Source: Methylotenera sp. RIFCSPLOWO2_02_FULL_45_14
GTDB taxonomy: Bacteria > Pseudomonadota > Gammaproteobacteria > Burkholderiales > Methylophilaceae
DNA length: 64,000 nucleotides
Assembly: GCA_001803395.1 (NCBI GenBank)
Contig: MHBU01000027.1
Span: 1 to 64,000, forward strand
Reading direction: 5' to 3'
The notes under the pieces: model-generated
Told to the model about the DNA's origin: nothing
Databases searched by the model: none
Seen by the model: the letters and a program-made list of their open reading frames with translations, nothing else
Translations under genes and position numbers: made by a program
Shown: piece after piece, positions 1 through 64,000 of the stretch
Position numbering within the stretch: the first letter of the stretch is position 1
Layout of the letters: each line of letters opens with the position of its first letter

Positions 1-462
1 TACATGCGTAGCAACATATTGCACCAGTCTTGCGCTTCAGTACCGCCGCTGCCTGATTGAAACTCAATGAAACAATTATTTGCGTCCATTGGCTGCGAAA
101 ACATGCGCTTAAATTCCATGTCGGCGATTTGTTTTTCCAGTGCTTCAGAATCTGTGGCAACACTGAATAATGTATCGTCATCATTTTCTTCACGCGCCAT
201 ATCAAACAGCTCTTGCGCGTCCTTTAAGCCAATTTGCAGGCTGCTTAAAGACTCTACAATTAAGCTTAATTCGCGTTTTTCTTTGCCTAATGCCTGGCTT
301 TTTGCATTATCGTTCCAGACTTTTGGGTCTTCTAATAACCCGTTCACTTCTTCTAGGCGTTGAGATTTGGTTTCAATGTCAAAGATACCCCCGAAGGGCG
401 TTGTTGCGCTCGCTTAAATCAACCAGACGATTAGCGATAATATTGAGTTGTTCAGCTTCCAT
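1..462 (-). CDS. prfB: Peptide chain release factor 2 (5' part, truncated by window edge)
   Basis: RF2 recognises UGA/UAA stop codons in the ribosomal A site and triggers peptide release. The ORF track misses it because the frame changes. From the ATG at 462 it reads 27 codons (MEAEQLNIIANRLVDL...LRGYL), meets an in-frame TGA at 379-381, and continues in the +1 frame as DIETKSQRLEEV... down to GSGGTEAQDWCNMLLRM at the window edge, which is the conserved RF2 central region. Only about the first 150 residues are present; the GGQ motif lies outside. A candidate -10 (TATAAT, minus strand, 505-510) lies about 40 bases upstream of the start. The frameshift makes synthesis self-regulating in known RF2 genes. 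Identification is very secure. Confidence 0.95.
378..393 (-). promoter_or_regulatory. RF2 +1 programmed frameshift site
   Basis: On the minus strand the sequence CGGGGGTATCTTTGAC matches the well-known prfB recoding site: a Shine-Dalgarno-like G-rich stretch three bases before the slippery CTT, then an in-frame TGA followed by C. The upstream frame ends at this TGA (codon 28) and the RF2 protein resumes in the +1 frame with GAC. The first base of the SD-like hexamer is C rather than the A of the E. coli site. Confidence 0.93.
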
Positions 463-504
463 GGCTTTGTATATGTTTCTAATTATGTATTTCTAAAAAA
501 TGCC

Positions 505-510
505 ATTATA
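505..510 (-). promoter_or_regulatory. Candidate -10 box for prfB
   Basis: TATAAT on the minus strand preceded directly by TG, placed about 42 bases before the prfB ATG. No good -35 hexamer is visible, so this rests on the -10 alone. Confidence 0.4.
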
Positions 511-586
511 CAGTAAAGGCTTACGTGCTTTTATGTTGGCTGGACTGTGGGTGAGCATACTGAACCAGCCGAAGGGAAACCCCCAC

Positions 587-600
587 CCCTAAGCTTAGGG
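587..600. repeat. Perfect 14-base palindrome beside a degraded dispersed repeat
   Basis: CCCTAAGCTTAGGG is a perfect palindrome in the prfB-arsC gap. The bases after it (AGCTTAGGGAACGGGAAT) resemble the AGCTCAGGGAACGGCGGGAAT sequence in the eda-edd gap, so both may be remnants of one dispersed intergenic repeat. There is no T tract that would make it a clear terminator for arsC. Confidence 0.35.
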
Positions 601-629
601 AACGGGAATAAAGGAACGGCGATTCGTGG

Positions 630-1037
630 TTAGATTGCTTTTACTACTTCGCCATCTTCTTTTACAAACTCACCGATATTTGAGTTTTCCAAAATATCCA
701 ACACCAGCTCAGACGGACGACATAACTTAACGCCTTTTGTAGTCACCACTATTGGACGGTTAATTAAAATCGGGTGCTGCAGCATGGCGTCAATCAGTGC
801 ATCTTCAGACAAGCTAGGTTTATCTAAACCAAGCTCAGCAAAAGGCGTGCCTTTTTCACGTAATAAAGCACGTACACCGCCACCCATTGCTGTAATTAGC
901 TGCACTAACTTATCACGCGTTGGTGGCGTTTTCAAGTACTCAATCACCTCAGGCTCTACACCGCTGGCACGTATCATGGCCAAAGTATTACGTGATGTGC
1001 CGCAAGCAGGGTTATGATAAATCGTTACTTTATTCAT
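630..1037 (-). CDS. arsC: Arsenate reductase, glutaredoxin-type ArsC family
   Basis: A 135-residue cytoplasmic protein of the ArsC/Spx family, which reduces arsenate to arsenite using glutathione and glutaredoxin. The N-terminus IYHNPACGTSRNTL is the classic family signature with the catalytic cysteine at residue 12 and a following Arg-Asn. The RPIVVTTKGVKLCRP stretch supplies the later conserved arginines. The length agrees with plasmid R773-type ArsC (about 140). No arsR, arsB or acr3 lies beside it. Its neighbours are phosphate transporters, which also admit arsenate, so the placement makes physiological sense. It is divergent from the DUF47-pit pair. Arsenate as the true substrate is inferred from family, since some ArsC homologues (YfgD type) are not proven reductases. 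Confidence 0.88.
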   Translation of the reverse strand: MNKVTIYHNPACGTSRNTLAMIRASGVEPEVIEYLKTPPTRDKLVQLITAMGGGVRALLREKGTPFAELGLDKPSLSEDALIDAMLQHPILINRPIVVTTKGVKLCRPSELVLDILENSNIGEFVKEDGEVVKAI

Positions 1038-1215
1038 TATTTTCTCTTATCAAGACTTTATTTAATGTCACACAAATTTTAACCGCAAATAGATCACATC
1101 ATCTTAAAAAGTTAAGTTTTTATAGATTAAATCTCTCGCAGATTTAAGCCCGTACGGTTAAACTTATTGAAATTATAAAAATGCAACAAAACTGTAACAA
1201 TTAGGGAGATAAAAC

Positions 1216-1872
1216 ATGGCTAACGCTACATTTGGTCGATTGATGACTGCAATCACACCGCGTAACGATAATTATTTTGTACTGTTTAACAACTTAGCGG
1301 ATTGCGCCGTACGCGGCTCCAAAGTGCTGGCTATGATGACGGCCATAAGTGATGCGGATAACTTTGATGAGCACTTTGCCCAAATTCGTAAAATTGAATC
1401 TGAAGCAGATGAATACACCAAAGAAATTCTGCTCTCCCTGCATAAAACCTTTATTACCCCGTTTGATCGCCGCGAAATTCGCGAGCTTGCGATGGCGCTA
1501 GATGACATTATTGACTACATGGAAGACATTCCACAAAGTGCCAAAATCTACGGTCGCTCTAGCTTTACACCTGAAATGGTGGCACTGGCACAAATTTTAT
1601 TGCGCGCTTCAGAAAAAGTAAGAGAAACCGTGCATATGTTGTCTGACATGAAGAATGCCGAGCGAATTTTACACAATTGCGAAGAAATTAGCCTCATTGA
1701 AGGTGAGGGAGACCATGTGATGCGCGCTGGCATGCAGCGCTTGTTTGCTGAAGAATCTGATGCGCGTACACTGATCCGCTCAAAAGAACTTTATGACTTG
1801 TTTGAAGAAGCGATTGATAGCTGTCAAGACGTAGCCGATGTGATTCATGGTGTGGTGTTAGAGCGCATCTAA
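1216..1872 (+). CDS. DUF47 / PhoU-like phosphate transport regulator
   Basis: A 218-residue, all-helical protein of the DUF47 (TIGR00153, YkaA-like) family, distantly related to PhoU. Seen in the sequence: repeated acidic helices (for example IRKIESEADEYTKEI and RREIRELAMALDDIIDYMEDIP) typical of PhoU-type metal-binding helices. The start has a good ribosome site (AGGGAG, about 8 bases before ATG). It ends 12 bases before pit, so the two are almost certainly co-transcribed. Such pairs are common in bacteria, where the DUF47 protein is thought to control the partner Pit transporter. No membrane segment is present, so it acts at the cytoplasmic face. It may partly stand in for phoU, which is missing from the nearby pst operon. 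Confidence 0.88.
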   Translation: MANATFGRLMTAITPRNDNYFVLFNNLADCAVRGSKVLAMMTAISDADNFDEHFAQIRKIESEADEYTKEILLSLHKTFITPFDRREIRELAMALDDIIDYMEDIPQSAKIYGRSSFTPEMVALAQILLRASEKVRETVHMLSDMKNAERILHNCEEISLIEGEGDHVMRAGMQRLFAEESDARTLIRSKELYDLFEEAIDSCQDVADVIHGVVLERI

Positions 1873-1884
1873 GGGGTTACAAAC

Positions 1885-2880
1885 ATGGATCACGCAATTC
1901 TTATCATAGCGTTGCTCGTGGTGGTGGCTCTCATATTCGACTTTATGAACGGCTTTCACGACGCGGCAAACTCTATTGCACTCATGGTTTCTACACGTTT
2001 ACTTACGCCGCAAGCCGCGGTATTGTGGGCCGCATTTTTTAACTTTATTGCTTTTCTAATATTTGGTACAGCCGTAGCCAAAATGGTCGGTGCCGGCATT
2101 ATCTCTAAAGAGACCATAGACAATGCCGTGGTATTTGGCGCGCTTAGCGGGGCCATTATCTGGAATCTGATTACTTGGTGGTTCGGTATTCCGTCATCGT
2201 CATCGCATGCGCTGGTAGGTGGCTTGGTAGGCGCTGGTGTCGCTAAAGCGGGCACAGGTGCAATTGTTGCGGCAGGCCTCATTAAAACATCAGCGGCGAT
2301 TATTCTTTCACCCTTATTTGGCATGTTGCTTGCGCTACTACTCATGGTGAGCGTGCTTTGGTTATTTGAAAAATCATCGCCTTACCCTGCTGAAAGAAGA
2401 TTTAACAAACTACAATTTGTTTCAGCCTCATTTTACAGCTTAGGTCATGGTGGTAACGATGCACAAAAAACCATGGGAATTATTACCGCGCTGCTTTTTG
2501 CAAATGGCTATCAAACCGACTTTGAAATACAAACCTGGGTCATTCTTTCATGCCATGCCATGATGGCATTAGGCACGCTATTTGGTGGCTGGCGCATTGT
2601 GCGCACGATGGGTATGGGCATTACGCGCATTCGTCCATCAGGCGGATTTTGTGCACAAACCTCTGGCGCCATTGCGCTATCTCTTGCCACTGCGTTAGGC
2701 ATCCCAGTGTCAACCACACACACCATTACTGGGGCGATCATTGGCGTAGGCTTGTCTCGCCGCGCATCTGCCGTACGTTGGGGTTTAGCTTCTCGTATTG
2801 TGTGGGCATGGGTGCTGACCATTCCATGTGCGGGCTTAATGGCTGCAGTAGCTTATCACTTTGGACGTACTTTTTTGTAA
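1885..2880 (+). CDS. pit: Low-affinity inorganic phosphate transporter, PiT family
   Basis: A 331-residue inner-membrane phosphate/cation symporter. The two PiT signature repeats are visible: FDFMNGFHDAANSIA near residue 20 and SLGHGGNDAQKTMG near residue 190. Further family motifs are GIPSSSSHALVGG and GIPVSTTHTITGA. About ten hydrophobic segments can be counted. The length is that of the short bacterial PiT type (330-340), without the large central loop of E. coli PitA. It lies 12 bases after the DUF47 gene and is followed by a hairpin at 2901-2940. PiT carriers take metal-phosphate complexes constitutively at high phosphate, complementing the inducible pst system next door. Confidence 0.93.
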   Translation: MDHAILIIALLVVVALIFDFMNGFHDAANSIALMVSTRLLTPQAAVLWAAFFNFIAFLIFGTAVAKMVGAGIISKETIDNAVVFGALSGAIIWNLITWWFGIPSSSSHALVGGLVGAGVAKAGTGAIVAAGLIKTSAAIILSPLFGMLLALLLMVSVLWLFEKSSPYPAERRFNKLQFVSASFYSLGHGGNDAQKTMGIITALLFANGYQTDFEIQTWVILSCHAMMALGTLFGGWRIVRTMGMGITRIRPSGGFCAQTSGAIALSLATALGIPVSTTHTITGAIIGVGLSRRASAVRWGLASRIVWAWVLTIPCAGLMAAVAYHFGRTFL

Positions 2881-2900
2881 TAGCTTAATGTTTCGAGCAT

Positions 2901-2940
2901 GTAAGTAAAAAAAGACCTCCTTAGAGACCTTTTTACTTGC
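2901..2940. terminator. Hairpin after pit
   Basis: GTAAGTAAAAA pairs with TTTTTACTTGC (one mismatch), and an inner CTC/GAG pair sits near the loop. It lies 20 bases after the pit stop and just before the pstS Pho box, so it most likely ends DUF47-pit transcription and insulates pstS. Confidence 0.6.
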
Positions 2941-2948
2941 TTCAATTT

Positions 2949-2982
2949 TTGTCATAAACTTGTCATATTTGGTGTTTACAAT
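2949..2982 (+). promoter_or_regulatory. Pho box and -10 element of pstS
   Basis: Two TTGTCAT heptamers start exactly 11 bases apart (2949 and 2960), with A/T-rich bases between them. This is the arrangement of a PhoB-binding Pho box replacing the -35 region. A TACAAT hexamer at 2977-2982 is correctly placed to be the -10. The pstS ATG follows about 80 bases later. PhoB control is inferred from this match. Confidence 0.85.
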
Positions 2983-3061
2983 CCACATCAGTTTAAAAAG
3001 CTAACTTGACTTAGGAATCTAGGTCACTTAAAAAAACCAGTTTAATTTTGATGGAGATTTT

Positions 3062-4054
3062 ATGAACACAATGCTTACCAAATCACTACGTATTGCAGCT
3101 TTAGTTGCAGCTACATTTTCAACTTCACACGTGCTTGCCGCAGAAAAAATCATCAAAATTGATGGCTCAAGCACGGTTTACCCAATTTCTGAAGCCATGG
3201 CTGAAGAGTTTCAAAAAGCAACAAAAACTAAAGTGACGGTAGGTGAATCTGGCACTGGCAGCGGCTTTAAGAAATTTTGCCGTGGTGAAACCGATATTTC
3301 TGATGCTTCACGCCCGATTGCACAAAAAGAAATTGATGCCTGTAAGGAAGCTGGCATTCAGTTTATTGAGTTACCAATTGCTTTTGATGCTTTAACTGTT
3401 GTAGTCAACTCAAAAAATGATTGGGTAAAAAGCCTAAGCGTAGATGAATTAAAAAATATATGGAAACCAGGTTCAAATGTTAAAAACTGGAAGCAAGTAA
3501 ATGCTGCTTACCCAGATAAAGCCATGCCTTTATTCGCACCAGGCACAGCCTCTGGTACCTTTGATTACTTTACTGAAGCGGTTAACGGCAAATCAAAATC
3601 CAGCCGTACCGACTTTACGCCATCAGAAGATGACAACGTTCTAGTGCAAGGTGTTGCAGGCAATGTAGGGGCCTTGTCTTATTTTGGCATGGCGTATTAT
3701 GAAGAAAATAAGGACAAATTGAGAGCGATCCCTATTTCTGCCAAAGCGGGTGGTCCAGCCGTGCTTCCTTCAGCAGCAACAGTAGAAAATGGTACATACC
3801 AACCACTGTCGCGCCCAATTTTCATCTACGTTAATGCAACGGCAGCGGCCTTTAAACCTGAAGTAAAAGCCTTTGTAAACTTCTACTTAGAACATGCGCC
3901 TAAATTAGTTGCAGAAGTGAAATATGTACCACTACCAGCTGATGATTACGCTGCGGTAAAAGCGCACTTTAAAGCACTGAAACCAGGCAGTGGTTTTGGT
4001 GGTAAAAATGAAGTGGGCATTAAAGTTAAAGATTTGATCAACAGAATTAAATAA
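3062..4054 (+). CDS. pstS: Phosphate-binding periplasmic protein PstS
   Basis: A 330-residue periplasmic solute-binding protein that hands phosphate to PstCA. Residues 1-26 form a Sec signal peptide ending in HVLA before AEKIIKIDG. Phosphate-binding loops are visible as [36 protein letters not shown] and the later [12 protein letters not shown]. The [18 protein letters not shown] form is typical of the SphX/PstS subgroup rather than the E. coli PstS type. A Pho box promoter precedes it. A strong hairpin with a T tract directly follows it, which would let pstS be made in excess over the membrane and ATPase genes. Confidence 0.95.
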
Positions 4055-4067
4055 GTAGTTCAAGCAA

Positions 4068-4097
4068 AAAAGGGCGGCATACGCCGCCCTTTTTTTA
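4068..4097 (+). terminator. Rho-independent terminator/attenuator between pstS and pstC
   Basis: GGGCGGC-ATAC-GCCGCCC followed by eight T residues, 17 bases after the pstS stop. The A-rich left flank could extend the stem. It lies inside what would otherwise be a single pst operon, so partial read-through or a second promoter must serve pstC. Confidence 0.88.
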
Positions 4098-4150
4098 TTA
4101 AGTACGTTTATCAAACTGTTTAATATCGTTACAATCATAAAAGTCTCTAT

Positions 4151-5098
4151 ATGAACACCGCAACCAATATGCTCAACAATGCTACAGCTTTACAAATTAG
4201 CCCACGTCTGGCTAAAAATATACGCAGAAATTTCAAAGAACGCATCATCGAGCTTATTTTAATGCTGGCTGCGCTTTCTGCAGTATTCACGACATTTGCC
4301 ATTGTGGCGATTCTTTTATATGAGTCTTTCGGCTTCTTTAAATCAGTTTCATTAGTTGAGTTTTTTACTGGTACTCAATGGACGCCGCTGTTTGAAGATG
4401 CACATTACGGCATTATGCCTTTAATCGCTGGTACGCTCACCACATCATTCGTAGCGCTTGCGGTTGCAGTACCCGTAGGCACCATTACGGCGATTTATCT
4501 TTCTGAGTTTGCCTCGCATAAAACACGTGAAATTACCAAACCAATTTTAGAGTTATTAGTGGGCGTACCAACCATTGCATTTGGTTACTTTGCCTTACTT
4601 TTTGTCACACCACTTTTGCAAAAAATATTTCCAGAATTACCCGGCTTTAACATGCTAAGCGCGGGATTGGTGATGGGCGTGATGATCGTGCCATACATTG
4701 CATCAGTGGCTGAAGATGCAATGCGCGCTGTGCCTATGAGTATGCGCGAAGGCTCTTATGCGATGGGCGCAACCCGCTTTCAAACCGCACTCAGGGTGGT
4801 CACACCCGCCGCGACTTCAGGCATTGTGGCGGCTTACATTTTGGCGATTTCTCGCGCAGTGGGTGAAACGATGGTAGTAGCAGTAGCGGCTGGTCAACAA
4901 CCTAATCTAACGTTTGACCCGACGGAAGGTGCCGCCACCATTACCGCCTATATTGTGCAAGTGGCCATGGGCGATTTACCCCATGCCAGCATTGGTTATC
5001 AAAGTATCTTTGCCGCTGGTTTAGTATTGTTTGTCATGACATTATGTTTCAACATTCTTGGTCACGTGGTACGTAAGAAATACAGGGAGCAATACTAA
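4151..5098 (+). CDS. pstC: Phosphate ABC transporter permease PstC
   Basis: A 315-residue inner-membrane permease that forms the translocation channel with PstA. The first roughly 35 residues are cytoplasmic, followed by about six hydrophobic segments. The BPD-type EAA loop is present around EGSYAMGATRFQTALRVVTP, where it contacts PstB. The AISRAVGETMVV motif is characteristic of PstC. Its stop codon overlaps the pstA start (TAATG), so the two are translationally coupled. No clear ribosome site stands before the ATG. A TTACAAT hexamer about 20 bases upstream could be a weak -10 of its own. Confidence 0.94.
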   Translation: MNTATNMLNNATALQISPRLAKNIRRNFKERIIELILMLAALSAVFTTFAIVAILLYESFGFFKSVSLVEFFTGTQWTPLFEDAHYGIMPLIAGTLTTSFVALAVAVPVGTITAIYLSEFASHKTREITKPILELLVGVPTIAFGYFALLFVTPLLQKIFPELPGFNMLSAGLVMGVMIVPYIASVAEDAMRAVPMSMREGSYAMGATRFQTALRVVTPAATSGIVAAYILAISRAVGETMVVAVAAGQQPNLTFDPTEGAATITAYIVQVAMGDLPHASIGYQSIFAAGLVLFVMTLCFNILGHVVRKKYREQY

Positions 5099-6051
5099 TG
5101 GCACTACCTATCTCGCAAACCAAAGCCTCTGTGCTTGAAAATTTAGACGCCGTGCGCGCGATGATTCGCCGCCACAAACGCAATGACATTGTTTTTGCTA
5201 CAATTGGCTTGCTGGCCTTAATGCTTGGGCTTTTGACATTACTCACCTTATTTGTTAACTTAGTAATGGACGGTTATCCACGTTTTAATCTACAGTTTCT
5301 TAGCGACTTTCCTTCTCGTCGCGCTGGCAGTGCAGGCTTATTGTCGGCATGGGTGGGTTCTGCACTCATCATGATCGTAACCTTTTTAACTGCAGTTCCC
5401 GTAGGCGTTGCGGCTGGTTTATATCTGGAAGAATATGCGCCTAAAAACTGGTTCTCAGACCTGATTGAAATCAACGTTTCTAATCTTGCCGGTGTGCCTT
5501 CTATTATTTATGGCTTGCTCGCTTTGGGCTTATTTGTTTACGGCTTAGATTTAGGTCAAAGTATTTTAACCGCGGGTTTAACGCTAGGCTTGTTAATCTT
5601 GCCGATTGTGATTGTTTCTACCCGTGAAGCGATACGCAGTATTCCAGTGGCAATTCGTGAAGCCGCGTATGCGGTGGGCGCCACTAAGTGGCAAGTAGTT
5701 AGCGACCACGTTGTTAAGTATTCACAAGGCGGCATTTTAACTGGCGTGATTATTGGCATGTCGCGCGCGATAGGTGAAACTGCGCCGATTATCACCATTG
5801 GTGCGCTCACTTTCATTGCCTTCTTGCCACCATCGCCAATTTCTGATGTTGCGCCTTACCTTAATTTTGAATGGCTGAGTTCTAGCTTTACCGTGTTACC
5901 CATTCAAATGTTTAACTGGCTATCACGCCCAGACCACGCCTTTCATATCAATGCGGCGGCAACTGGTGCCATTATTATTGTGGTCACGCTATTGATGAAT
6001 GGAACGGCCATTTACTTACGTTATAAGATTCGTAAAAACATCAAATGGTAA
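5098..6051 (+). CDS. pstA: Phosphate ABC transporter permease PstA
   Basis: A 317-residue inner-membrane permease, partner of PstC. It overlaps pstC by one base. A cytoplasmic N-terminal tail of about 35 residues is followed by six predicted membrane segments. The EAA loop is visible as IREAAYAVGATKWQVVSDHV, and the PstA-type GMSRAIGETAPIITIGAL motif follows. The NLAGVPSIIYGLLALGLFV segment is also highly conserved in PstA. The length is slightly above that of E. coli PstA (296) because of the N-terminal extension. The short gap before pstB indicates one transcript. Confidence 0.94.
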   Translation: MALPISQTKASVLENLDAVRAMIRRHKRNDIVFATIGLLALMLGLLTLLTLFVNLVMDGYPRFNLQFLSDFPSRRAGSAGLLSAWVGSALIMIVTFLTAVPVGVAAGLYLEEYAPKNWFSDLIEINVSNLAGVPSIIYGLLALGLFVYGLDLGQSILTAGLTLGLLILPIVIVSTREAIRSIPVAIREAAYAVGATKWQVVSDHVVKYSQGGILTGVIIGMSRAIGETAPIITIGALTFIAFLPPSPISDVAPYLNFEWLSSSFTVLPIQMFNWLSRPDHAFHINAAATGAIIIVVTLLMNGTAIYLRYKIRKNIKW

Positions 6052-6096
6052 ATGTTTGAATATTACAAAGTAACTTGTAAAATAATTAGGAAAAAT

Positions 6097-6876
6097 ATGG
6101 TTAACACCTCTACACCACTAAAAGCTGAATCAAAAGATCTCAACTTTTATTATGCAAACGGTCACCAAGCGCTTAAAAGCGTGAGTATGCCTTTGTATGA
6201 AAATAAAATTACCGCTCTGATTGGCCCTTCTGGCTGCGGTAAATCTACTTTTTTACGCTGCTTTAACCGTATGCATGATTTGTACCCTGGCAATAAGTAT
6301 GAGGGTCAAATCGTGATGCATCCTGATAACACCAATGTGTTAGCCGCAGGGGTTGACCCGATTGAAGTGCGCATGCGCATTAGCATGGTGTTTCAAAAAC
6401 CCAATCCATTTCCTAAAACTATTTTCGAGAACGTCGCATACGGTTTACGTGTGCGTGATGAAAAAAACAAACGTGTCGTGGCGGATAAAGTAGAAGAAGC
6501 GCTTAAAGGTGCTGCACTATGGAATGAAGTTAAAGACCGTTTAAACGACTTAGCTTTTAACTTGTCTGGCGGCCAACAACAGCGTTTATGTATTGCGCGC
6601 GCATTGGCAACAGACCCAGAAATCATGCTGTTTGATGAGCCGACTTCTGCGCTAGACCCCATTGCTACCGCCAATATTGAAGAGTTAATGAGTGAGCTCA
6701 AAAATAAACTCACTATTTTAGTGGTTACCCACAATATGCAACAAGCCGCGCGTGTTTCGGATTTCACCGCTTATATGTATTTAGGTGAAATGATTGAATA
6801 CGGCGATACCGATGTAATTTTTACACGCCCGACGCGTAAAGAAACTGAGGATTACATTACCGGTAAATTTGGTTAA
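6097..6876 (+). CDS. pstB: Phosphate ABC transporter ATP-binding protein PstB
   Basis: The ATPase of the PstSCAB importer, 259 residues from the start chosen here. The ORF track begins at 6052, directly after the pstA stop, but the second ATG at 6097 has AGGA seven bases upstream and gives the usual PstB length (257 in E. coli). Walker [10 protein letters not shown] is at about residue 43, the ABC signature LSGGQQQR at about 154, Walker B IMLFDEP follows, and the H-loop lies in [14 protein letters not shown]. The PstB-specific [10 protein letters not shown]-loop is present. No phoU follows; a perfect hairpin does. Confidence 0.95.
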
Positions 6877-6903
6877 GCTGGCTAGCTGATTCTGCTTTAA
6901 CAC

Positions 6904-6940
6904 CAACAAAACAGCCAACTTAATGTTGGCTGTTTTGTTG
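6904..6940. terminator. Bidirectional terminator between pstB and the GT4 gene
   Basis: A perfect 16-base inverted repeat, CAACAAAACAGCCAAC and its complement around a TTAAT loop, between two convergent genes. Its GTTTTGTTG arm gives a U-rich 3' side on either strand. Confidence 0.82.
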
Positions 6941-7007
6941 TACAGTGACCAATGTTTATCAAAGCGCCAATATCAAGCCAATAAAATACCTTAGCTATAA
7001 AAACCGC

Positions 7008-8228
7008 TTAAACGCTCAGTTGCTGACGCGTACTTTTAGCTTTAAGCACTTGAACCTCTTGTTGAACGGTAAGTTGGTTACTCTTCAATTGACTATAAAA
7101 CTTCAACATACGCTCTGCTTGCAATTTGGCGGTCCATTGAGCTATCACATAAACTTTAGCGCGACATCCTAGCTCAAACCTTTCTTCAGGGTTCAACAAC
7201 AATTGATACACTTTTTCAGCAAATTTTATTGTATCGTCCACAGCAATCAACGCGCCTTGCCCTTCTACCAAAATTGAAACCGTGCCTAATTCAGCAATCG
7301 CCACTACTGGCGTGCCTTGCGCCATGGCCTCTAATAACACTAAACCCTGCGTCTCGCTTTTAGATGCAAATACAAATACATCGGCAGCTTGATAGCATGC
7401 ATTTAGCTCTTTATTGCGATCTAAATATCCAATGAATTTAATATTATTTTCTAACCCTAACGTTTTAGCCAGTTGATGCAAGCTCGCCTCTGCCGGGCCT
7501 TCACCTGTCACTACCAGTAACACATCCGGGCGCTGCTCAATCAAAACTTTGGTCATTTCCAGCAAAAAGTTGATGTTCTTCTCAAAGGCTACTCGACCCA
7601 CGTATAGCAGCATGGGGCGATCTAAAGTGATTCCATATTTTGTTCTAAACGCTTTACCATCGGCCTCCTTAAAACTATGCGCCTGCAATCCGGTGGGAAT
7701 AACATCGGATAACACTTTTACGCCGTAACCGCGCAACACATCTAACATGGGTTGTGATGGCGCAACAATCGCATCGACCGCATTGCATTGGCGCTTAGAT
7801 ATCATTCTGGCCATACCGCGCGCCATCATCTTAGGTATCCAAGGTAGGTAGTGATGCAAATAATCTTCAAAAAAAGTGTGGTAGGTTTCCACACAAGGCA
7901 CACTTAATTCACGTGCTAATTTAAGCCCCAGATAATGCGCTACAAAAGGGGTATGCACATGCACAATGTCGTAATTTTCTAGACGTAGTTCTGGCAAGCG
8001 ATTGACCACCTCACCATATTTCATCAATTTATCTTCTGGATCAAAGTAAATGCTGCGTGCCGGGATACGCTTAATCCATGCATCATCTTGCGTTGAAATA
8101 CCGTAATTTGGGGCAATCAAATGTACCTCATGCCCCAAATTTTGCATCTGCTCCACAAACGTTCTAATTGAAGTTGACACCCCATTGATACGCGGGAAAT
8201 AGACATCTGATATAAATAATATTTTCAT
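7008..8228 (-). CDS. Glycosyltransferase family 4 (MgtA/PimB-like)
   Basis: A GT-B fold glycosyltransferase of about 406 residues. The N-terminal acceptor domain begins KILFISDVYFPRINGVSTSI, typical of GT4 enzymes using GDP-mannose or UDP-glucose with lipid acceptors. The C-terminal donor site includes LLYVGRVAFEKN, VVTGEGPAEASL and the nucleotide-binding stretch FASKSETQGLVLLEAMAQG. The track start (8246) is six codons upstream; the internal ATG at 8228 with GAGG ahead of it, matching the family N-terminus, is preferred. The last 20-odd residues are polar and not conserved in appearance. It lies downstream of a PAP2 phosphatase on the same strand, suggesting joint work on an isoprenoid- or glycerol-linked lipid. 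Donor and acceptor cannot be read from the sequence. Confidence 0.85.
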   Translation of the reverse strand: MKILFISDVYFPRINGVSTSIRTFVEQMQNLGHEVHLIAPNYGISTQDDAWIKRIPARSIYFDPEDKLMKYGEVVNRLPELRLENYDIVHVHTPFVAHYLGLKLARELSVPCVETYHTFFEDYLHHYLPWIPKMMARGMARMISKRQCNAVDAIVAPSQPMLDVLRGYGVKVLSDVIPTGLQAHSFKEADGKAFRTKYGITLDRPMLLYVGRVAFEKNINFLLEMTKVLIEQRPDVLLVVTGEGPAEASLHQLAKTLGLENNIKFIGYLDRNKELNACYQAADVFVFASKSETQGLVLLEAMAQGTPVVAIAELGTVSILVEGQGALIAVDDTIKFAEKVYQLLLNPEERFELGCRAKVYVIAQWTAKLQAERMLKFYSQLKSNQLTVQQEVQVLKAKSTRQQLSV

Positions 8229-8354
8229 TAGTATTGCAGGCCTCATCTATTAGATAAATCAACAAGATAGGCAAAATATAACCATGCAATGTGACAGTTT
8301 AATGAATATGTTACGAGAGAGCATTTCAAATTCAATAACTAAGGAGATATGTGC

Positions 8355-8891
8355 TTACCCTATTAGCAAAGACAATGTCGCAATCGATGCGCCGATTAAA
8401 GCACCGGCCAACACATCGCTAGGATAATGCAACCCTAGCACCACGCGTGATAACGCGACCATGATAGTGAATGGCACTAAAATAATGGATAGCTCAGGAT
8501 AGTAATTTAGCGCCACCACACTAAATACCACTGCATGCAAAGTATGGCCTGAAGGAAAACTAAATTTATCCAGTGGCGTACCGGTTAAACAAATATCCTG
8601 ACGCACTTCAAACGGGCGGGGGCGTAAAGTTTTACCTTTTAACCATTTATACAGCAAGGTACCTGATAAACCTGCTGCTAGCATGTGTAACACTGGCTGC
8701 AGTCCTTCGCTGCTCTTGATCAGCAAAATGCCGACCATTAGTGCATACCAAAACACGCCATCGCCAAGACGGCTTGCAAATCTAAAGCTGTTGCGTATTA
8801 GCTTGTACTGACTAGTATGATTCACTGCAACACATACATTGCTATCCAACTGATGCATGCGGTGCATGTATAAGCGCATATTAAACGACAT
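8355..8891 (-). CDS. PAP2-family membrane phosphatase
   Basis: A 178-residue membrane protein of the type-2 phosphatidic acid phosphatase superfamily. All three catalytic motifs are visible: KGKTLRPRP, FPSGHTLHA with its PSGH core, and SRVVLGLHYPSDVLAG (SRxxxxxHxxxD). Four to five hydrophobic segments surround them. Members dephosphorylate undecaprenyl pyrophosphate, phosphatidic acid or phosphatidylglycerol phosphate, usually on the periplasmic side. The start is fixed by a strong GGAGGTG ribosome site. It precedes the GT4 gene by about 125 bases on the same strand. Substrate is undetermined; undecaprenyl pyrophosphate recycling or lipid modification are both plausible. Confidence 0.87.
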   Translation of the reverse strand: MSFNMRLYMHRMHQLDSNVCVAVNHTSQYKLIRNSFRFASRLGDGVFWYALMVGILLIKSSEGLQPVLHMLAAGLSGTLLYKWLKGKTLRPRPFEVRQDICLTGTPLDKFSFPSGHTLHAVVFSVVALNYYPELSIILVPFTIMVALSRVVLGLHYPSDVLAGALIGASIATLSLLIG

Positions 8892-9027
8892 CTTTCACCT
8901 CCAATTGACTTAAATTGAGGCTAGCTTGTCATTTCAAAATGAATATTTAATGAATGAAATATGAAGGTTTGTTGAATTGGATGCAGCAACACCTATAGCT
9001 GACTTTAAGCTGATGCATCAAAACTCA

Positions 9028-10386
9028 TTAAAAAGCGGCCTGTGTCACTACATCGGCAATTTTCTGCGCTAAGGCTCTCACCTGCGACTGATTTTCACCT
9101 TCTACCATCACGCGAATTTTAGGCTCGGTACCTGATGCTCTGAGTAATACCCGCCCCGTATCCTTTAGTTCAGCCTCAGCTAATTTAACTGCATTTTGAA
9201 TATCACGATGTGCGTTTAAATCAATTTTTTGTTGCGTGGTCACGTTAATTAACACTTGCGGATATAGTGTTAAATCCGCACTTAATTGCCCTAATGTTTT
9301 TTTACTTTGAATTACTGCATGCAATACCTGCAAGGCGGCAATAATGCCATCACCACTACTGTGCTTATCAAGCGTTAATATATGTCCGGAGTTCTCGCCA
9401 CCTAACTGCCAGTTATTTTGATTGAGCAACTCCAGCACATAACGATCACCCACTTTAGCACGCGCAAAAGGAATATGCATTACGGCAAGTTTATGTTCTA
9501 AGGCCAGGTTCGTCATTAACGTACCAGCCACGCCCCCTTGTAGAATGCCGCTTTGTTGGCGTGCCGCTGCAATGATATAAAGCAACTCGTCACCATCTAA
9601 TAGGCGTCCTTCATGATCTACCATCATCACCCGGTCACCATCGCCATCAAATGCAATGCCTAAATCGGCTTGATGCTCAACCACCGCTTTTTGCAAGGCT
9701 TGTGGATGTGTAGAACCAACCTGTTCGTTAATGTTTAAGCCATCTGGCTTATTGCCAATGGCAATTACCTCGGCACCTAGCTCATGAAACACGGGCGGCG
9801 CCACATGATAAGTGGCACCATGTGCACAATCTAAAACAATTTTTAATCCACGCAGGTCAAGCTGACTGGGAAATGTACTTTTACAAAACTCAATATATCG
9901 CCCTGCGGCATCATCAATACGGCGCGCTTTACCTAACTTTGCCGATTCCATGACCTGCATAGGCTCATCAAGCGCTGCCTCAATAGCATGCTCCACTTCA
10001 TCAGGTAATTTAGTACCGAGGCTTGAGAAAAATTTAATGCCGTTATCGTAAAAAGGATTATGCGATGCAGAAATAACAATACCAGCCTGTGCACGCAAAG
10101 CGCGAGTAAGATAAGCCACCGCAGGCGTGGGCATTGGCCCCGTTAACAACACGTCAACGCCGGCAGCAGATAAGCCAGCCTCTAAAGCAGCTTCAAGCAT
10201 GTAGCCAGAAATTCGCGTATCTTTACCAATCAGCACGGCTGGATGTGCGCCCTTCGCTAAATGACTATCCAACCCTGTCAGCACACGCCCAGCGGCATAA
10301 CCTAAGCGCATCATAAAATCAGGGGTAATCGGTGCCTCACCAACACGACCACGAATACCATCAGTGCCAAAATATTTCTTGCTCAT
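9028..10386 (-). CDS. glmM: Phosphoglucosamine mutase GlmM
   Basis: Interconverts glucosamine-6-phosphate and glucosamine-1-phosphate on the way to UDP-GlcNAc for peptidoglycan and lipid A. At 452 residues it matches the family (445-450). The start [17 protein letters not shown] is diagnostic. The phosphoserine loop is [16 protein letters not shown] near residue 100, the metal loop DGDGDR near 245, and the C-terminal phosphate site [15 protein letters not shown]. It lies after folP on the same strand, the gene order known from E. coli (ftsH-folP-glmM), with an AGGA ribosome site. Confidence 0.96.
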
Positions 10387-10443
10387 GCTTTATCCTTGAT
10401 TTAACGCTACGATTCAACTTCATTGATTTTTAACAAAATATAA

Positions 10444-11295
10444 TTACTCAATCAAAATCATGGTAACCACTTTGAGCGCATCGACCGTCGCTTTTACATC
10501 ATGCACACGTACTATTTTCGCACCTTTCATTGCAGAGATTACTGAAGCAGCAATGCCTGCATACAATCGTTGCGACTCATCACCACCCGCTATTTTCCCT
10601 AACACCGCCTTGCGAGAAAGCCCCACCAAAAGCGGTTGTCCAATATTGGCTAAATCATCTAAATGCTGGATAAGCGCGATATTATGAGCCGTCGTCTTTC
10701 CAAAACCAAAGCCAGGGTCAAGCAAAATGCGCTCGCGAGCGATGCCATGCGCTATTGCGGCATGCAACCTATCCGTTAAAAACTGCTTAACCTCACTCAC
10801 GACGTCGGTATAGCTTGGGTTTAATTGCATTGTTTGCGGTGTGCCTTGCATGTGCATCAAACATACACCAACATGGCTATTAGCTACAATTTCAAGCGCA
10901 CTGTCTTTACCATTATCTTCTTGCAGGGCACGGACATCATTCACAATATCAATACCTGCTGCAATGGCCGCACGCATCACCTCGGGCTTATACGTATCAA
11001 TTGAAAGTGGTATGGTTGATACCGCACTCAACGCTTCAATGACTGGAATTACTCGGTTTAATTCTTCATCCAAGCTCACAGCGGTTGCACCTGGTCGGGT
11101 TGATTCCCCACCAATATCCAGGATATCAGCACCTTCATCTATCAACTTAAGCGCATGCTCAACGGCTAAAGCAGTAGAGGCGTACCGGCCACCGTCAGAA
11201 AATGAATCCGGCGTTACATTGACAATACCCATGACATGGGGGCGATTTAGATTGAGTTGGTATTTACCGCAAATAAATTGAGAGTAAGCGTGCAT
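10444..11295 (-). CDS. folP: Dihydropteroate synthase FolP
   Basis: Condenses p-aminobenzoate with dihydropterin pyrophosphate in folate synthesis; the target of sulfonamides. The 283 residues contain the two signatures MGIVNVTPDSFSDGGRY and DIGGESTRPGA, the DVRALQ strand, LDPGFGFGKT and the C-terminal VRVHDVKATVDAL. It sits between ftsH and glmM on the minus strand. A strong terminator lies between ftsH and its ATG, so it probably depends on read-through or a promoter inside the short gap. Confidence 0.95.
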   Translation of the reverse strand: MHAYSQFICGKYQLNLNRPHVMGIVNVTPDSFSDGGRYASTALAVEHALKLIDEGADILDIGGESTRPGATAVSLDEELNRVIPVIEALSAVSTIPLSIDTYKPEVMRAAIAAGIDIVNDVRALQEDNGKDSALEIVANSHVGVCLMHMQGTPQTMQLNPSYTDVVSEVKQFLTDRLHAAIAHGIARERILLDPGFGFGKTTAHNIALIQHLDDLANIGQPLLVGLSRKAVLGKIAGGDESQRLYAGIAASVISAMKGAKIVRVHDVKATVDALKVVTMILIE

Positions 11296-11312
11296 GCATC
11301 ATTATACTTAAT

Positions 11313-11342
11313 AAAAAGGGCTAGAAATATCTAGCCCTTTTG
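11313..11342 (-). terminator. Terminator after ftsH
   Basis: AAAAGGGCTAG and CTAGCCCTTTT form an 11-base stem, followed on the minus strand by further T residues. It lies 24 bases after the ftsH stop and about 18 bases ahead of the folP start, so it sits in the folP leader. Confidence 0.82.
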
Positions 11343-11365
11343 TGTTTTTAAAAAATCAAAAAAAT

Positions 11366-13258
11366 CTAAGTTTTAGCCGCTGGCTGTGGTGCAGGCGCTG
11401 CACTAGCATCTGGCGAGCCAGCATCTTTTGTGGGCGTTATCTTGCTTTGACTAGGTTTAGGTGGGCGCACTGGCAACCCCGCCATGATGTCATTGATTTG
11501 ATCAGCGTCTATCGTTTCATATTCCATCAACGCCGCCGTCATTGCCTCAACTTTATCACGATTATCCTCAAGCAATTTACGTGCAACGCCATATTGCTCA
11601 TCCAAAATACGGCGAATTTCAGCATCTACTTTCTGCTGCGTGGCTTCAGACACTGTTTTAGAACTCATGCTGCCAAAGAAAGAATCCTGCTCACTACCTG
11701 TGTACACCATAATGCCCATGGCATCACTCATGCCGTAACGCGTTACCATGTCGCGAGCTAACTTAGTCGCACGTTCAAAATCATTAGAAGCACCCGTTGA
11801 CATTTGATGCATAAAAATTTCTTCAGCTATCCGACCGCCAAACAAAATAGAAATTTCTTCTAACATTTTATCTTTGTAATTACTGATACGATCAAACTCA
11901 GGTAATTGCCAAGTTAACCCCAACGCCCAACCACGTGGCATGATAGTGACCTTATGCACAGGATCAGCCTTAGGTAATAGTTTCGCTACCACCGCATGGC
12001 CAGATTCATGGTACGCGGTATTACGACGCTCCTCATCTCGCATCACCATTGATTTACGCTCAGGGCCCATAAAGATTTTATCTTTGGCATCTTCAAAGTC
12101 TTGCATATCGACAGTACGCTTATTGCGACGTGCAGCAAATAAAGCAGCTTCGTTCACTAAGTTGGCTAAATCAGCGCCACTAAAGCCCGGTGTACCACGT
12201 GCCAGAATATCCGCTTTTACATCCACATCAATGGGTACCTTTCGCATGTGCACCAACAGAATTTGCTCGCGGCCTTTAATGTCAGGCAACCCTACCATCA
12301 CTTGTCGGTCAAAACGGCCTGGGCGTAACAAGGCTTTATCCAGCACATCCGCTCTATTGGTTGCGGCAATCACAATCACGCCTGAATTAGGCTCAAAGCC
12401 ATCCATTTCCACTAACATTTGGTTGAGTGTTTGTTCACGCTCATCGTTACCGCCACCAGTGCCTGCGCCACGGCTACGACCTACCGCATCAATTTCATCA
12501 ATAAAAATAATGCATGGTGCATTCTTTTTAGCGGTTTCAAACATATCGCGTACACGTGATGCGCCTACGCCGACAAACATTTCAACAAAGTCAGACCCTG
12601 AAATCGTAAAAAACGGCACTTTAGCTTCACCCGCAATTGCGCGAGCGATCAGGGTTTTACCCGTACCAGGAGGACCTACCAGCAAAACACCACGTGGAAT
12701 ACGTCCACCTAGCTTCTGAAATTTTGTTGGCTCTCGCAAAAACTCAACCAGCTCAAACACTTCTTCTTTTGCTTCATCGCAACCGGCAACATCAGCAAAG
12801 GTTGTTTGATTGTTACCTTCATCTAATTGGCGTGCTTTACTTTTACCAAAAGAAAAGGGACCGCCGCCTTTACCGCCACCTTGCATTTGACGCATGAAAA
12901 AGACCCAAACACCAATGAGCAAAATCATAGGGAACCATGAAACAAAAATACTCATGAGGAATGACTGTTCCTCATCTGGCTTAGCTTCAACCGTCACATT
13001 ATTTTTAAGCAAGTCTGAGATCAGCCACGGGTCTGATGGTGCATAAGAGGTAAATTTTTTGCCATCTTGCGTGGTTCCGCGCAATACGCGCCCATCAATT
13101 TGCACTTTAGCAATACGTCCGTCTTTAACTTCTTGAATAAATTGAGAATATACAACTTGATTGTCAGCGCTAGTTTTAACGCCAGACAGGTTGAATACTG
13201 CCATCAATATCATGGCAATGGCTAACCAAATGGCTACATTCTTAAATACATTATTCAA
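11366..13258 (-). CDS. ftsH: ATP-dependent zinc metalloprotease FtsH
   Basis: A membrane-anchored AAA+ protease of 630 residues that degrades membrane proteins and regulators such as sigma32 and LpxC. Two N-terminal membrane helices (residues about 5-25 and 104-122) bracket a periplasmic domain. The AAA module has Walker A GPPGTGKT near 195, Walker [17 protein letters not shown], and the second region of homology [20 protein letters not shown]. The zinc site is HESGH near 417. The C-terminal 35 residues are a Pro/Ala/Ser-rich tail. It follows rlmE on the minus strand, as in E. coli. FtsH is relevant here because a PbgA-like protein, known elsewhere to act on the LapB-FtsH-LpxC control of lipopolysaccharide, is also in the window. 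Confidence 0.97.
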
Positions 13259-13335
13259 AATTTATTTCCTTTATCAACAACACTTGCGATATTAGTCTAA
13301 GCATTCATAGACTTTTTAGTAGATTAACCCAATTT

Positions 13336-13956
13336 TTAGGGTTTGCGACCTAGGCCCAACAAATAAACTTCACTACTTCTATCGCGTGATGCTTTGGGTT
13401 TACGTGTGACTACTTTATCAAACATTGAGCGCATGTTTTGTAAGATTTCATCAAATCCTGCGCCTATAAATACCTTGACCAAAAAATTGCCACTTGGTTT
13501 CAACCGCTCTCGACTAAAGTCTAGCGCCAACTCAGTCAGGTACGCTGCACCCGCCTGATCTACATCTTTAACACCACTGATATTGGGTGCCATATCTGCA
13601 ATTACAAGATCAACTTGAACATTATTTAATTTTTCTTCCAGCAGCCTTAGCACCGACTCCTCACGAAAATCGCCTTGTATAAATGTAACGCCGCCGATTG
13701 GCTGCATATCTAAAATGTCTAACGCAATGACTTTTCCGTGACCTTTTAAACGTTGCACAGCAACTTGCGACCAACTACCCGGGGCTGAGCCTAAGTCCAC
13801 TATCGTCATGCCTGGTTTGATGAGCTTATCTTTATCATCAATTTCCATCAACTTATAGGCGGCGCGCGCACGGTAGCCGTCTTTCTGCGCAAGTTTCACA
13901 TAGGGGTCATTCAGATGCTCTAGCATCCAGGCTTTACTGGTACGTGTGGGTTTCAT
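13336..13956 (-). CDS. rlmE: 23S rRNA 2'-O-methyltransferase RlmE (FtsJ/RrmJ)
   Basis: Methylates the 2'-O of U2552 in the A loop of 23S rRNA late in 50S assembly. The 206 residues match E. coli RlmE (209). The SAM site is VDLGSAPGSWSQVAVQ. Conserved catalytic-region segments are GYRARAAYKL, VIADMAPNISG, FLVKVFIGAG and RSSEVYLLGLG, which carry the K-D-K-E tetrad. It is upstream of ftsH in the same direction with 77 bases between, and divergent from yhbY, an arrangement conserved in proteobacteria. Confidence 0.95.
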   Translation of the reverse strand: MKPTRTSKAWMLEHLNDPYVKLAQKDGYRARAAYKLMEIDDKDKLIKPGMTIVDLGSAPGSWSQVAVQRLKGHGKVIALDILDMQPIGGVTFIQGDFREESVLRLLEEKLNNVQVDLVIADMAPNISGVKDVDQAGAAYLTELALDFSRERLKPSGNFLVKVFIGAGFDEILQNMRSMFDKVVTRKPKASRDRSSEVYLLGLGRKP

Positions 13957-14045
13957 GGTAGATACTTTTCATTGCTGATACGACGTCATCCAATAAACAT
14001 TGCTTCGTGTTAAAATAAACAACTATTTAATCCTGTAAGAACTTA

Positions 14046-14354
14046 ATGAAACTAAGCACTAAACAAATCGCGCATTTACGCGGCCTTGCACATAACCTAA
14101 ACCCGGTCGTGATGATAGGTAACAACGGGCTCACTGAAAATGTAATTAAAGAGATTGAGCTTAACTTAAACGCGCATGAACTGATCAAAATACAAGTTGC
14201 TGGTGATGACCGTGCTGTACGTAAAACTATTTTTGATGAAATTTGCAGCAAAACCAGCGCGATTGCCGTGCATCACATTGGCAAACAGTTAGTATTTTAT
14301 CGTCCAAGTAGCACCATCAAAGAAAGTGCGAAAGTAGTAATCCCTAAACTTTAA
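14046..14354 (+). CDS. yhbY: YhbY/CRS1-type RNA-binding protein
   Basis: A 102-residue single CRM-domain protein that associates with pre-50S ribosomal subunits. The start KLSTKQIAHLRGLAHNLNPVVMIGNNGLTENV carries the GxxGLT motif of the family RNA-binding loop. It is about the size of E. coli YhbY (97). It is divergent from rlmE, also a 50S maturation factor. No hairpin separates it from the convergent DUF4149 gene. Confidence 0.93.
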   Translation: MKLSTKQIAHLRGLAHNLNPVVMIGNNGLTENVIKEIELNLNAHELIKIQVAGDDRAVRKTIFDEICSKTSAIAVHHIGKQLVFYRPSSTIKESAKVVIPKL

Positions 14355-14376
14355 AGCGTATTTATTCTCAAGTAGA

Positions 14377-14814
14377 TTAGCGCGCTTTTAATACCATGAC
14401 TATCGCCAGTATGCATTCAATTAAATAAGCCATACTTGCAACGCCGTGCCAGGTTTTAAATCGGTCAGCAAATACACTTTGCATCACATCTGCGGGGAGC
14501 GCCTGTGCTTTTAGGCCTTCTAAAACATGCTGGATACCAAAGTGACCAGCAAGCACCAATAGCAACATAAAAAATACTGCCCAGAAAAATGACTGTTTTA
14601 ACGCTGGTGTGCCAAATTGCACCAAGCGGTAAACCAGCAGATAAAACGCACTGGCTAAACCAATGTAACTCACCACGGTAAATAGTTTACCTGCGAGGCT
14701 GCCCGCCAGCTGCTTATCTTGCAGGCTATCAAACAGCACATAGGCGCTGACACCTGTAGTCCATAACGCGCCAGCCCATAGGGCGATGATAATAAGTGAT
14801 AGTCTATAAGCCAT
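14377..14814 (-). CDS. DUF4149 integral membrane protein
   Basis: A 145-residue protein with four hydrophobic segments (about residues 5-30, 45-65, 78-100 and 122-143). It resembles the DUF4149 family often found beside greA and carB in betaproteobacteria. The motifs GALWTTGVSAYVLF and VLAGHFGIQHVLEGLKAQ are recognisable. No function is established for the family. It lies 32 bases after greA on the same strand and is probably co-transcribed with it. Confidence 0.75.
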   Translation of the reverse strand: MAYRLSLIIIALWAGALWTTGVSAYVLFDSLQDKQLAGSLAGKLFTVVSYIGLASAFYLLVYRLVQFGTPALKQSFFWAVFFMLLLVLAGHFGIQHVLEGLKAQALPADVMQSVFADRFKTWHGVASMAYLIECILAIVMVLKAR

Positions 14815-14846
14815 ATTGATACACTAAACCTAACTATAGATAACGA

Positions 14847-15329
14847 TTAAATATATAACACATCGAGTACTTCATACTCTTTAATACCACCAGGCGCGGC
14901 AATTTCTGCAATGTCACCCACTGATTTACCAATCAATCCGCGCGCGATTGGTGAGCCTATCGAAATTTTACCACCTTTAATATCAGCTTCATCTTCACCC
15001 ACAATTTGATAGGTTTTGTTATCGCCTGAATCCAAATCCTCAATATTAACCGTTGCACCAAATACCACGCGACCTTCAGCATTCAATGTTCGTGGATCAA
15101 TAACTTGCAAATTAGACAGCTTGGCTTCCACTTCGTTAATACGACCCTCAATAAAGCTTTGACGCTCTTTTGCCGCTTCATACTCTGCATTTTCAGACAA
15201 ATCGCCCTGCGCACGCGCTTCAGCAATCGCTTGAATAATGTAGGGTCTATCGATACTGCGTAAACGTAATAATTCTTCTTTTAGCAACTCTGCGCCACGT
15301 ACTGTTACCGGAATTTGACTCATTGCCAT
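14847..15329 (-). CDS. greA: Transcription elongation factor GreA
   Basis: Rescues backtracked RNA polymerase by stimulating transcript cleavage through its N-terminal coiled coil. The ORF track starts at 15365, but the ATG at 15329 has GAGGG six bases upstream and gives 160 residues, the normal GreA size. The extra 12 codons of the longer ORF run through the carB terminator hairpin. Visible features are the coiled coil (about residues 12-75, including DLSENAEYEAAKERQ with the tip acidic residues) and the C-terminal FKBP-like domain ending in GIKEYEVLDVLYI. Confidence 0.95.
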   Translation of the reverse strand: MAMSQIPVTVRGAELLKEELLRLRSIDRPYIIQAIAEARAQGDLSENAEYEAAKERQSFIEGRINEVEAKLSNLQVIDPRTLNAEGRVVFGATVNIEDLDSGDNKTYQIVGEDEADIKGGKISIGSPIARGLIGKSVGDIAEIAAPGGIKEYEVLDVLYI

Positions 15330-15345
15330 ATTGCACCCTCTAATA

Positions 15346-15380
15346 AAAAAACAAACCACACTCACATGAGCGTGGTTTGT
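15346..15380 (-). terminator. Terminator after carB
   Basis: ACAAACCAC-x-CTCA and TGAG-x-GTGGTTTGT form a 13-pair stem with one internal mismatch. On the minus strand it is followed by a run of seven T. It ends carAB transcription immediately before greA, and part of its T run lies just upstream of the greA ribosome site. Confidence 0.85.
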
Positions 15381-15438
15381 AATAGTAAAAATTAATTTTT
15401 TTGAATTAAGTTGTTTTGTGAATTAAGCTAAGTTTATT

Positions 15439-18400
15439 TTAGCTGAGTAGTTTATGCAAGTTTTGTAATGATTCTACTGTTAACTCTTGCATGTGCGCCA
15501 TACCGACGCATGCCGCCTTTGCGCCTGCAATGGTAGTGTAATAAGTCACCTTGTTTTGCAGCGCACTACGGCGAATTTCATAAGAGTCAGCCACGGCACG
15601 TTTATCTTCGGTTACATTCACAATAAAGCTGATGTCGCCGTTTTTAATCATATCCACAATATGTGGGCGGCCTTCTGCCACTTTATTCACTGCCTGCACT
15701 TTTAAACCACTTTCAGCCAGTGCTGCGGCGGTACCTTTGGTAGCCACCAACTCAAATCCCAATTGATGCAATTGTTGTGCGATTTCAACCACTTTTACAT
15801 AATCTTCTTTGCGCACGCTGATAAACGCTCTGCCACCTTCGGGCAATTTGGTTGAAGCCCCAAGTTGCGACTTCAAAAACGCCTCAGCAAACGTACTGCC
15901 TACGCCCATCACTTCACCCGTCGATTTCATTTCTGGGCCTAGAATCGTATCCACACCAGGGAACTTGATGAATGGAAATACCGCTTCTTTCACTGAGTAG
16001 AATGGCGGAATAATTTCGCGCGTTACATGTTGTGATGCAAGCGTTTGCCCCACCATACAACGTGCTGCAACTTTTGCCAGTTGCAAACCACAAGCTTTGG
16101 AAACGAACGGCACAGTACGTGAAGCGCGCGGGTTTACTTCTAACACAAATACAGTTTCACCTTGAATCGCAAACTGTACGTTCATTAGACCTACCACGCC
16201 TAAGGCTCTTGCCATCTGTTTGGTTTGGTCACGCAATTCATCTTGCAACTTAGCTGACAAACTGTAAGGCGGCAGTGAGCATGCTGAGTCACCTGAGTGC
16301 ACACCCGCTTGCTCGACGTGCTCCATAATGCCACCAATAATCACATCTCCTGTGTTATCGCATAAGGCATCAACATCCACCTCAAGCGCATCATTCAGGA
16401 ATCGATCCAGCAGCACTGGTGACTCATTTGAAACTTTTACTGCTTCACGCATGTAACGCTCAAGCTGGCTTTGTTCTTGCACGATTTCCATCGCACGACC
16501 GCCCAACACATAACTTGGACGCACGACTAACGGATAGCCGATTTCCAGCGCCAAACGAATGGCTTCTTCCGGTGTTCTGGCAGTGCGGTTTGGCGGTTGT
16601 TTTAAACCTAATTCCTGCAACATTTTTTGAAAACGTTCGCGGTCTTCGGCTTTATCAATCGCGTCAGGTGTGGTGCCAATAATCGGCACGCCTGCTTTTT
16701 CCAAGTCACGCGCTAATTTAAGCGGGGTTTGACCACCGTATTGCACAATCACACCGACTGGTTTTTCCAGTGCCACAATTTCCAACACGTCTTCCAGTGT
16801 CACTGGCTCAAAATACAAACGGTCTGATGTGTCGTAATCAGTAGAAACAGTTTCAGGGTTGCAGTTGACCATAATGGTTTCATAGCCATCTTCGCGCATG
16901 GCCAACGCGGCATGCACGCAGCAGTAATCAAATTCAATACCTTGACCAATGCGATTTGGTCCACCGCCCAACACCATGATTTTCTTTTTGTCGGTCGGCT
17001 TAGCTTCGCATTCCTCTTCATAGGTTGAATACATATACGCTGTGTTGGTAGCAAACTCAGCCGCACAAGTATCTACACGCTTATAGACAGGGCGCACCTG
17101 CAATGCCTGCCTATAGGCACGCACCGCATGTTGATCGGTATTGAGCAATGTCGCTAAACGTCTATCTGAAAAGCCGCTGCGCTTTAGTTTTAACAAAGCA
17201 TTTTTGTCTAAATCGGCAATATGTTTGCCTTTTAACGCGTGCTCACGATCAATCAGGTCTTTAATTTGCACCAAAAACCAAGTGTCAATTTTTGAAATAT
17301 CGAACACTTCAGCAACGCTCAAACCCATTCTAAAAGCATCGCCCACGTACCAAATGCGCTCAGGTCCAGGCACGCCGATCTCTTTAGTAATCGTGTCTAA
17401 ATCTGTGGTTTTTTCGTCTAAGCCATCTACACCCACTTCAAGTCCACGCAAAGCTTTTTGGAATGACTCTTGGAACGTGCGGCCAATGGCCATCACCTCG
17501 CCCACAGATTTCATCTGCGTGGTTAAACGTGAATCTGCTTGTGGAAATTTTTCAAAAGCAAATCTTGGTATTTTGGTTACTACGTAGTCGATACTTGGCT
17601 CAAATGACACAGGCGTCGCGCCGCCAGTAATGTCATTACGCAATTCATCTAAGGTAAAGCCAACTGCCAATTTGGCCGCTACTTTAGCAATTGGGAAGCC
17701 TGTTGCTTTTGAAGCTAATGCGGATGAACGCGATACACGCGGGTTCATCTCAATCACAATCATGCGGCCATCATCTGGGTTAATCGCAAACTGAACGTTG
17801 GAACCGCCAGTATCAACACCGATTTCACGCAAAACTGCCAATGAGGCATTACGCATGATTTGGTATTCTTTATCGGTCAGCGTTTGTGCAGGTGCCACGG
17901 TGATAGAGTCGCCCGTATGCACCCCCATTGGATCCAGGTTTTCTATTGAGCAAATGATAATGCAATTGTCGGCAGAGTCGCGCACCACTTCCATTTCATA
18001 CTCTTTCCAACCAAGTAGCGATTCTTCAATCAACAATTCACTGGTAGGAGAAGCATCTAATCCGCGCTCACAAATGGTCATGAATTCTTCACGATTGTAA
18101 GCAATACCGCCACCGCTACCACCCATGGTGAATGATGGACGGATGATGGCTGGGTAACCTATGCTCGCTTGCACTTGTAAGGCCTCTTCCATACTATGGG
18201 CAATCATCGAGCGCGCAGAACCCAAACCGATTTTAGTCATCGCCTCTTTGAATTTTTGACGATCTTCTGCTTTATCAATCGCTTCTTTTGAAGCGCCGAT
18301 TAACTCAACGTTGTACTTAGCCAGTACGCCATGCTTATCTAAATCCAACGCGCAATTCAAAGCGGTTTGACCACCCATGGTCGGCAATAACGCATCCGGA

Positions 18401-18645
18401 CGCTCTTTTTCGATGATTTTTTCTACCACTTGCCAAGTGACAGGCTCAATGTAAGTCGCATCTGCCATTTCAGGATCGGTCATGATAGTAGCAGGGTTTG
18501 AGTTGACCAAAATCACTCGGTAACCCTCTTCACGCAAGGCTTTACAGGCCTGTGCACCAGAGTAATCAAACTCACAGGCTTGACCAATCACAATTGGACC
18601 TGCGCCGATAATAAGAATTGATTTTATGTCAGTACGCTTAGCCAT
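15439..18645 (-). CDS. carB: Carbamoyl-phosphate synthase large subunit
   Basis: Makes carbamoyl phosphate for arginine and pyrimidine synthesis from ammonia delivered by CarA, bicarbonate and two ATP. The 1068 residues match the E. coli enzyme (1073). The two homologous halves each begin with a recognisable nucleotide-fold start: [20 protein letters not shown] at the N-terminus and [21 protein letters not shown] near residue 557. The ATP-grasp glycine loops [11 protein letters not shown] and [13 protein letters not shown] are present. The last 130 residues are the MGS-like allosteric domain. Its ATG overlaps the carA stop (TAATG), giving translational coupling. Confidence 0.97.
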
Positions 18646-19808
18646 TAGCCAGCCTTTCTTTCTTCTGTCTTGCGTGCTTGCATCATGCTAATGAAGCGAT
18701 CAAACAAATAACTCATTTCAGTAGGTCCTGGGCTAGCCTCAGGATGACCCTGAAAGCTAAACGCAGGTTTATCGGTACGTGCTATGCCTTGCAAGCTGCC
18801 ATCAAACAAAGAAATATGCGTCACCCTAACGCTAGCTGGCAACGTTGCGATATCCACAGCAAAGCCATGATTTTGGCTAGTGATATAAACGCGTTTGGTT
18901 TCAAGGTCTTGCACCGGGTGGTTTGCACCGTGGTGGCCGAATTTCATTTTGAGCGTTTTTGCGCCACTTGCTAAGGCTAACAACTGATGCCCCAAACAAA
19001 CACCAAAAGTTGGAATATCCGAATCCACGATAGTTTTAATGGCCGAAATTGCGTAATCGCAAGGCTCAGGGTCGCCGGGACCATTGGATAAAAACACGCC
19101 ATCAGGCTTGTATGCCAACGCTTCTTCAGCCGTTGCCTGCGCTGGCAACACAGTCACTTTGCAACCACGTGACACCAACATCCGTAAAATATTACGTTTA
19201 ACACCATAATCGAATGCAACTACATGAAACTGTTCTGCAGGAGCCATTGTAAAGCCTTGACCTAACGCCCACTCGCCCTCTGTAAATTGATAAGGCTTAT
19301 CACACGCCACTACTTTAGCCAGATCCATCCCGTTTAGACCAGGGAAGCCAGCAATCGCATTTGTTGCCAATGACAACGCCTTAGCTTCGTCCGCCTCACC
19401 CGCAACAATCACCCCGGTTTGCGCACCTTTTTCACGCAAAATACGTGTAAGTTTACGCGTGTCAATCTCAGCAATCGCCACCACGTTGTTAGCTACTAGA
19501 TAGTCAGACAAAGACTGTGTATTTCTGAAATTGCTGTGCGTTAAAGGCAGATCGCGAATGATCAGACCACTTGCGTAAACTTTACCAGACTCAACGTCTT
19601 CGTTATTCACTCCGTAATTACCAATGTGCGGATAAGTGAACGTTACAATTTGTTTAGTGTAAGATGGATCGGTGAGTATCTCTTGATACCCTGTCATGGA
19701 AGTATTAAACACAACCTCGGCTACCGCATGTCCAGCAGCACCAATTGATGTGCCACGAAACACGGTTCCATCTGCTAATACAAGTATGGCGGGCAGATTT
19801 TGTGACAC
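18645..19808 (-). CDS. carA: Carbamoyl-phosphate synthase small (glutaminase) subunit
   Basis: Hydrolyses glutamine and channels ammonia to CarB. The 387 residues contain the N-terminal CarA domain ([20 protein letters not shown]) and a class I glutamine amidotransferase domain with the nucleophile in [13 protein letters not shown] and the His-Glu pair in GHPEASPGP. The start is a GTG at 19808, five bases after a strong GGAGGAG ribosome site. It is translationally coupled to carB. A near-perfect hairpin lies in its upstream region. Confidence 0.97.
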
Positions 19809-19902
19809 AGCAACTCCTCCAGTTTTCGATAAAGTATCGATATTAAATCAACGACATTTAAGTATTTTTATTGTCCATCATGAGCAGATGGCAGATATGC
19901 AA

Positions 19903-19935
19903 AACGGGAGGAGCTTTGAATACTCTTCCCGTTTC
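19903..19935 (-). terminator. Hairpin upstream of carA / after the DUF2238 gene
   Basis: AAACGGGAGGAG and CTCTTCCCGTTT pair over 12 bases with one mismatch, followed on the minus strand by only four T. It lies 33 bases after the DUF2238 stop and about 95 bases before carA. It may simply terminate the upstream gene or be part of a carA leader. Confidence 0.5.
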
Positions 19936-19967
19936 AGAATTAACGAATTATAGCGAAAAAAAAGCGA

Positions 19968-20588
19968 CTAATCAATGTTAACGTTGCAATGATTCATCTG
20001 CCTATCATGCAGTTTTGCCAAAAACACCTGCGCGAAAATAGCGCCAACCAATGCTAAAAACATATCCCACTGCGTATCCCACACATCACCTTGCGTGCCT
20101 AAAAACGCATCCACAGAGCCGCCTTCATAAACGGCCACCCACCATTCAATAAACTCGTAAACGGCACTAATGCTTAGGCAAATACAACACACAATAAAAA
20201 ACAACCATTTACCTTTTTGTAGCGGAGAATTCCGTAATAAAATTTCGCGCGCAATAATAGCTGGCGCAAACCCTTGTACAAAATGCCCCACTCTATCGTA
20301 ATAGTTGCGAGACAACTCAAAAGTATCTCGCAACCAATTAAATGCAGGCACCTCAGCATAAGTGTAATGCCCACCCACTAGTAAAATAATGGCATGAATC
20401 AACATCAGCAGGTAGGCTAATCGCGTAAATTCAAAATGCTTGTAGGTGAAAAACAGAACAGGCAAAGCAATGAGAACAGGGGCGACTTCCAGCCACCAAG
20501 TCAAACGGTCGTGCGGGGCAATCGCAGACCATGTAAACACAAGGCCAAGACAGAAAAATAGTAAAGATAAATAGCTACGGTCGTTCAT
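19968..20588 (-). CDS. DUF2238 (YjdF-like) inner-membrane protein
   Basis: A 206-residue protein with about six hydrophobic segments. The family-typical stretches DRVGHFVQGFAPAIIAREILLR, YEFIEWW and DVWDTQWDMFLALVGA are visible; these conserved Asp, His and Glu residues are at membrane edges. E. coli YjdF belongs to the same family and has no assigned role. It lies between the mgtA-like gene and carA, 45 bases after the former, both on the minus strand. Confidence 0.8.
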   Translation of the reverse strand: MNDRSYLSLLFFCLGLVFTWSAIAPHDRLTWWLEVAPVLIALPVLFFTYKHFEFTRLAYLLMLIHAIILLVGGHYTYAEVPAFNWLRDTFELSRNYYDRVGHFVQGFAPAIIAREILLRNSPLQKGKWLFFIVCCICLSISAVYEFIEWWVAVYEGGSVDAFLGTQGDVWDTQWDMFLALVGAIFAQVFLAKLHDRQMNHCNVNID

Positions 20589-20633
20589 AAATTTATTCCA
20601 TAGATCATATTTGGCACGCAGATGAATGAACCT

Positions 20634-23213
20634 CTAATTCAGCCCAAAGTGCTTAATCAGAAATGCTTTAACAATCTGCGTGAGCCCGAGATAAGCAACT
20701 AGAATAACTGTCAGGTAAAGCCAGAATATGGGCGGCAATGGTGCCATTTGTAACGCAGTAGCAAAAGTCGAATAGGGAAGATACGCTCCAATCGCACAAA
20801 TGGCCAACGTTGTCACTAACAGAGGCAGGCTAGGCTTGCTCTGCAAAAAGGGAATTTTTCCAGTTCGGATCACATGTACTATAAGCGTTTGCGAAAGCAG
20901 CGACTCAACGAACCAACCTGTTTGAAAAAGCCCAGCCTTCTCAGGTGTCGTGTAATTAAATACAAACCACATCAAGCCAAAGGTTACATAATCAAAAATA
21001 GAACTAATTGGACCAATCGTTAAGATGAATCTTGAAATATTGGCGATTTCCCATTTGCGGGGCTGAGACAGATATTCTTCATCAACATGATCTGTAGCAA
21101 CTGAGGTTTGAGAAAAATCATACAGCAGGTTATTGAACAAGATTTGCACTGGCGCCATGGGCAAAAAAGGCAGGAATGCACTGGCGCCAAGAACACTGAA
21201 CATATTACCGAAATTAGAGCTGGCGCTCATCCTGATGTACTTAATGATATTCCCAAAAACTTTCCTGCCCTCAATCACACCTTCTTTGATTACTAGCAGG
21301 TTTTTTTCGAGCAGAATGATGTCGGCGGATTCCTTCGCGATATCGACTGCGGTATCGACCGAAATGCCAACATCAGCCGCTTTTAAAGCTGGGCCGTCAT
21401 TGATGCCGTCTCCCATAAAGCCAACGACATGGTTTTTAGATTGCAAGGCGTGAATGACGCGCGCTTTTTGTTGCGGCGAGAGTTTTGCAAAAACGGTCGT
21501 TGTCTCCGCCTCCTCTGCCAACTCAATATCCGTCATCTTTTCCATCTGACTTCCCAGCATGATTCTGTCTACTGAAAGGCCGACATCATGACAAATCTTG
21601 CGGCTTACCACTTCGTTATCACCAGTTAAAATTTTGACCTCAACCCCATATTGCATAAGGCTTGCAATTGCAGGTGCAGCCGATTCCTTGGGCGGATCGA
21701 GAAAAGCGATATAGCCGCTCAGAATCAGATTTGATTCGTCGCTTGGCTCATAAACCAACTGAGCAGGGCCAACCTCTTTGTAAGCCACCGCAATGACACG
21801 AAAACCATCTTCATTCAGGTCTTTAACTACCCTGTCAATTTCTGCCATATGTAGCGGTTCAAGCGGAATAGTCTCCCCATTCTTTTGCACACGATCACAG
21901 ACGCTGAAAACCTCCTCAACAGCGCCTTTGCAGACCAGTAAATGTGATGTTTTGTTTTTTTCTACAATGACGGACATGCGCCGTCTTTGAAAATCAAATG
22001 GGATCTCGTCGACTTTTAAATAGCTATTAGCCTCATGCAGCTTCTTGTGCACATCAGCATGCTCCAGCACTGCGACGTCAAGCAGATTTTTTAGTCCAGA
22101 CTGATAATGGCTATTCAAATACGCATATTCAAGCACCCTGTCATCATCTTTACCAGAGATATCGACATGCTTTTCCAAAATCACCTTATCCTGTGTAAGC
22201 GTGCCTGTTTTATCTGTACAGAGGATATCCATCGCACCAAAATTTTGTATTGCGTTCAGTCTTTTGACGATGACTTTTTTACGCGACATAGCCATGGCAC
22301 CTTTAGCCAAGTTAATGGTGACCAACATCGGCAGCATTTCTGGCGCCAGCCCAACAGCAACCGCTGAGGCAAACAGGAGCGCTTCCATCCAGTTGCCTTT
22401 AACAAACCCGTTGATCAGAAAAACTGCAGGCACCATCACCATCATGATGCGTATCATGAGCCAGATAAACTTTTGGATGCCTTGATCAAAGCTGGTGATC
22501 TCCCTCACCCCAACCCCCCTAGATGCAATTGAACCAAAAAAAGTACGGCCGCCAGTGGCAACGGCAACCGCGACAGCCGTACCAGAGACCACATTAGTGC
22601 CCATGAAACAGATATTAGGTAATTCTGGCATGCTGATTGCTGCACTAAAACTTTTGCCAGCATGCTTCTCAACAGGCATGGATTCACCTGTTAATGACGA
22701 CTGATTCACAAACAAATCTTTAGCAGACAGTAGTCTTAAATCAGCAGGGATCATGTCACCCGCTGATAAATGCACAATGTCACCTGGAACGAGTCGGCTG
22801 ATCTCCAGCTCAATTGTTTGACTCGGTGTATCTGGAGCGCCCCTGCGGAGAATAGAGGCTTTTGTGCTCACCATGGCGCGCAGGCTTTTGGCGGCCTTAC
22901 TTGATCGGTACTCCTGTGCAAAAGCCAAAGTCGTCGACAAAAAAACCATCAGCACAATGACCTCAGCCCCTCTGAACTCACCAGTAAAAAATGCAACCAG
23001 TGACAGGCTTAGTAATAGCAGGGGTAACGGGCTGATGAAATAACTCAGAAATCGCAGAAAAAGAGGCTTCTGCTTCTCGCTTGCCACAACATTGAGGCCA
23101 AATTTCGCGCGTCTTTTTTTGGCTTCGGGCGCCGAAAGTCCATCGAGAGATGAATTCAGCTCGAGTAATACATCTGAAATCTCAAGGTTGGAGTAATGAT
23201 GCAGCTGGTTCAA
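20634..23213 (-). CDS. mgtA: Magnesium-translocating P-type ATPase (MgtA/MgtB type)
   Basis: A P3B-type ATPase importing Mg2+ into the cytoplasm, about 859 residues. Seen: the actuator loop SSLTGESMPVEKH, the phosphorylation site CTDKTGTLTQDK, the hinge GFMGDGINDGPALKAADVGI, and about ten membrane segments. ASSNFGNMFSVLGASAFLPF is characteristic of MgtA/MgtB. The track start at 23243 (a GTG) has no ribosome site, but AAGGAG lies eight bases before a TTG at 23213, so the TTG start is preferred. It sits 60-odd bases after dapB on the same strand, with no room for an mgtA-type leader riboswitch. It appears inserted into the usual dapB-carA order. Confidence 0.92.
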   Translation of the reverse strand: MNQLHHYSNLEISDVLLELNSSLDGLSAPEAKKRRAKFGLNVVASEKQKPLFLRFLSYFISPLPLLLLSLSLVAFFTGEFRGAEVIVLMVFLSTTLAFAQEYRSSKAAKSLRAMVSTKASILRRGAPDTPSQTIELEISRLVPGDIVHLSAGDMIPADLRLLSAKDLFVNQSSLTGESMPVEKHAGKSFSAAISMPELPNICFMGTNVVSGTAVAVAVATGGRTFFGSIASRGVGVREITSFDQGIQKFIWLMIRIMMVMVPAVFLINGFVKGNWMEALLFASAVAVGLAPEMLPMLVTINLAKGAMAMSRKKVIVKRLNAIQNFGAMDILCTDKTGTLTQDKVILEKHVDISGKDDDRVLEYAYLNSHYQSGLKNLLDVAVLEHADVHKKLHEANSYLKVDEIPFDFQRRRMSVIVEKNKTSHLLVCKGAVEEVFSVCDRVQKNGETIPLEPLHMAEIDRVVKDLNEDGFRVIAVAYKEVGPAQLVYEPSDESNLILSGYIAFLDPPKESAAPAIASLMQYGVEVKILTGDNEVVSRKICHDVGLSVDRIMLGSQMEKMTDIELAEEAETTTVFAKLSPQQKARVIHALQSKNHVVGFMGDGINDGPALKAADVGISVDTAVDIAKESADIILLEKNLLVIKEGVIEGRKVFGNIIKYIRMSASSNFGNMFSVLGASAFLPFLPMAPVQILFNNLLYDFSQTSVATDHVDEEYLSQPRKWEIANISRFILTIGPISSIFDYVTFGLMWFVFNYTTPEKAGLFQTGWFVESLLSQTLIVHVIRTGKIPFLQSKPSLPLLVTTLAICAIGAYLPYSTFATALQMAPLPPIFWLYLTVILVAYLGLTQIVKAFLIKHFGLN

Positions 23214-23275
23214 AATTTCGTACTCCTTAACTCTAAAGGGCACTTATATTGAGTACAAATCTTTGCGTATATTAC

Positions 23276-24085
23276 TTAACGCAGACCCAGCACGTCCTGC
23301 ATATCAAACAAACCTGCATTTTTGTCATTCAAAAATTTAGCTGCACGTAATGCACCCAAGGCAAACGTGGCGCGGCTACTGGCTTTATGCGTCAATTCAA
23401 CCCGCTCACCGATGCCTGCAAGCACCACCGTGTGGTCACCTACCACATCGCCGCCACGTAGCGTTGCAAAGCCTATTTTTCCTGCCTCGCGCTCACCCGT
23501 AACACCTTCACGTGCATAAATAGCGCAATCTTTAAGCGCCTGACCAAGGCCTTGCGCGGCCGCTTCACCCAAACGCAATGCTGTGCCAGATGGCGCATCA
23601 ACCTTGTGACGGTGATGCATTTCAACTATCTCAATGTCATAACCGTCATTCAACACCTTGGCAGCTTGCTCTACCAAGTTAATCAGCAAGGTCACACCAA
23701 CACTCATATTGGGCGCAAAAACAATCGCGATATTTTTTGAAGCGACTTCAATGGCAAGCTTTTGTTCGACAGAAAATCCTGTCGTGCCAATAATCATTTT
23801 TACATGATGCTTTTGACAGGCATCAAGATAACTCATACTGGCCTCTGGGCGGGTAAAATCTACCAGCACATCTGCATCTTTTAATGCTAAATCAATATCA
23901 GCAACTACGTTAACCCCTGACAGTTTACCTAATTGCTCGCCAGCATCCCGACCTAGCTGCGGATTATCAGCACGGTCTAAAGCGCCATGCAACACCAGTT
24001 CGCTATCTGCAAATACGCACTCAAGCAATACGTGACCCATACGGCCAGAACAGCCGGCGATTACTACTTTTAAAGGATTAACCAT
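23276..24085 (-). CDS. dapB: 4-hydroxy-tetrahydrodipicolinate reductase DapB
   Basis: NAD(P)H-dependent reductase of the diaminopimelate/lysine pathway. The 269 residues match the E. coli enzyme (273). The dinucleotide fold is KVVIAGCSGRMGHVLLE at the N-terminus, the IIGTTGF loop is near residue 100, and the substrate site is EMHHRHKVDAPSGTAL with its catalytic His and Lys. GDHTVVLAGIGERVELTHKA is the C-terminal conserved block. It follows bamE on the minus strand, a common betaproteobacterial order. Confidence 0.97.
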   Translation of the reverse strand: MVNPLKVVIAGCSGRMGHVLLECVFADSELVLHGALDRADNPQLGRDAGEQLGKLSGVNVVADIDLALKDADVLVDFTRPEASMSYLDACQKHHVKMIIGTTGFSVEQKLAIEVASKNIAIVFAPNMSVGVTLLINLVEQAAKVLNDGYDIEIVEMHHRHKVDAPSGTALRLGEAAAQGLGQALKDCAIYAREGVTGEREAGKIGFATLRGGDVVGDHTVVLAGIGERVELTHKASSRATFALGALRAAKFLNDKNAGLFDMQDVLGLR

Positions 24086-24196
24086 GTTTTGAAAACCTAT
24101 GACCTAAAACAATCTAAAAACAAACCAGTTCTAACATTAAAACCCGATTTTAGTGACTGCATAACGTCGCTTCGTGGGCTAGCATCTACTGAAAGA

Positions 24197-25174
24197 TTAA
24201 AAACCTATCTTTTCTAGCATCCTATCAAAAAAACTTGGCTCAGTTTCAGGCGGTAAGTCTTCTAGTTTAGGAGGTACTTTATTTCCAGCTCTTGGTGCTT
24301 CTGCAACAGGCTTAGCCACTGGCGCAACCTCTTCTGTCGCGTAAGTACGCAAATTTTTATCAAATATCATGCCAAATGAGGATTTGTAAACTGGCACTTT
24401 AACAGGTGGCAACTCTGCTACGGGTAAAGCTTCCAATGACTTTTCAGCCGAATTTAACTGCACAATGGGGGCGGGCTCTACAGGTGTCACCTCAGCTTTT
24501 GCGGTATCTACAACAGGTGCAGCTACCACTGGCGTTTCAGTTGGGGGTACAGGTGGGACTGCAACTGGCACAGCCAAAATAGATTTAGCCTCCTCTACAG
24601 GTGGCGTAATATTTTGCGCTACTGGCGTTTCCATATTCTTTGCTATAGTTGCAGCCTCAGTCTTTGCCTTAGCGGCAGACTCTTTTTCAGCCGCCTCTTT
24701 GGCTAGCGTAGCTTCATCTTTTTCCCAGAACTTCAACTTGCTGATTAAGCCTTTTTCTTCTGGTTTTTTATAAGGCTCAACAACGCGCGTACCCGTTTGC
24801 CCCTTGCTTTCGTCGAGCTTAGATTGCCCACTACCCGCAGGAATCACATCCCCGCGCACGCCTTTTAATAGCTCGTTTTCAAAATCTAAAATTACACGAC
24901 GTTGCTCTATGATTTTACCGCCTTCGCGCATTTGGTAAACGTAATCCCAACGGTTACCATGAAAACTGTCTTGAATCAGCGGCGTACCCATAATGAAGCG
25001 CACTTGCGACTTGGTCATGCCAGGGCGCAATTGCAACAGCATTTTAGAAGTGACGACATTACCCTGCTGTACATCCAGCTTATAAGGCTTCACCGTTGGC
25101 AAGGCCGTGCCGCATGCTGTACACACCAATGCCAATAAAATTATAAGATAACGTAAAATGTTGAAATAACGCAT
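24197..25174 (-). CDS. bamE: Outer membrane assembly lipoprotein BamE with long C-terminal tail
   Basis: BamE is a small lipoprotein of the BAM complex that inserts outer-membrane beta-barrels. Residues 1-20 are a lipoprotein signal with the lipid-attachment Cys in VCTAC. The SmpA/OmlA domain spans about residues 30-115, with LLQLRPGMTKSQVRFIMGTP and FHGNRWDYVYQMREGGK. The protein is 325 residues against about 113 in E. coli. The extra 200 are Pro/Val/Ala/Thr-rich and low-complexity, ending in LPPETEPSFFDRMLEKIGF, and contain a charged patch LISKLKFWEKDEATLAKEAAEKE. It is divergent from fur. The BamE assignment is firm; the tail role is unknown. Confidence 0.9.
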   Translation of the reverse strand: MRYFNILRYLIILLALVCTACGTALPTVKPYKLDVQQGNVVTSKMLLQLRPGMTKSQVRFIMGTPLIQDSFHGNRWDYVYQMREGGKIIEQRRVILDFENELLKGVRGDVIPAGSGQSKLDESKGQTGTRVVEPYKKPEEKGLISKLKFWEKDEATLAKEAAEKESAAKAKTEAATIAKNMETPVAQNITPPVEEAKSILAVPVAVPPVPPTETPVVAAPVVDTAKAEVTPVEPAPIVQLNSAEKSLEALPVAELPPVKVPVYKSSFGMIFDKNLRTYATEEVAPVAKPVAEAPRAGNKVPPKLEDLPPETEPSFFDRMLEKIGF

Positions 25175-25262
25175 ATCATGACTTTAATTTGAATTGGCGT
25201 TAATATACCACGTAGCGTGCTAACCCAAAACATCCCCCTTTGTTAATTGTGAACAATCTAAC

Positions 25263-25688
25263 ATGCAAGATCAAAAAGACTTAAAAAACGCAGGACTCAA
25301 AGCCACCTTACCACGGCTCAAAGTGCTGAATTTGTTTGAAAATAGCAAAGAGCGGCATTTATCAGCCGAAGACATCTACAAAATCATGATTAACTCGGGT
25401 GAGGATGTTGGCTTGGCCACTGTTTATCGTGTGCTCACGCAGTTTGAGCAGGCTGGCCTATTGATTCGCCATCATTTTGAAAGCGGCAAAGCTGTATTTG
25501 AACTCAATAGCGGCGGTCATCATGATCATGTGGTATGCATTAAATGTGGCCGTGTAGAAGAATTTTACGACGCCGAAATTGAGAAAAGACAAGAAAGCGC
25601 AGCGGCTAAATTAGGCTTTACCATGCAAGACCATTCGCTGACGATTTATGGGGTTTGTACTAAACAGCCTTGTGTGCATAAAAACTAG
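25263..25688 (+). CDS. fur: Ferric uptake regulator Fur
   Basis: An iron-responsive dimeric repressor of 141 residues. The winged helix covers about residues 1-80, including the recognition helix in GLATVYRVLTQFEQAGL. The metal-binding signature is HHDHVVCIKCGRVEEF, and the second Cys pair of the structural zinc site is GVCTKQPCVHKN at the C-terminus. It is divergent from bamE by about 90 bases, as in many beta- and gammaproteobacteria. I see no convincing Fur box in its own short upstream region. Confidence 0.95.
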   Translation: MQDQKDLKNAGLKATLPRLKVLNLFENSKERHLSAEDIYKIMINSGEDVGLATVYRVLTQFEQAGLLIRHHFESGKAVFELNSGGHHDHVVCIKCGRVEEFYDAEIEKRQESAAAKLGFTMQDHSLTIYGVCTKQPCVHKN

Positions 25689-25731
25689 CTTGTCATGGTG
25701 CGCCAATATACTTTAGATTTGCACACCAAAT

Positions 25732-27402
25732 CTACAATGACTTCGCCAACATTTCCTTCGCATGCCGCCGTGTAGTTTCGGTAATTTCAATTCCGCCCAG
25801 CATGCGTGCAATTTCTTCAATACGCTCAACATCGTTTAGTTTTGTTATCGTACTTAATGTTTGTCCATCTGCTTGAGATTTGCTAACACGTAAGTGATGT
25901 TTGCCTAATGCCGCCACTTGCGGCAGATGCGTGATCACCAACACCTGACGTTGCCCGACTTTTTGCTCACCTAGCTGTTTTAGCAACTGCCCGACCACCT
26001 CAGCCACTCCGCCGCCAATACCGACATCTACCTCGTCAAATATCATGGTGGGGATACTTTCTTTTTGTGCGGTCACCACGCGAATGGCTAAGCTGATACG
26101 TGATAACTCCCCGCCAGATGCGACCTTATTGAGCGGTCTCGCTATAACGCCTGCATGACCTGCGACTAAAAATTCAATTTGTTCTAGCCCATTTGCTGTT
26201 GGCGATTGCGCGGTTAAAGCGACTTCAAACTTGCCGCCAGTGAGTGATAAACGTTGCATTTCAGTGGTGATTTGCGCGCTTAACTTAGTCGCGGCCTCTT
26301 TGCGCCCACCGCTTAGTTTTTGTGCATTTTGGGTGTAATTTGCCAAGGCTTGTGCTTCGTTTTCTGCCAACTCGCCATCATTAGCAAATGATTCAAGCAC
26401 AACCATGCGCACTTGCGATTGTGCCAACAAATCAGCTAACGCGTCTGGTTTTACGCGATACTTGCGTGAAATATTATGAATGTTTTGAATCTTTGAATCT
26501 AATTCAGCCAAGCTTGCGGGGTCTAGCTCGGTGCGTTGCAAATAGCGATTTAAAAATCGATCAGTTTCTTCTAGTTGAATAATGGCGGAATTTAATGTTT
26601 CTGTGGCCTCAGTGATTGCGCTATCAAATTCACTTAAACTTTGTAACTTGTGCTGCACTTGGCTGAGTAAACGCATGGCTGAAAGCTCGCCTTCACTTAA
26701 TAACTCGCGGCATTGCTCGCCACCCGTCATTAAGCTCGCGCCATTTGATAAGCGCGTATGCTCTTGCTGCAGCGCCTCCCATTCAATTTGGCTAATAGAA
26801 AATTGTGACAGTTCGCGCGTTTTATCGCGCAAATTAGCTAATTCATCGGCATATTGCTGCGCATTTTTTTCAGCTTCTAGTCTTTGCTGATTCAGTTGAT
26901 ACCAGACTTTATAGTCCACAGCCACTTGTGTGGCTAACGCTGACAAGCCTGCAAAGCTATCTAACACGTTACGTTGCGTGGCTAATTTCAATAGTGAGTG
27001 ATGCGCGTTTTGGCTGTAAATGTCCACCAACAACTCGCCTAACTCTTTTAATTGGGCAACGGTTACGGTAGCGCCATTGATAAAAGCACGTGAGCGTCCA
27101 TCAGCAAACATCACTCGGCGTAGCAGCAATTCGTCTGCTTCTGGCTCCATTTCTGCTTGTATCAGCCATTGCTTCGCTTCCGCATTATTAGCAATGCTAA
27201 AAATGGCACTGATTTCTGCTTTATCGCATTGCGCACGCGTAACACCACCCTCACCACGCGCACCCAGCGCCAATGACAGCGCATCAATCAAAATAGATTT
27301 ACCTGCGCCAGTTTCACCGGTAAGCACGGTAAAGCCTGCATCAAACTCTAAGTCGAGCTGGCTGACAATAACAAAATCACGAATGGAAAGGCTTTGTAAC
27401 AC
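25732..27402 (-). CDS. recN: DNA repair protein RecN
   Basis: An SMC-like ATPase of 556 residues that acts in double-strand break repair. The N-terminal Walker A is LTGETGAGKSILIDALSLALG. Two coiled-coil arms occupy about residues 150-360 (rich in Leu, Glu, Gln, Lys). The signature KVASGGELSRISLAIR and the Walker B region TMIFDEVDVGIGGGVAEVVG are in the C-terminal part. It follows nadK by only seven bases on the same strand, so both share a transcript. Confidence 0.96.
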   Translation of the reverse strand: MLQSLSIRDFVIVSQLDLEFDAGFTVLTGETGAGKSILIDALSLALGARGEGGVTRAQCDKAEISAIFSIANNAEAKQWLIQAEMEPEADELLLRRVMFADGRSRAFINGATVTVAQLKELGELLVDIYSQNAHHSLLKLATQRNVLDSFAGLSALATQVAVDYKVWYQLNQQRLEAEKNAQQYADELANLRDKTRELSQFSISQIEWEALQQEHTRLSNGASLMTGGEQCRELLSEGELSAMRLLSQVQHKLQSLSEFDSAITEATETLNSAIIQLEETDRFLNRYLQRTELDPASLAELDSKIQNIHNISRKYRVKPDALADLLAQSQVRMVVLESFANDGELAENEAQALANYTQNAQKLSGGRKEAATKLSAQITTEMQRLSLTGGKFEVALTAQSPTANGLEQIEFLVAGHAGVIARPLNKVASGGELSRISLAIRVVTAQKESIPTMIFDEVDVGIGGGVAEVVGQLLKQLGEQKVGQRQVLVITHLPQVAALGKHHLRVSKSQADGQTLSTITKLNDVERIEEIARMLGGIEITETTRRHAKEMLAKSL

Positions 27403-27409
27403 GAGTCAA

Positions 27410-28279
27410 CTATCCCCAGTTGAGCTTATTACGCAACATATCAAAATAGCAGTAGTCACTAGGATGTAGCAAAGAAATAGTCCGCTCAGCACGTTGCACC
27501 ATGATTTTATCGCCCTCTTCTAAGGTGACTTGAAATTGACCATCAAAACTTAATTGTGCTTCATCAAATTGCACTACCGTGACTTCAATTTTACTGGCGC
27601 TATGCACGGCAATTGGGCGATTACTGAGTGTATGCGGGCAAATGGGTACTAGCGAAATTGCTTCTAAATTGGGGTGTAAAATTGGGCCGCCTGCAGATAA
27701 CGCATAAGCGGTTGTACCTGTTGGCGTGCTTAAAATCAGGCCATCACTGCGTTGTTTATAAACAAATTTATGGTCAATTTCCACTTCAAGCTCAATTAAG
27801 CGCAAGCCGCTTTTGATGACAACATCATTAAGCGCATAGCTTGTGTCAATGATTTTTCCTTGCCGAATCACCTGTGTTGCAAGCAACATGCGTGGCTCTT
27901 TGATGTACTCACCCGCAAGAATTCGATCTATTTCAACCAGCATATCTTCCGCACGCAAATCAGTTAAAAAACCAAAACGTCCACGGTTAATGCCTATTAG
28001 CGGCACGTCAGCCTCTATCAAGCTGCGCGCAACGCTGAGCATGGTGCCATCACCGCCCATCACAATCGCAACATCAGCGGTGTTACCAATTTCATCTAAA
28101 GACAGTGTTGGGTAATGCGTCAACTGCGCATGCTGCGCTGTGTTTTCTTCTAACCAAACGTCAAGCTTTTTAGCTAACAAATGCTGTGCCAAATCCGCCA
28201 AATCATTTTGCATAAGCTGCAAAGCTGATTTGTTCATGTATTTGCCAATAAGCGCTATTTTTTTGAATTTTGGTTGCAC
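27410..28279 (-). CDS. nadK: NAD kinase
   Basis: Phosphorylates NAD to NADP. The diagnostic GGDGTMLSVAR loop and INRGRFGFLTDL are present, as is the ATP/NAD site ALNDVVIKSG and the STPTGTTAYALSAGGPI block. The ORF track begins at 28354, adding 25 residues not typical of the family; the GTG at 28279 gives QPKFKKIALIGKY, a standard NadK start, and about 289 residues. No strong ribosome site stands before either. It is co-transcribed with recN. Confidence 0.93.
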   Translation of the reverse strand: MQPKFKKIALIGKYMNKSALQLMQNDLADLAQHLLAKKLDVWLEENTAQHAQLTHYPTLSLDEIGNTADVAIVMGGDGTMLSVARSLIEADVPLIGINRGRFGFLTDLRAEDMLVEIDRILAGEYIKEPRMLLATQVIRQGKIIDTSYALNDVVIKSGLRLIELEVEIDHKFVYKQRSDGLILSTPTGTTAYALSAGGPILHPNLEAISLVPICPHTLSNRPIAVHSASKIEVTVVQFDEAQLSFDGQFQVTLEEGDKIMVQRAERTISLLHPSDYCYFDMLRNKLNWG

Positions 28280-28534
28280 GGTTGAATTAAAACATAGGTA
28301 TGAAATGTTAGCAAAGCGAGATCTCTGAGAATGTGCGCAAGAAATGTACTTCAATACTACATTTTTTGCGCCAAAATACCGAGCTTAATGCTAATTCATT
28401 TCATACTACCCTTTTAACGGTTATAAAATTTACCATAAAATCAATACATTAAGTAAGATTTAACCCTAACACAATACTTTGGCATTATTTTTGCCAGCTA
28501 ACACCAATCTCACTCAACAAAAATACAATCAAAT

Positions 28535-30433
28535 ATGACGGCTACTTTGCACAAAAACATTATTAAAACTTACTTCCTGATCACTTATCTTGTTGTGTTG
28601 TGGCTAGTTTCTGACTCTGTACCTATTACAACTATTTATCAAGAAGGCTGGCTCTCGTTTGGTTTTCTGCTGATTGCGTTCTTACTGTATGGTTTATATT
28701 ATTTATTACCAGCCATCGCCATCACTGCAACAGTGCGCTTTATTAGTCAACGCGTTAAGCCTGGCAGCACCCGCCCCGCTTATGTTGCAGCCGTTGTTAC
28801 AGGCGGCATCACCACACTGCTACTTTATGCCAACGCCAAATTATTTTCTCTGTATGGCATGTTTTTTAATGGCTTTATACTCAATCTGGTCATCACGCCA
28901 GGCGGTATTGAGTCTTTGGGCGGCAGCAGCGCATCTGATGTAGGCTTTGCGCTCATTACTTTGGGATTTTTGAGTTTGCAGACTTTAATTTTGTGGCTGG
29001 TGCATCGTTTTTATATCAAAAAAACTAATTTAAATTTATCGTTCAAATTTTTACCAGTGACTGCATTTATACTCACTATTCCAGTTCACATGGGGTTTGC
29101 ACTAGATAGCTACACCACCAATCAACTGCACGTGGTGGCTGACTCTATTCCGTTTTATCAAACGGTTTCTGCACGTGGCTTTTATAAAGCTCTGGGCTTT
29201 ACCACCCAACGCGAAACCAAGCTTAAAGTAAAAGGCAAACTCAACTACCCGCTTAACCCCATTCAGTTTAACAAGCCAGCCAAACCCTATAACATTATCT
29301 GGCTCACTTCAGAGTCTTGGCGTGCGGATAGTTTAGATGAAAAAGTCATGCCACACTCTTGGGAGTTTGCCAAAAACGCAGCACGTTTTACCCGTAATTA
29401 CAGCACAGGCAATGGCACGCGCATGGGTGTATTTGGTATGTTTATGGGTCTGCCTGGCAATTATTGGTTTCCATTTTTAGAAGCTCGCCGTGGTGCTGCA
29501 TTTATTGATGTCTTGCAGCAGCAACAATACCAATTGAGCCTTTACACCAGTGCGAAATTTTCTTACCCAGAGTTTGAAAAAACTATTTTTACACAAATAC
29601 CGAGTGAGCAATTGCATGAGACAAGAATCCCTAGGTCTGGCTGGGAAAATGACCGTGATAACGTCTCAGACTTACTCTCATTTATTGACAAACGCGATCC
29701 CGCCAAGCCATTTTTTACTTTTATGTTTTTTGAGTCACCGCACGCACGCTATTACTTTCCACAGACAAGCGTGATTGCAACGCCTTTTCGTGATGACTTG
29801 AATTACGCCACGCTAAGTAAAACTGCACTACGTAATGACATCGTCCCCATTAAAAACCGCTACATTAACTCGGTGCATCATTTAGATATGCAATATGGGC
29901 GTATTTTTGAATACCTCAAAACCCATCAGTTACTTGATAGTACCATTGTTATACTGATCGGCGACCATGGCGAGGAGTTCATGGAGCATGGTTTTTGGGG
30001 TCACAACTCTACCTTTGTTGACCAGCAAGTGCGCACACCATTAGTGATTTACGCACCAGGCATGAAACCTGTAGCGAGTGACCAAATGACTAGCCACATG
30101 GACGTTATCCCAACCATTATGCCGTTACTCGGTGTAACAAATCCAACCAGCGACTATGCAACAGGTTACAACTTATTAGCCGGTGAAAAACGCTCACACA
30201 CTTACATTTCAGACTGGGATAAAGTCGCCTACGTAGATGATGACGTTAAAATTACACAGCCGGTTAACGGCAAAAGCTTTGCACTCATGAAAGCCAGCAA
30301 AGGTAATGATGACGCACTAAGCACTGAAGAACGCAAAGCGACACTCGCTCAAAAACAACCTGCGATGTTGCAATTAGTGCAAGACCTAAGCAAGTTTTTC
30401 AAGCATAAAGAAGTGAAAGTAAGCACGCAATAA
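28535..30433 (+). CDS. PbgA/YejM (LapC)-like inner-membrane protein, DUF3413 plus sulfatase-like domain
   Basis: A 632-residue protein with about five membrane helices (roughly residues 10-185) and a periplasmic alkaline phosphatase-superfamily domain (about 250-600). The periplasmic start NIIWLTSESWRADSL, the YSTGNGTRMGVFGMFMGL segment, RRGAAFIDVLQQQQYQLSLY and IGDHGEEFMEHGFWGHNS match the YejM/PbgA subgroup better than LtaS. In enterobacteria that protein senses periplasmic lipopolysaccharide and modulates LapB-FtsH turnover of LpxC. The Thr of NGT and the DHGEE ligands are retained, so catalysis cannot be excluded. It is divergent from nadK and 38 bases ahead of hrcA. An ethanolaminephosphotransferase or LTA synthase-like role is the alternative. 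Confidence 0.78.
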   Translation: MTATLHKNIIKTYFLITYLVVLWLVSDSVPITTIYQEGWLSFGFLLIAFLLYGLYYLLPAIAITATVRFISQRVKPGSTRPAYVAAVVTGGITTLLLYANAKLFSLYGMFFNGFILNLVITPGGIESLGGSSASDVGFALITLGFLSLQTLILWLVHRFYIKKTNLNLSFKFLPVTAFILTIPVHMGFALDSYTTNQLHVVADSIPFYQTVSARGFYKALGFTTQRETKLKVKGKLNYPLNPIQFNKPAKPYNIIWLTSESWRADSLDEKVMPHSWEFAKNAARFTRNYSTGNGTRMGVFGMFMGLPGNYWFPFLEARRGAAFIDVLQQQQYQLSLYTSAKFSYPEFEKTIFTQIPSEQLHETRIPRSGWENDRDNVSDLLSFIDKRDPAKPFFTFMFFESPHARYYFPQTSVIATPFRDDLNYATLSKTALRNDIVPIKNRYINSVHHLDMQYGRIFEYLKTHQLLDSTIVILIGDHGEEFMEHGFWGHNSTFVDQQVRTPLVIYAPGMKPVASDQMTSHMDVIPTIMPLLGVTNPTSDYATGYNLLAGEKRSHTYISDWDKVAYVDDDVKITQPVNGKSFALMKASKGNDDALSTEERKATLAQKQPAMLQLVQDLSKFFKHKEVKVSTQ

Positions 30434-30471
30434 CATTGCCTAAACCTAGCAACTGCTTGATAATTTAGGGC

Positions 30472-31482
30472 GTGGATAAACGCGCGCAAATTTTACTCAA
30501 AACCTTGGTTGAGCATTACATTAGTGATGGTCAACCCATTGGTTCACACACACTGTTACAGCACTCAGGGCTAGATGTTAGCCCTGCTACTATTCGTAAC
30601 GTGATGAGTGACCTTGAGCAGAGAGGCTTTATTGCCAGCCCGCACACTTCCGCTGGGCGCATCCCCACACAAAAGGGCTATCGTTTATTTGTAGATTCAC
30701 TACTCACCGTACAGCCCCTGGATCTCAAAGCGGTTAATCAGCTAAAAAGCGGTTTAAGTTCGCCCAACCAAAGCGAGCTAATTGCGAGCGCGGCAGATAT
30801 GCTGTCGCAACTCACGCAATTTGCAGGGGTGGTGATGATTCCAAAACGTAAAACACTTTCTTTTAAGCATTTGGAATTTTTTCCGCTCACTGAAAAACGT
30901 ATTTTAGTGATTATTGTCACCAGCGATGGTAACGTACAAAACCGCATTATTCTGGCAGAAAAACCTTATTCGGCAGGCGAACTCACGCAAGCGAGCAACT
31001 ACTTTAATGCAAATTTTTCAGGCTTTACCTTTGAAGAAGTGCAACAAAAACTGCATATTGAACTCAAACAAATGCAAACCGATATGAACCGTTTAATGTC
31101 AGCCGCACTCGAAGCAAGTAATAGCCAAACTGATAATGACGGCGTGGTGATTGCAGGTGAGCGCAATTTATTGCAAGTGGATGATTTATCCACCAACGTA
31201 GCTAGCTTGCGTAAGCTATTTGAGATTTTTGAACGTCGCACGTCGCTCATGCAATTACTAGACAACAGCCAACGTGCGGCAGGCATACAGATATTCATCG
31301 GTGGCGAGAGTGGCTACTTACCTTTAGACGAATGCAGCATGATCACCGCACCGTATGAAGCAGATGGGCAAGTGGTTGGCACACTCGGTGTAATAGGTCC
31401 CACAAGAATGGCTTATGAACGCGTGATACCGATTGTGGATGTGACAGCTAAATTGCTTTCTAATGCATTATCTAATGGCTAA
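30472..31482 (+). CDS. hrcA: Heat-inducible transcription repressor HrcA
   Basis: Represses groE/dnaK-type heat-shock genes by binding CIRCE elements. The 336 residues show the N-terminal winged helix (RAQILLKTLVEHYISDGQPIGSHTL...SPATIRNVMSDLEQRG), the conserved SPHTSAGRIPTQKGYRLFVD block, and the C-terminal GAF-like part with GVIGPTRMAYERVIPIVD. The start is a GTG; the codon three before it is in effect a stop (TAG), and AGGG lies only one base before it, an odd spacing. I found no CIRCE repeat (TTAGCACTC-N9-GAGTGCTAA) in this window, so its targets are elsewhere. Confidence 0.95.
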   Translation: MDKRAQILLKTLVEHYISDGQPIGSHTLLQHSGLDVSPATIRNVMSDLEQRGFIASPHTSAGRIPTQKGYRLFVDSLLTVQPLDLKAVNQLKSGLSSPNQSELIASAADMLSQLTQFAGVVMIPKRKTLSFKHLEFFPLTEKRILVIIVTSDGNVQNRIILAEKPYSAGELTQASNYFNANFSGFTFEEVQQKLHIELKQMQTDMNRLMSAALEASNSQTDNDGVVIAGERNLLQVDDLSTNVASLRKLFEIFERRTSLMQLLDNSQRAAGIQIFIGGESGYLPLDECSMITAPYEADGQVVGTLGVIGPTRMAYERVIPIVDVTAKLLSNALSNG

Positions 31483-31497
31483 TAACTAATAACCAAA

Positions 31498-32601
31498 ATG
31501 ACCTACAACCCAGAACCTAAATACGATCACGGCGACCAACTAAAAATAGGCATTCTACTCGCCAACTTAGGCACACCAGATGCGCCTACAGCCAAGGCTT
31601 TGCGCCCTTATCTGCGTCAATTTTTAAGTGACGCACGTGTCGTGGAAATCCCACGCATCATTTGGTGGTTTATTTTGAATTGCATTATTTTGGTGATTCG
31701 CCCCAAAAAATCTGCAGAAAAATACGCCTCTGTTTGGACTAAAGAAGGTTCACCTTTATTAGTGCATGCACAAAAACAAGCCCTGCTGTTACGTGGCTTT
31801 TTAGGGCAAAAAATCAAATCCCCATTTACCGTTGAGTTAGGTATGAGCTACGGCAACCCATCGATGGCTTCTGCCATTGCAAAACTAAAAGCACAACATT
31901 GCGATCGTATTTTAGTGTTTCCGCTGTACCCACAGTACGCCGCCAGTAGCACGGCTAGTGCACTGGATGCGGTGTGGCGAGTCTTGCTTAAAACGCGCAA
32001 CGTACCGGCGATTCGCACCATTAAGCACTATCACGATCACCCCGCTTACATTTCAGCCTTGGCACAAAGTGTACGAGAGCATTGGCGCATTAATGGCAAA
32101 CCAAGTAAATTAGTAATAAGCTTTCATGGTGTGCCTAAATTTCATTTATTAAAAGGTGACATGTATCACTGCGAGTGCCATAAAACTGGACGGCTTTTAG
32201 CAGAAACACTGGAGCTGAATAAAGATGAGTATTTGATAGCGTTTCAATCCCGCTTTGGTAAACAAGAATGGCTTAAACCTTATCTGGCAAATACGCTTGA
32301 AGCTTTAGGTAAAGCCAAAACAAAACGCGTTGATGTGATATGCCCAGGTTTTTCTAGCGACTGCCTGGAAACATTAGAAGAGATTGCGATTGAAGGAAAA
32401 CACATGTTTCAAAATAATGGCGGTGGCGATTACGAATATATTCCTGCGCTGAATGAAAATGAGGCGTGGATTCATGCCATGACCACCATCGCACTCGAAA
32501 ACCTGCAGGGCTGGGTCAGTGTAGGGTGGGATGATAGCCAAGCGAAAAAAGAAGCTGAAATGACACGTCTAAGAGCAAAAGCATTAGATGCAATAAACTA
32601 A
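31498..32601 (+). CDS. hemH: Ferrochelatase HemH
   Basis: Inserts Fe2+ into protoporphyrin IX, the last step of heme synthesis. The 367 residues agree with proteobacterial ferrochelatase (about 320-370). Visible: IGILLANLGTPDAPTAKALRPYLRQFLSD at the N-terminus, the LVISFHGVPKFHL segment with the catalytic His, YHCECHKTG, FQSRFGKQEWLKPY and the DVICPGFSSDCLETLEEI signature with its acidic ligand. It starts 15 bases after hrcA, as in related betaproteobacteria. It marks the left boundary of the lipopolysaccharide island. Confidence 0.96.
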   Translation: MTYNPEPKYDHGDQLKIGILLANLGTPDAPTAKALRPYLRQFLSDARVVEIPRIIWWFILNCIILVIRPKKSAEKYASVWTKEGSPLLVHAQKQALLLRGFLGQKIKSPFTVELGMSYGNPSMASAIAKLKAQHCDRILVFPLYPQYAASSTASALDAVWRVLLKTRNVPAIRTIKHYHDHPAYISALAQSVREHWRINGKPSKLVISFHGVPKFHLLKGDMYHCECHKTGRLLAETLELNKDEYLIAFQSRFGKQEWLKPYLANTLEALGKAKTKRVDVICPGFSSDCLETLEEIAIEGKHMFQNNGGGDYEYIPALNENEAWIHAMTTIALENLQGWVSVGWDDSQAKKEAEMTRLRAKALDAIN

Positions 32602-32609
32602 GTCAGTTG

Positions 32610-32620
32610 TTTGCTATACT
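32610..32620 (+). promoter_or_regulatory. Candidate extended -10 promoter of the heptose operon
   Basis: The bases TTTGCTATACT include an extended -10 (TG-N-TATACT, TATACT at 32615-32620). The -35 region is poor. It lies between hemH and hldD, where a promoter for the heptose genes and the 23-codon ORF would be expected. Confidence 0.4.
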
Positions 32621-32663
32621 TCTACAAGGTCTTAATACACGGGACTTAGAATGAAAAAAATGG

Positions 32664-32735
32664 ATGAAAAATATTCTTTTTAATTTTTTCATCAGTGCAT
32701 TTAACACTACCGTTAAATGGCTCAAGCATAAGTAA
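32664..32735 (+). CDS. Possible small ORF of 23 residues
   Basis: An ATG at 32664 opens MKNILFNFFISAFNTTVKWLKHK before TAA. The peptide has a hydrophobic N-terminal half and a basic, Trp-containing C-terminus, like some small membrane-associated peptides. It lies in the 163-base gap between hemH and hldD, downstream of a possible extended -10. A weak GGA precedes the ATG closely. It may be a chance ORF; no relative is recognised. Confidence 0.22.
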   Translation: MKNILFNFFISAFNTTVKWLKHK

Positions 32736-32764
32736 TTAGTAAAAATACAAATGGACGCAACAAT

Positions 32765-33754
32765 ATGATTGTGATTACTGGCGGCGCAGGCATGATAGGT
32801 TCTATTATTGCTTGGCACCTCAACACCAAACTAGAACGTGACGATCTCGTGATCGTTGATCGCATCACACATGAGGACCAATGGCAAAATTTGGTCAAAC
32901 GCCAATATGCGCACTATTTAGATAAAGACCAACTCATGACTTGGCTTGAAGGCCGCACCGACATCGAGGCCATTATCCACATGGGTGCAATTAGTGCCAC
33001 TACTGAGCGTGACTTTAACAAGCTAGTAGAAACCAATATTCAATACTCGCAAAACCTGTGGACTTGGTGCGCGGTTAACAAAGTGCCGTTTTTTTACGCA
33101 AGCTCTGCGGCGACTTATGGTGATGGTAACTTGGGTTATGACGATGCAAACATCGATAACCTACGCCCACTCAATGGCTATGGGTATTCAAAACACTTTT
33201 TTGACCAATGGGCATTGCGTCAAGTGCGCAACAACTTAGCCACTCCACCAAGCTGGGCTGGATTTAAGTTTTTTAACATTTACGGCCCCAATGAATATCA
33301 CAAAGAGCGCATGGCAAGCGTGGCGCTGCATACTTTCAACCAATTTAGCCAAACTGGCACCATGAAGTTATTTAAAGGCACTAAAGCAGGAGTTGAAGAC
33401 GGCATGCAAATGCGTGATTTTGTGTATGTAAAAGATGCGGCGGCAGTTGTAAACTACTTTTTCAACTCCATATTAAGCAACAAGCCTGCTCCTAGTGGCA
33501 TCTATAACATTGGTACAGGCCATGCGCGTAGTTTTAAAGATTTAGCGACTAACGTCATGCAAAGCATGCAGCGTGAGCCGCACATTACCTTTATAGATAT
33601 GCCTGTAGATTTGCAAGGCAAGTATCAATACTTTACTGAAGCCTCCATGAACAAGCTCACTGCAACAGGTTACACACAAGCTTTTCACAGTTTAGAAGAC
33701 GGTGTGCGCGATTACGTACAGAACTATTTAATGCAAGAGGATAAATACTGCTAA
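32765..33754 (+). CDS. hldD: ADP-L-glycero-D-manno-heptose 6-epimerase
   Basis: Converts ADP-D-glycero- to ADP-L-glycero-manno-heptose, the donor for the lipopolysaccharide inner core. A 329-residue extended short-chain dehydrogenase. The N-terminal NADP site is [18 protein letters not shown], the catalytic Ser region [10 protein letters not shown], the Tyr/Lys pair in [13 protein letters not shown], and the [15 protein letters not shown] segment is diagnostic of HldD. Its stop overlaps the gmhA start. It opens the heptose operon hldD-gmhA-hldE-waaF. Confidence 0.97.
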
Positions 33755-34317
33755 TGAAGTATGTTAATTACCTTAAAGCCGAACACACGGCTCACATGGC
33801 GATGTTTAACGCGCTAGAGCCGCTTTTCCCGTTGATAAGTGACATTGGCATTGCCATGCAAAACACCATTAAAAACGGGGGCAAGATTTTGCTAATGGGT
33901 AATGGCGGCAGCGCGGCAGACAGCCAGCATATTGCAGCTGAAATTGTCGGCCGTTTTAAAAAAGAACGTAAAGGTCTGCCGGCCATAGCGCTGACTACTG
34001 ACACTTCTATTCTCACCTCTGTTGGCAATGATTACGGCTATGACTATATTTTCGCCCGTCAAATAGAGGCATTATGCCGGCCAGAAGACTTAGTCATCGG
34101 CCTTACCACCAGCGGCAACAGCGCAAATGTCGTCAGCGCGATTGAAGCCGCAAAAACAATCGGCGCTACAACCGTGGGCTTAACTGGCGGCTCCGGTGGT
34201 AAACTCAATGCCCTATGTGATTACAATATCGTCATTCCATCTAATGTTACCGCACGCATTCAAGAGGCACATATTTTTGTTGGTCACTCGCTGTGCGAGA
34301 TTTTAGAATCCGACTGA
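33754..34317 (+). CDS. gmhA: Sedoheptulose 7-phosphate isomerase
   Basis: A SIS-domain enzyme of 187 residues making D-glycero-D-manno-heptose 7-phosphate from sedoheptulose 7-phosphate, the first step to ADP-heptose. The signature [35 protein letters not shown] is present in full, followed by [12 protein letters not shown] and [15 protein letters not shown] with the active-site Glu and His. It overlaps hldD by TAATG and precedes hldE by 20 bases. Confidence 0.96.
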
Positions 34318-34337
34318 TTTCAGCTTAAAGTTCACTC

Positions 34338-35798
34338 ATGCCTCAAAAATTACTCAGTACAGTTAAACGTTTTGGCACCCTCGCCCAGCACGCGTTGGTG
34401 ATTGGCGACGTGATGCTAGACCGCTATTTAATGGGTGACGTCAGCCGCATTTCACCAGAAGCGCCCGTACCCATTGTATTGGTAAAATCGCAACAAGATC
34501 GCGCTGGCGGTGCAGCCAACGTAGCGGCAAATTTGGCGCTACTCGGCATTAAAACGCATACCATAGGCTGTGTAGGAAATGATAACGAAGCTAAAATTTT
34601 ACTGAAATTAATGACTGAAGTCGGCACGGATGTCACCAGTACAATTCACTCTAACCAGCGCCCTACCATTGCTAAAACACGAATTTTAGGTGGGCATCAA
34701 CAAATGATGCGCCTAGACCAAGAGAATAATACGACCTTTACGGCCGATGAAAATACGCAATTACTCAAAGCCATTCAGCAACAACTATCGCTAAAACCAG
34801 CTATTCTGATATTGTCCGACTATGCCAAAGGTTTATTAAACACCGACATTTGCCAGTACATCATTTCAGAATGTAACGCGCAAGACATTCCTGTATTAGT
34901 TGATCCTAAAGGCCATGATTACAGCAAATACAGTGGCGCCACAGCCCTCACCCCAAACAAAAAAGAAACAGCAGAAGCCTGCTTCACTACAACACAAGAT
35001 CCCCACTTAATAAACAAAGCCATAGCGCTTAAAAATAGTCTGAATCTACAGTTTTTAGTGGTCACCCGTGGTGAAGAAGGTATTTCTTTAATTGATGAGA
35101 CTACGCACCTGCTGCCCGCCACTGCTAAACAAGTATTTGATGTTTCAGGTGCAGGCGATACGGTTATTGCAACTCTTGCCGCTGGCATGATGCATCACTT
35201 AACCCCTTTAGAAAGTTTGCAACTGGCCAATGTTGCCGCTGGCGTGGTAGTCGGCAAGGTGGGCACCGTGCCAATCAGCCGTGATGATTTAATCGACGCA
35301 CTCACTAGCGAGCAAACATCAGAACAAGCGCATAAAATTTGTGATCTAATCCAACTCACTCAAAAAGTTGAGGCCTGGAAAAAGGCTAAGCAAAAAATCG
35401 TATTTACCAACGGCTGCTTCGATTTACTCCACGCAGGACACGTCACCTATTTAGAAGCTGCAAAAAAACGTGGCGACAAACTGGTATTAGGCTTAAATAC
35501 AGACCGCTCCGTAAGCGCGCTAAAAGGGCCTTCTCGTCCCGTGGTCAACGAGCAAGACAGAGCGCGCGTGTTGGCAGCGTTGGAATCAGTGGATGCCGTG
35601 ATTTTATTTGATGAAGATACGCCTTTAAATTTAATCAACACGATCAAGCCCGATATTATTGCCAAAGGCAGTGATTACACTGCGGACCAAGTCGTTGGTG
35701 GCAAAGAAGTTGAATCGTGGGGGGGCGAGATTGCCTTAATCGATTTAGTTACAGGTCGTAGCACCAGTAACATCATCAAAAAAATGAATGCTGAATAA
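34338..35798 (+). CDS. hldE: Bifunctional heptose 7-phosphate kinase / heptose 1-phosphate adenylyltransferase
   Basis: A two-domain cytoplasmic enzyme of 486 residues. The N-terminal ribokinase-like half (about 1-320) phosphorylates heptose 7-phosphate at C1; it shows SPEAPVPIVLV, GGAANVAANLALLG and the catalytic GAGDTVIATLAAGM. The C-terminal half (about 345-486) is a nucleotidyltransferase with TNGCFDLLHAGHVTYLEAA and TGRSTSNIIKKM. The fused form is usual in Proteobacteria. The GmhB phosphatase of the pathway is not in the window. A REP-type doublet follows it. Confidence 0.97.
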   Translation: MPQKLLSTVKRFGTLAQHALVIGDVMLDRYLMGDVSRISPEAPVPIVLVKSQQDRAGGAANVAANLALLGIKTHTIGCVGNDNEAKILLKLMTEVGTDVTSTIHSNQRPTIAKTRILGGHQQMMRLDQENNTTFTADENTQLLKAIQQQLSLKPAILILSDYAKGLLNTDICQYIISECNAQDIPVLVDPKGHDYSKYSGATALTPNKKETAEACFTTTQDPHLINKAIALKNSLNLQFLVVTRGEEGISLIDETTHLLPATAKQVFDVSGAGDTVIATLAAGMMHHLTPLESLQLANVAAGVVVGKVGTVPISRDDLIDALTSEQTSEQAHKICDLIQLTQKVEAWKKAKQKIVFTNGCFDLLHAGHVTYLEAAKKRGDKLVLGLNTDRSVSALKGPSRPVVNEQDRARVLAALESVDAVILFDEDTPLNLINTIKPDIIAKGSDYTADQVVGGKEVESWGGEIALIDLVTGRSTSNIIKKMNAE

Positions 35799-35816
35799 AT
35801 TGCAAATTAATATTTC

Positions 35817-35888
35817 TGTAGGAGCGACGACCCGTCGCGAAACAACATCGTTAATGACACAACTATTACGACGAGTCGTCGCTCCTAC
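35817..35888. repeat. REP-like inverted doublet
   Basis: GTAGGAGCGACGACCCGTCG at the left and CGACGAGTCGTCGCTCCTAC at the right are inverted copies differing at one base, separated by about 31 bases. Each copy has an internal short palindrome (CGACGAC/GTCG). This is the look of a REP/BIME pair of the kind mobilised by RAYT (TnpA-REP) transposases. It lies in the hldE-waaF gap and could form a large hairpin in the transcript. Confidence 0.8.
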
Positions 35889-35896
35889 CAAACATC

Positions 35897-36922
35897 ATGA
35901 TTAAACCAGATAAAATCCTCATCATCGGCCCGGCTTGGGTGGGTGACATGGTGCTGGCGCAAAGCCTTTTCAAAACTCTTAAAGCCAACAACCCTAACTG
36001 CACCATTGACGTTGCCGCCCCTGCATGGACATTACCGCTACTAGAACGCATGCCTGAAGTTTCAAGCAAAATAGCGCTCCCATTCAAACACAAACAACTC
36101 GCTTTTTTTGAGCGAATTAAATTTGGAAAAACCTTAAAAAACCAAGGCTACTCACAAGCCATCATCCTCACCAACTCGTTCAAATCAGCCTTGCTGCCTT
36201 GGGCAGCTGGCATTAAACAGCGCACCAGTTATTTAGGTGAAATGCGCTACGGCTTAATTAACGACATACGCGCACTTGATAAAACAAAACTCAAAAAAAC
36301 CGTCGAACGATTTGTAAATTTAGGCTTAATAACAGGTCAAAACTTACCCGTTGCCATCCCTAACCCGGCAATGCTTTCTAACCAAGTCAATGCGCTAGCG
36401 ACACTTAATAAACTTGGCTTACATCAGCCTAACACTAAAGTGCTGGGCCTTTGTCCAGGCGCAGAATACGGTGAAGCCAAACGCTGGCCAGCCCAATATT
36501 ATGCCGAGGTTGCAGATGTAGCACTCAACAAAGGCTGGCAGGTTTGGTTGTTTGGTTCGGATAAAGATATCCCCGTCACCACAACCATCCACCAGCTTAC
36601 AAAAAACCGCTGCGTGGATTTTGGCGGAAAAACTAAATTAGGCGAAGCGATTGATTTAATGTCGCTATGCGACACCATTATCAGCAACGACTCCGGCCTC
36701 ATGCATATCGCCGCCGCACTTGATAAAAAACTAATCGCCATTTATGGCTCATCAGACCCACACCATACACCGCCGATGCATCCTGATGCAGTGATAAAGT
36801 ATTTAGGCTTAGCGTGTAGTCCATGCTTTAAACGTGAGTGCCCACTAAAAGATCCGAATACAATATTAAATTGTCTCAAAAACATTTCACCAGCCAGCAT
36901 CGTGGATAAGATACATCTTTAA
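35897..36922 (+). CDS. waaF: ADP-heptose:LPS heptosyltransferase II
   Basis: A GT9 enzyme of 341 residues adding the second heptose of the inner core at the cytoplasmic membrane. Starts KILIIGPAWVGDMVLAQSLF, the GT9 acceptor motif. The donor site is LCPGAEYGEAKRWPAQYYAEVA and IISNDSGLMHIAAALDKKLIAIYGSSDPHHTPP; the latter with SSDP-HTPP is specific to WaaF rather than WaaC. A Cys-rich end, LACSPCFKRECPL, is also typical. It lies eight bases after the REP doublet with no clear ribosome site, so the repeat may influence its translation. Confidence 0.94.
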   Translation: MIKPDKILIIGPAWVGDMVLAQSLFKTLKANNPNCTIDVAAPAWTLPLLERMPEVSSKIALPFKHKQLAFFERIKFGKTLKNQGYSQAIILTNSFKSALLPWAAGIKQRTSYLGEMRYGLINDIRALDKTKLKKTVERFVNLGLITGQNLPVAIPNPAMLSNQVNALATLNKLGLHQPNTKVLGLCPGAEYGEAKRWPAQYYAEVADVALNKGWQVWLFGSDKDIPVTTTIHQLTKNRCVDFGGKTKLGEAIDLMSLCDTIISNDSGLMHIAAALDKKLIAIYGSSDPHHTPPMHPDAVIKYLGLACSPCFKRECPLKDPNTILNCLKNISPASIVDKIHL

Positions 36923-36925
36923 CCC

Positions 36926-37567
36926 ATGCTTAATTTATCTCAGTTTTTCAAAAAATTACGCGATCAGAAAAAACAAAAAAAATTGCGTAATAAACCTGTT
37001 CGCTCGCTTGCAAGGTTCAGAGAGCAATACCATCGTTATACTATTGGGGCAAATTGTTATGGCACACCAATAATCAAATTTCAGCACCCTGAATCCAACC
37101 TAAAGATCGGTTCTTATTGTTCAATTGCCAAAAATGTGCAAATTTTCCTTGGCGGCAACCACAGAACTGATTGGATAAGCACCTACCCATTCCCTGCTTT
37201 TTTCAAGGAAGCCGAGCATATTAAAGATTTCGAGACAACCCGAGGCGACGTCGTCATCGGGAGTGATGTGTGGCTTTGCGAAAACTGCACGATACTCTCT
37301 GGCGTTACCATTGGTCATGGGGCCGTGGTGGCTAACGGTGCAATCGTCACCAAAGATGTTGCACCCTATGCTGTTGTAGGTGGCAACCCAGCCAAACATA
37401 TTCGCTGGCGCTTTGATGAAATCACTCGAGTAGCTTTACTAAAATCCGCTTGGTGGGATTGGCCGCAAGAAGAGATACTCAAAATTGCACCGCTTCTTTG
37501 CTCTAACAATATCACTGATTTTCTCGGCTATGCAGGATTACGAAATCAGCAGCTAAAAATCAAATAG
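36926..37567 (+). CDS. CatB-like hexapeptide-repeat O-acetyltransferase
   Basis: A 213-residue left-handed beta-helix acyltransferase of the xenobiotic/CatB subgroup. Hexapeptide repeats run through LKIGSYCSIAKNVQIFLGGNHRTDWISTYPF and VVIGSDVWLCENCTILSGVTIGHGAVVANGAIVTKDV. The GGNHRTDW segment carries the conserved catalytic His, and PYAVVGGNPAKHIRWRF is the family end motif. The N-terminal 35 residues are strongly basic. It starts 4 bases after waaF. In this setting it probably acetylates a sugar of the core or surface polymer, with acetyl-CoA as donor; the exact acceptor is unknown. Confidence 0.82.
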   Translation: MLNLSQFFKKLRDQKKQKKLRNKPVRSLARFREQYHRYTIGANCYGTPIIKFQHPESNLKIGSYCSIAKNVQIFLGGNHRTDWISTYPFPAFFKEAEHIKDFETTRGDVVIGSDVWLCENCTILSGVTIGHGAVVANGAIVTKDVAPYAVVGGNPAKHIRWRFDEITRVALLKSAWWDWPQEEILKIAPLLCSNNITDFLGYAGLRNQQLKIK

Positions 37568-37591
37568 CTTAATAAATACAACGCAAAATTT

Positions 37592-39139
37592 ATGCCTTAT
37601 TTTCTTACAAAAACGATTAAAAAAATAACGTCACTGACTGGAACTAATTTGCAGTGGCTGTTTGTAATATCCGCTGCCTTGCTGGCATGGCGCATAGCCT
37701 ATATCCAGCAGGGCTGGGTAAATGATGACTCTGTGCTCTATTTCGAAGTTGCCAGATTATTTTCTATAGGTGAATGGAAGCAAGGTTTCGCCTTATACAA
37801 TTGGCCGTTATACCCAGCCATCATTTCACTTCTGCATAAAACCACAGGGGGCGACTTTCAATTCATTGCACAAATTCTAAATGTCTTATTCTTTACACTC
37901 GCCACGTATAGCTTTACCCAAATCATAAGGTTAGCTGGCGGTAATAAGCTAACCATGTTCTGCGGCGTTCTGCTGTTATTCAGTACGCCATATATTGTGG
38001 GCAACGTACTAGGAATGCTGCTGCGTGACGAAGGTTTTTGGGCTTTTTTTCTGCTAAGCATTCAATACTTTATTCAATTTTACCGATCTGAAAAAATTAA
38101 CGATGCATTACTTTGGCAATTATCAGCCGTCATAGCCGTATTATTTAGAGTGGAAGCCATCACATTTTTGGCCTTATTGCCCTTGATTCTGCTTACAAAA
38201 AAAGATGCGCCTCACATTAAAAGTTGGGCTTACGCAAACTCCATAGGCTTGCTGACTGTCACTTTTATCGCATTTACGCTAATTCTTAATCCAACTTTAA
38301 CGCTTAAAAATTATGGGCGACTTAATGACATATTTACTGTATTGGCAAGCAGCTATACCAACATTACGCAAACTTTGGTTGCTAAAGCACAAATCATGAA
38401 TGAACAAATCCTCGGCGGATTTTTAGATAACTATGGAATGACTGGTATTGTGGTGACGCTGTTAACTATACTTATAGTTAAGTGTGTTTCTGCACCCGGT
38501 TGGATGGCCAGCCTCATATTAATTGGCAATTGGAAAAATAGTGTTAAACAGATATCACCTGACGCACTTAAAATATTTTACTGGGTCATGGCACTCGCAA
38601 CTCTGAATGCTGCCGTTATTTTAACCAGCACGTTTATCTTATCTGGACGCTACATCGTAAGCCTTGGTTTAATCATGCTTGTTTTAGCCTCATTCTGCCT
38701 CGCCAGTCTTTTCGATATGCCTAAAACCCGTTGGCGCAAACTGTTGCCAGTGCTTATCTTGACAATTTTAAGCCTTAGCCTGATTAACAATACTTTGGCT
38801 AAAAATAACGAATATAACTACGAACAGCATGCAGTAAACTGGATTAAAGCGCACAATCAGTCCAATGCCCCAGTATTCTATGTGAGTTCCAGCGCACGAT
38901 ATTACGCAGGGGAGCCCTATGCAGGCAGAGGTTATGATGAGTGGGATTACACCATCAATGCAATTTCTGATGGCTCAATCCAAAAATATCAATATCTGGC
39001 GATTAACATCAGAAATCATCAGCCAGAAAAAGAGCAGCAGCTTTTTAATGCGCTGACCAATTACCAGCGGGTAAAAGAAGTGATGGGGTTTAGGTCAAAG
39101 AAAAAAGTCATGATCTTTGTCAAAAAACAAAATTCATAA
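37592..39139 (+). CDS. Multi-membrane-spanning GT-C type glycosyltransferase (RgtA/PMT_2-like)
   Basis: A 515-residue inner-membrane protein with about ten to eleven hydrophobic segments and a short C-terminal soluble domain (about residues 415-515). The first loop contains WVNDDSVLYFEVARLF, whose acidic pair resembles the catalytic Asp of GT-C enzymes that use polyprenyl-phosphate sugars. The GMLLRDEGFWAFFLL segment recalls the second conserved loop. It is the last gene of the plus-strand arm and lies 24 bases after the acetyltransferase. It would glycosylate core or O-chain on the periplasmic face, possibly using the product of the DPM-like GT2 in the neighbouring operon. Family placement is by architecture. 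Confidence 0.65.
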   Translation: MPYFLTKTIKKITSLTGTNLQWLFVISAALLAWRIAYIQQGWVNDDSVLYFEVARLFSIGEWKQGFALYNWPLYPAIISLLHKTTGGDFQFIAQILNVLFFTLATYSFTQIIRLAGGNKLTMFCGVLLLFSTPYIVGNVLGMLLRDEGFWAFFLLSIQYFIQFYRSEKINDALLWQLSAVIAVLFRVEAITFLALLPLILLTKKDAPHIKSWAYANSIGLLTVTFIAFTLILNPTLTLKNYGRLNDIFTVLASSYTNITQTLVAKAQIMNEQILGGFLDNYGMTGIVVTLLTILIVKCVSAPGWMASLILIGNWKNSVKQISPDALKIFYWVMALATLNAAVILTSTFILSGRYIVSLGLIMLVLASFCLASLFDMPKTRWRKLLPVLILTILSLSLINNTLAKNNEYNYEQHAVNWIKAHNQSNAPVFYVSSSARYYAGEPYAGRGYDEWDYTINAISDGSIQKYQYLAINIRNHQPEKEQQLFNALTNYQRVKEVMGFRSKKKVMIFVKKQNS

Positions 39140-39168
39140 AAGCAACTAAATTCGTCCCGGTTAAATAA

Positions 39169-40077
39169 CTAGTTCTTTAACTGTTGAACCAACTCTTTGG
39201 CAGCAATAATCGTCGCCTTTTGCCTATTTTTCTTATCTTTTGATATTTCCGAATCTTTTTTACCAAACAAACTAGTAAGCCAGTTGAAAAATAGATATAT
39301 CGACGATTTGAAAATTTCACGCCTTGCTAAACTGAGAGCATCCCTTGCGTCAAAATGCTTTTTACAGAAAAGATAAAGCCCGCGTCTTTTTCTAAGCCAT
39401 TTATCTAGTGAGTCAGCTCCAATTTCACTGGCGCCAGAAACATGAGTGATTTTCACCGTTTCACAATAACCTATTTGGTAGCCATGCTGCCTTATCCTTA
39501 AGCAAATATCAGCATCTTCACCATATAAAAAATAATCAGGATCAAAACCTGCTATTTCATTATAGAGACTGCGCTTAATCAGCATGCATGCGCCTAATAT
39601 CCAAGCTATTTTCCCTGGTAAGCTTCTGAATGTACTCGTATATTTTAAGTTACGCGATGATGGATAACTAAATCGCGGTAATACATTTTTGCCTTTTCTT
39701 GGCTCCTGAACCACCGGACCTATCATGCCCATCTCCGGGTGGACATCCAAGAATTGGATGAGATGAAAAAATCCTAACGGTTCTGGTATAACCGTATCAG
39801 GATTCAGCAGCATTAAATACTCACCAGTTGCTTTACTTGCGGCCAGATTATTTGCCCGCCCGAATCCTAGATTTTCTTTGCTTTCAATTAAAACAATTTC
39901 ATCACCGAATTCCAAGCGCAGATGCTCTACGCTGTTATCTCTACTGGCATTGTCTATAACAATGATTTCAAGAGTTATATTTTTCTGTTTCTGCAAAGAA
40001 CGAATACACTCTATGGCATAAGCACCAGAATTATAATTAACGATAATAACGGATAACGACTTTGTATCTTGGTTCAT
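39169..40077 (-). CDS. Glycosyltransferase family 2 (rhamnosyltransferase/WbbL-like)
   Basis: A 302-residue GT-A enzyme. It starts LSVIIVNYNSGAYAIECIRSL, with the nucleotide contact IIVIDNASRDNSVEHL, ENLGFGRANNLA, and a metal-binding loop MLLNPDTVIP (a DxD variant). The segment WILGACMLIKRSLYNEIAGFDPDYFLYGEDADICLRIRQHGY is characteristic of WbbL/RfbF-type rhamnosyltransferases. The C-terminal 60 residues are basic and probably associate with the membrane. It is the last gene of the minus-strand operon. The transferred sugar is not determined. Confidence 0.82.
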   Translation of the reverse strand: MNQDTKSLSVIIVNYNSGAYAIECIRSLQKQKNITLEIIVIDNASRDNSVEHLRLEFGDEIVLIESKENLGFGRANNLAASKATGEYLMLLNPDTVIPEPLGFFHLIQFLDVHPEMGMIGPVVQEPRKGKNVLPRFSYPSSRNLKYTSTFRSLPGKIAWILGACMLIKRSLYNEIAGFDPDYFLYGEDADICLRIRQHGYQIGYCETVKITHVSGASEIGADSLDKWLRKRRGLYLFCKKHFDARDALSLARREIFKSSIYLFFNWLTSLFGKKDSEISKDKKNRQKATIIAAKELVQQLKN

Positions 40078-40109
40078 ATTATTCTGTGCAATGAAGATTT
40101 AAGACACTC

Positions 40110-40856
40110 TTATAGTAAACGCTGAGTAATTGCTGTCTCAGCCAAAGCAACATCATGCAAAGTATCCACGGCTATTGACATTGTAGATAAAGAAATCATT
40201 CTCACCTCCCAGCCCATCTCAAGAAACCTCAGAATTTCAATATCCTCAATCTCTTCCAGCTGAGTTTTAGAAGTTCTGTTAGCGAACGATTCCAGAGCCT
40301 TTTTGGGAAAGGCATAAACGCAAACTTGCCGCCAAGCCTGAATAAATTCATGTGACTTTGTAGTGGGGATTGCTGCACGTGACATATATAAAAGTCGCTT
40401 ATCTTCACGCATAACAACTTTAGGAATTGTCGTGCTGCGATACTGCTCTTCACTCTCTATTACACAATATCCGTTCAGTACATCATTGGGATGCTCACTC
40501 GCCGAGGATACCATAGCGCGTAAATCATCGGGGTCGAATAACGGTTCATCGCCCTGCACATTGATATAGATATCCGCAGGTATGGATTTTGCCGCCTCGG
40601 CAATACGATCAGTACCAGTTAAGCAATCACTGGATGTCATGACGACTTGTATGCCATATTGCTCACAAACATTCTTTATGCGCAAATTATCGGTTGCAAC
40701 GTAAATCTGCTTAGGATTAATTGCTTTTGCACATTGCTGGTAAGTACGCACTATCATTGGCAGGCCGCATAATTCAATTAAAGGCTTACCTGGCAAGCGT
40801 GATGATTCGTAGCGCGCAGGAATAACTACGATGACTTCAAGACTGGAATTTTCCAT
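40110..40856 (-). CDS. KdsB-like CMP-sugar acid synthetase (divergent)
   Basis: A 248-residue cytidylyltransferase, the length of E. coli KdsB, which activates Kdo with CTP. Conserved: VVIPARYESSRLPGKPLIEL, GLPMIVRTYQQC, INVQGDEPLF and VDTLHDVALAE. Differences from housekeeping KdsB: the usual His-x-SGT-x-R segment is MTSSDCLTGTDRIAE, and the HIGIYAYR segment around the Kdo site is RQVCVYAFP. It starts five bases after an aldolase-fusion gene. This suggests a paralogue for another 2-keto-3-deoxy sugar acid; a KpsU-like capsule role is the alternative. The genome should also have a standard kdsB elsewhere, which cannot be seen here. Confidence 0.8.
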   Translation of the reverse strand: MENSSLEVIVVIPARYESSRLPGKPLIELCGLPMIVRTYQQCAKAINPKQIYVATDNLRIKNVCEQYGIQVVMTSSDCLTGTDRIAEAAKSIPADIYINVQGDEPLFDPDDLRAMVSSASEHPNDVLNGYCVIESEEQYRSTTIPKVVMREDKRLLYMSRAAIPTTKSHEFIQAWRQVCVYAFPKKALESFANRTSKTQLEEIEDIEILRFLEMGWEVRMISLSTMSIAVDTLHDVALAETAITQRLL

Positions 40857-40861
40857 TATTT

Positions 40862-42475
40862 TTATAGTGCGTAAATAGATTCTGTGTTGATTGAGTAGCG
40901 GGTTGGTGTAATGGACAGCACTGGCAGGCTTCCTACTGTATGCTGATATTTTACGAGCAAATCCTCCATTTCAGATTGCCTTGGATCATCCGCGCTGAAT
41001 CCATCCAGGCCTGCCAACAGGATTCGCTTGGCTTTTCCACTGGTAGCTATCGCCAATGCATAAGCGGTCACGATTGAGGTCGGTAAAACACAAAAGTACT
41101 CGCCAAACTCGAAAGTATGAGGCTGAACTGATAAACCAAAATCACATAATGCTCTACCGTTTAAACGCTCGATAATTTGTTCCGGCAACATGGAAACTGG
41201 TGTAATGAGTGGCTGTGACAAATCAGCGTATTTTTCACAATCTGCCATCATCCGGATAGGATGACATGCCACTCTGTAATGAATCAGCTCCGGATTGATC
41301 TGTTCACTTGTATTTAATGCAATGACTAAAGGCTGCGCACGACGCACATAATCTTCAATCGCATCCAGATGCTCATTTACACTGGCTCCCGCACCAACAA
41401 TAAGCACTTCACGATCTGCAAAAACGCTTTGTGGATTCCAGGTACCTTGAGGATTGCCGTGGTAGAAATGTCGGGCACCATCAAGGGTATGCAAATTAAA
41501 TTTTTTAGCACCGGCATCACGTAAATAATCAATCGCAATCAGAATATCCTCTTCGCGATAGCGACTATCAGTGAGCATTTCCTGAACATAACTGGGATGA
41601 ATACCGTACTTGCCAGCTAGAAAATAATATGGATTGGTCCCCCAGCCATATTGTTGCTTTAAAGGTAGGAAATGATTGTTAATTAACGCGAAAATGGTAG
41701 TCAACTGACTGATAGGAACACGTGTTTCTGCCAACTCTATCAGCAAAAGCTCAGTTTTTACATTACCTGGCCCGCGCCCCATCCCTGTCACTGTACTATC
41801 CAGCCATGAGGCTCCGCTCTCCACCGCCTGCATCGTGTTGCTCAGTGCCAGGCCCATGCTATCGTGAGCGTGAATACCAATGGCGCCATGCCAGTGAAGC
41901 TTAAGTGCCTGCACTATATCAGCAGTACATTCTGTATTAAGGCTGCCCATACTATCCGCAAAGTACAACACATCTATGTCAGCCGCTGCCACTTGTGCAG
42001 ATAATTGTCTAATTTCATCTGGTGAACGGTCAGCGATCTGCATAATGTTAACACCGACTAAATAACCTTGCAGCTTCAGCCAATTTGCGGCTATTAACGC
42101 AGTTTTTAACTCATCAACGTGCGCGGCAATACGCACCAGGCTCACCTTTGACTGTGAAGCAGGTGAAAACAGTTTTTTTAGCGCATCCTTAACCAGCTGC
42201 TGTTCCTGGTTAAGCTCACTACAATTCACCATGACCCCGATCTTAAGTCCATTAGGTATGGTTAGTGTGTTCAGAAAATGGTCTGTGGTATAGGCAAAAG
42301 CGCCTTTAAAGCCATGAGAATCTAATGACCTGAACCCAAGCTCAACATAATCTATTGAGGCTGACTGCATGGCTAACAAGTAGTCCGTCACCAGTTTTGG
42401 ACTATAGCACCACTGGTTGTAGTACCCACCATCCCTCAAGGTGCAATCCAGCAAAGTAATTTTTTGATTAGCCAT
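40862..42475 (-). CDS. HMGL-type aldolase fused to a MptE (DUF115)/GT42-like domain
   Basis: A 537-residue fusion. Residues 1 to about 300 are a TIM-barrel HMG-CoA lyase/DmpG-type aldolase: LLDCTLRDGGYYNQW (active Arg-Asp), YFADSMGSLN, the metal ligands in GIHAHDSMGLAL, and STVTGMGRGPGNV. Such enzymes make or break 4-hydroxy-2-keto acids. Residues about 310-537 open with REVLIVGAGASVNEHLDAIEDYV and include RILLAGLDGFSADD, resembling the Rossmann-like fold of DUF115/MptE and of CMP-sialic acid transferases (GT42). It is five bases from both neighbours: the KdsB-like gene after it and the TagB-like gene before it. The C-terminal assignment is from pattern only. No characterised homologue is recalled. 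Confidence 0.72.
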   Translation of the reverse strand: MANQKITLLDCTLRDGGYYNQWCYSPKLVTDYLLAMQSASIDYVELGFRSLDSHGFKGAFAYTTDHFLNTLTIPNGLKIGVMVNCSELNQEQQLVKDALKKLFSPASQSKVSLVRIAAHVDELKTALIAANWLKLQGYLVGVNIMQIADRSPDEIRQLSAQVAAADIDVLYFADSMGSLNTECTADIVQALKLHWHGAIGIHAHDSMGLALSNTMQAVESGASWLDSTVTGMGRGPGNVKTELLLIELAETRVPISQLTTIFALINNHFLPLKQQYGWGTNPYYFLAGKYGIHPSYVQEMLTDSRYREEDILIAIDYLRDAGAKKFNLHTLDGARHFYHGNPQGTWNPQSVFADREVLIVGAGASVNEHLDAIEDYVRRAQPLVIALNTSEQINPELIHYRVACHPIRMMADCEKYADLSQPLITPVSMLPEQIIERLNGRALCDFGLSVQPHTFEFGEYFCVLPTSIVTAYALAIATSGKAKRILLAGLDGFSADDPRQSEMEDLLVKYQHTVGSLPVLSITPTRYSINTESIYAL

Positions 42476-42480
42476 TTAAA

Positions 42481-43608
42481 TTATTCAGTTTTTTTCCAAG
42501 CATATTGTCGCATAGATTCAACAAGGTTTTGCTGAGCTTCATGACTCCGCGCGCCAAATGCATAACTAAAATAACGTCGTCGCTCATCGGCATATCGGCC
42601 TTTACTTTCTAAAGCATCCTGAACCAAAATGTCCATTTTTTCAGTTTGTGGAGTTAAAATTTTTCCACAATCGTATAAGCTTGTAACTGATTCAATTTGA
42701 TCATCATCAGCACCCTGCCTGCGCATCATCTGCCCCGCTACCGTTCGTGAAAAACGCTCTGTTTCCACAAACATCTGCGGCAAATCGTAATATAAAGACT
42801 CTTCTGCTGGCGATGTGCCGTCAGAAATAACCAGATCCGCATTGGCATATAAAAGCGAAAGTTTTTGTGCAGTCAAATCCAGATAGGCTGAACCACGTGC
42901 CTTAACAATTCTTGCTAACCACATAAAAGCAAATCGATCTTTTAGACGAAATGTAACTGACTGACTGGGATGTGGTCGCAAGATCAAGTTATAGTCGGCT
43001 GGAATCTCATTTAAAAGCTTCTCTGCCATTAATTCCCAGGAGCCAAAAGGTGGCCCCCAAGGAAGGTAAAGTAAAGTTTTTTTAGCTGGGTCCAATCCTA
43101 GATTGGTCAAAAATGTTTGCCTTGATTGCTCATCCTTGATCGGATATTCCAAAAAAGGCATATATCCACAAAGCATCGCCTTATTTGCCAAACCTGCTTT
43201 TTCTACTACCTGCATCATGCGCGGCCCAATAACGCACAAGCGATCAAAGTGCGCCATTGCCTGCACCTCTTTTACCGTCAGGTATGCAAAAGTGCCATGA
43301 AACACCATATATTTTTTGGCACTATAGGCCTGTAGCGCACCTTTATAGAGAGCGCCTGTTACTATTAAGTCTGATGCTTTTAATAACCGCTGCCCTGCAG
43401 AAAATTTTCCAAACAGCTTATTATCTCTTACCACGCTGACGTCCGGATAAACACGTCTGATTGCGCGTGCAGTTGAAGCACGGGTAGTCACAAAATTTCC
43501 ACCTAACGCTCGATATAACGGCATTAGTGTGGGGACTGCCTGATACATTCTTGTATAGTAAGTGATGGTCAATTGTTGTCTTTCATATTCACGATATGCT
43601 GCTGGCAT
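42481..43608 (-). CDS. TagB/TagF (CDP-glycerol glycerophosphotransferase)-like protein
   Basis: A 375-residue GT-B-like protein. The C-terminal donor half contains LLYLPWGPPFGSWE, YNLILRPHPSQS and ADLVISDGTSPAEESLYYDLPQMFVET, which match the polyol-phosphate/TagB-type pattern (RPHP and S-D-x-S/T). The N-terminal half has YMVFHGTFAYLTVKEVQ. Related proteins move glycerol- or ribitol-phosphate or act in capsule assembly in Gram-negatives. No CDP-glycerol synthesis gene lies nearby, so the substrate is open. It is six bases ahead of the aldolase fusion gene, and about 55 bases after the frameshifted GT2. Confidence 0.68.
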   Translation of the reverse strand: MPAAYREYERQQLTITYYTRMYQAVPTLMPLYRALGGNFVTTRASTARAIRRVYPDVSVVRDNKLFGKFSAGQRLLKASDLIVTGALYKGALQAYSAKKYMVFHGTFAYLTVKEVQAMAHFDRLCVIGPRMMQVVEKAGLANKAMLCGYMPFLEYPIKDEQSRQTFLTNLGLDPAKKTLLYLPWGPPFGSWELMAEKLLNEIPADYNLILRPHPSQSVTFRLKDRFAFMWLARIVKARGSAYLDLTAQKLSLLYANADLVISDGTSPAEESLYYDLPQMFVETERFSRTVAGQMMRRQGADDDQIESVTSLYDCGKILTPQTEKMDILVQDALESKGRYADERRRYFSYAFGARSHEAQQNLVESMRQYAWKKTE

Positions 43609-43662
43609 TTAACAGTCAGAATTCTCACATTCACTACTGTCTCAAAGTGTACTTGAGCAGTT

Positions 43663-44441
43663 TTAAACGTTTTTCCATTTAATACAATTATTTATAAAAA
43701 CTTGTATACCAATCCGTGAATCTGTAGCCGTTGGTATCTTAGCGCGCCTCTGCAACCAGGCCACACCAAATAAATTCACAATCCCCACCATCAGCCTATC
43801 AAGCGTCCCATAATTAGACTTTCCATATTCGCGATTGCGATGACCAACAGGAACCGAAACAACTTTGCCACCACGACGTTTGATCAAGGCCGACAAAAAT
43901 CGGTGCATATGGTCGAAATAGGGTAAATCTAAAAACACTGCGCGGGAAAACAGCTTTAATCCGCAACCCGTATCAGGGGTATCATCTTTCAGCATGCTTG
44001 AGCGAACCGTGTTCGCAATTACTGAAGAGATGCGTTTAATCCACGTGTCACGGCGACTCTGCCGCCTATTGCCTCCAACAAGTTTACGCCTTGCGTCAAA
44101 GCCGCTAATAGCTTAGGAATATCCGCTGGATTGTTTTGCCCATCACCATCCAAAGTTGCAATCCAGTCATATCTGGCAAACTTCACACCTGTTCGGACTG
44201 CCGTGCTTTGCCCACAGCTCTTTGCATAACGAACGATTCTCAATTGTGAATACTGGCTTTGTAATGACCTGAGTTTCGCATACGTAGCATCTGTGCTGCC
44301 ATCATCTACATAAATAATCTCGTGTTGAATTACCAATTGCAATGCTGCGTTAATTTCAGAAATCAGGCTTTCAACATTATCTTGTTCATTACGTACGGGA
44401 ACGACGACTGATAACTGCTGAGGTTGCGACAAATTAGACAT
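43663..44441 (-). pseudogene. Frameshifted GT2 (dolichyl-phosphate mannosyltransferase/ArnC-like)
   Basis: Two adjacent ORFs (44019-44441 and 43663-43995) are halves of one gene of about 259 codons. The first begins LSVVVPVRNEQDNVESL with HEIIYVDDGSTDATY and WIATLDGDGQNNPADIPKLLAAL. After that the frame moves to VNLLEAIGG and ends. In another frame the same bases read RKLVGGNRRQSRRDTWIKR, which runs without a stop into LKDDTPDTGCGLKLFSR and GKSNYGTLDRL. A one-base frameshift therefore lies near 44085-44110. No known slippery site is present there. It may be an inactivating mutation or a sequence error. Intact relatives charge polyprenyl phosphate with a sugar. Confidence 0.85.
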
Positions 44442-44483
44442 TATTCCATTTTCAAAATCAATAAATTAATCAGTAGGATTCTG

Positions 44484-45143
44484 TTAGCATAGTTGCTTAA
44501 TTGTATCGAACACAACAATATTATTGTCCGTACAATACGTTTCCCAATTATGCACTTCCGTCCAACCGCTCAAAAATACGAAATCCAAATTTGCACGTTT
44601 CGCCGCTTCAAAATCATATTTGCTATCGCCAATAAATAGTGCTGGTAATTTCAAGTTACCATTAGCTTTTTCACGTGCCAAAACTGTGTCTTTATTGTCT
44701 GGGCTGCCAAAAATTCCACCATCAAAAAAATGTGCCAAGTTGCGCTTAGCAAATAAGCTGCGCAATTCTTGCTGATCGCCTCCCGACACTATCATCCAAT
44801 TGGCATGCGGAGTTGCATCACGCAGCTCTAACAAACATTCTGCAATATCACACTCCATTAAACTCACTTCCAACTCACGTGCAAATCCATCTAAAAGGGC
44901 TTGAATGGCATCATCAGTCACAGGTTGATGAAGGATTTCATGCAGGTAGTAATCAAATTTATGATAGCGCGACACGCCCCCCAGCTTAACGTGATAATCC
45001 ACCAATGCCTGTGCTTGCTCATCGGTGGCTCCTAGGTTTTTAGCGGTGCGAAAGTAAGCTTCCGTTTTTACAATATTGGAATCAAGTACCACTCCATCAC
45101 AATCAAATACGATTGATTTATATTTTTTTAATGCTGTTTGCAA
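44484..45143 (-). CDS. HAD-superfamily phosphatase (Gph-like)
   Basis: A 219-residue haloacid dehalogenase hydrolase. Motif I is IVFDCDGVVLDSN, motif II MIVSGGD, motif III the Lys of NKDTVLAREK, and motif IV FIGDSKYDFEAAKRANLDFVFL. The cap (about residues 20-95) is alpha-helical, as in phosphoglycolate-phosphatase relatives. The start is a TTG with AGGA eight bases upstream. It is the first gene of the six-gene minus operon, so it may remove a phosphate from the sugar acid made by the aldolase, the role KdsC plays in Kdo synthesis; that is inference. Substrate cannot be read from sequence. Confidence 0.82.
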   Translation of the reverse strand: MQTALKKYKSIVFDCDGVVLDSNIVKTEAYFRTAKNLGATDEQAQALVDYHVKLGGVSRYHKFDYYLHEILHQPVTDDAIQALLDGFARELEVSLMECDIAECLLELRDATPHANWMIVSGGDQQELRSLFAKRNLAHFFDGGIFGSPDNKDTVLAREKANGNLKLPALFIGDSKYDFEAAKRANLDFVFLSGWTEVHNWETYCTDNNIVVFDTIKQLC

Positions 45144-45165
45144 ATCTAATTCCTAACCAAAACCA

Positions 45166-45210
45166 ACAAAAAAGGCTTTGCCTCTAGAAAAGTCTAGTCA
45201 GCAAAGCCTT
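45166..45210 (-). terminator. Terminator after eda
   Basis: AAGGCTTTGC and GCAAAGCCTT form a perfect 10-base stem, with an extra CTAGA/TCTAG pairing inside the loop. Six T follow on the minus strand. It lies about 32 bases after the eda stop and about 22 bases ahead of the HAD gene start. Confidence 0.88.
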
Positions 45211-45241
45211 ATTATAACGTGTACTTAAATAAACTAGTTGC

Positions 45242-45868
45242 TTAGGCTGATTTAATAGCACTCGCTTCTTTAGCTAGTTTAGTGATATGTGCCCAATCTT
45301 TTCGCACAACAGCATCAGCTGGGGTTAACCAAGTGCCACCACACACAATCACATTAGGCAAAGCTAAAAATTGTGGTGCAGAATCAACAGTTACGCCGCC
45401 TGTAGGGCAGAATTTCACGTCACCAAATGGCCCTGAAAAACCTTTAAGTAAGTTAATGCCGCCTACTGCCACCGCTGGGAATAGTTTTAAGAAGTAATAA
45501 TCATCAGCATTCGCCATCATAATTTCAGAGCCAGTAGAAACACCTGGTAATAATGGCAAACCAATTTTGCGTGCAAATTGACCTAGCTCGCTGGTATAAC
45601 CAGGGCTTACGGCAAATTTACAGCCTGCATCAAGTGAAGCTTGCGCATCTTTAAGGTTACGTACCGTACCTGAACCCAAAATTGCGTCAGGCACATGCTT
45701 GGCAATAGCTTCCATGCCAGCTAGTGCGCATGATGTACGTAGCGTTACTTCCAGCACTCTAATACCGCCTTCGAGTAGCGCTTCAGCCATAGGCACGGCA
45801 TCCTCTACTCTGTTGATAACGATAACTGGAATCACTGGGCCGTAATTGGCTAAATCTAATGTGTTCAT
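45242..45868 (-). CDS. eda: 2-dehydro-3-deoxy-phosphogluconate (KDPG) aldolase
   Basis: Class I aldolase of 208 residues splitting KDPG to pyruvate and glyceraldehyde-3-phosphate. Visible: VIPVIVINRVEDAVPMAEALLEGGIRVLEVTLRT with the catalytic Glu, ILGSGTVRNLKDAQ, VSPGYTSEL and the Schiff-base Lys in YFLKLFPAVAVGG, then CPTGGV. It follows edd on the same strand across a 239-base gap. In Methylophilaceae this pair serves the KDPG branch of the ribulose monophosphate cycle; that setting is inferred. Confidence 0.96.
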   Translation of the reverse strand: MNTLDLANYGPVIPVIVINRVEDAVPMAEALLEGGIRVLEVTLRTSCALAGMEAIAKHVPDAILGSGTVRNLKDAQASLDAGCKFAVSPGYTSELGQFARKIGLPLLPGVSTGSEIMMANADDYYFLKLFPAVAVGGINLLKGFSGPFGDVKFCPTGGVTVDSAPQFLALPNVIVCGGTWLTPADAVVRKDWAHITKLAKEASAIKSA

Positions 45869-45909
45869 TTTTCTACCTATGATGTTAATTTATTTTTTTA
45901 CTGGATTCT

Positions 45910-45950
45910 CACCATCCTTCGACAAGCTCAGGGAACGGCGGGAATGACAT
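45910..45950. repeat. Dispersed intergenic repeat remnant in the eda-edd gap
   Basis: CCATCCTTCGACAAGCTCAG followed by GGAACGGCGGGAATGACA resembles a short repeat seen widely in proteobacterial intergenic regions, and partly matches the bases around 591-610 of this window. The rest of the 239-base gap shows no gene or clear hairpin. Confidence 0.4.
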
Positions 45951-46107
45951 ATTTTAAAGTTTAAGCAAAGCTACTAGCCGTTTCAAAACTAATTTAGACA
46001 AGACCCTCTAAATTAAGCATAGTACAAGCGCAGACACTACAATTAGTAGTGGCTACGCGAAAGTAACGTCGCATTCTGAATTTTTCATACCGTATATTTT
46101 CAAATAG

Positions 46108-47922
46108 CTATAGCCAAGTAATTGCGCCTTCTTCGGCTGACAATACATTCTTCCGCATCCCACCAAATAACTCACGTCCAAAGCCGTGCGCATTACTGTG
46201 ACGTTTGCTGTCTGAAAGCTCGGCTACATCACGTTCTGCCCATTCATCTTCATCGACCAGCACGTTAACCATACCAACCGTGGCATTTAAACGAATAATA
46301 TCGCCATCTCGCACTTTAGCTAACGGGCCACCAGCAGAGGCTTCTGGCGTTAGATGGATTGCGGCTGGGATTTTTCCAGATGCGCCACTCATGCGACCAT
46401 CGGTCACAATCGCCACTCTGAAGCCTTTGTTTTGCAACACTGCTAATGGCGGCGTTAGTTTATGTAATTCAGGCATACCATTGGCTTTAGGACCTTGGAA
46501 GCGCACCACAGCAATAAAATCTTTTTCCAGCTCACCGCGATCAAATGCAGCCAACAATTCTTCTTGTGCATCAAACACAATGGCTGGTGCCTCGATGATG
46601 TGACGATCTTCTGGCACGGCAGAAATTTTAATCACGCTACGACCCAAGTTACCTTTAAGTAAACGTAAACCGCCAGACTCATTGAATGGGAAAGCTGCGG
46701 TACGCACGATGGTTTCATCGCTACTTTCTTTCGGCAGATCTTTCCAAGCAAGTTTGCCATCTTCTTTGACTGGTAATTTTCCGTAATCACGCAAACCACC
46801 ATAAGCAACAGTGAACACATCTGGGAACATATACCCTGCATCAATCAACTCACGAATCACGAATGCAGGACCTCCCGCAGATTGGAACTCATTCACATCG
46901 GCCTTGCCATTTGGATACACACTCGCCAATAACGGTGTGGTTTTTGCAAGGTGATAGAAGTCTGTCCAATCAATCATAATGCCTGCTGCACGCGCCACAG
47001 CTACCCAATGAATTAGATGGTTGGTTGAGCCACCCGTCGCGAGCAAAGCGACCATGGCATTCACAATCACATGCTCATCGACTAATCTACCAATCGGTGT
47101 AAATTGTTTTTTCTTGGTATTTTCCAGCACCATTTTTACCGCTTCACGTGTGAGCAATTCACGCATACCATCGTTAGGGTGTACAAATGCAGCACCTGGC
47201 ACATGCAAGCCCATGGCTTCCATCAGCATTTGGTTGCTATTGGCTGTACCGTAGAAGGTACAGGTACCTGCGCTATGATAGGCGGCAGATTCTGACGCCA
47301 ACAATTCAGGGCGCCCGATTTTACCTTGCGCGTATTGTTCACGCACTTTAGATTTTGTGGTGTTATCAATACCTGTACTCATTGGCCCTGCTGGTACAAA
47401 CACACAGGGTAAATGACCAAACTGTAATGCGCCAATCAGCAGACCTGGGACGATTTTATCGCACACGCCAAGCAGTAATGCCGCATCAAACACATCATGT
47501 GAAAGCGCTATTGCGGTACTCATGGCAATGGTGTCTCGGCTGAATAACGAAAGCTCCATGCCTGGCTCGCCCTGCGTAATACCATCACACATGGCAGGTA
47601 CGCCCCCAGCCACTTGCACGGTTGCGCCGTATTTATGCGCTTCATCTCGGATAATATCCGGGTAATTGACGTAAGGCTGATGTGCTGAAAGCATTTCATT
47701 GTAAGCAGTAACAATGCCGATGTTAGGCGCTTTTTCTACTACCACACGTAATTTATCGTTAGCTGGCATAGCAGCAAACGCATGCGCGACGTTAGCACAG
47801 CCCAAGCGATCTGCACCGCGAGGTCGATTTACAATTTCATCTAAACGATGCAAATAAGCCGTACGGGTTGGGCGGCTTTTTTCTATAATACGTTCAGTAA
47901 CTTCTAAATGGGATTGTTTCAT
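46108..47922 (-). CDS. edd: 6-phosphogluconate dehydratase
   Basis: Dehydrates 6-phosphogluconate to KDPG; an iron-sulfur enzyme of the IlvD/Edd family. The 604 residues equal the E. coli length (603). CDGITQGEPGMELSLFSRD is the Edd signature and carries one cluster Cys; GVCDKIVPGLLIGAL and GTCTFYGTANSNQM hold the others. TDGRMSGASGKIPAAIHLTPEA is the conserved C-terminal block. It is the first gene of edd-eda. No regulator such as HexR lies beside it. Confidence 0.97.
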   Translation of the reverse strand: MKQSHLEVTERIIEKSRPTRTAYLHRLDEIVNRPRGADRLGCANVAHAFAAMPANDKLRVVVEKAPNIGIVTAYNEMLSAHQPYVNYPDIIRDEAHKYGATVQVAGGVPAMCDGITQGEPGMELSLFSRDTIAMSTAIALSHDVFDAALLLGVCDKIVPGLLIGALQFGHLPCVFVPAGPMSTGIDNTTKSKVREQYAQGKIGRPELLASESAAYHSAGTCTFYGTANSNQMLMEAMGLHVPGAAFVHPNDGMRELLTREAVKMVLENTKKKQFTPIGRLVDEHVIVNAMVALLATGGSTNHLIHWVAVARAAGIMIDWTDFYHLAKTTPLLASVYPNGKADVNEFQSAGGPAFVIRELIDAGYMFPDVFTVAYGGLRDYGKLPVKEDGKLAWKDLPKESSDETIVRTAAFPFNESGGLRLLKGNLGRSVIKISAVPEDRHIIEAPAIVFDAQEELLAAFDRGELEKDFIAVVRFQGPKANGMPELHKLTPPLAVLQNKGFRVAIVTDGRMSGASGKIPAAIHLTPEASAGGPLAKVRDGDIIRLNATVGMVNVLVDEDEWAERDVAELSDSKRHSNAHGFGRELFGGMRKNVLSAEEGAITWL

Positions 47923-48024
47923 AATTTAGATACTCTACTCAGATAACCAACTTGCGGAACTTAGTAAAAACTTAACTAAGTTAAGAAAAACACTAACCCC
48001 GATTATCGCTAAACTGAGGCTTAT

Positions 48025-48065
48025 CGTCAAACAAAAGCCGCTGATTAGACGGCTTTTGTTTGACG
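48025..48065. terminator. Terminator after the carbamoyltransferase gene
   Basis: CGTCAAACAAAAGCCG and its exact complement form a 16-base stem around a nine-base loop. It is 31 bases after the carbamoyltransferase stop. The stem 3' arm is U-rich on both strands but no long T run follows. Confidence 0.75.
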
Positions 48066-48095
48066 TAAATTGATATGTATTTAATCACAATCAAT

Positions 48096-49814
48096 TCATT
48101 TTTTAGTCACCAACACGTCTTCCATGATTAAATACTCCAAATCGCAGCCATAAAACATATCCAGTGCATCTTTAGGCGAACAAATCATCGGCTCACCTCG
48201 GCGATTAAGTGATGTATTCAATACCACTGGCACACCTCGCAATTGCTCAAGATGCTCAATCAGCGCGTAGTAACGCGGATTAGTCTCACGCGTGACCACT
48301 TGCGCACGGGCTGTACCATCCTCATGCACCACTTCAGGAATGCGTGATTTCCAAGTGTCATTCACATCAAAGGTAAACGTCATGTAAGGCGCAGGATGCG
48401 CTGTTTGTAAAATATCCACGGCAACGCGGTCTAACATACTCGGACAAAATGGACGCCAGCGCTCGCGATATTTAATTTGCGCGTTAATGCGGTCTGCCAC
48501 ACCTGGGTAGCTAGGATCACCCAAAATACTACGACAACCAAGCGAACGTGGGCCAAATTCCATGCGGCCTTGTAGCCATGCCAGTGGATTGCCGCTTGCC
48601 AACAATTCCGCCCCTTTTTGCGCAGCATTTTCTACGCGGGTAAAAATAGGTTTTCCAGGGTGTGCTTCACATGCGGCGATACATTCTTCCGTAGTATAGG
48701 CAGGGCCTAAATAAGCATGCTCCATTTTTTGAATCGTATCACCCGCCAAATGCGCCGCATAAGTAGCCGCACCGAGTGACGTACCATTATCACCTGAGGC
48801 TGGCTGCACAAATAACTCTTTAACATGCGGCATGGCGATAATGCGTTGGTTCAATTTCACGTTGAGCGCCACACCACCCGCCATGGCAATGCGCCCGGTT
48901 TCTTTAATAATATCGCCTAGATAATAATCAATCATCTTCAGCGCAACGTCTTCTAACAAGGCTTGTACTGATGCCGCATAGTGAATGTATGGGTCATCAA
49001 TTTCATCCCCATGACGTTTAGGGCCTAGCCACTCAATCAGTTCCGGCGTGAAATAATAACCCTTGCCGTTTTCTTTATAGCGACGCAAACCGACCACATT
49101 CACCAGCTTGGTGTTTACGGTTAACTCACCATTTTCAAACGTCACTAAGCGTGATAAATCATACTTGCTAGCATCACCATAAGGCGCCATGCCCATCACT
49201 TTAAATTCACCATCCAGCATCTCAAAACCAAGATATTCGGTAATCGCACCGTACATGCCGCCCAATGAATCTGGATCATAAAACTCTTTAATTTTATGGA
49301 TTTTTCCGTTTTCGCCATAACCAAAGAAAGTGGTTGCGTACTCGCCTTTGCCATCAATGCCAACAATGGCCGTTTTTTCTTTAAACCCACTTAAATGGTA
49401 CGCGCTAGAGGCATGCGCCAAGTGGTGCTCAACAGGAACAAACTTAGCCTTGGTTAAGCCTAAATCAGCCATTAACTTCAATGACTTGTCACGATTACGC
49501 CGGAAACGGCGATTGCCGTTAAATAACGCATCCAAGGCACGATCAGGCGCATACCAGTGACGTTTGGCATAATGCCAACGCGCATTGGTAGTGAGTGGAA
49601 TCTCAGCATAAGGAAACGCAACAATATCAACGTCTTCAGGCTTAATGCCCGCTTGCTTCATGCAGAATTTAGCTGCCTCGTAAGGAAATTTATTTTTTGC
49701 ATGTTTATCACGAATAAACCGCTCTTCTTCTGCTGCCGCAATAATTTTGCCATCGACCAAAATTGCAGCCGAAGCGTCGTGACCTAATGCACCAGATAAA
49801 CCTAAAACTATCAT
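48096..49814 (-). CDS. Carbamoyltransferase (NodU/CmcH family)
   Basis: A 572-residue enzyme that transfers a carbamoyl group from carbamoyl phosphate by way of an adenylate to a sugar hydroxyl. The N-terminal Kae1-like domain shows VLGLSGALGHDASAAIL, AAAEEERFIRDKH and the metal site VEHHLAHASSAYHLSG. The C-terminal part has GGVALNVKLNQRI, GRMEFGPRSLGCRSILGDP and NTSLNRRGEPMICSP. The neighbours waaG, waaP and further kinases match the Pseudomonas core cluster, where such an enzyme puts a carbamoyl group on a core heptose. I infer the same role here. carAB in this window supplies carbamoyl phosphate. Confidence 0.9.
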   Translation of the reverse strand: MIVLGLSGALGHDASAAILVDGKIIAAAEEERFIRDKHAKNKFPYEAAKFCMKQAGIKPEDVDIVAFPYAEIPLTTNARWHYAKRHWYAPDRALDALFNGNRRFRRNRDKSLKLMADLGLTKAKFVPVEHHLAHASSAYHLSGFKEKTAIVGIDGKGEYATTFFGYGENGKIHKIKEFYDPDSLGGMYGAITEYLGFEMLDGEFKVMGMAPYGDASKYDLSRLVTFENGELTVNTKLVNVVGLRRYKENGKGYYFTPELIEWLGPKRHGDEIDDPYIHYAASVQALLEDVALKMIDYYLGDIIKETGRIAMAGGVALNVKLNQRIIAMPHVKELFVQPASGDNGTSLGAATYAAHLAGDTIQKMEHAYLGPAYTTEECIAACEAHPGKPIFTRVENAAQKGAELLASGNPLAWLQGRMEFGPRSLGCRSILGDPSYPGVADRINAQIKYRERWRPFCPSMLDRVAVDILQTAHPAPYMTFTFDVNDTWKSRIPEVVHEDGTARAQVVTRETNPRYYALIEHLEQLRGVPVVLNTSLNRRGEPMICSPKDALDMFYGCDLEYLIMEDVLVTKK

Positions 49815-49876
49815 GCTAATACTCTCGTGAGTTCATTTTTCATTATTTTACTTTGTTTGGACGAGGCTTGCGTGGT

Positions 49877-51385
49877 TTAGACGATACCTGCGCGAAATAA
49901 GATGCGGTCATCTTCATCAGGATGCCGTGCTGTGTATTCCAATACAAACGCCTGCTTCAACAAAGCCGTGACTTCGGCATCATTTACCCAGTTTCTCATC
50001 AACCGTTTTAAGTCTTTGATATGTTTACGCTTAAACCACCAATCACCAACAACACTGCCAAAATGGGCTTGCATGCCATCCAAATCAATCAACACTGGTG
50101 CAAAATTAACGATTTTGATATTGCTCGCTTTGCAATCACCATGCGAAAACTTCAACAAATACAGCTTATAAAACAAAGTGGCAAGGTTACGCGCCACGGT
50201 TTGCCTATCTTCCAACTTGGTTGATTGTGCAAAAAACTGCATCACATCAGGCGCATCAATATACTCACTCACATAGTAAGCGCGACGGCGAAAACACCCA
50301 AAACGCGCTTCAACCAAGGCCAGTGGTTTAGCTGTAGCGATGTTTGAAATAATCAGCCGATACGCATTCGCCCATGATTTTTCTGCACGGCTGACGCGAA
50401 AAGCACGGTTTAGCCCATGCCAAAAGCTCTTGATGTTGTAGCGCTTGATGACGACTGATTGATTGGCAAGTGTTACCTTGCCGATAGTGCAAGTATTGCC
50501 ATTTTTGATATTGAGTTTTGCATCTGCCAGAAACGGGTCTAATGATGCCAGCACTTGGTTTTCAACACCAAACGTAGACGCAACCGCCTGAAAATACTTG
50601 AAATTCTTCATCACTTTTACATCGGTGCAATTTCTAAAAACTTTCTTATCCGCATAGCCTTTTGCTACTTGATGGCGTATTTTTTGCGTTAAAACCCAAA
50701 CCTCAGCCGCATCTACAGGTGAATGTGTGATGCCCAATTGCAAACAATATTGCTCATAATGCGCGGCAATCCAGCCATCATCGAGCACATCCATTTTAGA
50801 GAATAGCGTCGCCAGATTGTGTAGTTTTTGATGTTTTTGAAATAACGGCGATAAAGATCGAATTCCGTCGCCATCAAGCGTGTAAATTAAATCTTCTTGG
50901 TTTAATGTTTGTTGGACTAAAAAATTTTTGAGGTATAAATCGGTTTGCAACAAGCCGGCTTGATGATGAAATGCTACGGTTTGCACTAGTCGACGCATCA
51001 ACTTTAAACGCTCTGGCGCATCTAACTCCCGACAAATTTCTTCTGCATTATGCGCTTCACCAATCGCCTCAAAGATGATGACATAGGTCTTATGATCTTC
51101 AGCCAAACCAGAAAACAATATCGCGGGACTTGCAATTCCGGCTTTAAATAAACGCTCTACACCTCGTTTATCTCGCTCAAAATAACGAGCAGCGTCGTTA
51201 CCAATAAACAATTTGGCATAAACTGCTTGCTGAGCCCAAACACCTTGGCAAACAAGACGCTTACCTGGTACTCTGCGTACGATTTTCTCGCAAAATAAAG
51301 CTGGGCTGCCAGGCAGCCCAACACTGAAACCAGACTCACCGCCAGATGAGAGCTGTAGTAAATTGTTAATCAGAGATTCGCTCAA
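49877..51385 (-). CDS. Double kinase-domain LPS core protein
   Basis: A 502-residue protein with two protein-kinase-like (RIO/WaaP-type) domains in tandem. The first (about 40-230) has the catalytic loop LLQTDLYLKNFLV and metal site YTLDGDGI. The second (about 260-480) has ANQSVVIKRYNIKS (Lys), KFSHGDCKASNIKIV and VLIDLDGMQAH. Both halves keep the catalytic Asp and the metal-binding Asp. It overlaps the methyltransferase by 20 bases and precedes the carbamoyltransferase. The same kind of protein stands at this position in the Pseudomonas core cluster. It probably phosphorylates core heptoses, but the exact sites are unknown. Confidence 0.76.
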   Translation of the reverse strand: MSESLINNLLQLSSGGESGFSVGLPGSPALFCEKIVRRVPGKRLVCQGVWAQQAVYAKLFIGNDAARYFERDKRGVERLFKAGIASPAILFSGLAEDHKTYVIIFEAIGEAHNAEEICRELDAPERLKLMRRLVQTVAFHHQAGLLQTDLYLKNFLVQQTLNQEDLIYTLDGDGIRSLSPLFQKHQKLHNLATLFSKMDVLDDGWIAAHYEQYCLQLGITHSPVDAAEVWVLTQKIRHQVAKGYADKKVFRNCTDVKVMKNFKYFQAVASTFGVENQVLASLDPFLADAKLNIKNGNTCTIGKVTLANQSVVIKRYNIKSFWHGLNRAFRVSRAEKSWANAYRLIISNIATAKPLALVEARFGCFRRRAYYVSEYIDAPDVMQFFAQSTKLEDRQTVARNLATLFYKLYLLKFSHGDCKASNIKIVNFAPVLIDLDGMQAHFGSVVGDWWFKRKHIKDLKRLMRNWVNDAEVTALLKQAFVLEYTARHPDEDDRILFRAGIV

Positions 51386-52016
51386 AAACAGCCAGATGCA
51401 ATGTTTTAACCAAATTTAATTCTGCAAAATCTTTCACTAAACGATAACCTGAGTTTGCAAAGTAACCCTCAACTTCTTTCAAACTGGTAGGATATTTACG
51501 TAATTTCCTACCGCCTAATTTTTCACGTAGTATCAACTTGGCTTGTGTGTATGAGTAAGGGCTAAAATAAGACATCACTACGTATTGCTTAGCAACGCGG
51601 CACATCTCGCGCACTGCACGTTGACGTATCGCCGGTGTTGGGAAATGTTGGAAAAGTCTAAAGCAAACAATCGCGTCAATACTTTTATCAGCGTAATGTA
51701 AATTTTCCACATCTGCGTGATCTACTGTGATGCCCAAACCCGCTTCATCCGCATTTTTTTGTGCAATTTTAATCATCTCTGGAGATAAATCACCAGCTCT
51801 CACCTTGTAGCCATGACTAGCCAAACGTAGAAATACACGTCCGCCACCACAAGGTAAATCAATCACTTCTAACGTTTTAGGAATAATAGAAAAAGCACGG
51901 TCCAGCAGCTTCATTTCACTATCATGTTTGTGAACCTTACGCTGCTGATAGATTGTCGCTTTGCGCTCATCATAATTGGTACGTGCGCGATAAGTGGTGG
52001 GCTCAGTCATTTTCAA
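51366..52016 (-). CDS. Class I SAM-dependent methyltransferase
   Basis: A 216-residue Rossmann-fold methyltransferase. Motif I is EVIDLPCGGGRVFLRLA; motif II has VRAGDLSPEMIKIAQKNA; the acidic post-II residue is in DHADVENLHYADKSIDAIVCF; FRLFQHFPT follows. It lies within the core-kinase operon, overlapping the double-kinase gene by 20 bases. It could methylate a sugar or phosphate group of the core, or a quinone-like small molecule; the context favours the former. Substrate is not determined. Confidence 0.78.
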   Translation of the reverse strand: MKMTEPTTYRARTNYDERKATIYQQRKVHKHDSEMKLLDRAFSIIPKTLEVIDLPCGGGRVFLRLASHGYKVRAGDLSPEMIKIAQKNADEAGLGITVDHADVENLHYADKSIDAIVCFRLFQHFPTPAIRQRAVREMCRVAKQYVVMSYFSPYSYTQAKLILREKLGGRKLRKYPTSLKEVEGYFANSGYRLVKDFAELNLVKTLHLAVFERISD

Positions 52017-52042
52017 CTATCCAAATAAAAAAACGAATTATA

Positions 52043-52855
52043 CTACTTTGTACCTTGATACGTTTTTTTAGCAGTTTTATGTGTTTTTTTACGTGAAGAA
52101 CGCTTTGCGATCATTTTCAACACAAACTTCTGCCATAAATTAAGTTTATTAACACCCAAATACTGCTTATAAAAATACAGCCTAGCCGTTCTGCTCCAAT
52201 GTTCTGAATGACGATTTAAGGTAGATAAATCATAAAATGTACGCATAAACGGTAGTAATTTCGTACGCGACTTCTCCAAATCAATCACCACTGCATCTTG
52301 TACATTTAGAGTATCAACAAACAAGTGTTTTGGATATAAAGAGCGATGTTGCACACCTGATTGATGTAATTTACTAACAGTAAAAGCCACTTGTTTAATC
52401 AGTGTTTTTTGCACACTGAGCGTAGGTCTTTTTTCAGAAAATAGCTGAGTCACTGCCTGCTCTAAAGGTATAAACCCAACCAGCTCTTCTGTCATCAAAA
52501 GTGCCTGCATGCTGCCGTTGAAATTGCGTTGACCAAAAGCAACCGCTTTAAGTGAAGGTACTTGATGTTTAGCCAAGTACTGCATCATCTTAAACTCACA
52601 TGCAAAGGTAGGCTCACCCTTAATCGGGTGCATTAAAGTACGGCGTTCGTGGTTTTCTTGTCGCTTTAAAAATACACCTAAGCTTGCCTCAGATGCCGTT
52701 TTTAAGCTCATGCGCCCTACACCGCTCCACCCACCGCGACGCTCATTTGGCGCTTCAAACCAATCAACCTTAACATTCCAGATTGCATCAAAATCGTTCA
52801 GTTGATTAAGCGCCAATGTTTTTTGATGTTGTGGTGCTATATATAAAGTGGTCAT
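52043..52855 (-). CDS. InaA/WapP-type LPS kinase-like protein
   Basis: A 270-residue kinase-fold protein. The nucleotide-binding Lys region is ASLGVFLKRQENHERR, and the C-lobe has VQHRSLYPKHLFVD and VVIDLEKSRTKL. In WaaP the first segment reads HRDFY; here the catalytic Asp position is Ser, while the later metal-binding Asp (IDLEK) is kept. This resembles InaA-type proteins. It overlaps waaP by ATGA and shares its direction. Its C-terminus is very basic (RSSRKKTHKTAKKTYQ). It may be a core heptose kinase with an unusual active site or a pseudokinase. Confidence 0.74.
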   Translation of the reverse strand: MTTLYIAPQHQKTLALNQLNDFDAIWNVKVDWFEAPNERRGGWSGVGRMSLKTASEASLGVFLKRQENHERRTLMHPIKGEPTFACEFKMMQYLAKHQVPSLKAVAFGQRNFNGSMQALLMTEELVGFIPLEQAVTQLFSEKRPTLSVQKTLIKQVAFTVSKLHQSGVQHRSLYPKHLFVDTLNVQDAVVIDLEKSRTKLLPFMRTFYDLSTLNRHSEHWSRTARLYFYKQYLGVNKLNLWQKFVLKMIAKRSSRKKTHKTAKKTYQGTK

Positions 52856-53676
52856 TTTCTCAATGCAGCCTTTTCAGTCGCTAACCTTTTTTGAAATTTA
52901 TCGCCATGGAATTTAGCGTAGAGCTTGTTCGCTCTGTGTTCAACTTGCCGCCAAAAATAAGGCATGCAGCCACTAACACCACTGGAATAATATCGCTTAA
53001 AGCGTAGATAATCACGTGACGTTAAGCCAGCATCCATACTTGAAAAATACAGCGCGGCTATATCCTTCACATTGTCACCGATTGAAATTTCCCGATGGAT
53101 TAACATACGATGTAGATCAATCAAATAGAGCTTGATTTGATTTTGTTTTAACGCCGGCGCATCCAAACATAAATGGCAAATGTAAAAATCACGGTGATTA
53201 ACACCATTTTTATGAAGTTTAGCAGCCACATCGGCCACTGCAATAATCAAACGCCGCTTAAAATTAGCATCTGGTGGATTGCTTCTCCAATCAGCACATA
53301 AGTCTTCTAACGAGATAATATCGCCTAAATCTTGAGTGATTACAAATGATTGCTGCGTTGCAGGGTTAATGCCTTTTATACCATAGCCAACCAGTGGCGT
53401 GGTATCGATGCCGATTTCGTCTAGTTTCCGTATCGCATTAACCTCAGTCTGTGCACCTAAAATAGGTTTTTTTAAGCTTAAAAAACTCTTAACAATTTCG
53501 CGCCAACCCACACCAAAGTGCTGTTTAACAAAATAGCTGCCGTCAGCTAACTTAAGCTGAATGGTACGGCGCCCTGCTACGTCTCGGTAAACTTGACCCT
53601 GTAATTGCATGATTTCAACAAAAGTATCTGCACTAAATAGGCTACGAATATTTGCGGGTAACTCGAGCTTATCCAC
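52852..53676 (-). CDS. waaP: LPS core heptose I kinase WaaP (RfaP)
   Basis: A 274-residue kinase that phosphorylates the first heptose of the inner core. Visible: KLADGSYFVKQHFGVGWREIVKS, the catalytic loop GVNHRDFYICHLCLD, and the metal site LYLIDLHRMLIHR, all hallmarks of WaaP. E. coli RfaP is 265 residues and Pseudomonas WaaP 268. It overlaps waaG by eight bases and the next kinase by four, so translation is coupled along the operon. In Pseudomonas the enzyme is essential for export of lipopolysaccharide. Confidence 0.93.
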   Translation of the reverse strand: MDKLELPANIRSLFSADTFVEIMQLQGQVYRDVAGRRTIQLKLADGSYFVKQHFGVGWREIVKSFLSLKKPILGAQTEVNAIRKLDEIGIDTTPLVGYGIKGINPATQQSFVITQDLGDIISLEDLCADWRSNPPDANFKRRLIIAVADVAAKLHKNGVNHRDFYICHLCLDAPALKQNQIKLYLIDLHRMLIHREISIGDNVKDIAALYFSSMDAGLTSRDYLRFKRYYSSGVSGCMPYFWRQVEHRANKLYAKFHGDKFQKRLATEKAALRK

Positions 53677-54847
53677 GTGGCGTTGCCTCTTGATGTACTT
53701 GTGCTAATTTTTGATGAGCGTAGTTAATAATATAGTCAGCCTCTGCACTCACAGACGAAGTATTTTTAATGTGTACGGTATATTGCTTACCATGCTCTTG
53801 CCATTCAACTTGCCGCGGTGATTGCAACATCATGGCAAGCGCACTATTCATCTCTAATTGACTAAAAGGTGACGGCAACACCACTCCCGCATTAGCCTCA
53901 GCAACACGTGGTGCATAACCACAGACATCCGTCACCAATACCGGCAAGCCTGCGGTCATCGCCTCAATCAGCACAATACCTGCCAATTCAGAGCGTGCAG
54001 GATGCGCAAATATATCCGCTCCCACCATTAAATCTGCCACATCTGATCGCCCACCCACGTGAATGCAGCGGTGTGCAACGCCACGTTTTTCGCAGTAGGC
54101 TTTTATATTACTGTTCGATTCATATTCACCAATCGCAATTAACCAAGTGTTATCCTGCAAGGCTTTTGGCAAAGCGGCTATGGCATCAATGACCCTATCC
54201 ACCCCTTTACGCACAAAAGCTGAGCCTACCGTTAATACGATATTTGCGTCTGCAGGTAAGTTAAATTGTTGCCTGGCGTACACGCGGCAAGCTTCACGAC
54301 GCTTGTTGGCAAATTTTTGCAGCGGAATACTTGGTGGCAATAAATGAAAACGTGCGTCTGGCGTGCCATACCATTGCTGAAAGCTTTGTTTTTCGTGTTC
54401 TGTCAGCAATAAAATCTGGCAACTGCCTTGCGCATCCATCACGGCTTTTTCAGCCGCTGCAAAAAAGCGATAACGCCCCCTAATGAAAGGCAGGTGTCTG
54501 TATAACCAAGACCGCTCTTCATGCGCACGCTGTACATAACACGGGTCAGCCGCATAATAAATATCCAGCCCTGCCATACGGTTGAATCCCACCACCAAAT
54601 CTACCGGGGCTTTGACTAAAGCTTGCTGCATGGCGCTTATCAACGACTGATGGCGCTGATGATTCAACCAGCCACGGCTAGGCAAAATTTCCACGTTAAT
54701 CCGCGCATCGGGCATGCCGCCACGCCATTCACCTGTATAAATAGTGACCTCATGCCCGGCATTGACGCAATCATGCGCGATTCTCAACATATCACGCTGC
54801 ACGCCGCCGTAGGGAAATACCTTAAAAATTAGAAATGCAAACTTCAA
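53669..54847 (-). CDS. waaG: LPS glucosyltransferase I WaaG (RfaG)
   Basis: A GT4 enzyme of 392 residues adding the first outer-core hexose to heptose II. The start KFAFLIFKVFPYGGVQRDMLRIA with the Gly-Gly-x-Gln motif and HEVTIYTGEWRG is WaaG-like. The donor domain shows VGSAFVRKGVDRVIDAIAAL, HVGGRSDVADLMVGADIFAHPA and SELAGIVLIEAMTAGLPVL with the conserved Glu. It is the first gene of the operon waaG-waaP-kinase-methyltransferase-double kinase-carbamoyltransferase and is divergent from waaC. Glucose as the donor sugar is inferred from the family. Confidence 0.9.
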   Translation of the reverse strand: MKFAFLIFKVFPYGGVQRDMLRIAHDCVNAGHEVTIYTGEWRGGMPDARINVEILPSRGWLNHQRHQSLISAMQQALVKAPVDLVVGFNRMAGLDIYYAADPCYVQRAHEERSWLYRHLPFIRGRYRFFAAAEKAVMDAQGSCQILLLTEHEKQSFQQWYGTPDARFHLLPPSIPLQKFANKRREACRVYARQQFNLPADANIVLTVGSAFVRKGVDRVIDAIAALPKALQDNTWLIAIGEYESNSNIKAYCEKRGVAHRCIHVGGRSDVADLMVGADIFAHPARSELAGIVLIEAMTAGLPVLVTDVCGYAPRVAEANAGVVLPSPFSQLEMNSALAMMLQSPRQVEWQEHGKQYTVHIKNTSSVSAEADYIINYAHQKLAQVHQEATPRG

Positions 54848-54888
54848 AATAGGGTTACCGCTTTTATCAACTGATTCTTAAAGCTGAA

Positions 54889-55887
54889 TTGTATGCGAAA
54901 ATGCCAATTATGCTGAAATTGCTTATCGTTAAAACTTCGTCTTTAGGCGATGTTATTCATAATTTACCTATTATCAATGACATCAACAATCACTATCCCA
55001 ATGCGATTATTGACTGGGTAGTGGAAGAGTCCTTTGCTGAAATTCCACGCATGCATACGCGGGTGAATCATGTCATCCCCATTGCACTAAGGCATTGGCG
55101 CAAGCATTTGTTGGATAAAAACACTTGGCGAGAAATCAGCGCGTTTAAGCGTTTAATCACTGCTAATCATTATGATGCCATCATTGACACACAAGGTTTA
55201 CTCAAAAGTGCTTTAATTACCAGCCAGGCCAAGGGTGTAAAGCATGGCTATGATCAGCAATCAATTCGCGAACCATTAGCCAGTTACTTTTATAATCGGA
55301 AATATGCAGTTTCTTACCAACAACATGCCGTCATCCGAAACCGCACACTGACGGCATTAAGTTTAGGTTACGCGCCTCCTGACACTTCACCAGATTACGG
55401 TATTGAAGCTCCGGCCACCTCATTAGAGCTCCCTAGACCATTTGTCATCGCCCTGCACGGCACTAGCCGCGACAGCAAACTGTGGCCAACAGACCACTGG
55501 ATAACATTAGGCAAATCGCTGGCTGAGCACGGTTTAAACATGATATTGCCGTGGGCAAGCAAGGCTGAGTTGAACCGCGCCAACCAGATTGCACAGGCAT
55601 TACCCAACGCTTGCGTGCTAGCCAAATCCAGCATTGCAACACTGGCGGCAGTCATTGCACAATCACAAGCCGCCGTGGGCGTAGATACAGGCCTATCGCA
55701 CTTAGCTGCCGCGCTGAATAAACCGATTGTTGCAATCTACACCGACACAAACCCTGCCTTAACTGGCGTAATGGCAGGCACACTGACGCCAGCCATCAAT
55801 CTTGGTGGAATAAAACTCACGCCATCGCCACAAGAGGTGTTTAAAACTTTGCTGCCCTTGATTGAAAACAAAAACTACTCAAAATAG
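54889..55887 (+). CDS. waaC: ADP-heptose:LPS heptosyltransferase I
   Basis: A GT9 enzyme attaching the first heptose to Kdo. The family N-terminus LLIVKTSSLGDVIHNLPII is followed by the catalytic region DWVVEESFAEIPRMH and the donor site VGVDTGLSHLAAALNKPIVAIYTDTNP. The ORF opens at 54889, but WaaC usually begins at the MLKLLIVK methionine (54910); neither has a good ribosome site. It is divergent from waaG, and a hairpin follows it. It is separated from waaF by about 18 kb, unlike the usual waaF-waaC pairing. Confidence 0.93.
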   Translation: MYAKMPIMLKLLIVKTSSLGDVIHNLPIINDINNHYPNAIIDWVVEESFAEIPRMHTRVNHVIPIALRHWRKHLLDKNTWREISAFKRLITANHYDAIIDTQGLLKSALITSQAKGVKHGYDQQSIREPLASYFYNRKYAVSYQQHAVIRNRTLTALSLGYAPPDTSPDYGIEAPATSLELPRPFVIALHGTSRDSKLWPTDHWITLGKSLAEHGLNMILPWASKAELNRANQIAQALPNACVLAKSSIATLAAVIAQSQAAVGVDTGLSHLAAALNKPIVAIYTDTNPALTGVMAGTLTPAINLGGIKLTPSPQEVFKTLLPLIENKNYSK

Positions 55888-55940
55888 GCGAATATTGAAG
55901 CTAAATGATGTATTAATTTCGGTATTTCAATTGATAGAAC

Positions 55941-55971
55941 AGCCGCTTACAATAATTAAGCGGCTATTTTG
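55941..55971 (+). terminator. Terminator after waaC
   Basis: AGCCGCTTA and TAAGCGGCT form a perfect nine-base stem around CAATAAT, followed by ATTTTG. It is 54 bases after the waaC stop and about 80 bases before the heat-shock promoter of grpE. Confidence 0.78.
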
Positions 55972-56023
55972 TCATTACAAGTGAAATTTGTAACTTAAAA
56001 TGATAGAAATATTCACACTATTG

Positions 56024-56051
56024 CTTGAAATAACAACGGTCATCCCCAATG
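56024..56051 (+). promoter_or_regulatory. sigma32 (RpoH)-type heat-shock promoter of grpE
   Basis: CTTGAAA (-35) at 56024-56030 and CCCCAATG (-10) from 56044, 13 bases apart. This closely fits the RpoH consensus CTTGAAA-N13/15-CCCCATNT, with one extra A. It is about 35 bases ahead of the grpE ATG. No CIRCE element is nearby. Confidence 0.85.
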
Positions 56052-56085
56052 TGTAAATAGTACTAACAATGAACCGGGGAAACAC

Positions 56086-56610
56086 ATGCAAGAAGAACAA
56101 TCTACAACGCAGCCTGAAGTAGAAATCACTGCCGAAAATAATCAAACACCTGAAGCCGAGACATCAACCGACAAAAGGCTTGCCGAGCTGGAAGCCGCTT
56201 TAGAAGAAGCCAAAGCCAGTGTACTTTATGTTAAGGCAGAAGGTGAAAATATTCGCCGCCGTGCCATGGATGATATTGATAAAGCACGTAAATTTGCCTT
56301 AGAAAAATTCTCGAATGAATTATTGGCGGTAAAAGATAGTTTAGATGCAGCCTTGTTAATTGAGGCGGCAGACGTGCAAAGTTATAAAGATGGCGTTGAG
56401 CTAACGACCAAACAACTTGCTAGCGTTTTTGAAAAATTCAACATCGCTGAAATCAACCCTGTTGGTGAGAAATTTGATCCCAACAGGCATCAAGCGATCA
56501 GCATGCTTGAAAATAGCGGGGAACCAAACACAGTGACCAGCGTGTTACAAAAAGGCTACACATTGAATGACCGTGTGTTACGCCCTGCGTTGGTGATGGT
56601 GGCAAAATAA
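56086..56610 (+). CDS. grpE: Nucleotide exchange factor GrpE
   Basis: Releases ADP from DnaK. The 174 residues comprise an acidic disordered N-terminus (about 1-30), the long dimerising coiled coil (about 30-95, including [24 protein letters not shown]) and the C-terminal beta domain with [34 protein letters not shown]. The ribosome site is in CCGGGGAAAC. It is the first gene of grpE-dnaK-dnaJ behind a heat-shock promoter. Confidence 0.96.
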
Positions 56611-56630
56611 TCAATTCAAAAGCTTGTTTT

Positions 56631-56789
56631 ACCGCCGATAAACGCAGATATAAAAATAGGCAAAACGGATAAAACCAAGCACTTGAATTTATAAAAACAA
56701 TCACCATCATATAAACAAGGTTAAAAATTTAAACCTCCTTTATCAACGCAAACGAAACCCATCTGTTTTTGTCTGCGTTTATCGGCGGT
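56631..56789. repeat. MITE-like element with 18-base terminal inverted repeats
   Basis: ACCGCCGATAAACGCAGA (56631-56648) and its exact complement (56772-56789) flank about 123 bases of A/T-rich sequence without an ORF. The element fills nearly all of the grpE-dnaK gap. The end sequence recalls a short repeat found in intergenic regions of many proteobacteria. No clear target-site duplication is visible. It would form a long hairpin in the grpE-dnaK transcript. Confidence 0.75.
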
Positions 56790-56816
56790 TAATTAAAAAG
56801 TTAAAGGAAATTAAAC

Positions 56817-58742
56817 ATGGGCAAAATTATTGGTATTGACTTAGGTACAACAAACTCTTGCGTTGCTGTGATGGAAGGCGGCAAACCACGCGTGATTGAA
56901 AACTCAGAAGGCACACGCACCACGCCTTCTATCATCGCTTATCAGGAAGATGGCGAAATTTTAGCAGGCGCGCCAGCTAAGCGTCAGGCGGTAACTAACC
57001 CAAAAAATACGCTGTACGCGGTTAAGCGTTTAATCGGTCGCCGCTTTGAAGAAAAAGAAGTGCAAAAAGACATCGGTTTAATGCCTTACACCATTGCTAA
57101 AGCAGATAATGGCGATGCATGGGTAGAGGTGCGCGGCGTAAAAATGGCGCCGCCGCAAATTTCTGCTGAAGTTTTGCGCAAAATGAAGAAAACCGCTGAA
57201 GATTACTTGGGCGAAGAAGTCACAGAAGCGGTCATTACCGTGCCGGCTTACTTTAACGATAGCCAACGCCAGGCGACTAAAGACGCGGGCCGTATCGCAG
57301 GTTTAGATGTTAAACGCATTATTAACGAGCCAACCGCGGCGGCGTTAGCCTTTGGTTTAGATAAACAAGAAGGCGACCGTAAAATTGCAGTGTATGACTT
57401 GGGCGGCGGTACTTTTGACGTTTCTATTATTGAAATTTCCAGTATTGATGGCGAGCATCAATTTGAAGTGCTTTCAACTAATGGCGATACGTTCCTGGGT
57501 GGCGAAGACTTTGATAACCGCTTAATCGACTTTTTAGCAGATGAGTTCAAAAAAGACAACGGCGGACTGGATTTACGTAATGATTTACTGGCAAAACAGC
57601 GCTTAAAAGAAGCGGCTGAAAAAGCGAAAATCGAGTTGTCAGGCGCGACTCAAACTGAAGTGAATTTGCCATATATTACGGCAGATGCCACAGGCCCTAA
57701 ACACTTAGTGGTAAAAATCACGCGTGCAAAATTAGAGTCATTAGTTGAAGATTTAATTGAACGCACGATGGCGCCATGCCGCGTAGCGATTAAAGATGCG
57801 GGTGTTTCAATTGACGATATTACTGACGTGATTTTGGTCGGTGGTCAAAGCCGTATGCCAAAAGTGCAAGAAAAAGTGAAAGAAATCTTCGGCAAAGAGC
57901 CACGTAAAGACGTAAACCCTGATGAAGCGGTAGCGGTAGGCGCAGCAATTCAAGGTGGCGTGCTAAAAGGTGATGTTAAAGATGTGTTGCTACTTGATGT
58001 AACACCGTTATCTTTAGGTATTGAAACTTTAGGTGGCGTGATGACTAAAGTCATCAAGAAAAACACCACGATTCCTACCAAGGCATCGCAAACATTCTCA
58101 ACCGCTGATGACAACCAAAATGCAGTGACCATTCAAGTATTGCAAGGCGAGCGCGAAAAAGCGGCGGCGAATAAATCGCTAGGTCAATTTAATTTAAGCG
58201 ATATTCCACCTGCTCCACGTGGCATGCCGCAAATTGAAGTGACATTTGATATTGATGCGAACGGCATTTTGCATGTTTCTGCCAAAGATAAAGCAACTGG
58301 TAAAGAAAATAAAATTACCATTAAAGCCAACAGTGGTTTATCTGAAGCTGAAATTCAGCAAATGGAAGAAGATGCCATTAAATATGCGGATGAAGATAAG
58401 AAATATCGCGAGCTTGTAGATGCGCGTAATGCAGCAGATGGCATGGTACATTCAGTGAAAAAATCACTGGTTGAGCATGGCGATAAATTAGACGCCGCTG
58501 AAAAAGAAGCGATTGAAACCGCACTTAAAGAGGTTGAAGAAGTATTGCAGTCGGATGATAAAGACACCATTGAAGCCAAAACTGCCGCCTTAACTGAAGC
58601 CTCACAAAAACTGGGCGAAAAAGTCTATGCGGCGGAACAAGCAGAAGCCAATACACAAAGCGCGCAACCAAGCACTGAAGGCGAAAAAACGGTGGATGGT
58701 GATGTAGTAGATGCGGAGTTTGAAGAAGTGAAGAAAGACTAA
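56817..58742 (+). CDS. dnaK: Chaperone DnaK (Hsp70)
   Basis: The ATP-driven Hsp70 chaperone, 641 residues. Hsp70 signatures are complete: [17 protein letters not shown] at the N-terminus, [14 protein letters not shown] near residue 192, and [17 protein letters not shown] near 340. The substrate domain contains [15 protein letters not shown]. The C-terminal tail ends [13 protein letters not shown], the typical proteobacterial DnaK end. The ribosome site AAAGGAAA is well placed. It is separated from dnaJ by a repeat-rich gap. Confidence 0.98.
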
Positions 58743-58747
58743 ATCGC

Positions 58748-58864
58748 AGTCGTTAGTTTGCAGTCGTTAGCGTCCACCATGATGCTAACGACTTTTGCGC
58801 TAATAGCGGCCAACTAATGACTATCCACTACTCACTAACGACTAAACACCACCAACTAGCGACT
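58748..58864 (+). repeat. Short direct and tandem repeat array between dnaK and dnaJ
   Basis: AGTCGTTAGT (58748) and AGTCGTTAGC (58762) are direct copies 14 bases apart. The reverse form GCTAACGACT follows at 58784, and then ACTAATGACT, ACTAACGACT and ACTAGCGACT occur at 58813, 58834 and 58855, exactly 21 bases apart. The last copy ends five bases before the dnaJ ATG. Confidence 0.8.
58762..58797 (+). terminator. Hairpin with short T run after dnaK
   Basis: AGTCGTTAGC and GCTAACGACT form a perfect 10-base stem with a 12-base loop, followed by TTTT. It lies 20 bases after the dnaK stop and may reduce read-through to dnaJ. It is built from two members of the repeat array. Confidence 0.55.
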
Positions 58865-58869
58865 AAATT

Positions 58870-59994
58870 ATGGCAAGTAAAAGAGATTATTACGAAATAC
58901 TGGGCGTGAACAAAGACGCTACTGAAGAAGACATTAAAAAGTCTTATCGCAAATTGGCAATGAAGTATCACCCTGATCGCAACCCTGACAACCCAAAAGC
59001 TGAAGAACAATTCAAAGAAGCAAAAGAAGCCTATGAGATGCTCTCAGATGACCAAAAACGCGCCGCTTATGACCAATACGGTCATGCTGGCGTAGAACAA
59101 GGCGCAGGTGCGGGCGGCTTTGGTGGTGCGGGCTTTGGGGACGCCTTTGGCGATATTTTTGGCGATATTTTTGGCGGTGGCGCACGTGGTCAACGCAGCA
59201 ATGTGTATCGCGGTGCAGATTTACGCTACAACATGGAAATTAGCCTAGAAGACGCAGCTAAAGGTACCGAAACCAAAATCCGCATTCCAGTACAAGCCGC
59301 TTGTGAACCCTGTAAAGGCACTGGTGCAAAATCAGGTAAATCTCCTGTGACCTGCACCACTTGTGGCGGTCATGGCCAGGTACGTATGCAACAAGGCTTC
59401 TTCTCTGTACAGCAAACTTGTCCTAAGTGTCATGGCACAGGCAAGATGATTAAAGATGATGACAAGTGCGGTTCTTGCCACGGCGCTGGTCGTGTTAAGC
59501 AAAATAAAACCTTATCGGTCAAAATTCCTGCTGGTGTGGATGAAGGTGATAGGATTCGCTTAAGTGGTGAAGGTGAAGCTGGCGTGAATGGTGGCCCAAC
59601 GGGTGATTTGTATGTAGTCGTACACCTCAAGCAACACGACATGTTTCAGCGTGATGGTGGCAACCTACATTGCGAAATGCCTATCAGCTTTAGCACCGCA
59701 GCACTTGGTGGCGAAATTGAAGTCCCCACGTTAGATGGTTCAGCCAAGATGAAAATTCCTGCTGAAACACAAACGGGCGGTGTATTTAGATTACGTGGCA
59801 AGGGCATTAAACCACTACGCTCAAGCGAACATGGCGATTTAATGGTACATGTAGTGGTTGAAACGCCAGTAAAACTAACTACCCGCCAAAAAGAACTGTT
59901 ACGTGAGTTTGAAGAAAGCACGCAGGCTGACGCTGGCAAGCACAGCCCAAAAAACAAAAGTTGGATGGATAAAGCTAAAGACTTTTTTGCTTAG
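58870..59994 (+). CDS. dnaJ: Co-chaperone DnaJ (Hsp40)
   Basis: Delivers clients to DnaK and stimulates its ATPase. The 374 residues contain the J domain (1-70) with YHPDRNP, a Gly/Phe-rich linker (about 75-115), four zinc-binding repeats ([32 protein letters not shown]; about 140-215), and two substrate-binding beta domains. No clear ribosome site precedes the ATG; the bases there belong to a 21-base repeat array. It is the third gene of the heat-shock locus. Confidence 0.97.
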
Positions 59995-60031
59995 TTTTTA
60001 GTTTTTGACGTAGTTAAAACCAAAACTTTCA

Positions 60032-60067
60032 TTAGCCAGGATTTTCTATTAGGAAAATCCTGGCTAA
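60032..60067. terminator. Perfect hairpin between dnaJ and murI
   Basis: TTAGCCAGGATTTTC and its exact complement form a 15-base stem with a six-base loop between two convergent genes. No T run follows on either strand, so it may act as an mRNA 3'-end stabiliser or a terminator of unusual type. Confidence 0.6.
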
Positions 60068-60093
60068 ACCCGTAACGACAGGACCAATGCGCC

Positions 60094-60918
60094 CTACAAA
60101 ATGCTTATTTCAGCACTTTGGCCCCACAACTGGCTAATTACCTGCTTTGCATCGTTAGCTTCACTATTGGTCCAAAATTGCACTTGGGTGAGCTGATTAT
60201 TATCCGAAAGCAAATCAAGCGCTAATAAACGCTGTTGTAAATGCTTAGCTACCGCCGCACCTGTATCAATCAGCGTGACATCTGATCCAACCACTTGTTC
60301 TATCAAAGCTCGCGCAAACGGGTAATGGGTACAGCCCAGCACGATGGTATCTGCACCTGCATCCAGCAGTGGCCGGCAATACTGCTCCACTAAGCGCAAA
60401 GTATTTTCGGCAGCGATTTCACCGCGTTCTATGCACTCTACCAGCCCCACGCAAGCTTGCGTGACTACTTTGACATTACGACCGTAACTTTCGAGCAAGC
60501 CCGCGAACTGAGCGCTTTTAAGCGTACCCGTGGTCGCAAGCACGCCGATGATGCCATTTTTACTGGCTTCTGCCGCTGGCTTTACTGCGGGTTCCATGCC
60601 GATAATTGGAATATGGTTCGGCAGTGTGTATTTTGCACGCATGGCGTCAATCGCTGCTGCGGTAGCGGTATTACAGGCGACCACAATCACTTTTGCATCT
60701 TTAGCGATTAGAAAATCTGCAATTTCAAAACAACGTGCCTGGATTTCTGCGGGGGTTTTATTGCCATAAGGGGCGTACTTGCTATCCGCCACATACAACA
60801 ATTGTTCAAATGGCAGTAAGGCATGAATGTGCTTCAACACAGAAATACCACCCACGCCTGAGTCGAATACGGCAATTGGTCGATCCTTCATAGCATGAGT
60901 GGTAGATTGAGCAGTCAT
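60094..60918 (-). CDS. murI: Glutamate racemase
   Basis: Makes D-glutamate for peptidoglycan. Two catalytic Cys regions are visible: IVVACNTATAAAIDAM and IVLGCTHYPFARALI, with the N-terminal IAVFDSGVGGISVLKHI and ADSKYAPYGNKTP. The ORF track starts at 60975, but a TATAAT on the minus strand at 60949-60954 lies inside that extension, so translation must begin downstream: at 60918 or at the family-typical MKDRPIAVF methionine (60891). The enzyme is about 265-275 residues, normal for MurI. It is convergent with dnaJ. Confidence 0.94.
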   Translation of the reverse strand: MTAQSTTHAMKDRPIAVFDSGVGGISVLKHIHALLPFEQLLYVADSKYAPYGNKTPAEIQARCFEIADFLIAKDAKVIVVACNTATAAAIDAMRAKYTLPNHIPIIGMEPAVKPAAEASKNGIIGVLATTGTLKSAQFAGLLESYGRNVKVVTQACVGLVECIERGEIAAENTLRLVEQYCRPLLDAGADTIVLGCTHYPFARALIEQVVGSDVTLIDTGAAVAKHLQQRLLALDLLSDNNQLTQVQFWTNSEANDAKQVISQLWGQSAEISIL

Positions 60919-60948
60919 AGCAAGGCGGTCATCAGTTACAATACGCAG

Positions 60949-60975
60949 ATTATAGATGAATATCACTACAAGCAA
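60949..60975 (-). promoter_or_regulatory. Candidate murI promoter
   Basis: TATAAT on the minus strand at 60949-60954 with TTGCTT at 60970-60975, a 15-base spacer. It lies in the short gap to the divergent adenosyltransferase gene and fixes the murI start to 60918 or later. Confidence 0.5.
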
Positions 60976-60978
60976 GCT

Positions 60979-61527
60979 ATGGCAAATAGACTAAGTAAAA
61001 TTTACACGCGCACCGGCGACGATGGCACTACAGGGCTAGGTGACGGCAGCCGCATTAACAAAGACAGCATTCGTGTTGATGCAATGGGTGATGTGGATGA
61101 GTTAAATTCAGTCATCGGTTTAATACTGACTGAACCCATCCCTGGCAATTTAAAAGCTATGCTCACAAAAATTCAGCATGATTTATTTAATCTAGGTGGC
61201 GAAATTTGCATTCCAGGTTATGTGATTTTGCAACAAGCGCGCATTGATGATTTAGAGCAGGCAATAGACACACTGAATGACGATTTAAAGCCGCTAAAAG
61301 AGTTTATTTTACCTGGTGGCACTAAAGCCGCAGCTTTTTGCCATCTTGCGCGCACTATTTGCCGCCGTGCAGAGCGCAAACTGATTCAGTTGCACCGCAA
61401 TGAAAAAGTCACTGAAATTTCACTAAAGTATTTAAACCGCCTGTCTGATTTACTATTTGTGCTGTGCCGCGTTTTTAACAAAGAGGCTGGCATCAGCGAT
61501 GTACTGTGGAAAAATGAGCAAGCTTAA
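60979..61527 (+). CDS. ATP:cob(I)alamin adenosyltransferase, PduO type
   Basis: Adenosylates corrinoid to make coenzyme B12. About 182 residues from the ATG at 60979; the track ORF begins 28 codons upstream in sequence overlapping the murI promoter and is too long. The N-terminal ATP site IYTRTGDDGTTGLGDGSRI is diagnostic, and the cobalamin-side motif ARTICRRAERKLI and LSDLLFVLCRVFNK follow. It is divergent from murI and 20 bases ahead of pcnB. Confidence 0.93.
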   Translation: MANRLSKIYTRTGDDGTTGLGDGSRINKDSIRVDAMGDVDELNSVIGLILTEPIPGNLKAMLTKIQHDLFNLGGEICIPGYVILQQARIDDLEQAIDTLNDDLKPLKEFILPGGTKAAAFCHLARTICRRAERKLIQLHRNEKVTEISLKYLNRLSDLLFVLCRVFNKEAGISDVLWKNEQA

Positions 61528-61547
61528 ATTTAAGCTATAATTTCACT

Positions 61548-62981
61548 ATGATAAGAAAACTGTTCAACAAAATTTTTAAACCCAAACTCGCTAAAACGGG
61601 GCATGTAAAACCCGAGCGCGATCAATCAGAAACCCAAAAATCACAGCACTCAAGTCGCCCCATACTAGGCACAAAGAAATCTGCCAAAAGAAACAATAGT
61701 GGTAAAGATAGTGCCGTCATCATTGCGTACAAAAAACATCAGATAGACCGCAGCCTATTGAGTAGTGCTGCGCATAGAACGATTGAAGGCTTGCAAAAAG
61801 CGGGCTTTGAAGCCTTTATCGTTGGTGGCGCAGTGCGTGATTTATTACTGAAACGCATTCCTAAAGATTTTGATATTGCCACAGATGCCACTCCTGAAGA
61901 AGTCAACCGTGTGTTTAGACGTTCGCGTATTATTGGGCGACGCTTTCGCTTAGTCCATGTGTTGTTTGGCGATGAAACGATTGAGGTTTCCACTTTCCGC
62001 GGCCATCATGAAACACAAGGGGATGCGCATACTAACGAGAGCGGCCGCATTATTCGCGATAACATTTTTGGTAGCCTGGAAGAAGACGCAGCGCGGCGCG
62101 ACTTTACTGCCAACGCACTTTACTACGACCCAACCAGCCAAGAAGTACTCGATTTCCACCAAGGCTTTGCGGATATTCAAGCAGGTGTTTTGCGCATGAT
62201 AGGCAAACCCGAAACACGCTACGCAGAAGACCCGGTGCGCATGCTACGCGTGGTGCGGCTATCTGCAAAGCTGGGGTTACGTATTGACCCTGCTACGATG
62301 GCGCCCATTGCCAAGATGGCGGACTTATTGCAAGACGTGCCTCCCAGCCGCTTGTTTGATGAAATGCTGAAATTATTCCTCTCAGGTCATGCCATTGAAA
62401 GCGTCAGTGCACTACGCGAGCAACACTTACATCACGGCTTGCTGCCGATGCTCGATGTCGTATTAGAGCAGCCAATGGGTGAGCGTTTTGTCATGTTAGC
62501 GCTGCATAATACGGATGATCGCATCGCGTCGGGCAAGTCAGCCAATCCCAGTTTTTTGTTTGCCACCTTACTATGGCATGAAGTATTAGCCGCTTGGGAA
62601 ACTTATAAAGCTGAAGCACCCCCAATACCCGCTCTACACATGGCGATGAGTGAAGTAATTGCCACACAGGCAGAAAAATTAGCCATTCATAACCGCTACA
62701 CCGCAACCATGAAAGAAATCTGGGGCATGCAACCGCGCTTTGAACAACGTGCTGGCAAACGCCCTTTTGGCTTACTTACGCACCCACGCTACCGTGCTGG
62801 CTATGATTTTTTGTTACTGCGCTGCGAATCAGGGGAATTGCCTGCAGAGCTAGGCGAATGGTGGACAACATTTGCCAACGCCGAAGGTGATGCCCGCGCC
62901 GCCATGTTGCAAGCGGATACCGCACCTAAAAAACGTAAAAAAAGAAACCGTAAAAAATCCAGCGCCACTATAGAAGCATGA
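61548..62981 (+). CDS. pcnB: Poly(A) polymerase I
   Basis: Adds 3' poly(A) tails to RNA, promoting decay. The 477 residues carry the class II nucleotidyltransferase signature FEAFIVGGAVRDLLLKRIPKDFDIATDATPEEV and RRSRIIGRRFRLVHVLFG, which marks PcnB rather than a CCA-adding enzyme. EEDAARRDFTANALYYDP and YAEDPVRMLRVVRLSAKLG follow. The first 50 residues and the last 20 (KKRKKRNRKKSS) are highly basic. The stop overlaps the folK start by ATGA. A tRNA nucleotidyltransferase role is less likely. Confidence 0.93.
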   Translation: MIRKLFNKIFKPKLAKTGHVKPERDQSETQKSQHSSRPILGTKKSAKRNNSGKDSAVIIAYKKHQIDRSLLSSAAHRTIEGLQKAGFEAFIVGGAVRDLLLKRIPKDFDIATDATPEEVNRVFRRSRIIGRRFRLVHVLFGDETIEVSTFRGHHETQGDAHTNESGRIIRDNIFGSLEEDAARRDFTANALYYDPTSQEVLDFHQGFADIQAGVLRMIGKPETRYAEDPVRMLRVVRLSAKLGLRIDPATMAPIAKMADLLQDVPPSRLFDEMLKLFLSGHAIESVSALREQHLHHGLLPMLDVVLEQPMGERFVMLALHNTDDRIASGKSANPSFLFATLLWHEVLAAWETYKAEAPPIPALHMAMSEVIATQAEKLAIHNRYTATMKEIWGMQPRFEQRAGKRPFGLLTHPRYRAGYDFLLLRCESGELPAELGEWWTTFANAEGDARAAMLQADTAPKKRKKRNRKKSSATIEA

Positions 62982-63463
62982 TGAAACAAGCGTTTGTTGC
63001 ACTTGGGAGCAATTTAGAAAACCCTATAGAACAAGTACAAAAAGCGTTCGTTGCTTTAAGTCATTTACCTGGAACACGGCTAGTTAAACAATCATCACTC
63101 TACCGAACAGCACCCATTGATTGTATTGATGCTGCACCAGATTTTATTAACGCCGTGGCAGAAATTGAGACTGAACTGTCGCCACAAGTATTGCTCGATG
63201 CCTTACATAAAATTGAAAATGGGGCAGGACGTGAGCGTCCTTATATCAACGCACCGCGCGTGCTAGATTGCGACTTATTGTTATACGAAAATGTAGTGCT
63301 AAATACAGTTAAACTCACGCTGCCGCACCCGCGCATGCATACGCGCGGCTTTGTCTTGCTGCCACTATTTGAAATCGCACCGCATCTTATTTTGCCAAAT
63401 CATGGCAAAATAGCGCCATTGATTACGCCCGAGTTATCTTTGGGCATTAACAGACTTCCTTAA
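62978..63463 (+). CDS. folK: 2-amino-4-hydroxy-6-hydroxymethyldihydropteridine diphosphokinase
   Basis: Pyrophosphorylates hydroxymethyl-dihydropterin, supplying FolP (also in this window). The 161 residues match E. coli HPPK. Visible: FVALGSNLENPIEQV, SLYRTAPIDCIDAAPDFINAVAEIET, and the catalytic ENGAGRERPYINAPRVLDCDLLLY, then LTLPHPRMHTRGFVLLPL. The start overlaps the pcnB stop, and an alternative ATG is the next codon. Confidence 0.96.
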   Translation: MMKQAFVALGSNLENPIEQVQKAFVALSHLPGTRLVKQSSLYRTAPIDCIDAAPDFINAVAEIETELSPQVLLDALHKIENGAGRERPYINAPRVLDCDLLLYENVVLNTVKLTLPHPRMHTRGFVLLPLFEIAPHLILPNHGKIAPLITPELSLGINRLP

Positions 63464-63475
63464 GCTTACAAAAAC

Positions 63476-64000
63476 ATGAGCATTTTTAATAAATTCCCTT
63501 ACATCGTCGTTGAAGGCCCCATTGGCAGCGGAAAAACTACGCTCGCAAAAATGTTGGCGGATAAATTTCCAGTGGATTATTTATCTGAAAAAGCTGAGTC
63601 CAACCCGTTTTTACCGCGCTTTTATCAAGATGCGCAGCGCTATGGTTTACCGACACAGCTGTTCTTTTTATTTCAGCGTGCCAACCAAATTAAAGATATT
63701 AGTCAGCGCGACATGTTTGCCAAGCCAATTGTTGCGGACTTTTTTTTAGAAAAAGATCCGATATTTGCACGGCTGAATTTAGATGATGAAGAATATGCGT
63801 TGTATCATCAAATCTATCAACATTTACAGTTAAAGGCGCCCAAGCCTGATTTGGTCATTTACTTGCAAACGCCAATTGATGCATTGGCGGAGCGCGTTGA
63901 GGCGCGCAACGTAAGCTATGAACAAGATATTCCACGCGAATATTTAGAACGTTTAGCCAATGCTTATAGCGAGTTTTTTCATAACTACGATACTTCGCCA
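63476..64000 (+). CDS. Deoxynucleoside (deoxyadenosine/deoxyguanosine-type) kinase, 3' truncated
   Basis: Missed by the ORF track because it runs off the window. From ATG 63476 it reads MSIFNKFPYIVVEGPIGSGKTTLAKML and stays open for 175 codons. The P-loop is GPIGSGKTT, followed by EKAESNPFLPRFYQD, a dNK-family Glu region, and PDLVIYLQTPIDALAERVEARN with the Lid Arg. It follows folK by 12 bases, the same neighbourhood as in related betaproteobacteria (folK-dNK-panB). Deoxynucleoside preference is inferred. Confidence 0.88.
   Translation, partial: MSIFNKFPYIVVEGPIGSGKTTLAKMLADKFPVDYLSEKAESNPFLPRFYQDAQRYGLPTQLFFLFQRANQIKDISQRDMFAKPIVADFFLEKDPIFARLNLDDEEYALYHQIYQHLQLKAPKPDLVIYLQTPIDALAERVEARNVSYEQDIPREYLERLANAYSEFFHNYDTSP

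Follow-up and report, generated by a model that had tools for sequence, protein, structure and literature searches.

The window, a stretch of 64,000 nucleotides (positions 1 to 64,000 of contig MHBU01000027.1 of Methylotenera sp. RIFCSPLOWO2_02_FULL_45_14), contains a single open reading frame of 537 codons at 42475–40862 on the minus strand, exactly where the first-pass annotation had placed it. The annotation had named no strand; the plus strand over the same interval is closed, with stops throughout that frame. The annotation had described the product as an HMGL aldolase fused to a further domain, and this was borne out: the PF00682 (HMGL-like) match covers residues 6–253 of the 537-aa chain (86.7 bits, above the cut-off of 29) and is followed by an MptE-type fold. 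The predicted model of the whole chain had a pLDDT of 91.9 and a pTM of 0.81. Coordinates of the fusion gene, its conserved motifs, and the neighboring genes are given in Table 1.

Table 1. Features of the fusion gene and its surroundings in the window.
Feature	Coordinates	Strand	Evidence or remark
Fusion protein, HMGL-like aldolase with MptE-like C-terminal domain	40862..42475	-	537 aa; 148 C-domain relatives in genomes
DRE-TIM (HMGL-like) aldolase domain, residues 6–300	41576..42460	-	PF00682 E 2.3e-24; PDB 3dxi
R14-D15 of the LRDGG motif	42431..42436	-	both invariant in 72/72 full-length fusions
H202-x-H204, predicted metal ligands	41864..41872	-	each kept in 71/72 fusions
MptE/TPK-type C-terminal domain, residues 345–537	40865..41443	-	PF01973 sub-threshold, profile, predicted model, Foldseek
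G361-x-G363, glycine-rich loop (LLLGTGPGV in the family)	41387..41395	-	G363 72/72, G361 70/72
H405-P406-x-R408 of the ACHPVR motif	41252..41263	-	invariant 72/72
D491-G492 ... D497-P-R499, DGY...DPR motif	40979..41005	-	D491, G492, D497, R499 invariant 72/72
KdsB-family cytidylyltransferase, 248 aa, paralogue	40110..40856	-	PRK13368 E 4.7e-87; below kdsB equivalog cut-off
GT2 glycosyltransferase downstream of the cytidylyltransferase, in the surface-polysaccharide locus	39169..40077	-	PF00535 E 1.3e-23
Protein of 375 aa, encoded immediately upstream of the fusion gene	42481..43608	-	no Pfam or PDB match
HAD-family phosphatase, 219 aa, third cassette gene	44484..45143	-	PF00702/PF13419; two genes between HAD and fusion

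The minus-strand region 39169–54847 is an LPS core or O-antigen type locus, with three Kdo/WaaP-family kinases, a carbamoyltransferase, and GT4 and GT2 enzymes among its products. The Entner-Doudoroff genes edd and eda also sit inside this polysaccharide locus (45242–47922, minus strand). At 43663–44441 on the same strand, a GT2 glycosyltransferase is split into two ORFs of 140 and 110 aa in different frames, owing to a frameshift or a sequencing error.

The nearest solved relative of the aldolase domain is PDB 3dxi (BVU_2661 of Bacteroides vulgatus; sequence E 2.5e-49, fold E 1.8e-20, 31% identity), which belongs to the same aldolase subfamily. The title of this entry, 'N-terminal domain of a putative aldolase', implies an additional C-terminal part in BVU_2661 as well; BVU_2661 was compared by the aldolase domain alone. 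When the full chain was compared with the PDB by fold, the next best matches after 3dxi were HOA-family aldolase-dehydrogenase complexes. The domain resembles DmpG/BphI (TIGR03217; PDB 1nvm, 4jn6, 4lrt) as a pyruvate-using DRE-TIM metal aldolase with conserved LRDG and HxH motifs. R14-D15 is, we assume, the metal/catalytic pair of DRE-TIM enzymes, and H202 and H204 presumably act as metal ligands, as in this family. Unlike DmpG/BphI, the fusion has an MptE-type domain in place of the HOA C-terminal domain, its loci were seen without an acetaldehyde dehydrogenase partner, and all 72 full-length fusions carry Tyr (Y18) after the LRDG motif, where HOA-type enzymes have a catalytic His. The TIGR03217 equivalog (4-hydroxy-2-oxovalerate aldolase) was not reached (87.4 bits vs. 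a cut-off of 286).

The C-terminal domain was modeled with AlphaFold (residues 318–537, 77 aligned relatives; pLDDT 89.9, pTM 0.88), and approximately 190 residues were predicted with high confidence as an MptE/thiamine-pyrophosphokinase (TPK)-type fold. The best Foldseek match of this model in the PDB was SteA (9hmz, E 4e-5, with SteA matches ranging to 6e-4; probability 1.00). MptE/HPPK 8sd5 was matched with E 1.9e-3 and 4.9e-3 (probability 1.00, TM 0.44–0.50); the resemblance to MptE is borne out at the fold level. No sialyltransferase and no Maf structure was present among the 50 best PDB matches. The sequence comparisons gave a similar picture. A profile of 77 C-domains matched just two chains in the whole PDB, both of MptE (E 0.009 and 0.04), and the best matches among viral models were phage MptE-like proteins (E 1e-6 to 7e-4), sialyltransferases being much weaker. 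The PF01973 (MptE-like) match of the window protein was sub-threshold (residues 353–491, E 5.9e-5, 23.4 bits vs. a cut-off of 34.6). A score of 26.3 bits was also below this cut-off, and only 16 of the 77 C-domains matched the family at all. PF06002 (GT42) matched neither the fusion nor any of the 77 C-domains. In hhalign, the probability of a relationship to 30 PF01973 proteins of Pseudomonadota, taken as Maf-type, was 2%; profile-profile comparisons with Maf, GT42, and neighboring Maf-like proteins were weak, too weak to decide. A scan of viral contigs with the C-domain gave no lead, and neither did E. coli genomes.

The first-pass annotation had compared this domain to both DUF115/MptE and the CMP-sialyltransferases and had named CstII and MptE as the structures to set against a predicted model. 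These results support 'MptE-like', whereas 'CstII-like' applies only in the sense of a shared broad fold class; a specific GT42/CstII resemblance was not found. The tie to CstII would be indirect, through SteA, whose C-terminal domain (9hmz, 9hmy) has been reported to be similar to the CMP-binding domain of CstII and is an example of this fold in a regulator that has a conserved pocket (PMC12977500). SteA itself is a membrane-linked cell-division regulator outside sugar synthesis. With the 6-hydroxymethylpterin diphosphokinase MptE (PF01973; 8sd5) the C-domain shares the fold and the glycine-rich loop, which aligns with the same loop of MptE, but it scores below the family cut-off, is fused to an aldolase, and is encoded in polysaccharide loci. 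With the Maf flagellin glycosyltransferases and GT42 enzymes, which use CMP-ulosonic acids, it shares the broad fold class and the order of motifs (a G-x-G-P-S loop; a hydrophobic strand ending in G-x-D), but no significant sequence or direct fold match. Six polar residues of the C-domain (H405, R408, D412, D491, D497, and R499) were invariant in all 72 fusions.

When 85,462 species genomes were searched with the C-domain, 148 relatives turned up, spread over at least five phyla; the 80 retained were from Pseudomonadota, Cyanobacteria, Bacillota, Actinomycetota, Campylobacterota, and one Balneolaceae MAG. All examined copies not cut by a contig end were fused to the aldolase. The fusion gene was frameshifted in two genomes (L030:5037-6660 and L081:5050-6663). 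A profile search of 326 genomes returned fused copies and one contig-edge fragment, and nothing else. On plasmids, three Leisingera fusions were matched, annotated as 'aldolase catalytic domain-containing protein'. No stand-alone C-domain was found in the species-genome scan, the 326 genomes, or the plasmids, and stand-alone C-domains were accordingly dropped as a clue to function. Full-length conservation across many phyla rules out chance or artefact as the origin of the fusion. The remark in the earlier annotation that no enzyme of this layout had been described fits our literature searches, in which no description of the fusion protein or its cassette was found; the domain architecture itself, confirmed by the search, is widespread in genomes rather than singular. 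The two-domain protein is real, conserved, and apparently undescribed, and it is encoded in a conserved CMP-sugar cassette.

The cassette comprises the fusion, a cytidylyltransferase, and a HAD-family phosphatase. The expectation that CMP activation is provided by the adjacent gene was confirmed insofar as the neighbor in the window is a KdsB-family cytidylyltransferase; it did not reach the TIGR00466 cut-off (141 vs. 155.2 bits) but passed that of the broader PRK13368 subfamily. Of the 72 full-length fusions, 42 had a partner of KdsB-type, 19 of NeuA-type, and 8 of a distant NeuA-type, 2 had two types, and one (L078), scored as partnerless, has a cytidylyltransferase by Pfam. The distant-type locus L074 looks degenerate, so that an intact cytidylyltransferase lies near 71 of the 72. 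In a class-wide sample of whole genomes, unselected by C-domain motifs, all six complete fusions adjoined a cytidylyltransferase. A HAD gene was present near the fusion in 74 cassette loci. Stand-alone relatives of the aldolase (24–35% identity) at 12 Pseudomonadota loci and on three plasmids were found without the cassette, which makes the cassette linkage a property of the fusion and not of the aldolase in general. Their neighbors included acetohydroxyacid-synthase-like, KDPG-aldolase-like, and thiolase-like genes, and one lay in a pseudaminic-acid-type cluster; beyond Pfam or profile matches, these labels were assigned by eye. In L120 and L121, a stand-alone aldolase relative adjoins a short protein that by eye resembles KDPG aldolases.

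A third type of cassette contains, besides the fused aldolase, an HpcH/HpaI-family aldolase between the fusion and the distant NeuA-type cytidylyltransferase (L016, L024, L031, L070, L078, L079, L083, L093, L099, and L100; eight of these in the main set). The larger KdsB and NeuA types had no second aldolase as a regular member. Separate Maf-like genes were detected near cassettes in L016, L032, L037, L046, L052, L053, L086, and L090, and possibly in L077 (no Pfam match), and a GT29-like gene in L039; altogether, Maf-like or GT29-like genes occurred in at least nine loci. In the Pseudomonas loci L046 and L086, carbamoyltransferase and kinase genes related to those of the window were located near the cassettes, with the kinship of the kinases judged by eye.

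Mean pairwise identity was 63% for the aldolase domain, 57% for the C-domain, 60% for KdsB, 59% for NeuA, and 52% for HAD. With a mean of 57%, similar to that of the cytidylyltransferases, the C-domain is conserved like a metabolic enzyme. Changes between K and N partner types numbered only 3 on the tree of residues 438–537, compared to 10 on residues 340–439 and 12 each on the aldolase and HAD trees; shuffled labels gave a mean of 15.6 changes and a minimum of 11. Residue 500, beside the invariant DPR, varies with the type of cytidylyltransferase (mostly S/T in the K-type, N in most of the N-type and distant-type proteins), and position 528, beside TPxRY, is also type-specific; in the window protein, these two residues are Q500 and S528. 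A tree-corrected residue test yielded two supported independent pairs, too few for significance. The co-segregation of the C-domain end with its 3' neighbor could partly be due to physical linkage. Among fusions of a single type, the C-domain end was no closer than the aldolase domain to the history of the cytidylyltransferase, and no linkage gradient was observed, which argues against plain physical linkage as the cause. The last 100 residues track the type of cytidylyltransferase far better than the aldolase domain or the HAD gene does, which suggests that the C-domain may handle the CMP-sugar and that its end may meet the cytidylyltransferase or its product.

The genome of the window encodes KdsA (404 bits) and KdsB (284 bits), both above the cut-off, on other contigs, which rules out the cassette as an alternative Kdo route. 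Given these enzymes, the KdsB-family gene in the window is a second and probably specialized copy. The MptE-type fold and the link to CMP activation are supported, and so, by inference from the protein families, is a role of the fusion in an acidic-sugar pathway. The probable product of the conserved cassette is a CMP-activated 3-deoxy-ulosonic acid built from pyruvate, separately from Kdo, as indicated by the partner linkage in 71 of 72 loci, the HAD gene in most of them, and the lack of these partners beside stand-alone aldolases. Judging from its family, the metal-dependent DRE-TIM aldolase would join pyruvate and a sugar aldehyde, probably phosphorylated, to give a 3-deoxy-2-keto acid; the HAD enzyme would take off the phosphate; and the KdsB/NeuA-type cytidylyltransferase would form the CMP-sugar. 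The C-terminal domain most likely holds the nucleotide-linked product, with coupling by transfer, feedback, or channeling. We have good confidence in the pathway part of this explanation, although its chemistry is drawn from enzyme families. That the C-domain binds the CMP product is somewhat more probable than the contrary, and we give similar credit to the explanation as a whole, in which a cassette dedicated to a CMP-ulosonic acid would serve a surface polysaccharide, with the fusion as its first enzyme. The canonical pathways to Kdo and sialic acid (KdsA/NeuB, KdsC, KdsB/NeuA) go through the same three steps of carbon-carbon bond formation, dephosphorylation, and CMP activation; in the cassette, the place of the PEP-dependent synthase would be taken by an HMGL-type aldolase and that of KdsC by a different HAD enzyme.

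Among the points against this explanation are the Tyr in place of the HOA-type catalytic His and the extra HpcH/HpaI aldolase in the eight third-type cassettes of the main set, an enzyme that would be superfluous if the ulosonic acid came from the fused aldolase alone. The position of this second aldolase would fit a fusion that makes no ulosonic acid but modifies or extends a sugar supplied by other enzymes, with the C-domain tailoring it. We find this improbable, as the KdsB and NeuA types, 42 and 19 of the 72 loci, do without a regular second aldolase. It is about equally improbable that the C-domain is a phospho- or pyrophosphokinase like MptE and TPK, whose substrate would be the sugar aldehyde or the keto acid prior to activation. 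MptE is the sole PDB family matched by the C-domain profile and is among its top fold matches; however, the score lies below the MptE-like cut-off, the acidic metal-binding motifs of MptE are missing from the corresponding place, which ACHPVR occupies, and with a HAD phosphatase in the cassette that removes phosphate, none needs adding at the end.

The reading in the first-pass annotation, a CMP-ulosonate glycosyltransferase (CstII- or Maf-like) by which one chain starts the synthesis and transfers the sugar, is possible but in our opinion rather unlikely. It would agree with the linkage to cytidylyltransferases, with the tracking of their type by the last 100 residues, and, slightly, with a Halomonas locus with two whole cassettes (L017, L041), where the C-domains are more diverged (74% identity) than the N-domains (84%), as would fit different linkages. 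However, in sequence and fold the C-domain stands closest to MptE and SteA and not to GT42 or Maf; PF06002 gave no match, neither group is among the 50 best PDB matches, and the profile comparisons were weak. GT42 enzymes are also longer than the ~190 aa of this domain. An acceptor-specific transferase would be expected to vary between very different glycan loci, but the C-domain keeps its 57% mean identity across phyla, and in at least nine loci the cassette is accompanied by a distinct Maf-like or GT29-like gene, including two by a full kdsBADC set in a Bacillus. On the side of a transferase, the fold class does include CMP-using enzymes, given the reported likeness of the SteA C-terminal domain to CstII (PMC12977500). 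In its full form, with a pyruvate aldolase that makes the 3-deoxy-ulosonic acid and a minimal MptE-type glycosyltransferase domain that transfers the CMP-sugar after activation, a bifunctional chain seems still a little more doubtful; if true, the glycosyltransferase family would be new, and CMP-ulosonic acids would have a route that does without a synthase. Of comparable standing to the transferase, and likewise tentative, is a non-catalytic sensor or docking module, which would either exert feedback on the aldolase through bound CMP-sugar or CTP or keep the cytidylyltransferase in place for channeling. Regulatory or partner-binding domains occur at the C-terminus of other DRE-TIM enzymes, and HOA-family aldolase-dehydrogenase complexes rank next after 3dxi by fold. 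The C-domain is always fused, is conserved to the same degree as the cytidylyltransferases, and segregates with their type, as docking would predict; SteA shows that the fold can serve a regulatory protein (PMC12977500). Against such a module, the six invariant polar residues look like an active or ligand site, and the type-specific positions 500 and 528 adjoin invariant motifs in sequence and form no obviously separate surface.

Should the explanation by a dedicated CMP-ulosonic acid cassette hold, a CMP-activated acidic sugar would be made by an aldolase-first route in bacteria of at least five phyla. The genes are at present annotated as 'aldolase catalytic domain-containing protein' and '3-deoxy-manno-octulosonate cytidylyltransferase'; the explanation would correct many wrong 'Kdo' annotations and predict a missing monosaccharide in many surface polysaccharides. 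It would also provide a defined protein for asking how the MptE/TPK fold shifts between kinase, CMP-transferase, and regulator.

Several further genes were observed around the cassettes. A divergent family of ~440–900 aa is encoded near the fusion (L023:3401-5065, L026:3755-5065, L017:3684-5060, and 12 more ORFs), often directly upstream without a gap; no PDB match was found for it and no Pfam match for the one member tested. An iterative search for further GT-like neighbors drifted to an unrelated family. In Pseudomonas and related bacteria (L046, L086, L032, L037, and L090), a conserved Maf/MptE-like protein of 280–300 aa (66% mean column identity) is encoded downstream of the cassette and is a candidate CMP-sugar transferase. 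The Bacillus locus L053:169-8134 contains homologues of kdsB, kdsA, kdsD, and kdsC and genes for two stand-alone MptE-like proteins that pass the Pfam cut-off, followed by the fusion cassette with its own KdsB and HAD genes; this Gram-positive bacterium may make another ulosonic acid in addition to Kdo.

Follow-up and report, generated by a model that had tools for sequence, protein, structure and literature searches.

The 127-bp spacer between dnaK and dnaJ in the 64-kb window (the whole stretch of DNA analyzed here) is occupied by short, ordered repeats that run up to the start codon of dnaJ. This raises the question of what the repeat unit is, whether the array acts as DNA or as RNA, and where such an arrangement comes from.

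Organization of the dnaK-dnaJ Spacer

The features of the region are listed below, in coordinates of the window.

56817–58742, + strand: dnaK, ORF of 641 aa, the 5′ neighbor; its stop codon lies 5 nt ahead of the first repeat unit
58743–58869, + strand: dnaK-dnaJ spacer, almost wholly an inverted heptad element (sequence, repeat search, RNA fold z −3.4)
58748–58771, − strand: R arm, minus-oriented heptads AGTCGTT AGTTTGC AGTCGTT AGC, with exact copies at 58748 and 58762 in a 7-nt register
58748–58822, + strand: predicted outer stem between the first R unit and the first F unit (58812–58822), enclosing the hairpin (minimum-free-energy fold only)
58762–58793, + strand: 13-bp hairpin, arms 58762–58774 and 58781–58793, loop 58775–58780 (RNA fold z −6.2)
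58793–58796, + strand: four-T run, a weak terminator-like tail directly 3′ of the hairpin, followed by GCGC
58813–58869, + strand: F array ACTAATG ACTATCC ACTACTC ACTAACG ACTAAAC ACCACCA ACTAGCG ACTAAATT, identified from sequence and lag-7 register; stops at the dnaJ ATG
58870–59994, + strand: dnaJ, ORF of 374 aa, with an ATG start that lacks a Shine-Dalgarno (SD) sequence

The six copies described in the first-pass annotation are confirmed. They resemble ACTAACGACT on either strand, each with at most one mismatch, and lie at positions 58748 (−), 58762 (−), 58784 (+), 58813 (+), 58834 (+), and 58855 (+). The positions bear out the reported spacing of 14, an inversion, and then 21 and 21, and 5000 dinucleotide shuffles of the spacer gave a mean of 0.03 and a maximum of two copies; in 300 shuffles the best 10-mer of any sequence reached at most three. 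The true repeat unit is a degenerate heptamer, ACTANNN (consensus ACTAACG), and the units ACTATCC, ACTACTC, ACTAAAC, and ACCACCA lie between the copies noted at first. Among 32 relatives the distance from one ACTA to another is a multiple of 7 in 173 of 204 cases, with spacings of 7, 14, 21, 28, and 35. Since the register is 7 nt, the spacings of 14 and 21 nt correspond to two and three units rather than to helical phasing.

The degenerate 7-nt units make up one inverted array across the spacer: R units come first, then a hairpin, then F units. The complementarity of R and F and the predicted folds indicate that the terminal sequences give a long RNA stem, the exact pairing partner of the predicted outer stem differing from relative to relative. 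Rfam gave no match at the gathering score in the window.

Other repeats were observed nearby. The grpE-dnaK spacer contains a second inverted repeat (56628–56654 and 56766–56792) with 27-nt arms that are 89% complementary and 111 nt apart (RNA fold z −5.2); in one family of the same order, three loci carry an IVP (23S rRNA intervening sequence protein) gene in this spacer. A perfect 12-nt tandem repeat of 2.6 copies (TTTGGCGATATT, 59146–59176) lies within the Gly/Phe region of dnaJ. A perfect 15-bp inverted repeat with a 6-nt loop (60032–60067), located 3′ of dnaJ and before the convergent murI, is likely a bidirectional terminator.

The Central Hairpin Covaries on the Sense Strand

In an alignment of 30 distinct homologues, base pairing of the 13-bp stem is kept in 389 of 390 cells (99.7%) and two-sided changes occur at five of the 13 pairs, a result equaled in 0 of 500 shuffles; the homologues share kinship, so that these counts do not represent independent events. 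Because the alignment was collected by an outer-arm pattern that left the loop-side pairs 10–13 free, these four pairs provide the strongest evidence of covariation, and three of them show two-sided changes. GU wobbles are found at seven stem positions, where they pair on the dnaK-to-dnaJ strand and are mismatched on the opposite one (389/390 cells pairing on the + strand vs. 367/390 on the − strand). This asymmetry suggests that the hairpin forms in the RNA transcribed from the operon, rather than as a cruciform in the DNA or in an antisense transcript.

A TTTT or TTTTT tail is kept in all 30 aligned homologues. The terminator features comprise a strong stem and just 4–5 U followed by GCGC, and a terminator scan made no call. 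The hairpin class occupies the dnaK-dnaJ junction in 32 of the 50 readable genomes of the genus, and the exact pattern is present at one locus per genome in 23 of 41. Hairpins of unrelated sequence are found at this junction in 10 of the 50 genomes, suggesting that the junction may favor a hairpin irrespective of where it came from.

The Array Abuts a dnaJ Start Without a Shine-Dalgarno Sequence

The last copy had been noted to cover the place where the dnaJ ribosome site should be. In agreement with this, no SD-like 4-mer was found within 20 nt before the dnaJ ATG, either here or in the 32 genomes of the genus that share this type of spacer (0/32), and the last ACTA ends 4–7 nt before the ATG in 22 of 31 genomes. 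Among 240 long ATG ORFs sampled from the genome, an SD-like 4-mer is present in 88 and absent in 152. The last 25 nt of the spacer have a mean predicted unpaired probability of 0.77, and values are mostly 0.55–0.8 across the ACTAACG class. Masking of the dnaJ start by long-range R:F pairing was considered and is not general, as these nucleotides remain largely single-stranded in spacers of the ACTAACG class, although they are paired in certain other heptad classes (e.g., in genome G071). An effect of the array on the translation of dnaJ is plausible.

Occurrence in the Genome and the Genus

The first-pass annotation had proposed a genome search for the unit. In the 2.1-Mb genome CTAACGACT occurs 12 times, four of them at this spacer; beyond it, arrays are few in this genome and mostly lie in operon spacers. 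In a sample of 464 kb (400 kb of genome stretches plus the 64-kb window) it is present in approximately 5 of 295 spacers, all between co-directional genes, and the spacers of this sample show no genome-wide 7-nt periodicity. A dispersed uptake sequence or generic terminator repeat is ruled out by the genome-wide rarity of the unit and the single locus of the hairpin.

The array is ordered and kept across relatives, so that a lack of conservation, named in the first-pass annotation as a refuting outcome, does not apply, and its arrangement recurs at other operons of the genus. R units followed by F units are found in the iscS-iscU, iscU-iscA, glyA-nrdR, guaB-X-guaA, and ftsA-ftsZ spacers. The hscB-hscA and purE-purK spacers contain only F or only R units, and in the carA-carB spacer F units follow a different hairpin. 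The F units also abut an ATG without SD at iscA, hscA, nrdR, guaA, and carB. A slippage-prone copy number, as suggested at first, receives limited support: genome G069 has a perfect tandem run ahead of dnaJ, but the arrays of most lineages are stable and degenerate. Elsewhere in the genome of the window, a perfect (ACTAACC)n run of approximately 13 copies (G000:C16:23215–23315; approximately 1480–1595 of locus L006) lies beside the start of a ferredoxin-like gene and is a candidate locus for copy-number variation.

Inverted Heptads Frame PF05635 Genes in Related Bacteria

In other lineages the dnaK-dnaJ spacer contains inverted heptamers of different sequence (AGGGACT, CACAGAG, GTTTCAC, GGGTGAT, GAGGATT, and GGGAAGG). 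The ACTAACG heptamer is found again in the dnaK-dnaJ spacer at two Gallionellaceae loci, which may reflect convergence, common descent, or transfer. Some inverted-heptad spacers enclose a small ORF that matches PF05635 (23S_rRNA_IVP; E 5e-36 in genome G064) and the four helix bundle family TIGR02436 (E 4e-39 to 5e-33); the protein is related to PDB 2gsc and, weakly, to Avd. At dnaK-dnaJ, such an ORF lies inside inverted heptads in G064 and G073 (same genus), and also in Gallionellaceae, Hydrogenophilus, and Chitiniphilus. The 52 genus genomes contain seven PF05635 genes, all of them inside inverted heptad arrays: guaB-guaA accounts for five, of which one is degenerate, and dnaK-dnaJ for the other two, of which one is interrupted by a stop.

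Across 70 distinct IVP loci, which were in part selected for their site and belong mostly to a single order, a lag-7 identity of at least 13/21 on both flanks was found for 44 of the 70 genes vs. 0 of 65 control ORFs at the same loci. An explanation of this lag-7 excess by base composition alone is ruled out by lags 5, 6, 8, and 9 and by the control ORFs. Upstream and downstream 21-mers are inverted copies of each other (at least 17/21) at 50 of the 70 loci vs. 1 of 65 controls, and in approximately 5% of mismatched pairs. A tree of the IVP proteins clusters by site, with 3 changes for the dnaK-dnaJ proteins vs. 10.4 in shuffles.

Gene-bearing and gene-less (solo) forms occupy the same sites. 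In G069 the ACTAACG heptamer bounds a full element at guaB-guaA and recurs as a solo array at dnaK-dnaJ; G064 shows the reciprocal distribution for GTTTCAC, with the full element at dnaK-dnaJ and the solo array at guaB-guaA. No PF05635 ORF is present in the spacer of the window or in its own genome, so that no direct observation supports the loss of an ORF at this particular locus.

Two observations were made at guaB-guaA. In the genome of the window this spacer (L401) carries inverted CACAGAG-type repeats, TAGCCACAGAGAACACA...TGTGTTCTCTGTG, without an ORF, and the same spacer in relatives contains a full IVP gene. Furthermore, two species with differing dnaK-dnaJ spacers (loci L397 in G064 and L404 in G035) have identical 85-nt guaB-guaA spacers, which may reflect recent transfer or a contaminant contig.

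Interpretation of the Array

Similar arrays of related bacteria flank a small gene of the type known from intervening sequences (IVS) of rRNA, which makes the array look like the residue, without its gene, of a mobile-type element that has been little described. It has the stem and the heptads, lacks the ORF, and lies in an mRNA spacer, and we therefore read it as a solo, heptad-bounded IVS-like element that is, on balance, probably kept as an intercistronic RNA hairpin and as an SD-less leader of dnaJ. The full form would consist of R heptads, a PF05635 ORF, and F heptads, and we infer that the ORF has been lost here; the element may also have been mobile. The central units would fold into the 13-bp stem-loop within the dnaK-dnaJ mRNA, where it has been kept across the genus. 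This intercistronic stem could separate the expression of dnaK from that of dnaJ through RNase processing, 3′-end protection, or partial termination, and may in this way affect DnaJ levels. The last F units, predicted to be mostly single-stranded, may replace the SD sequence, the G-poor leader that they form loading ribosomes for dnaJ.

A different order of events is conceivable, in which IVP genes insert into heptad arrays that might have arisen independently. A broader reading, which we put forward tentatively and consider possible rather than probable, holds that PF05635 genes are widespread selfish elements that colonize operon spacers. Each would be bounded by inverted, lineage-specific heptamers, with a protein related to the Avd-like pentamers recognizing the RNA or DNA stem and with site-specific subfamilies (dnaK-dnaJ, guaB-guaA, rfbA, and others); solo arrays like the present one would then be domesticated intercistronic regulatory hairpins.

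Several other explanations were weighed against the solo IVS-like element. The DNA-binding protein array with helical phasing, proposed in the first-pass annotation from the three copies at exactly 21-bp spacing, is very improbable: the 21-bp distance amounts to three units of 7 nt, other multiples occur in relatives, the 10-mer is rare in the genome, and the core varies like a sense-RNA hairpin, tolerating GU wobbles on that strand only. A neutral simple-sequence (LSSR) array produced by polymerase slippage would fit the perfect runs at G000:C16 and in G069, and in many bacteria no other long simple repeats are as common as heptamers (Mrazek et al., as cited in PMC4679880). Such slippage would however leave arrays merely tandem, and not inverted as found here, around a hairpin that is selected at compensating positions, and the unit would hardly be confined to the few co-directional spacers of the survey; we consider a neutral origin improbable.

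An ordinary intercistronic hairpin that controls the DnaK:DnaJ ratio as an attenuator or by stabilizing the mRNA, with the heptads as slippage copies of its arm and no tie to IVP genes, agrees with the hairpin being the conserved part while array lengths vary, and with the unrelated hairpins at the same junction in relatives that lack heptads. We nevertheless find it doubtful, as it leaves unexplained the minus units upstream and plus units downstream, the different inverted heptamers of other lineages at dnaK-dnaJ, the same unit in the isc, hscB-hscA, glyA-nrdR, carA-carB, ftsA-ftsZ, and guaB-guaA spacers, and the association with IVP genes. The heptamers could also be loading sites for ribosomes or for S1 or cold-shock proteins before SD-less starts, as considered for the TAACTGA repeats of Beggiatoaceae, which have the same placement without SD (PMC4679880). 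That F units abut the SD-less dnaJ ATG in 32 of 32 genomes, and do so at five further genes, speaks for this explanation; the R units and the covarying hairpin stay outside it, and SD sequences are absent from most genes of this genome anyway. As the primary explanation it is possible yet rather unlikely, and a translational role of the F units can be secondary to the solo IVS-like element rather than in competition with it.

To our knowledge, neither heptamer repeats nor S23/IVP proteins have a known function, although both are common, and the two have been puzzles for a long time. The systematic framing of non-rRNA IVP genes by inverted heptads, together with gene-less arrays of like construction in the same operon spacers, unites the two in one testable element and suggests how essential operons such as dnaK-dnaJ gained intercistronic RNA stems and SD-less starts. 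In the open-access literature we found no published link of non-rRNA IVP genes with heptad arrays, which is weak evidence of novelty; the parts (IVS elements, heptamer repeats, and intercistronic stems) are known, and their combination was not met there.

Comparison With Known Systems

The TAACTGA repeats of Beggiatoaceae, of which 169 sets, nearly all direct and one indirect, occur in one genome (MacGregor, 2015; PMC4679880), resemble the present array as intergenic, forward-oriented 7-nt units with TAA that end just before SD-less starts. They differ in the heptamer (ACTANNN here) and in number, a handful of arrays being present here vs. 169 sets, and no flanking IVP gene has been described for them. 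Heptamer LSSRs and the STRR heptamers of cyanobacteria are likewise intergenic tandem 7-nt units, but they have not been described as inverted around a covarying hairpin or a gene. Elements of the MITE/REPIN type share the occurrence of short, palindromic, ORF-less forms alongside gene-bearing forms; here, in contrast, no transposase or target duplication was found, and the hairpin is single-copy at a fixed junction.

The intervening sequence of 23S rRNA is a stem that carries the S23 ORF, and RNase III cuts its terminal stems. In both systems inverted termini give a long RNA stem, the full form contains a PF05635 ORF, and shorter forms with a reduced ORF exist. Heptameric repeats adjoin the ORF there as well: in the 23S IVS of Coxiella burnetii, which is excised by RNase III, GACAGAT repeats lie just before the S23 ORF (PMC4990558). 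The present elements are located in the spacers of protein operons instead of in rRNA, and the copy in the window has no ORF. Given its site between dnaK and dnaJ, we do not file the array as an rRNA IVS but only as an element working like one, which would make it an operon-spacer counterpart of the 23S rRNA intervening sequences.
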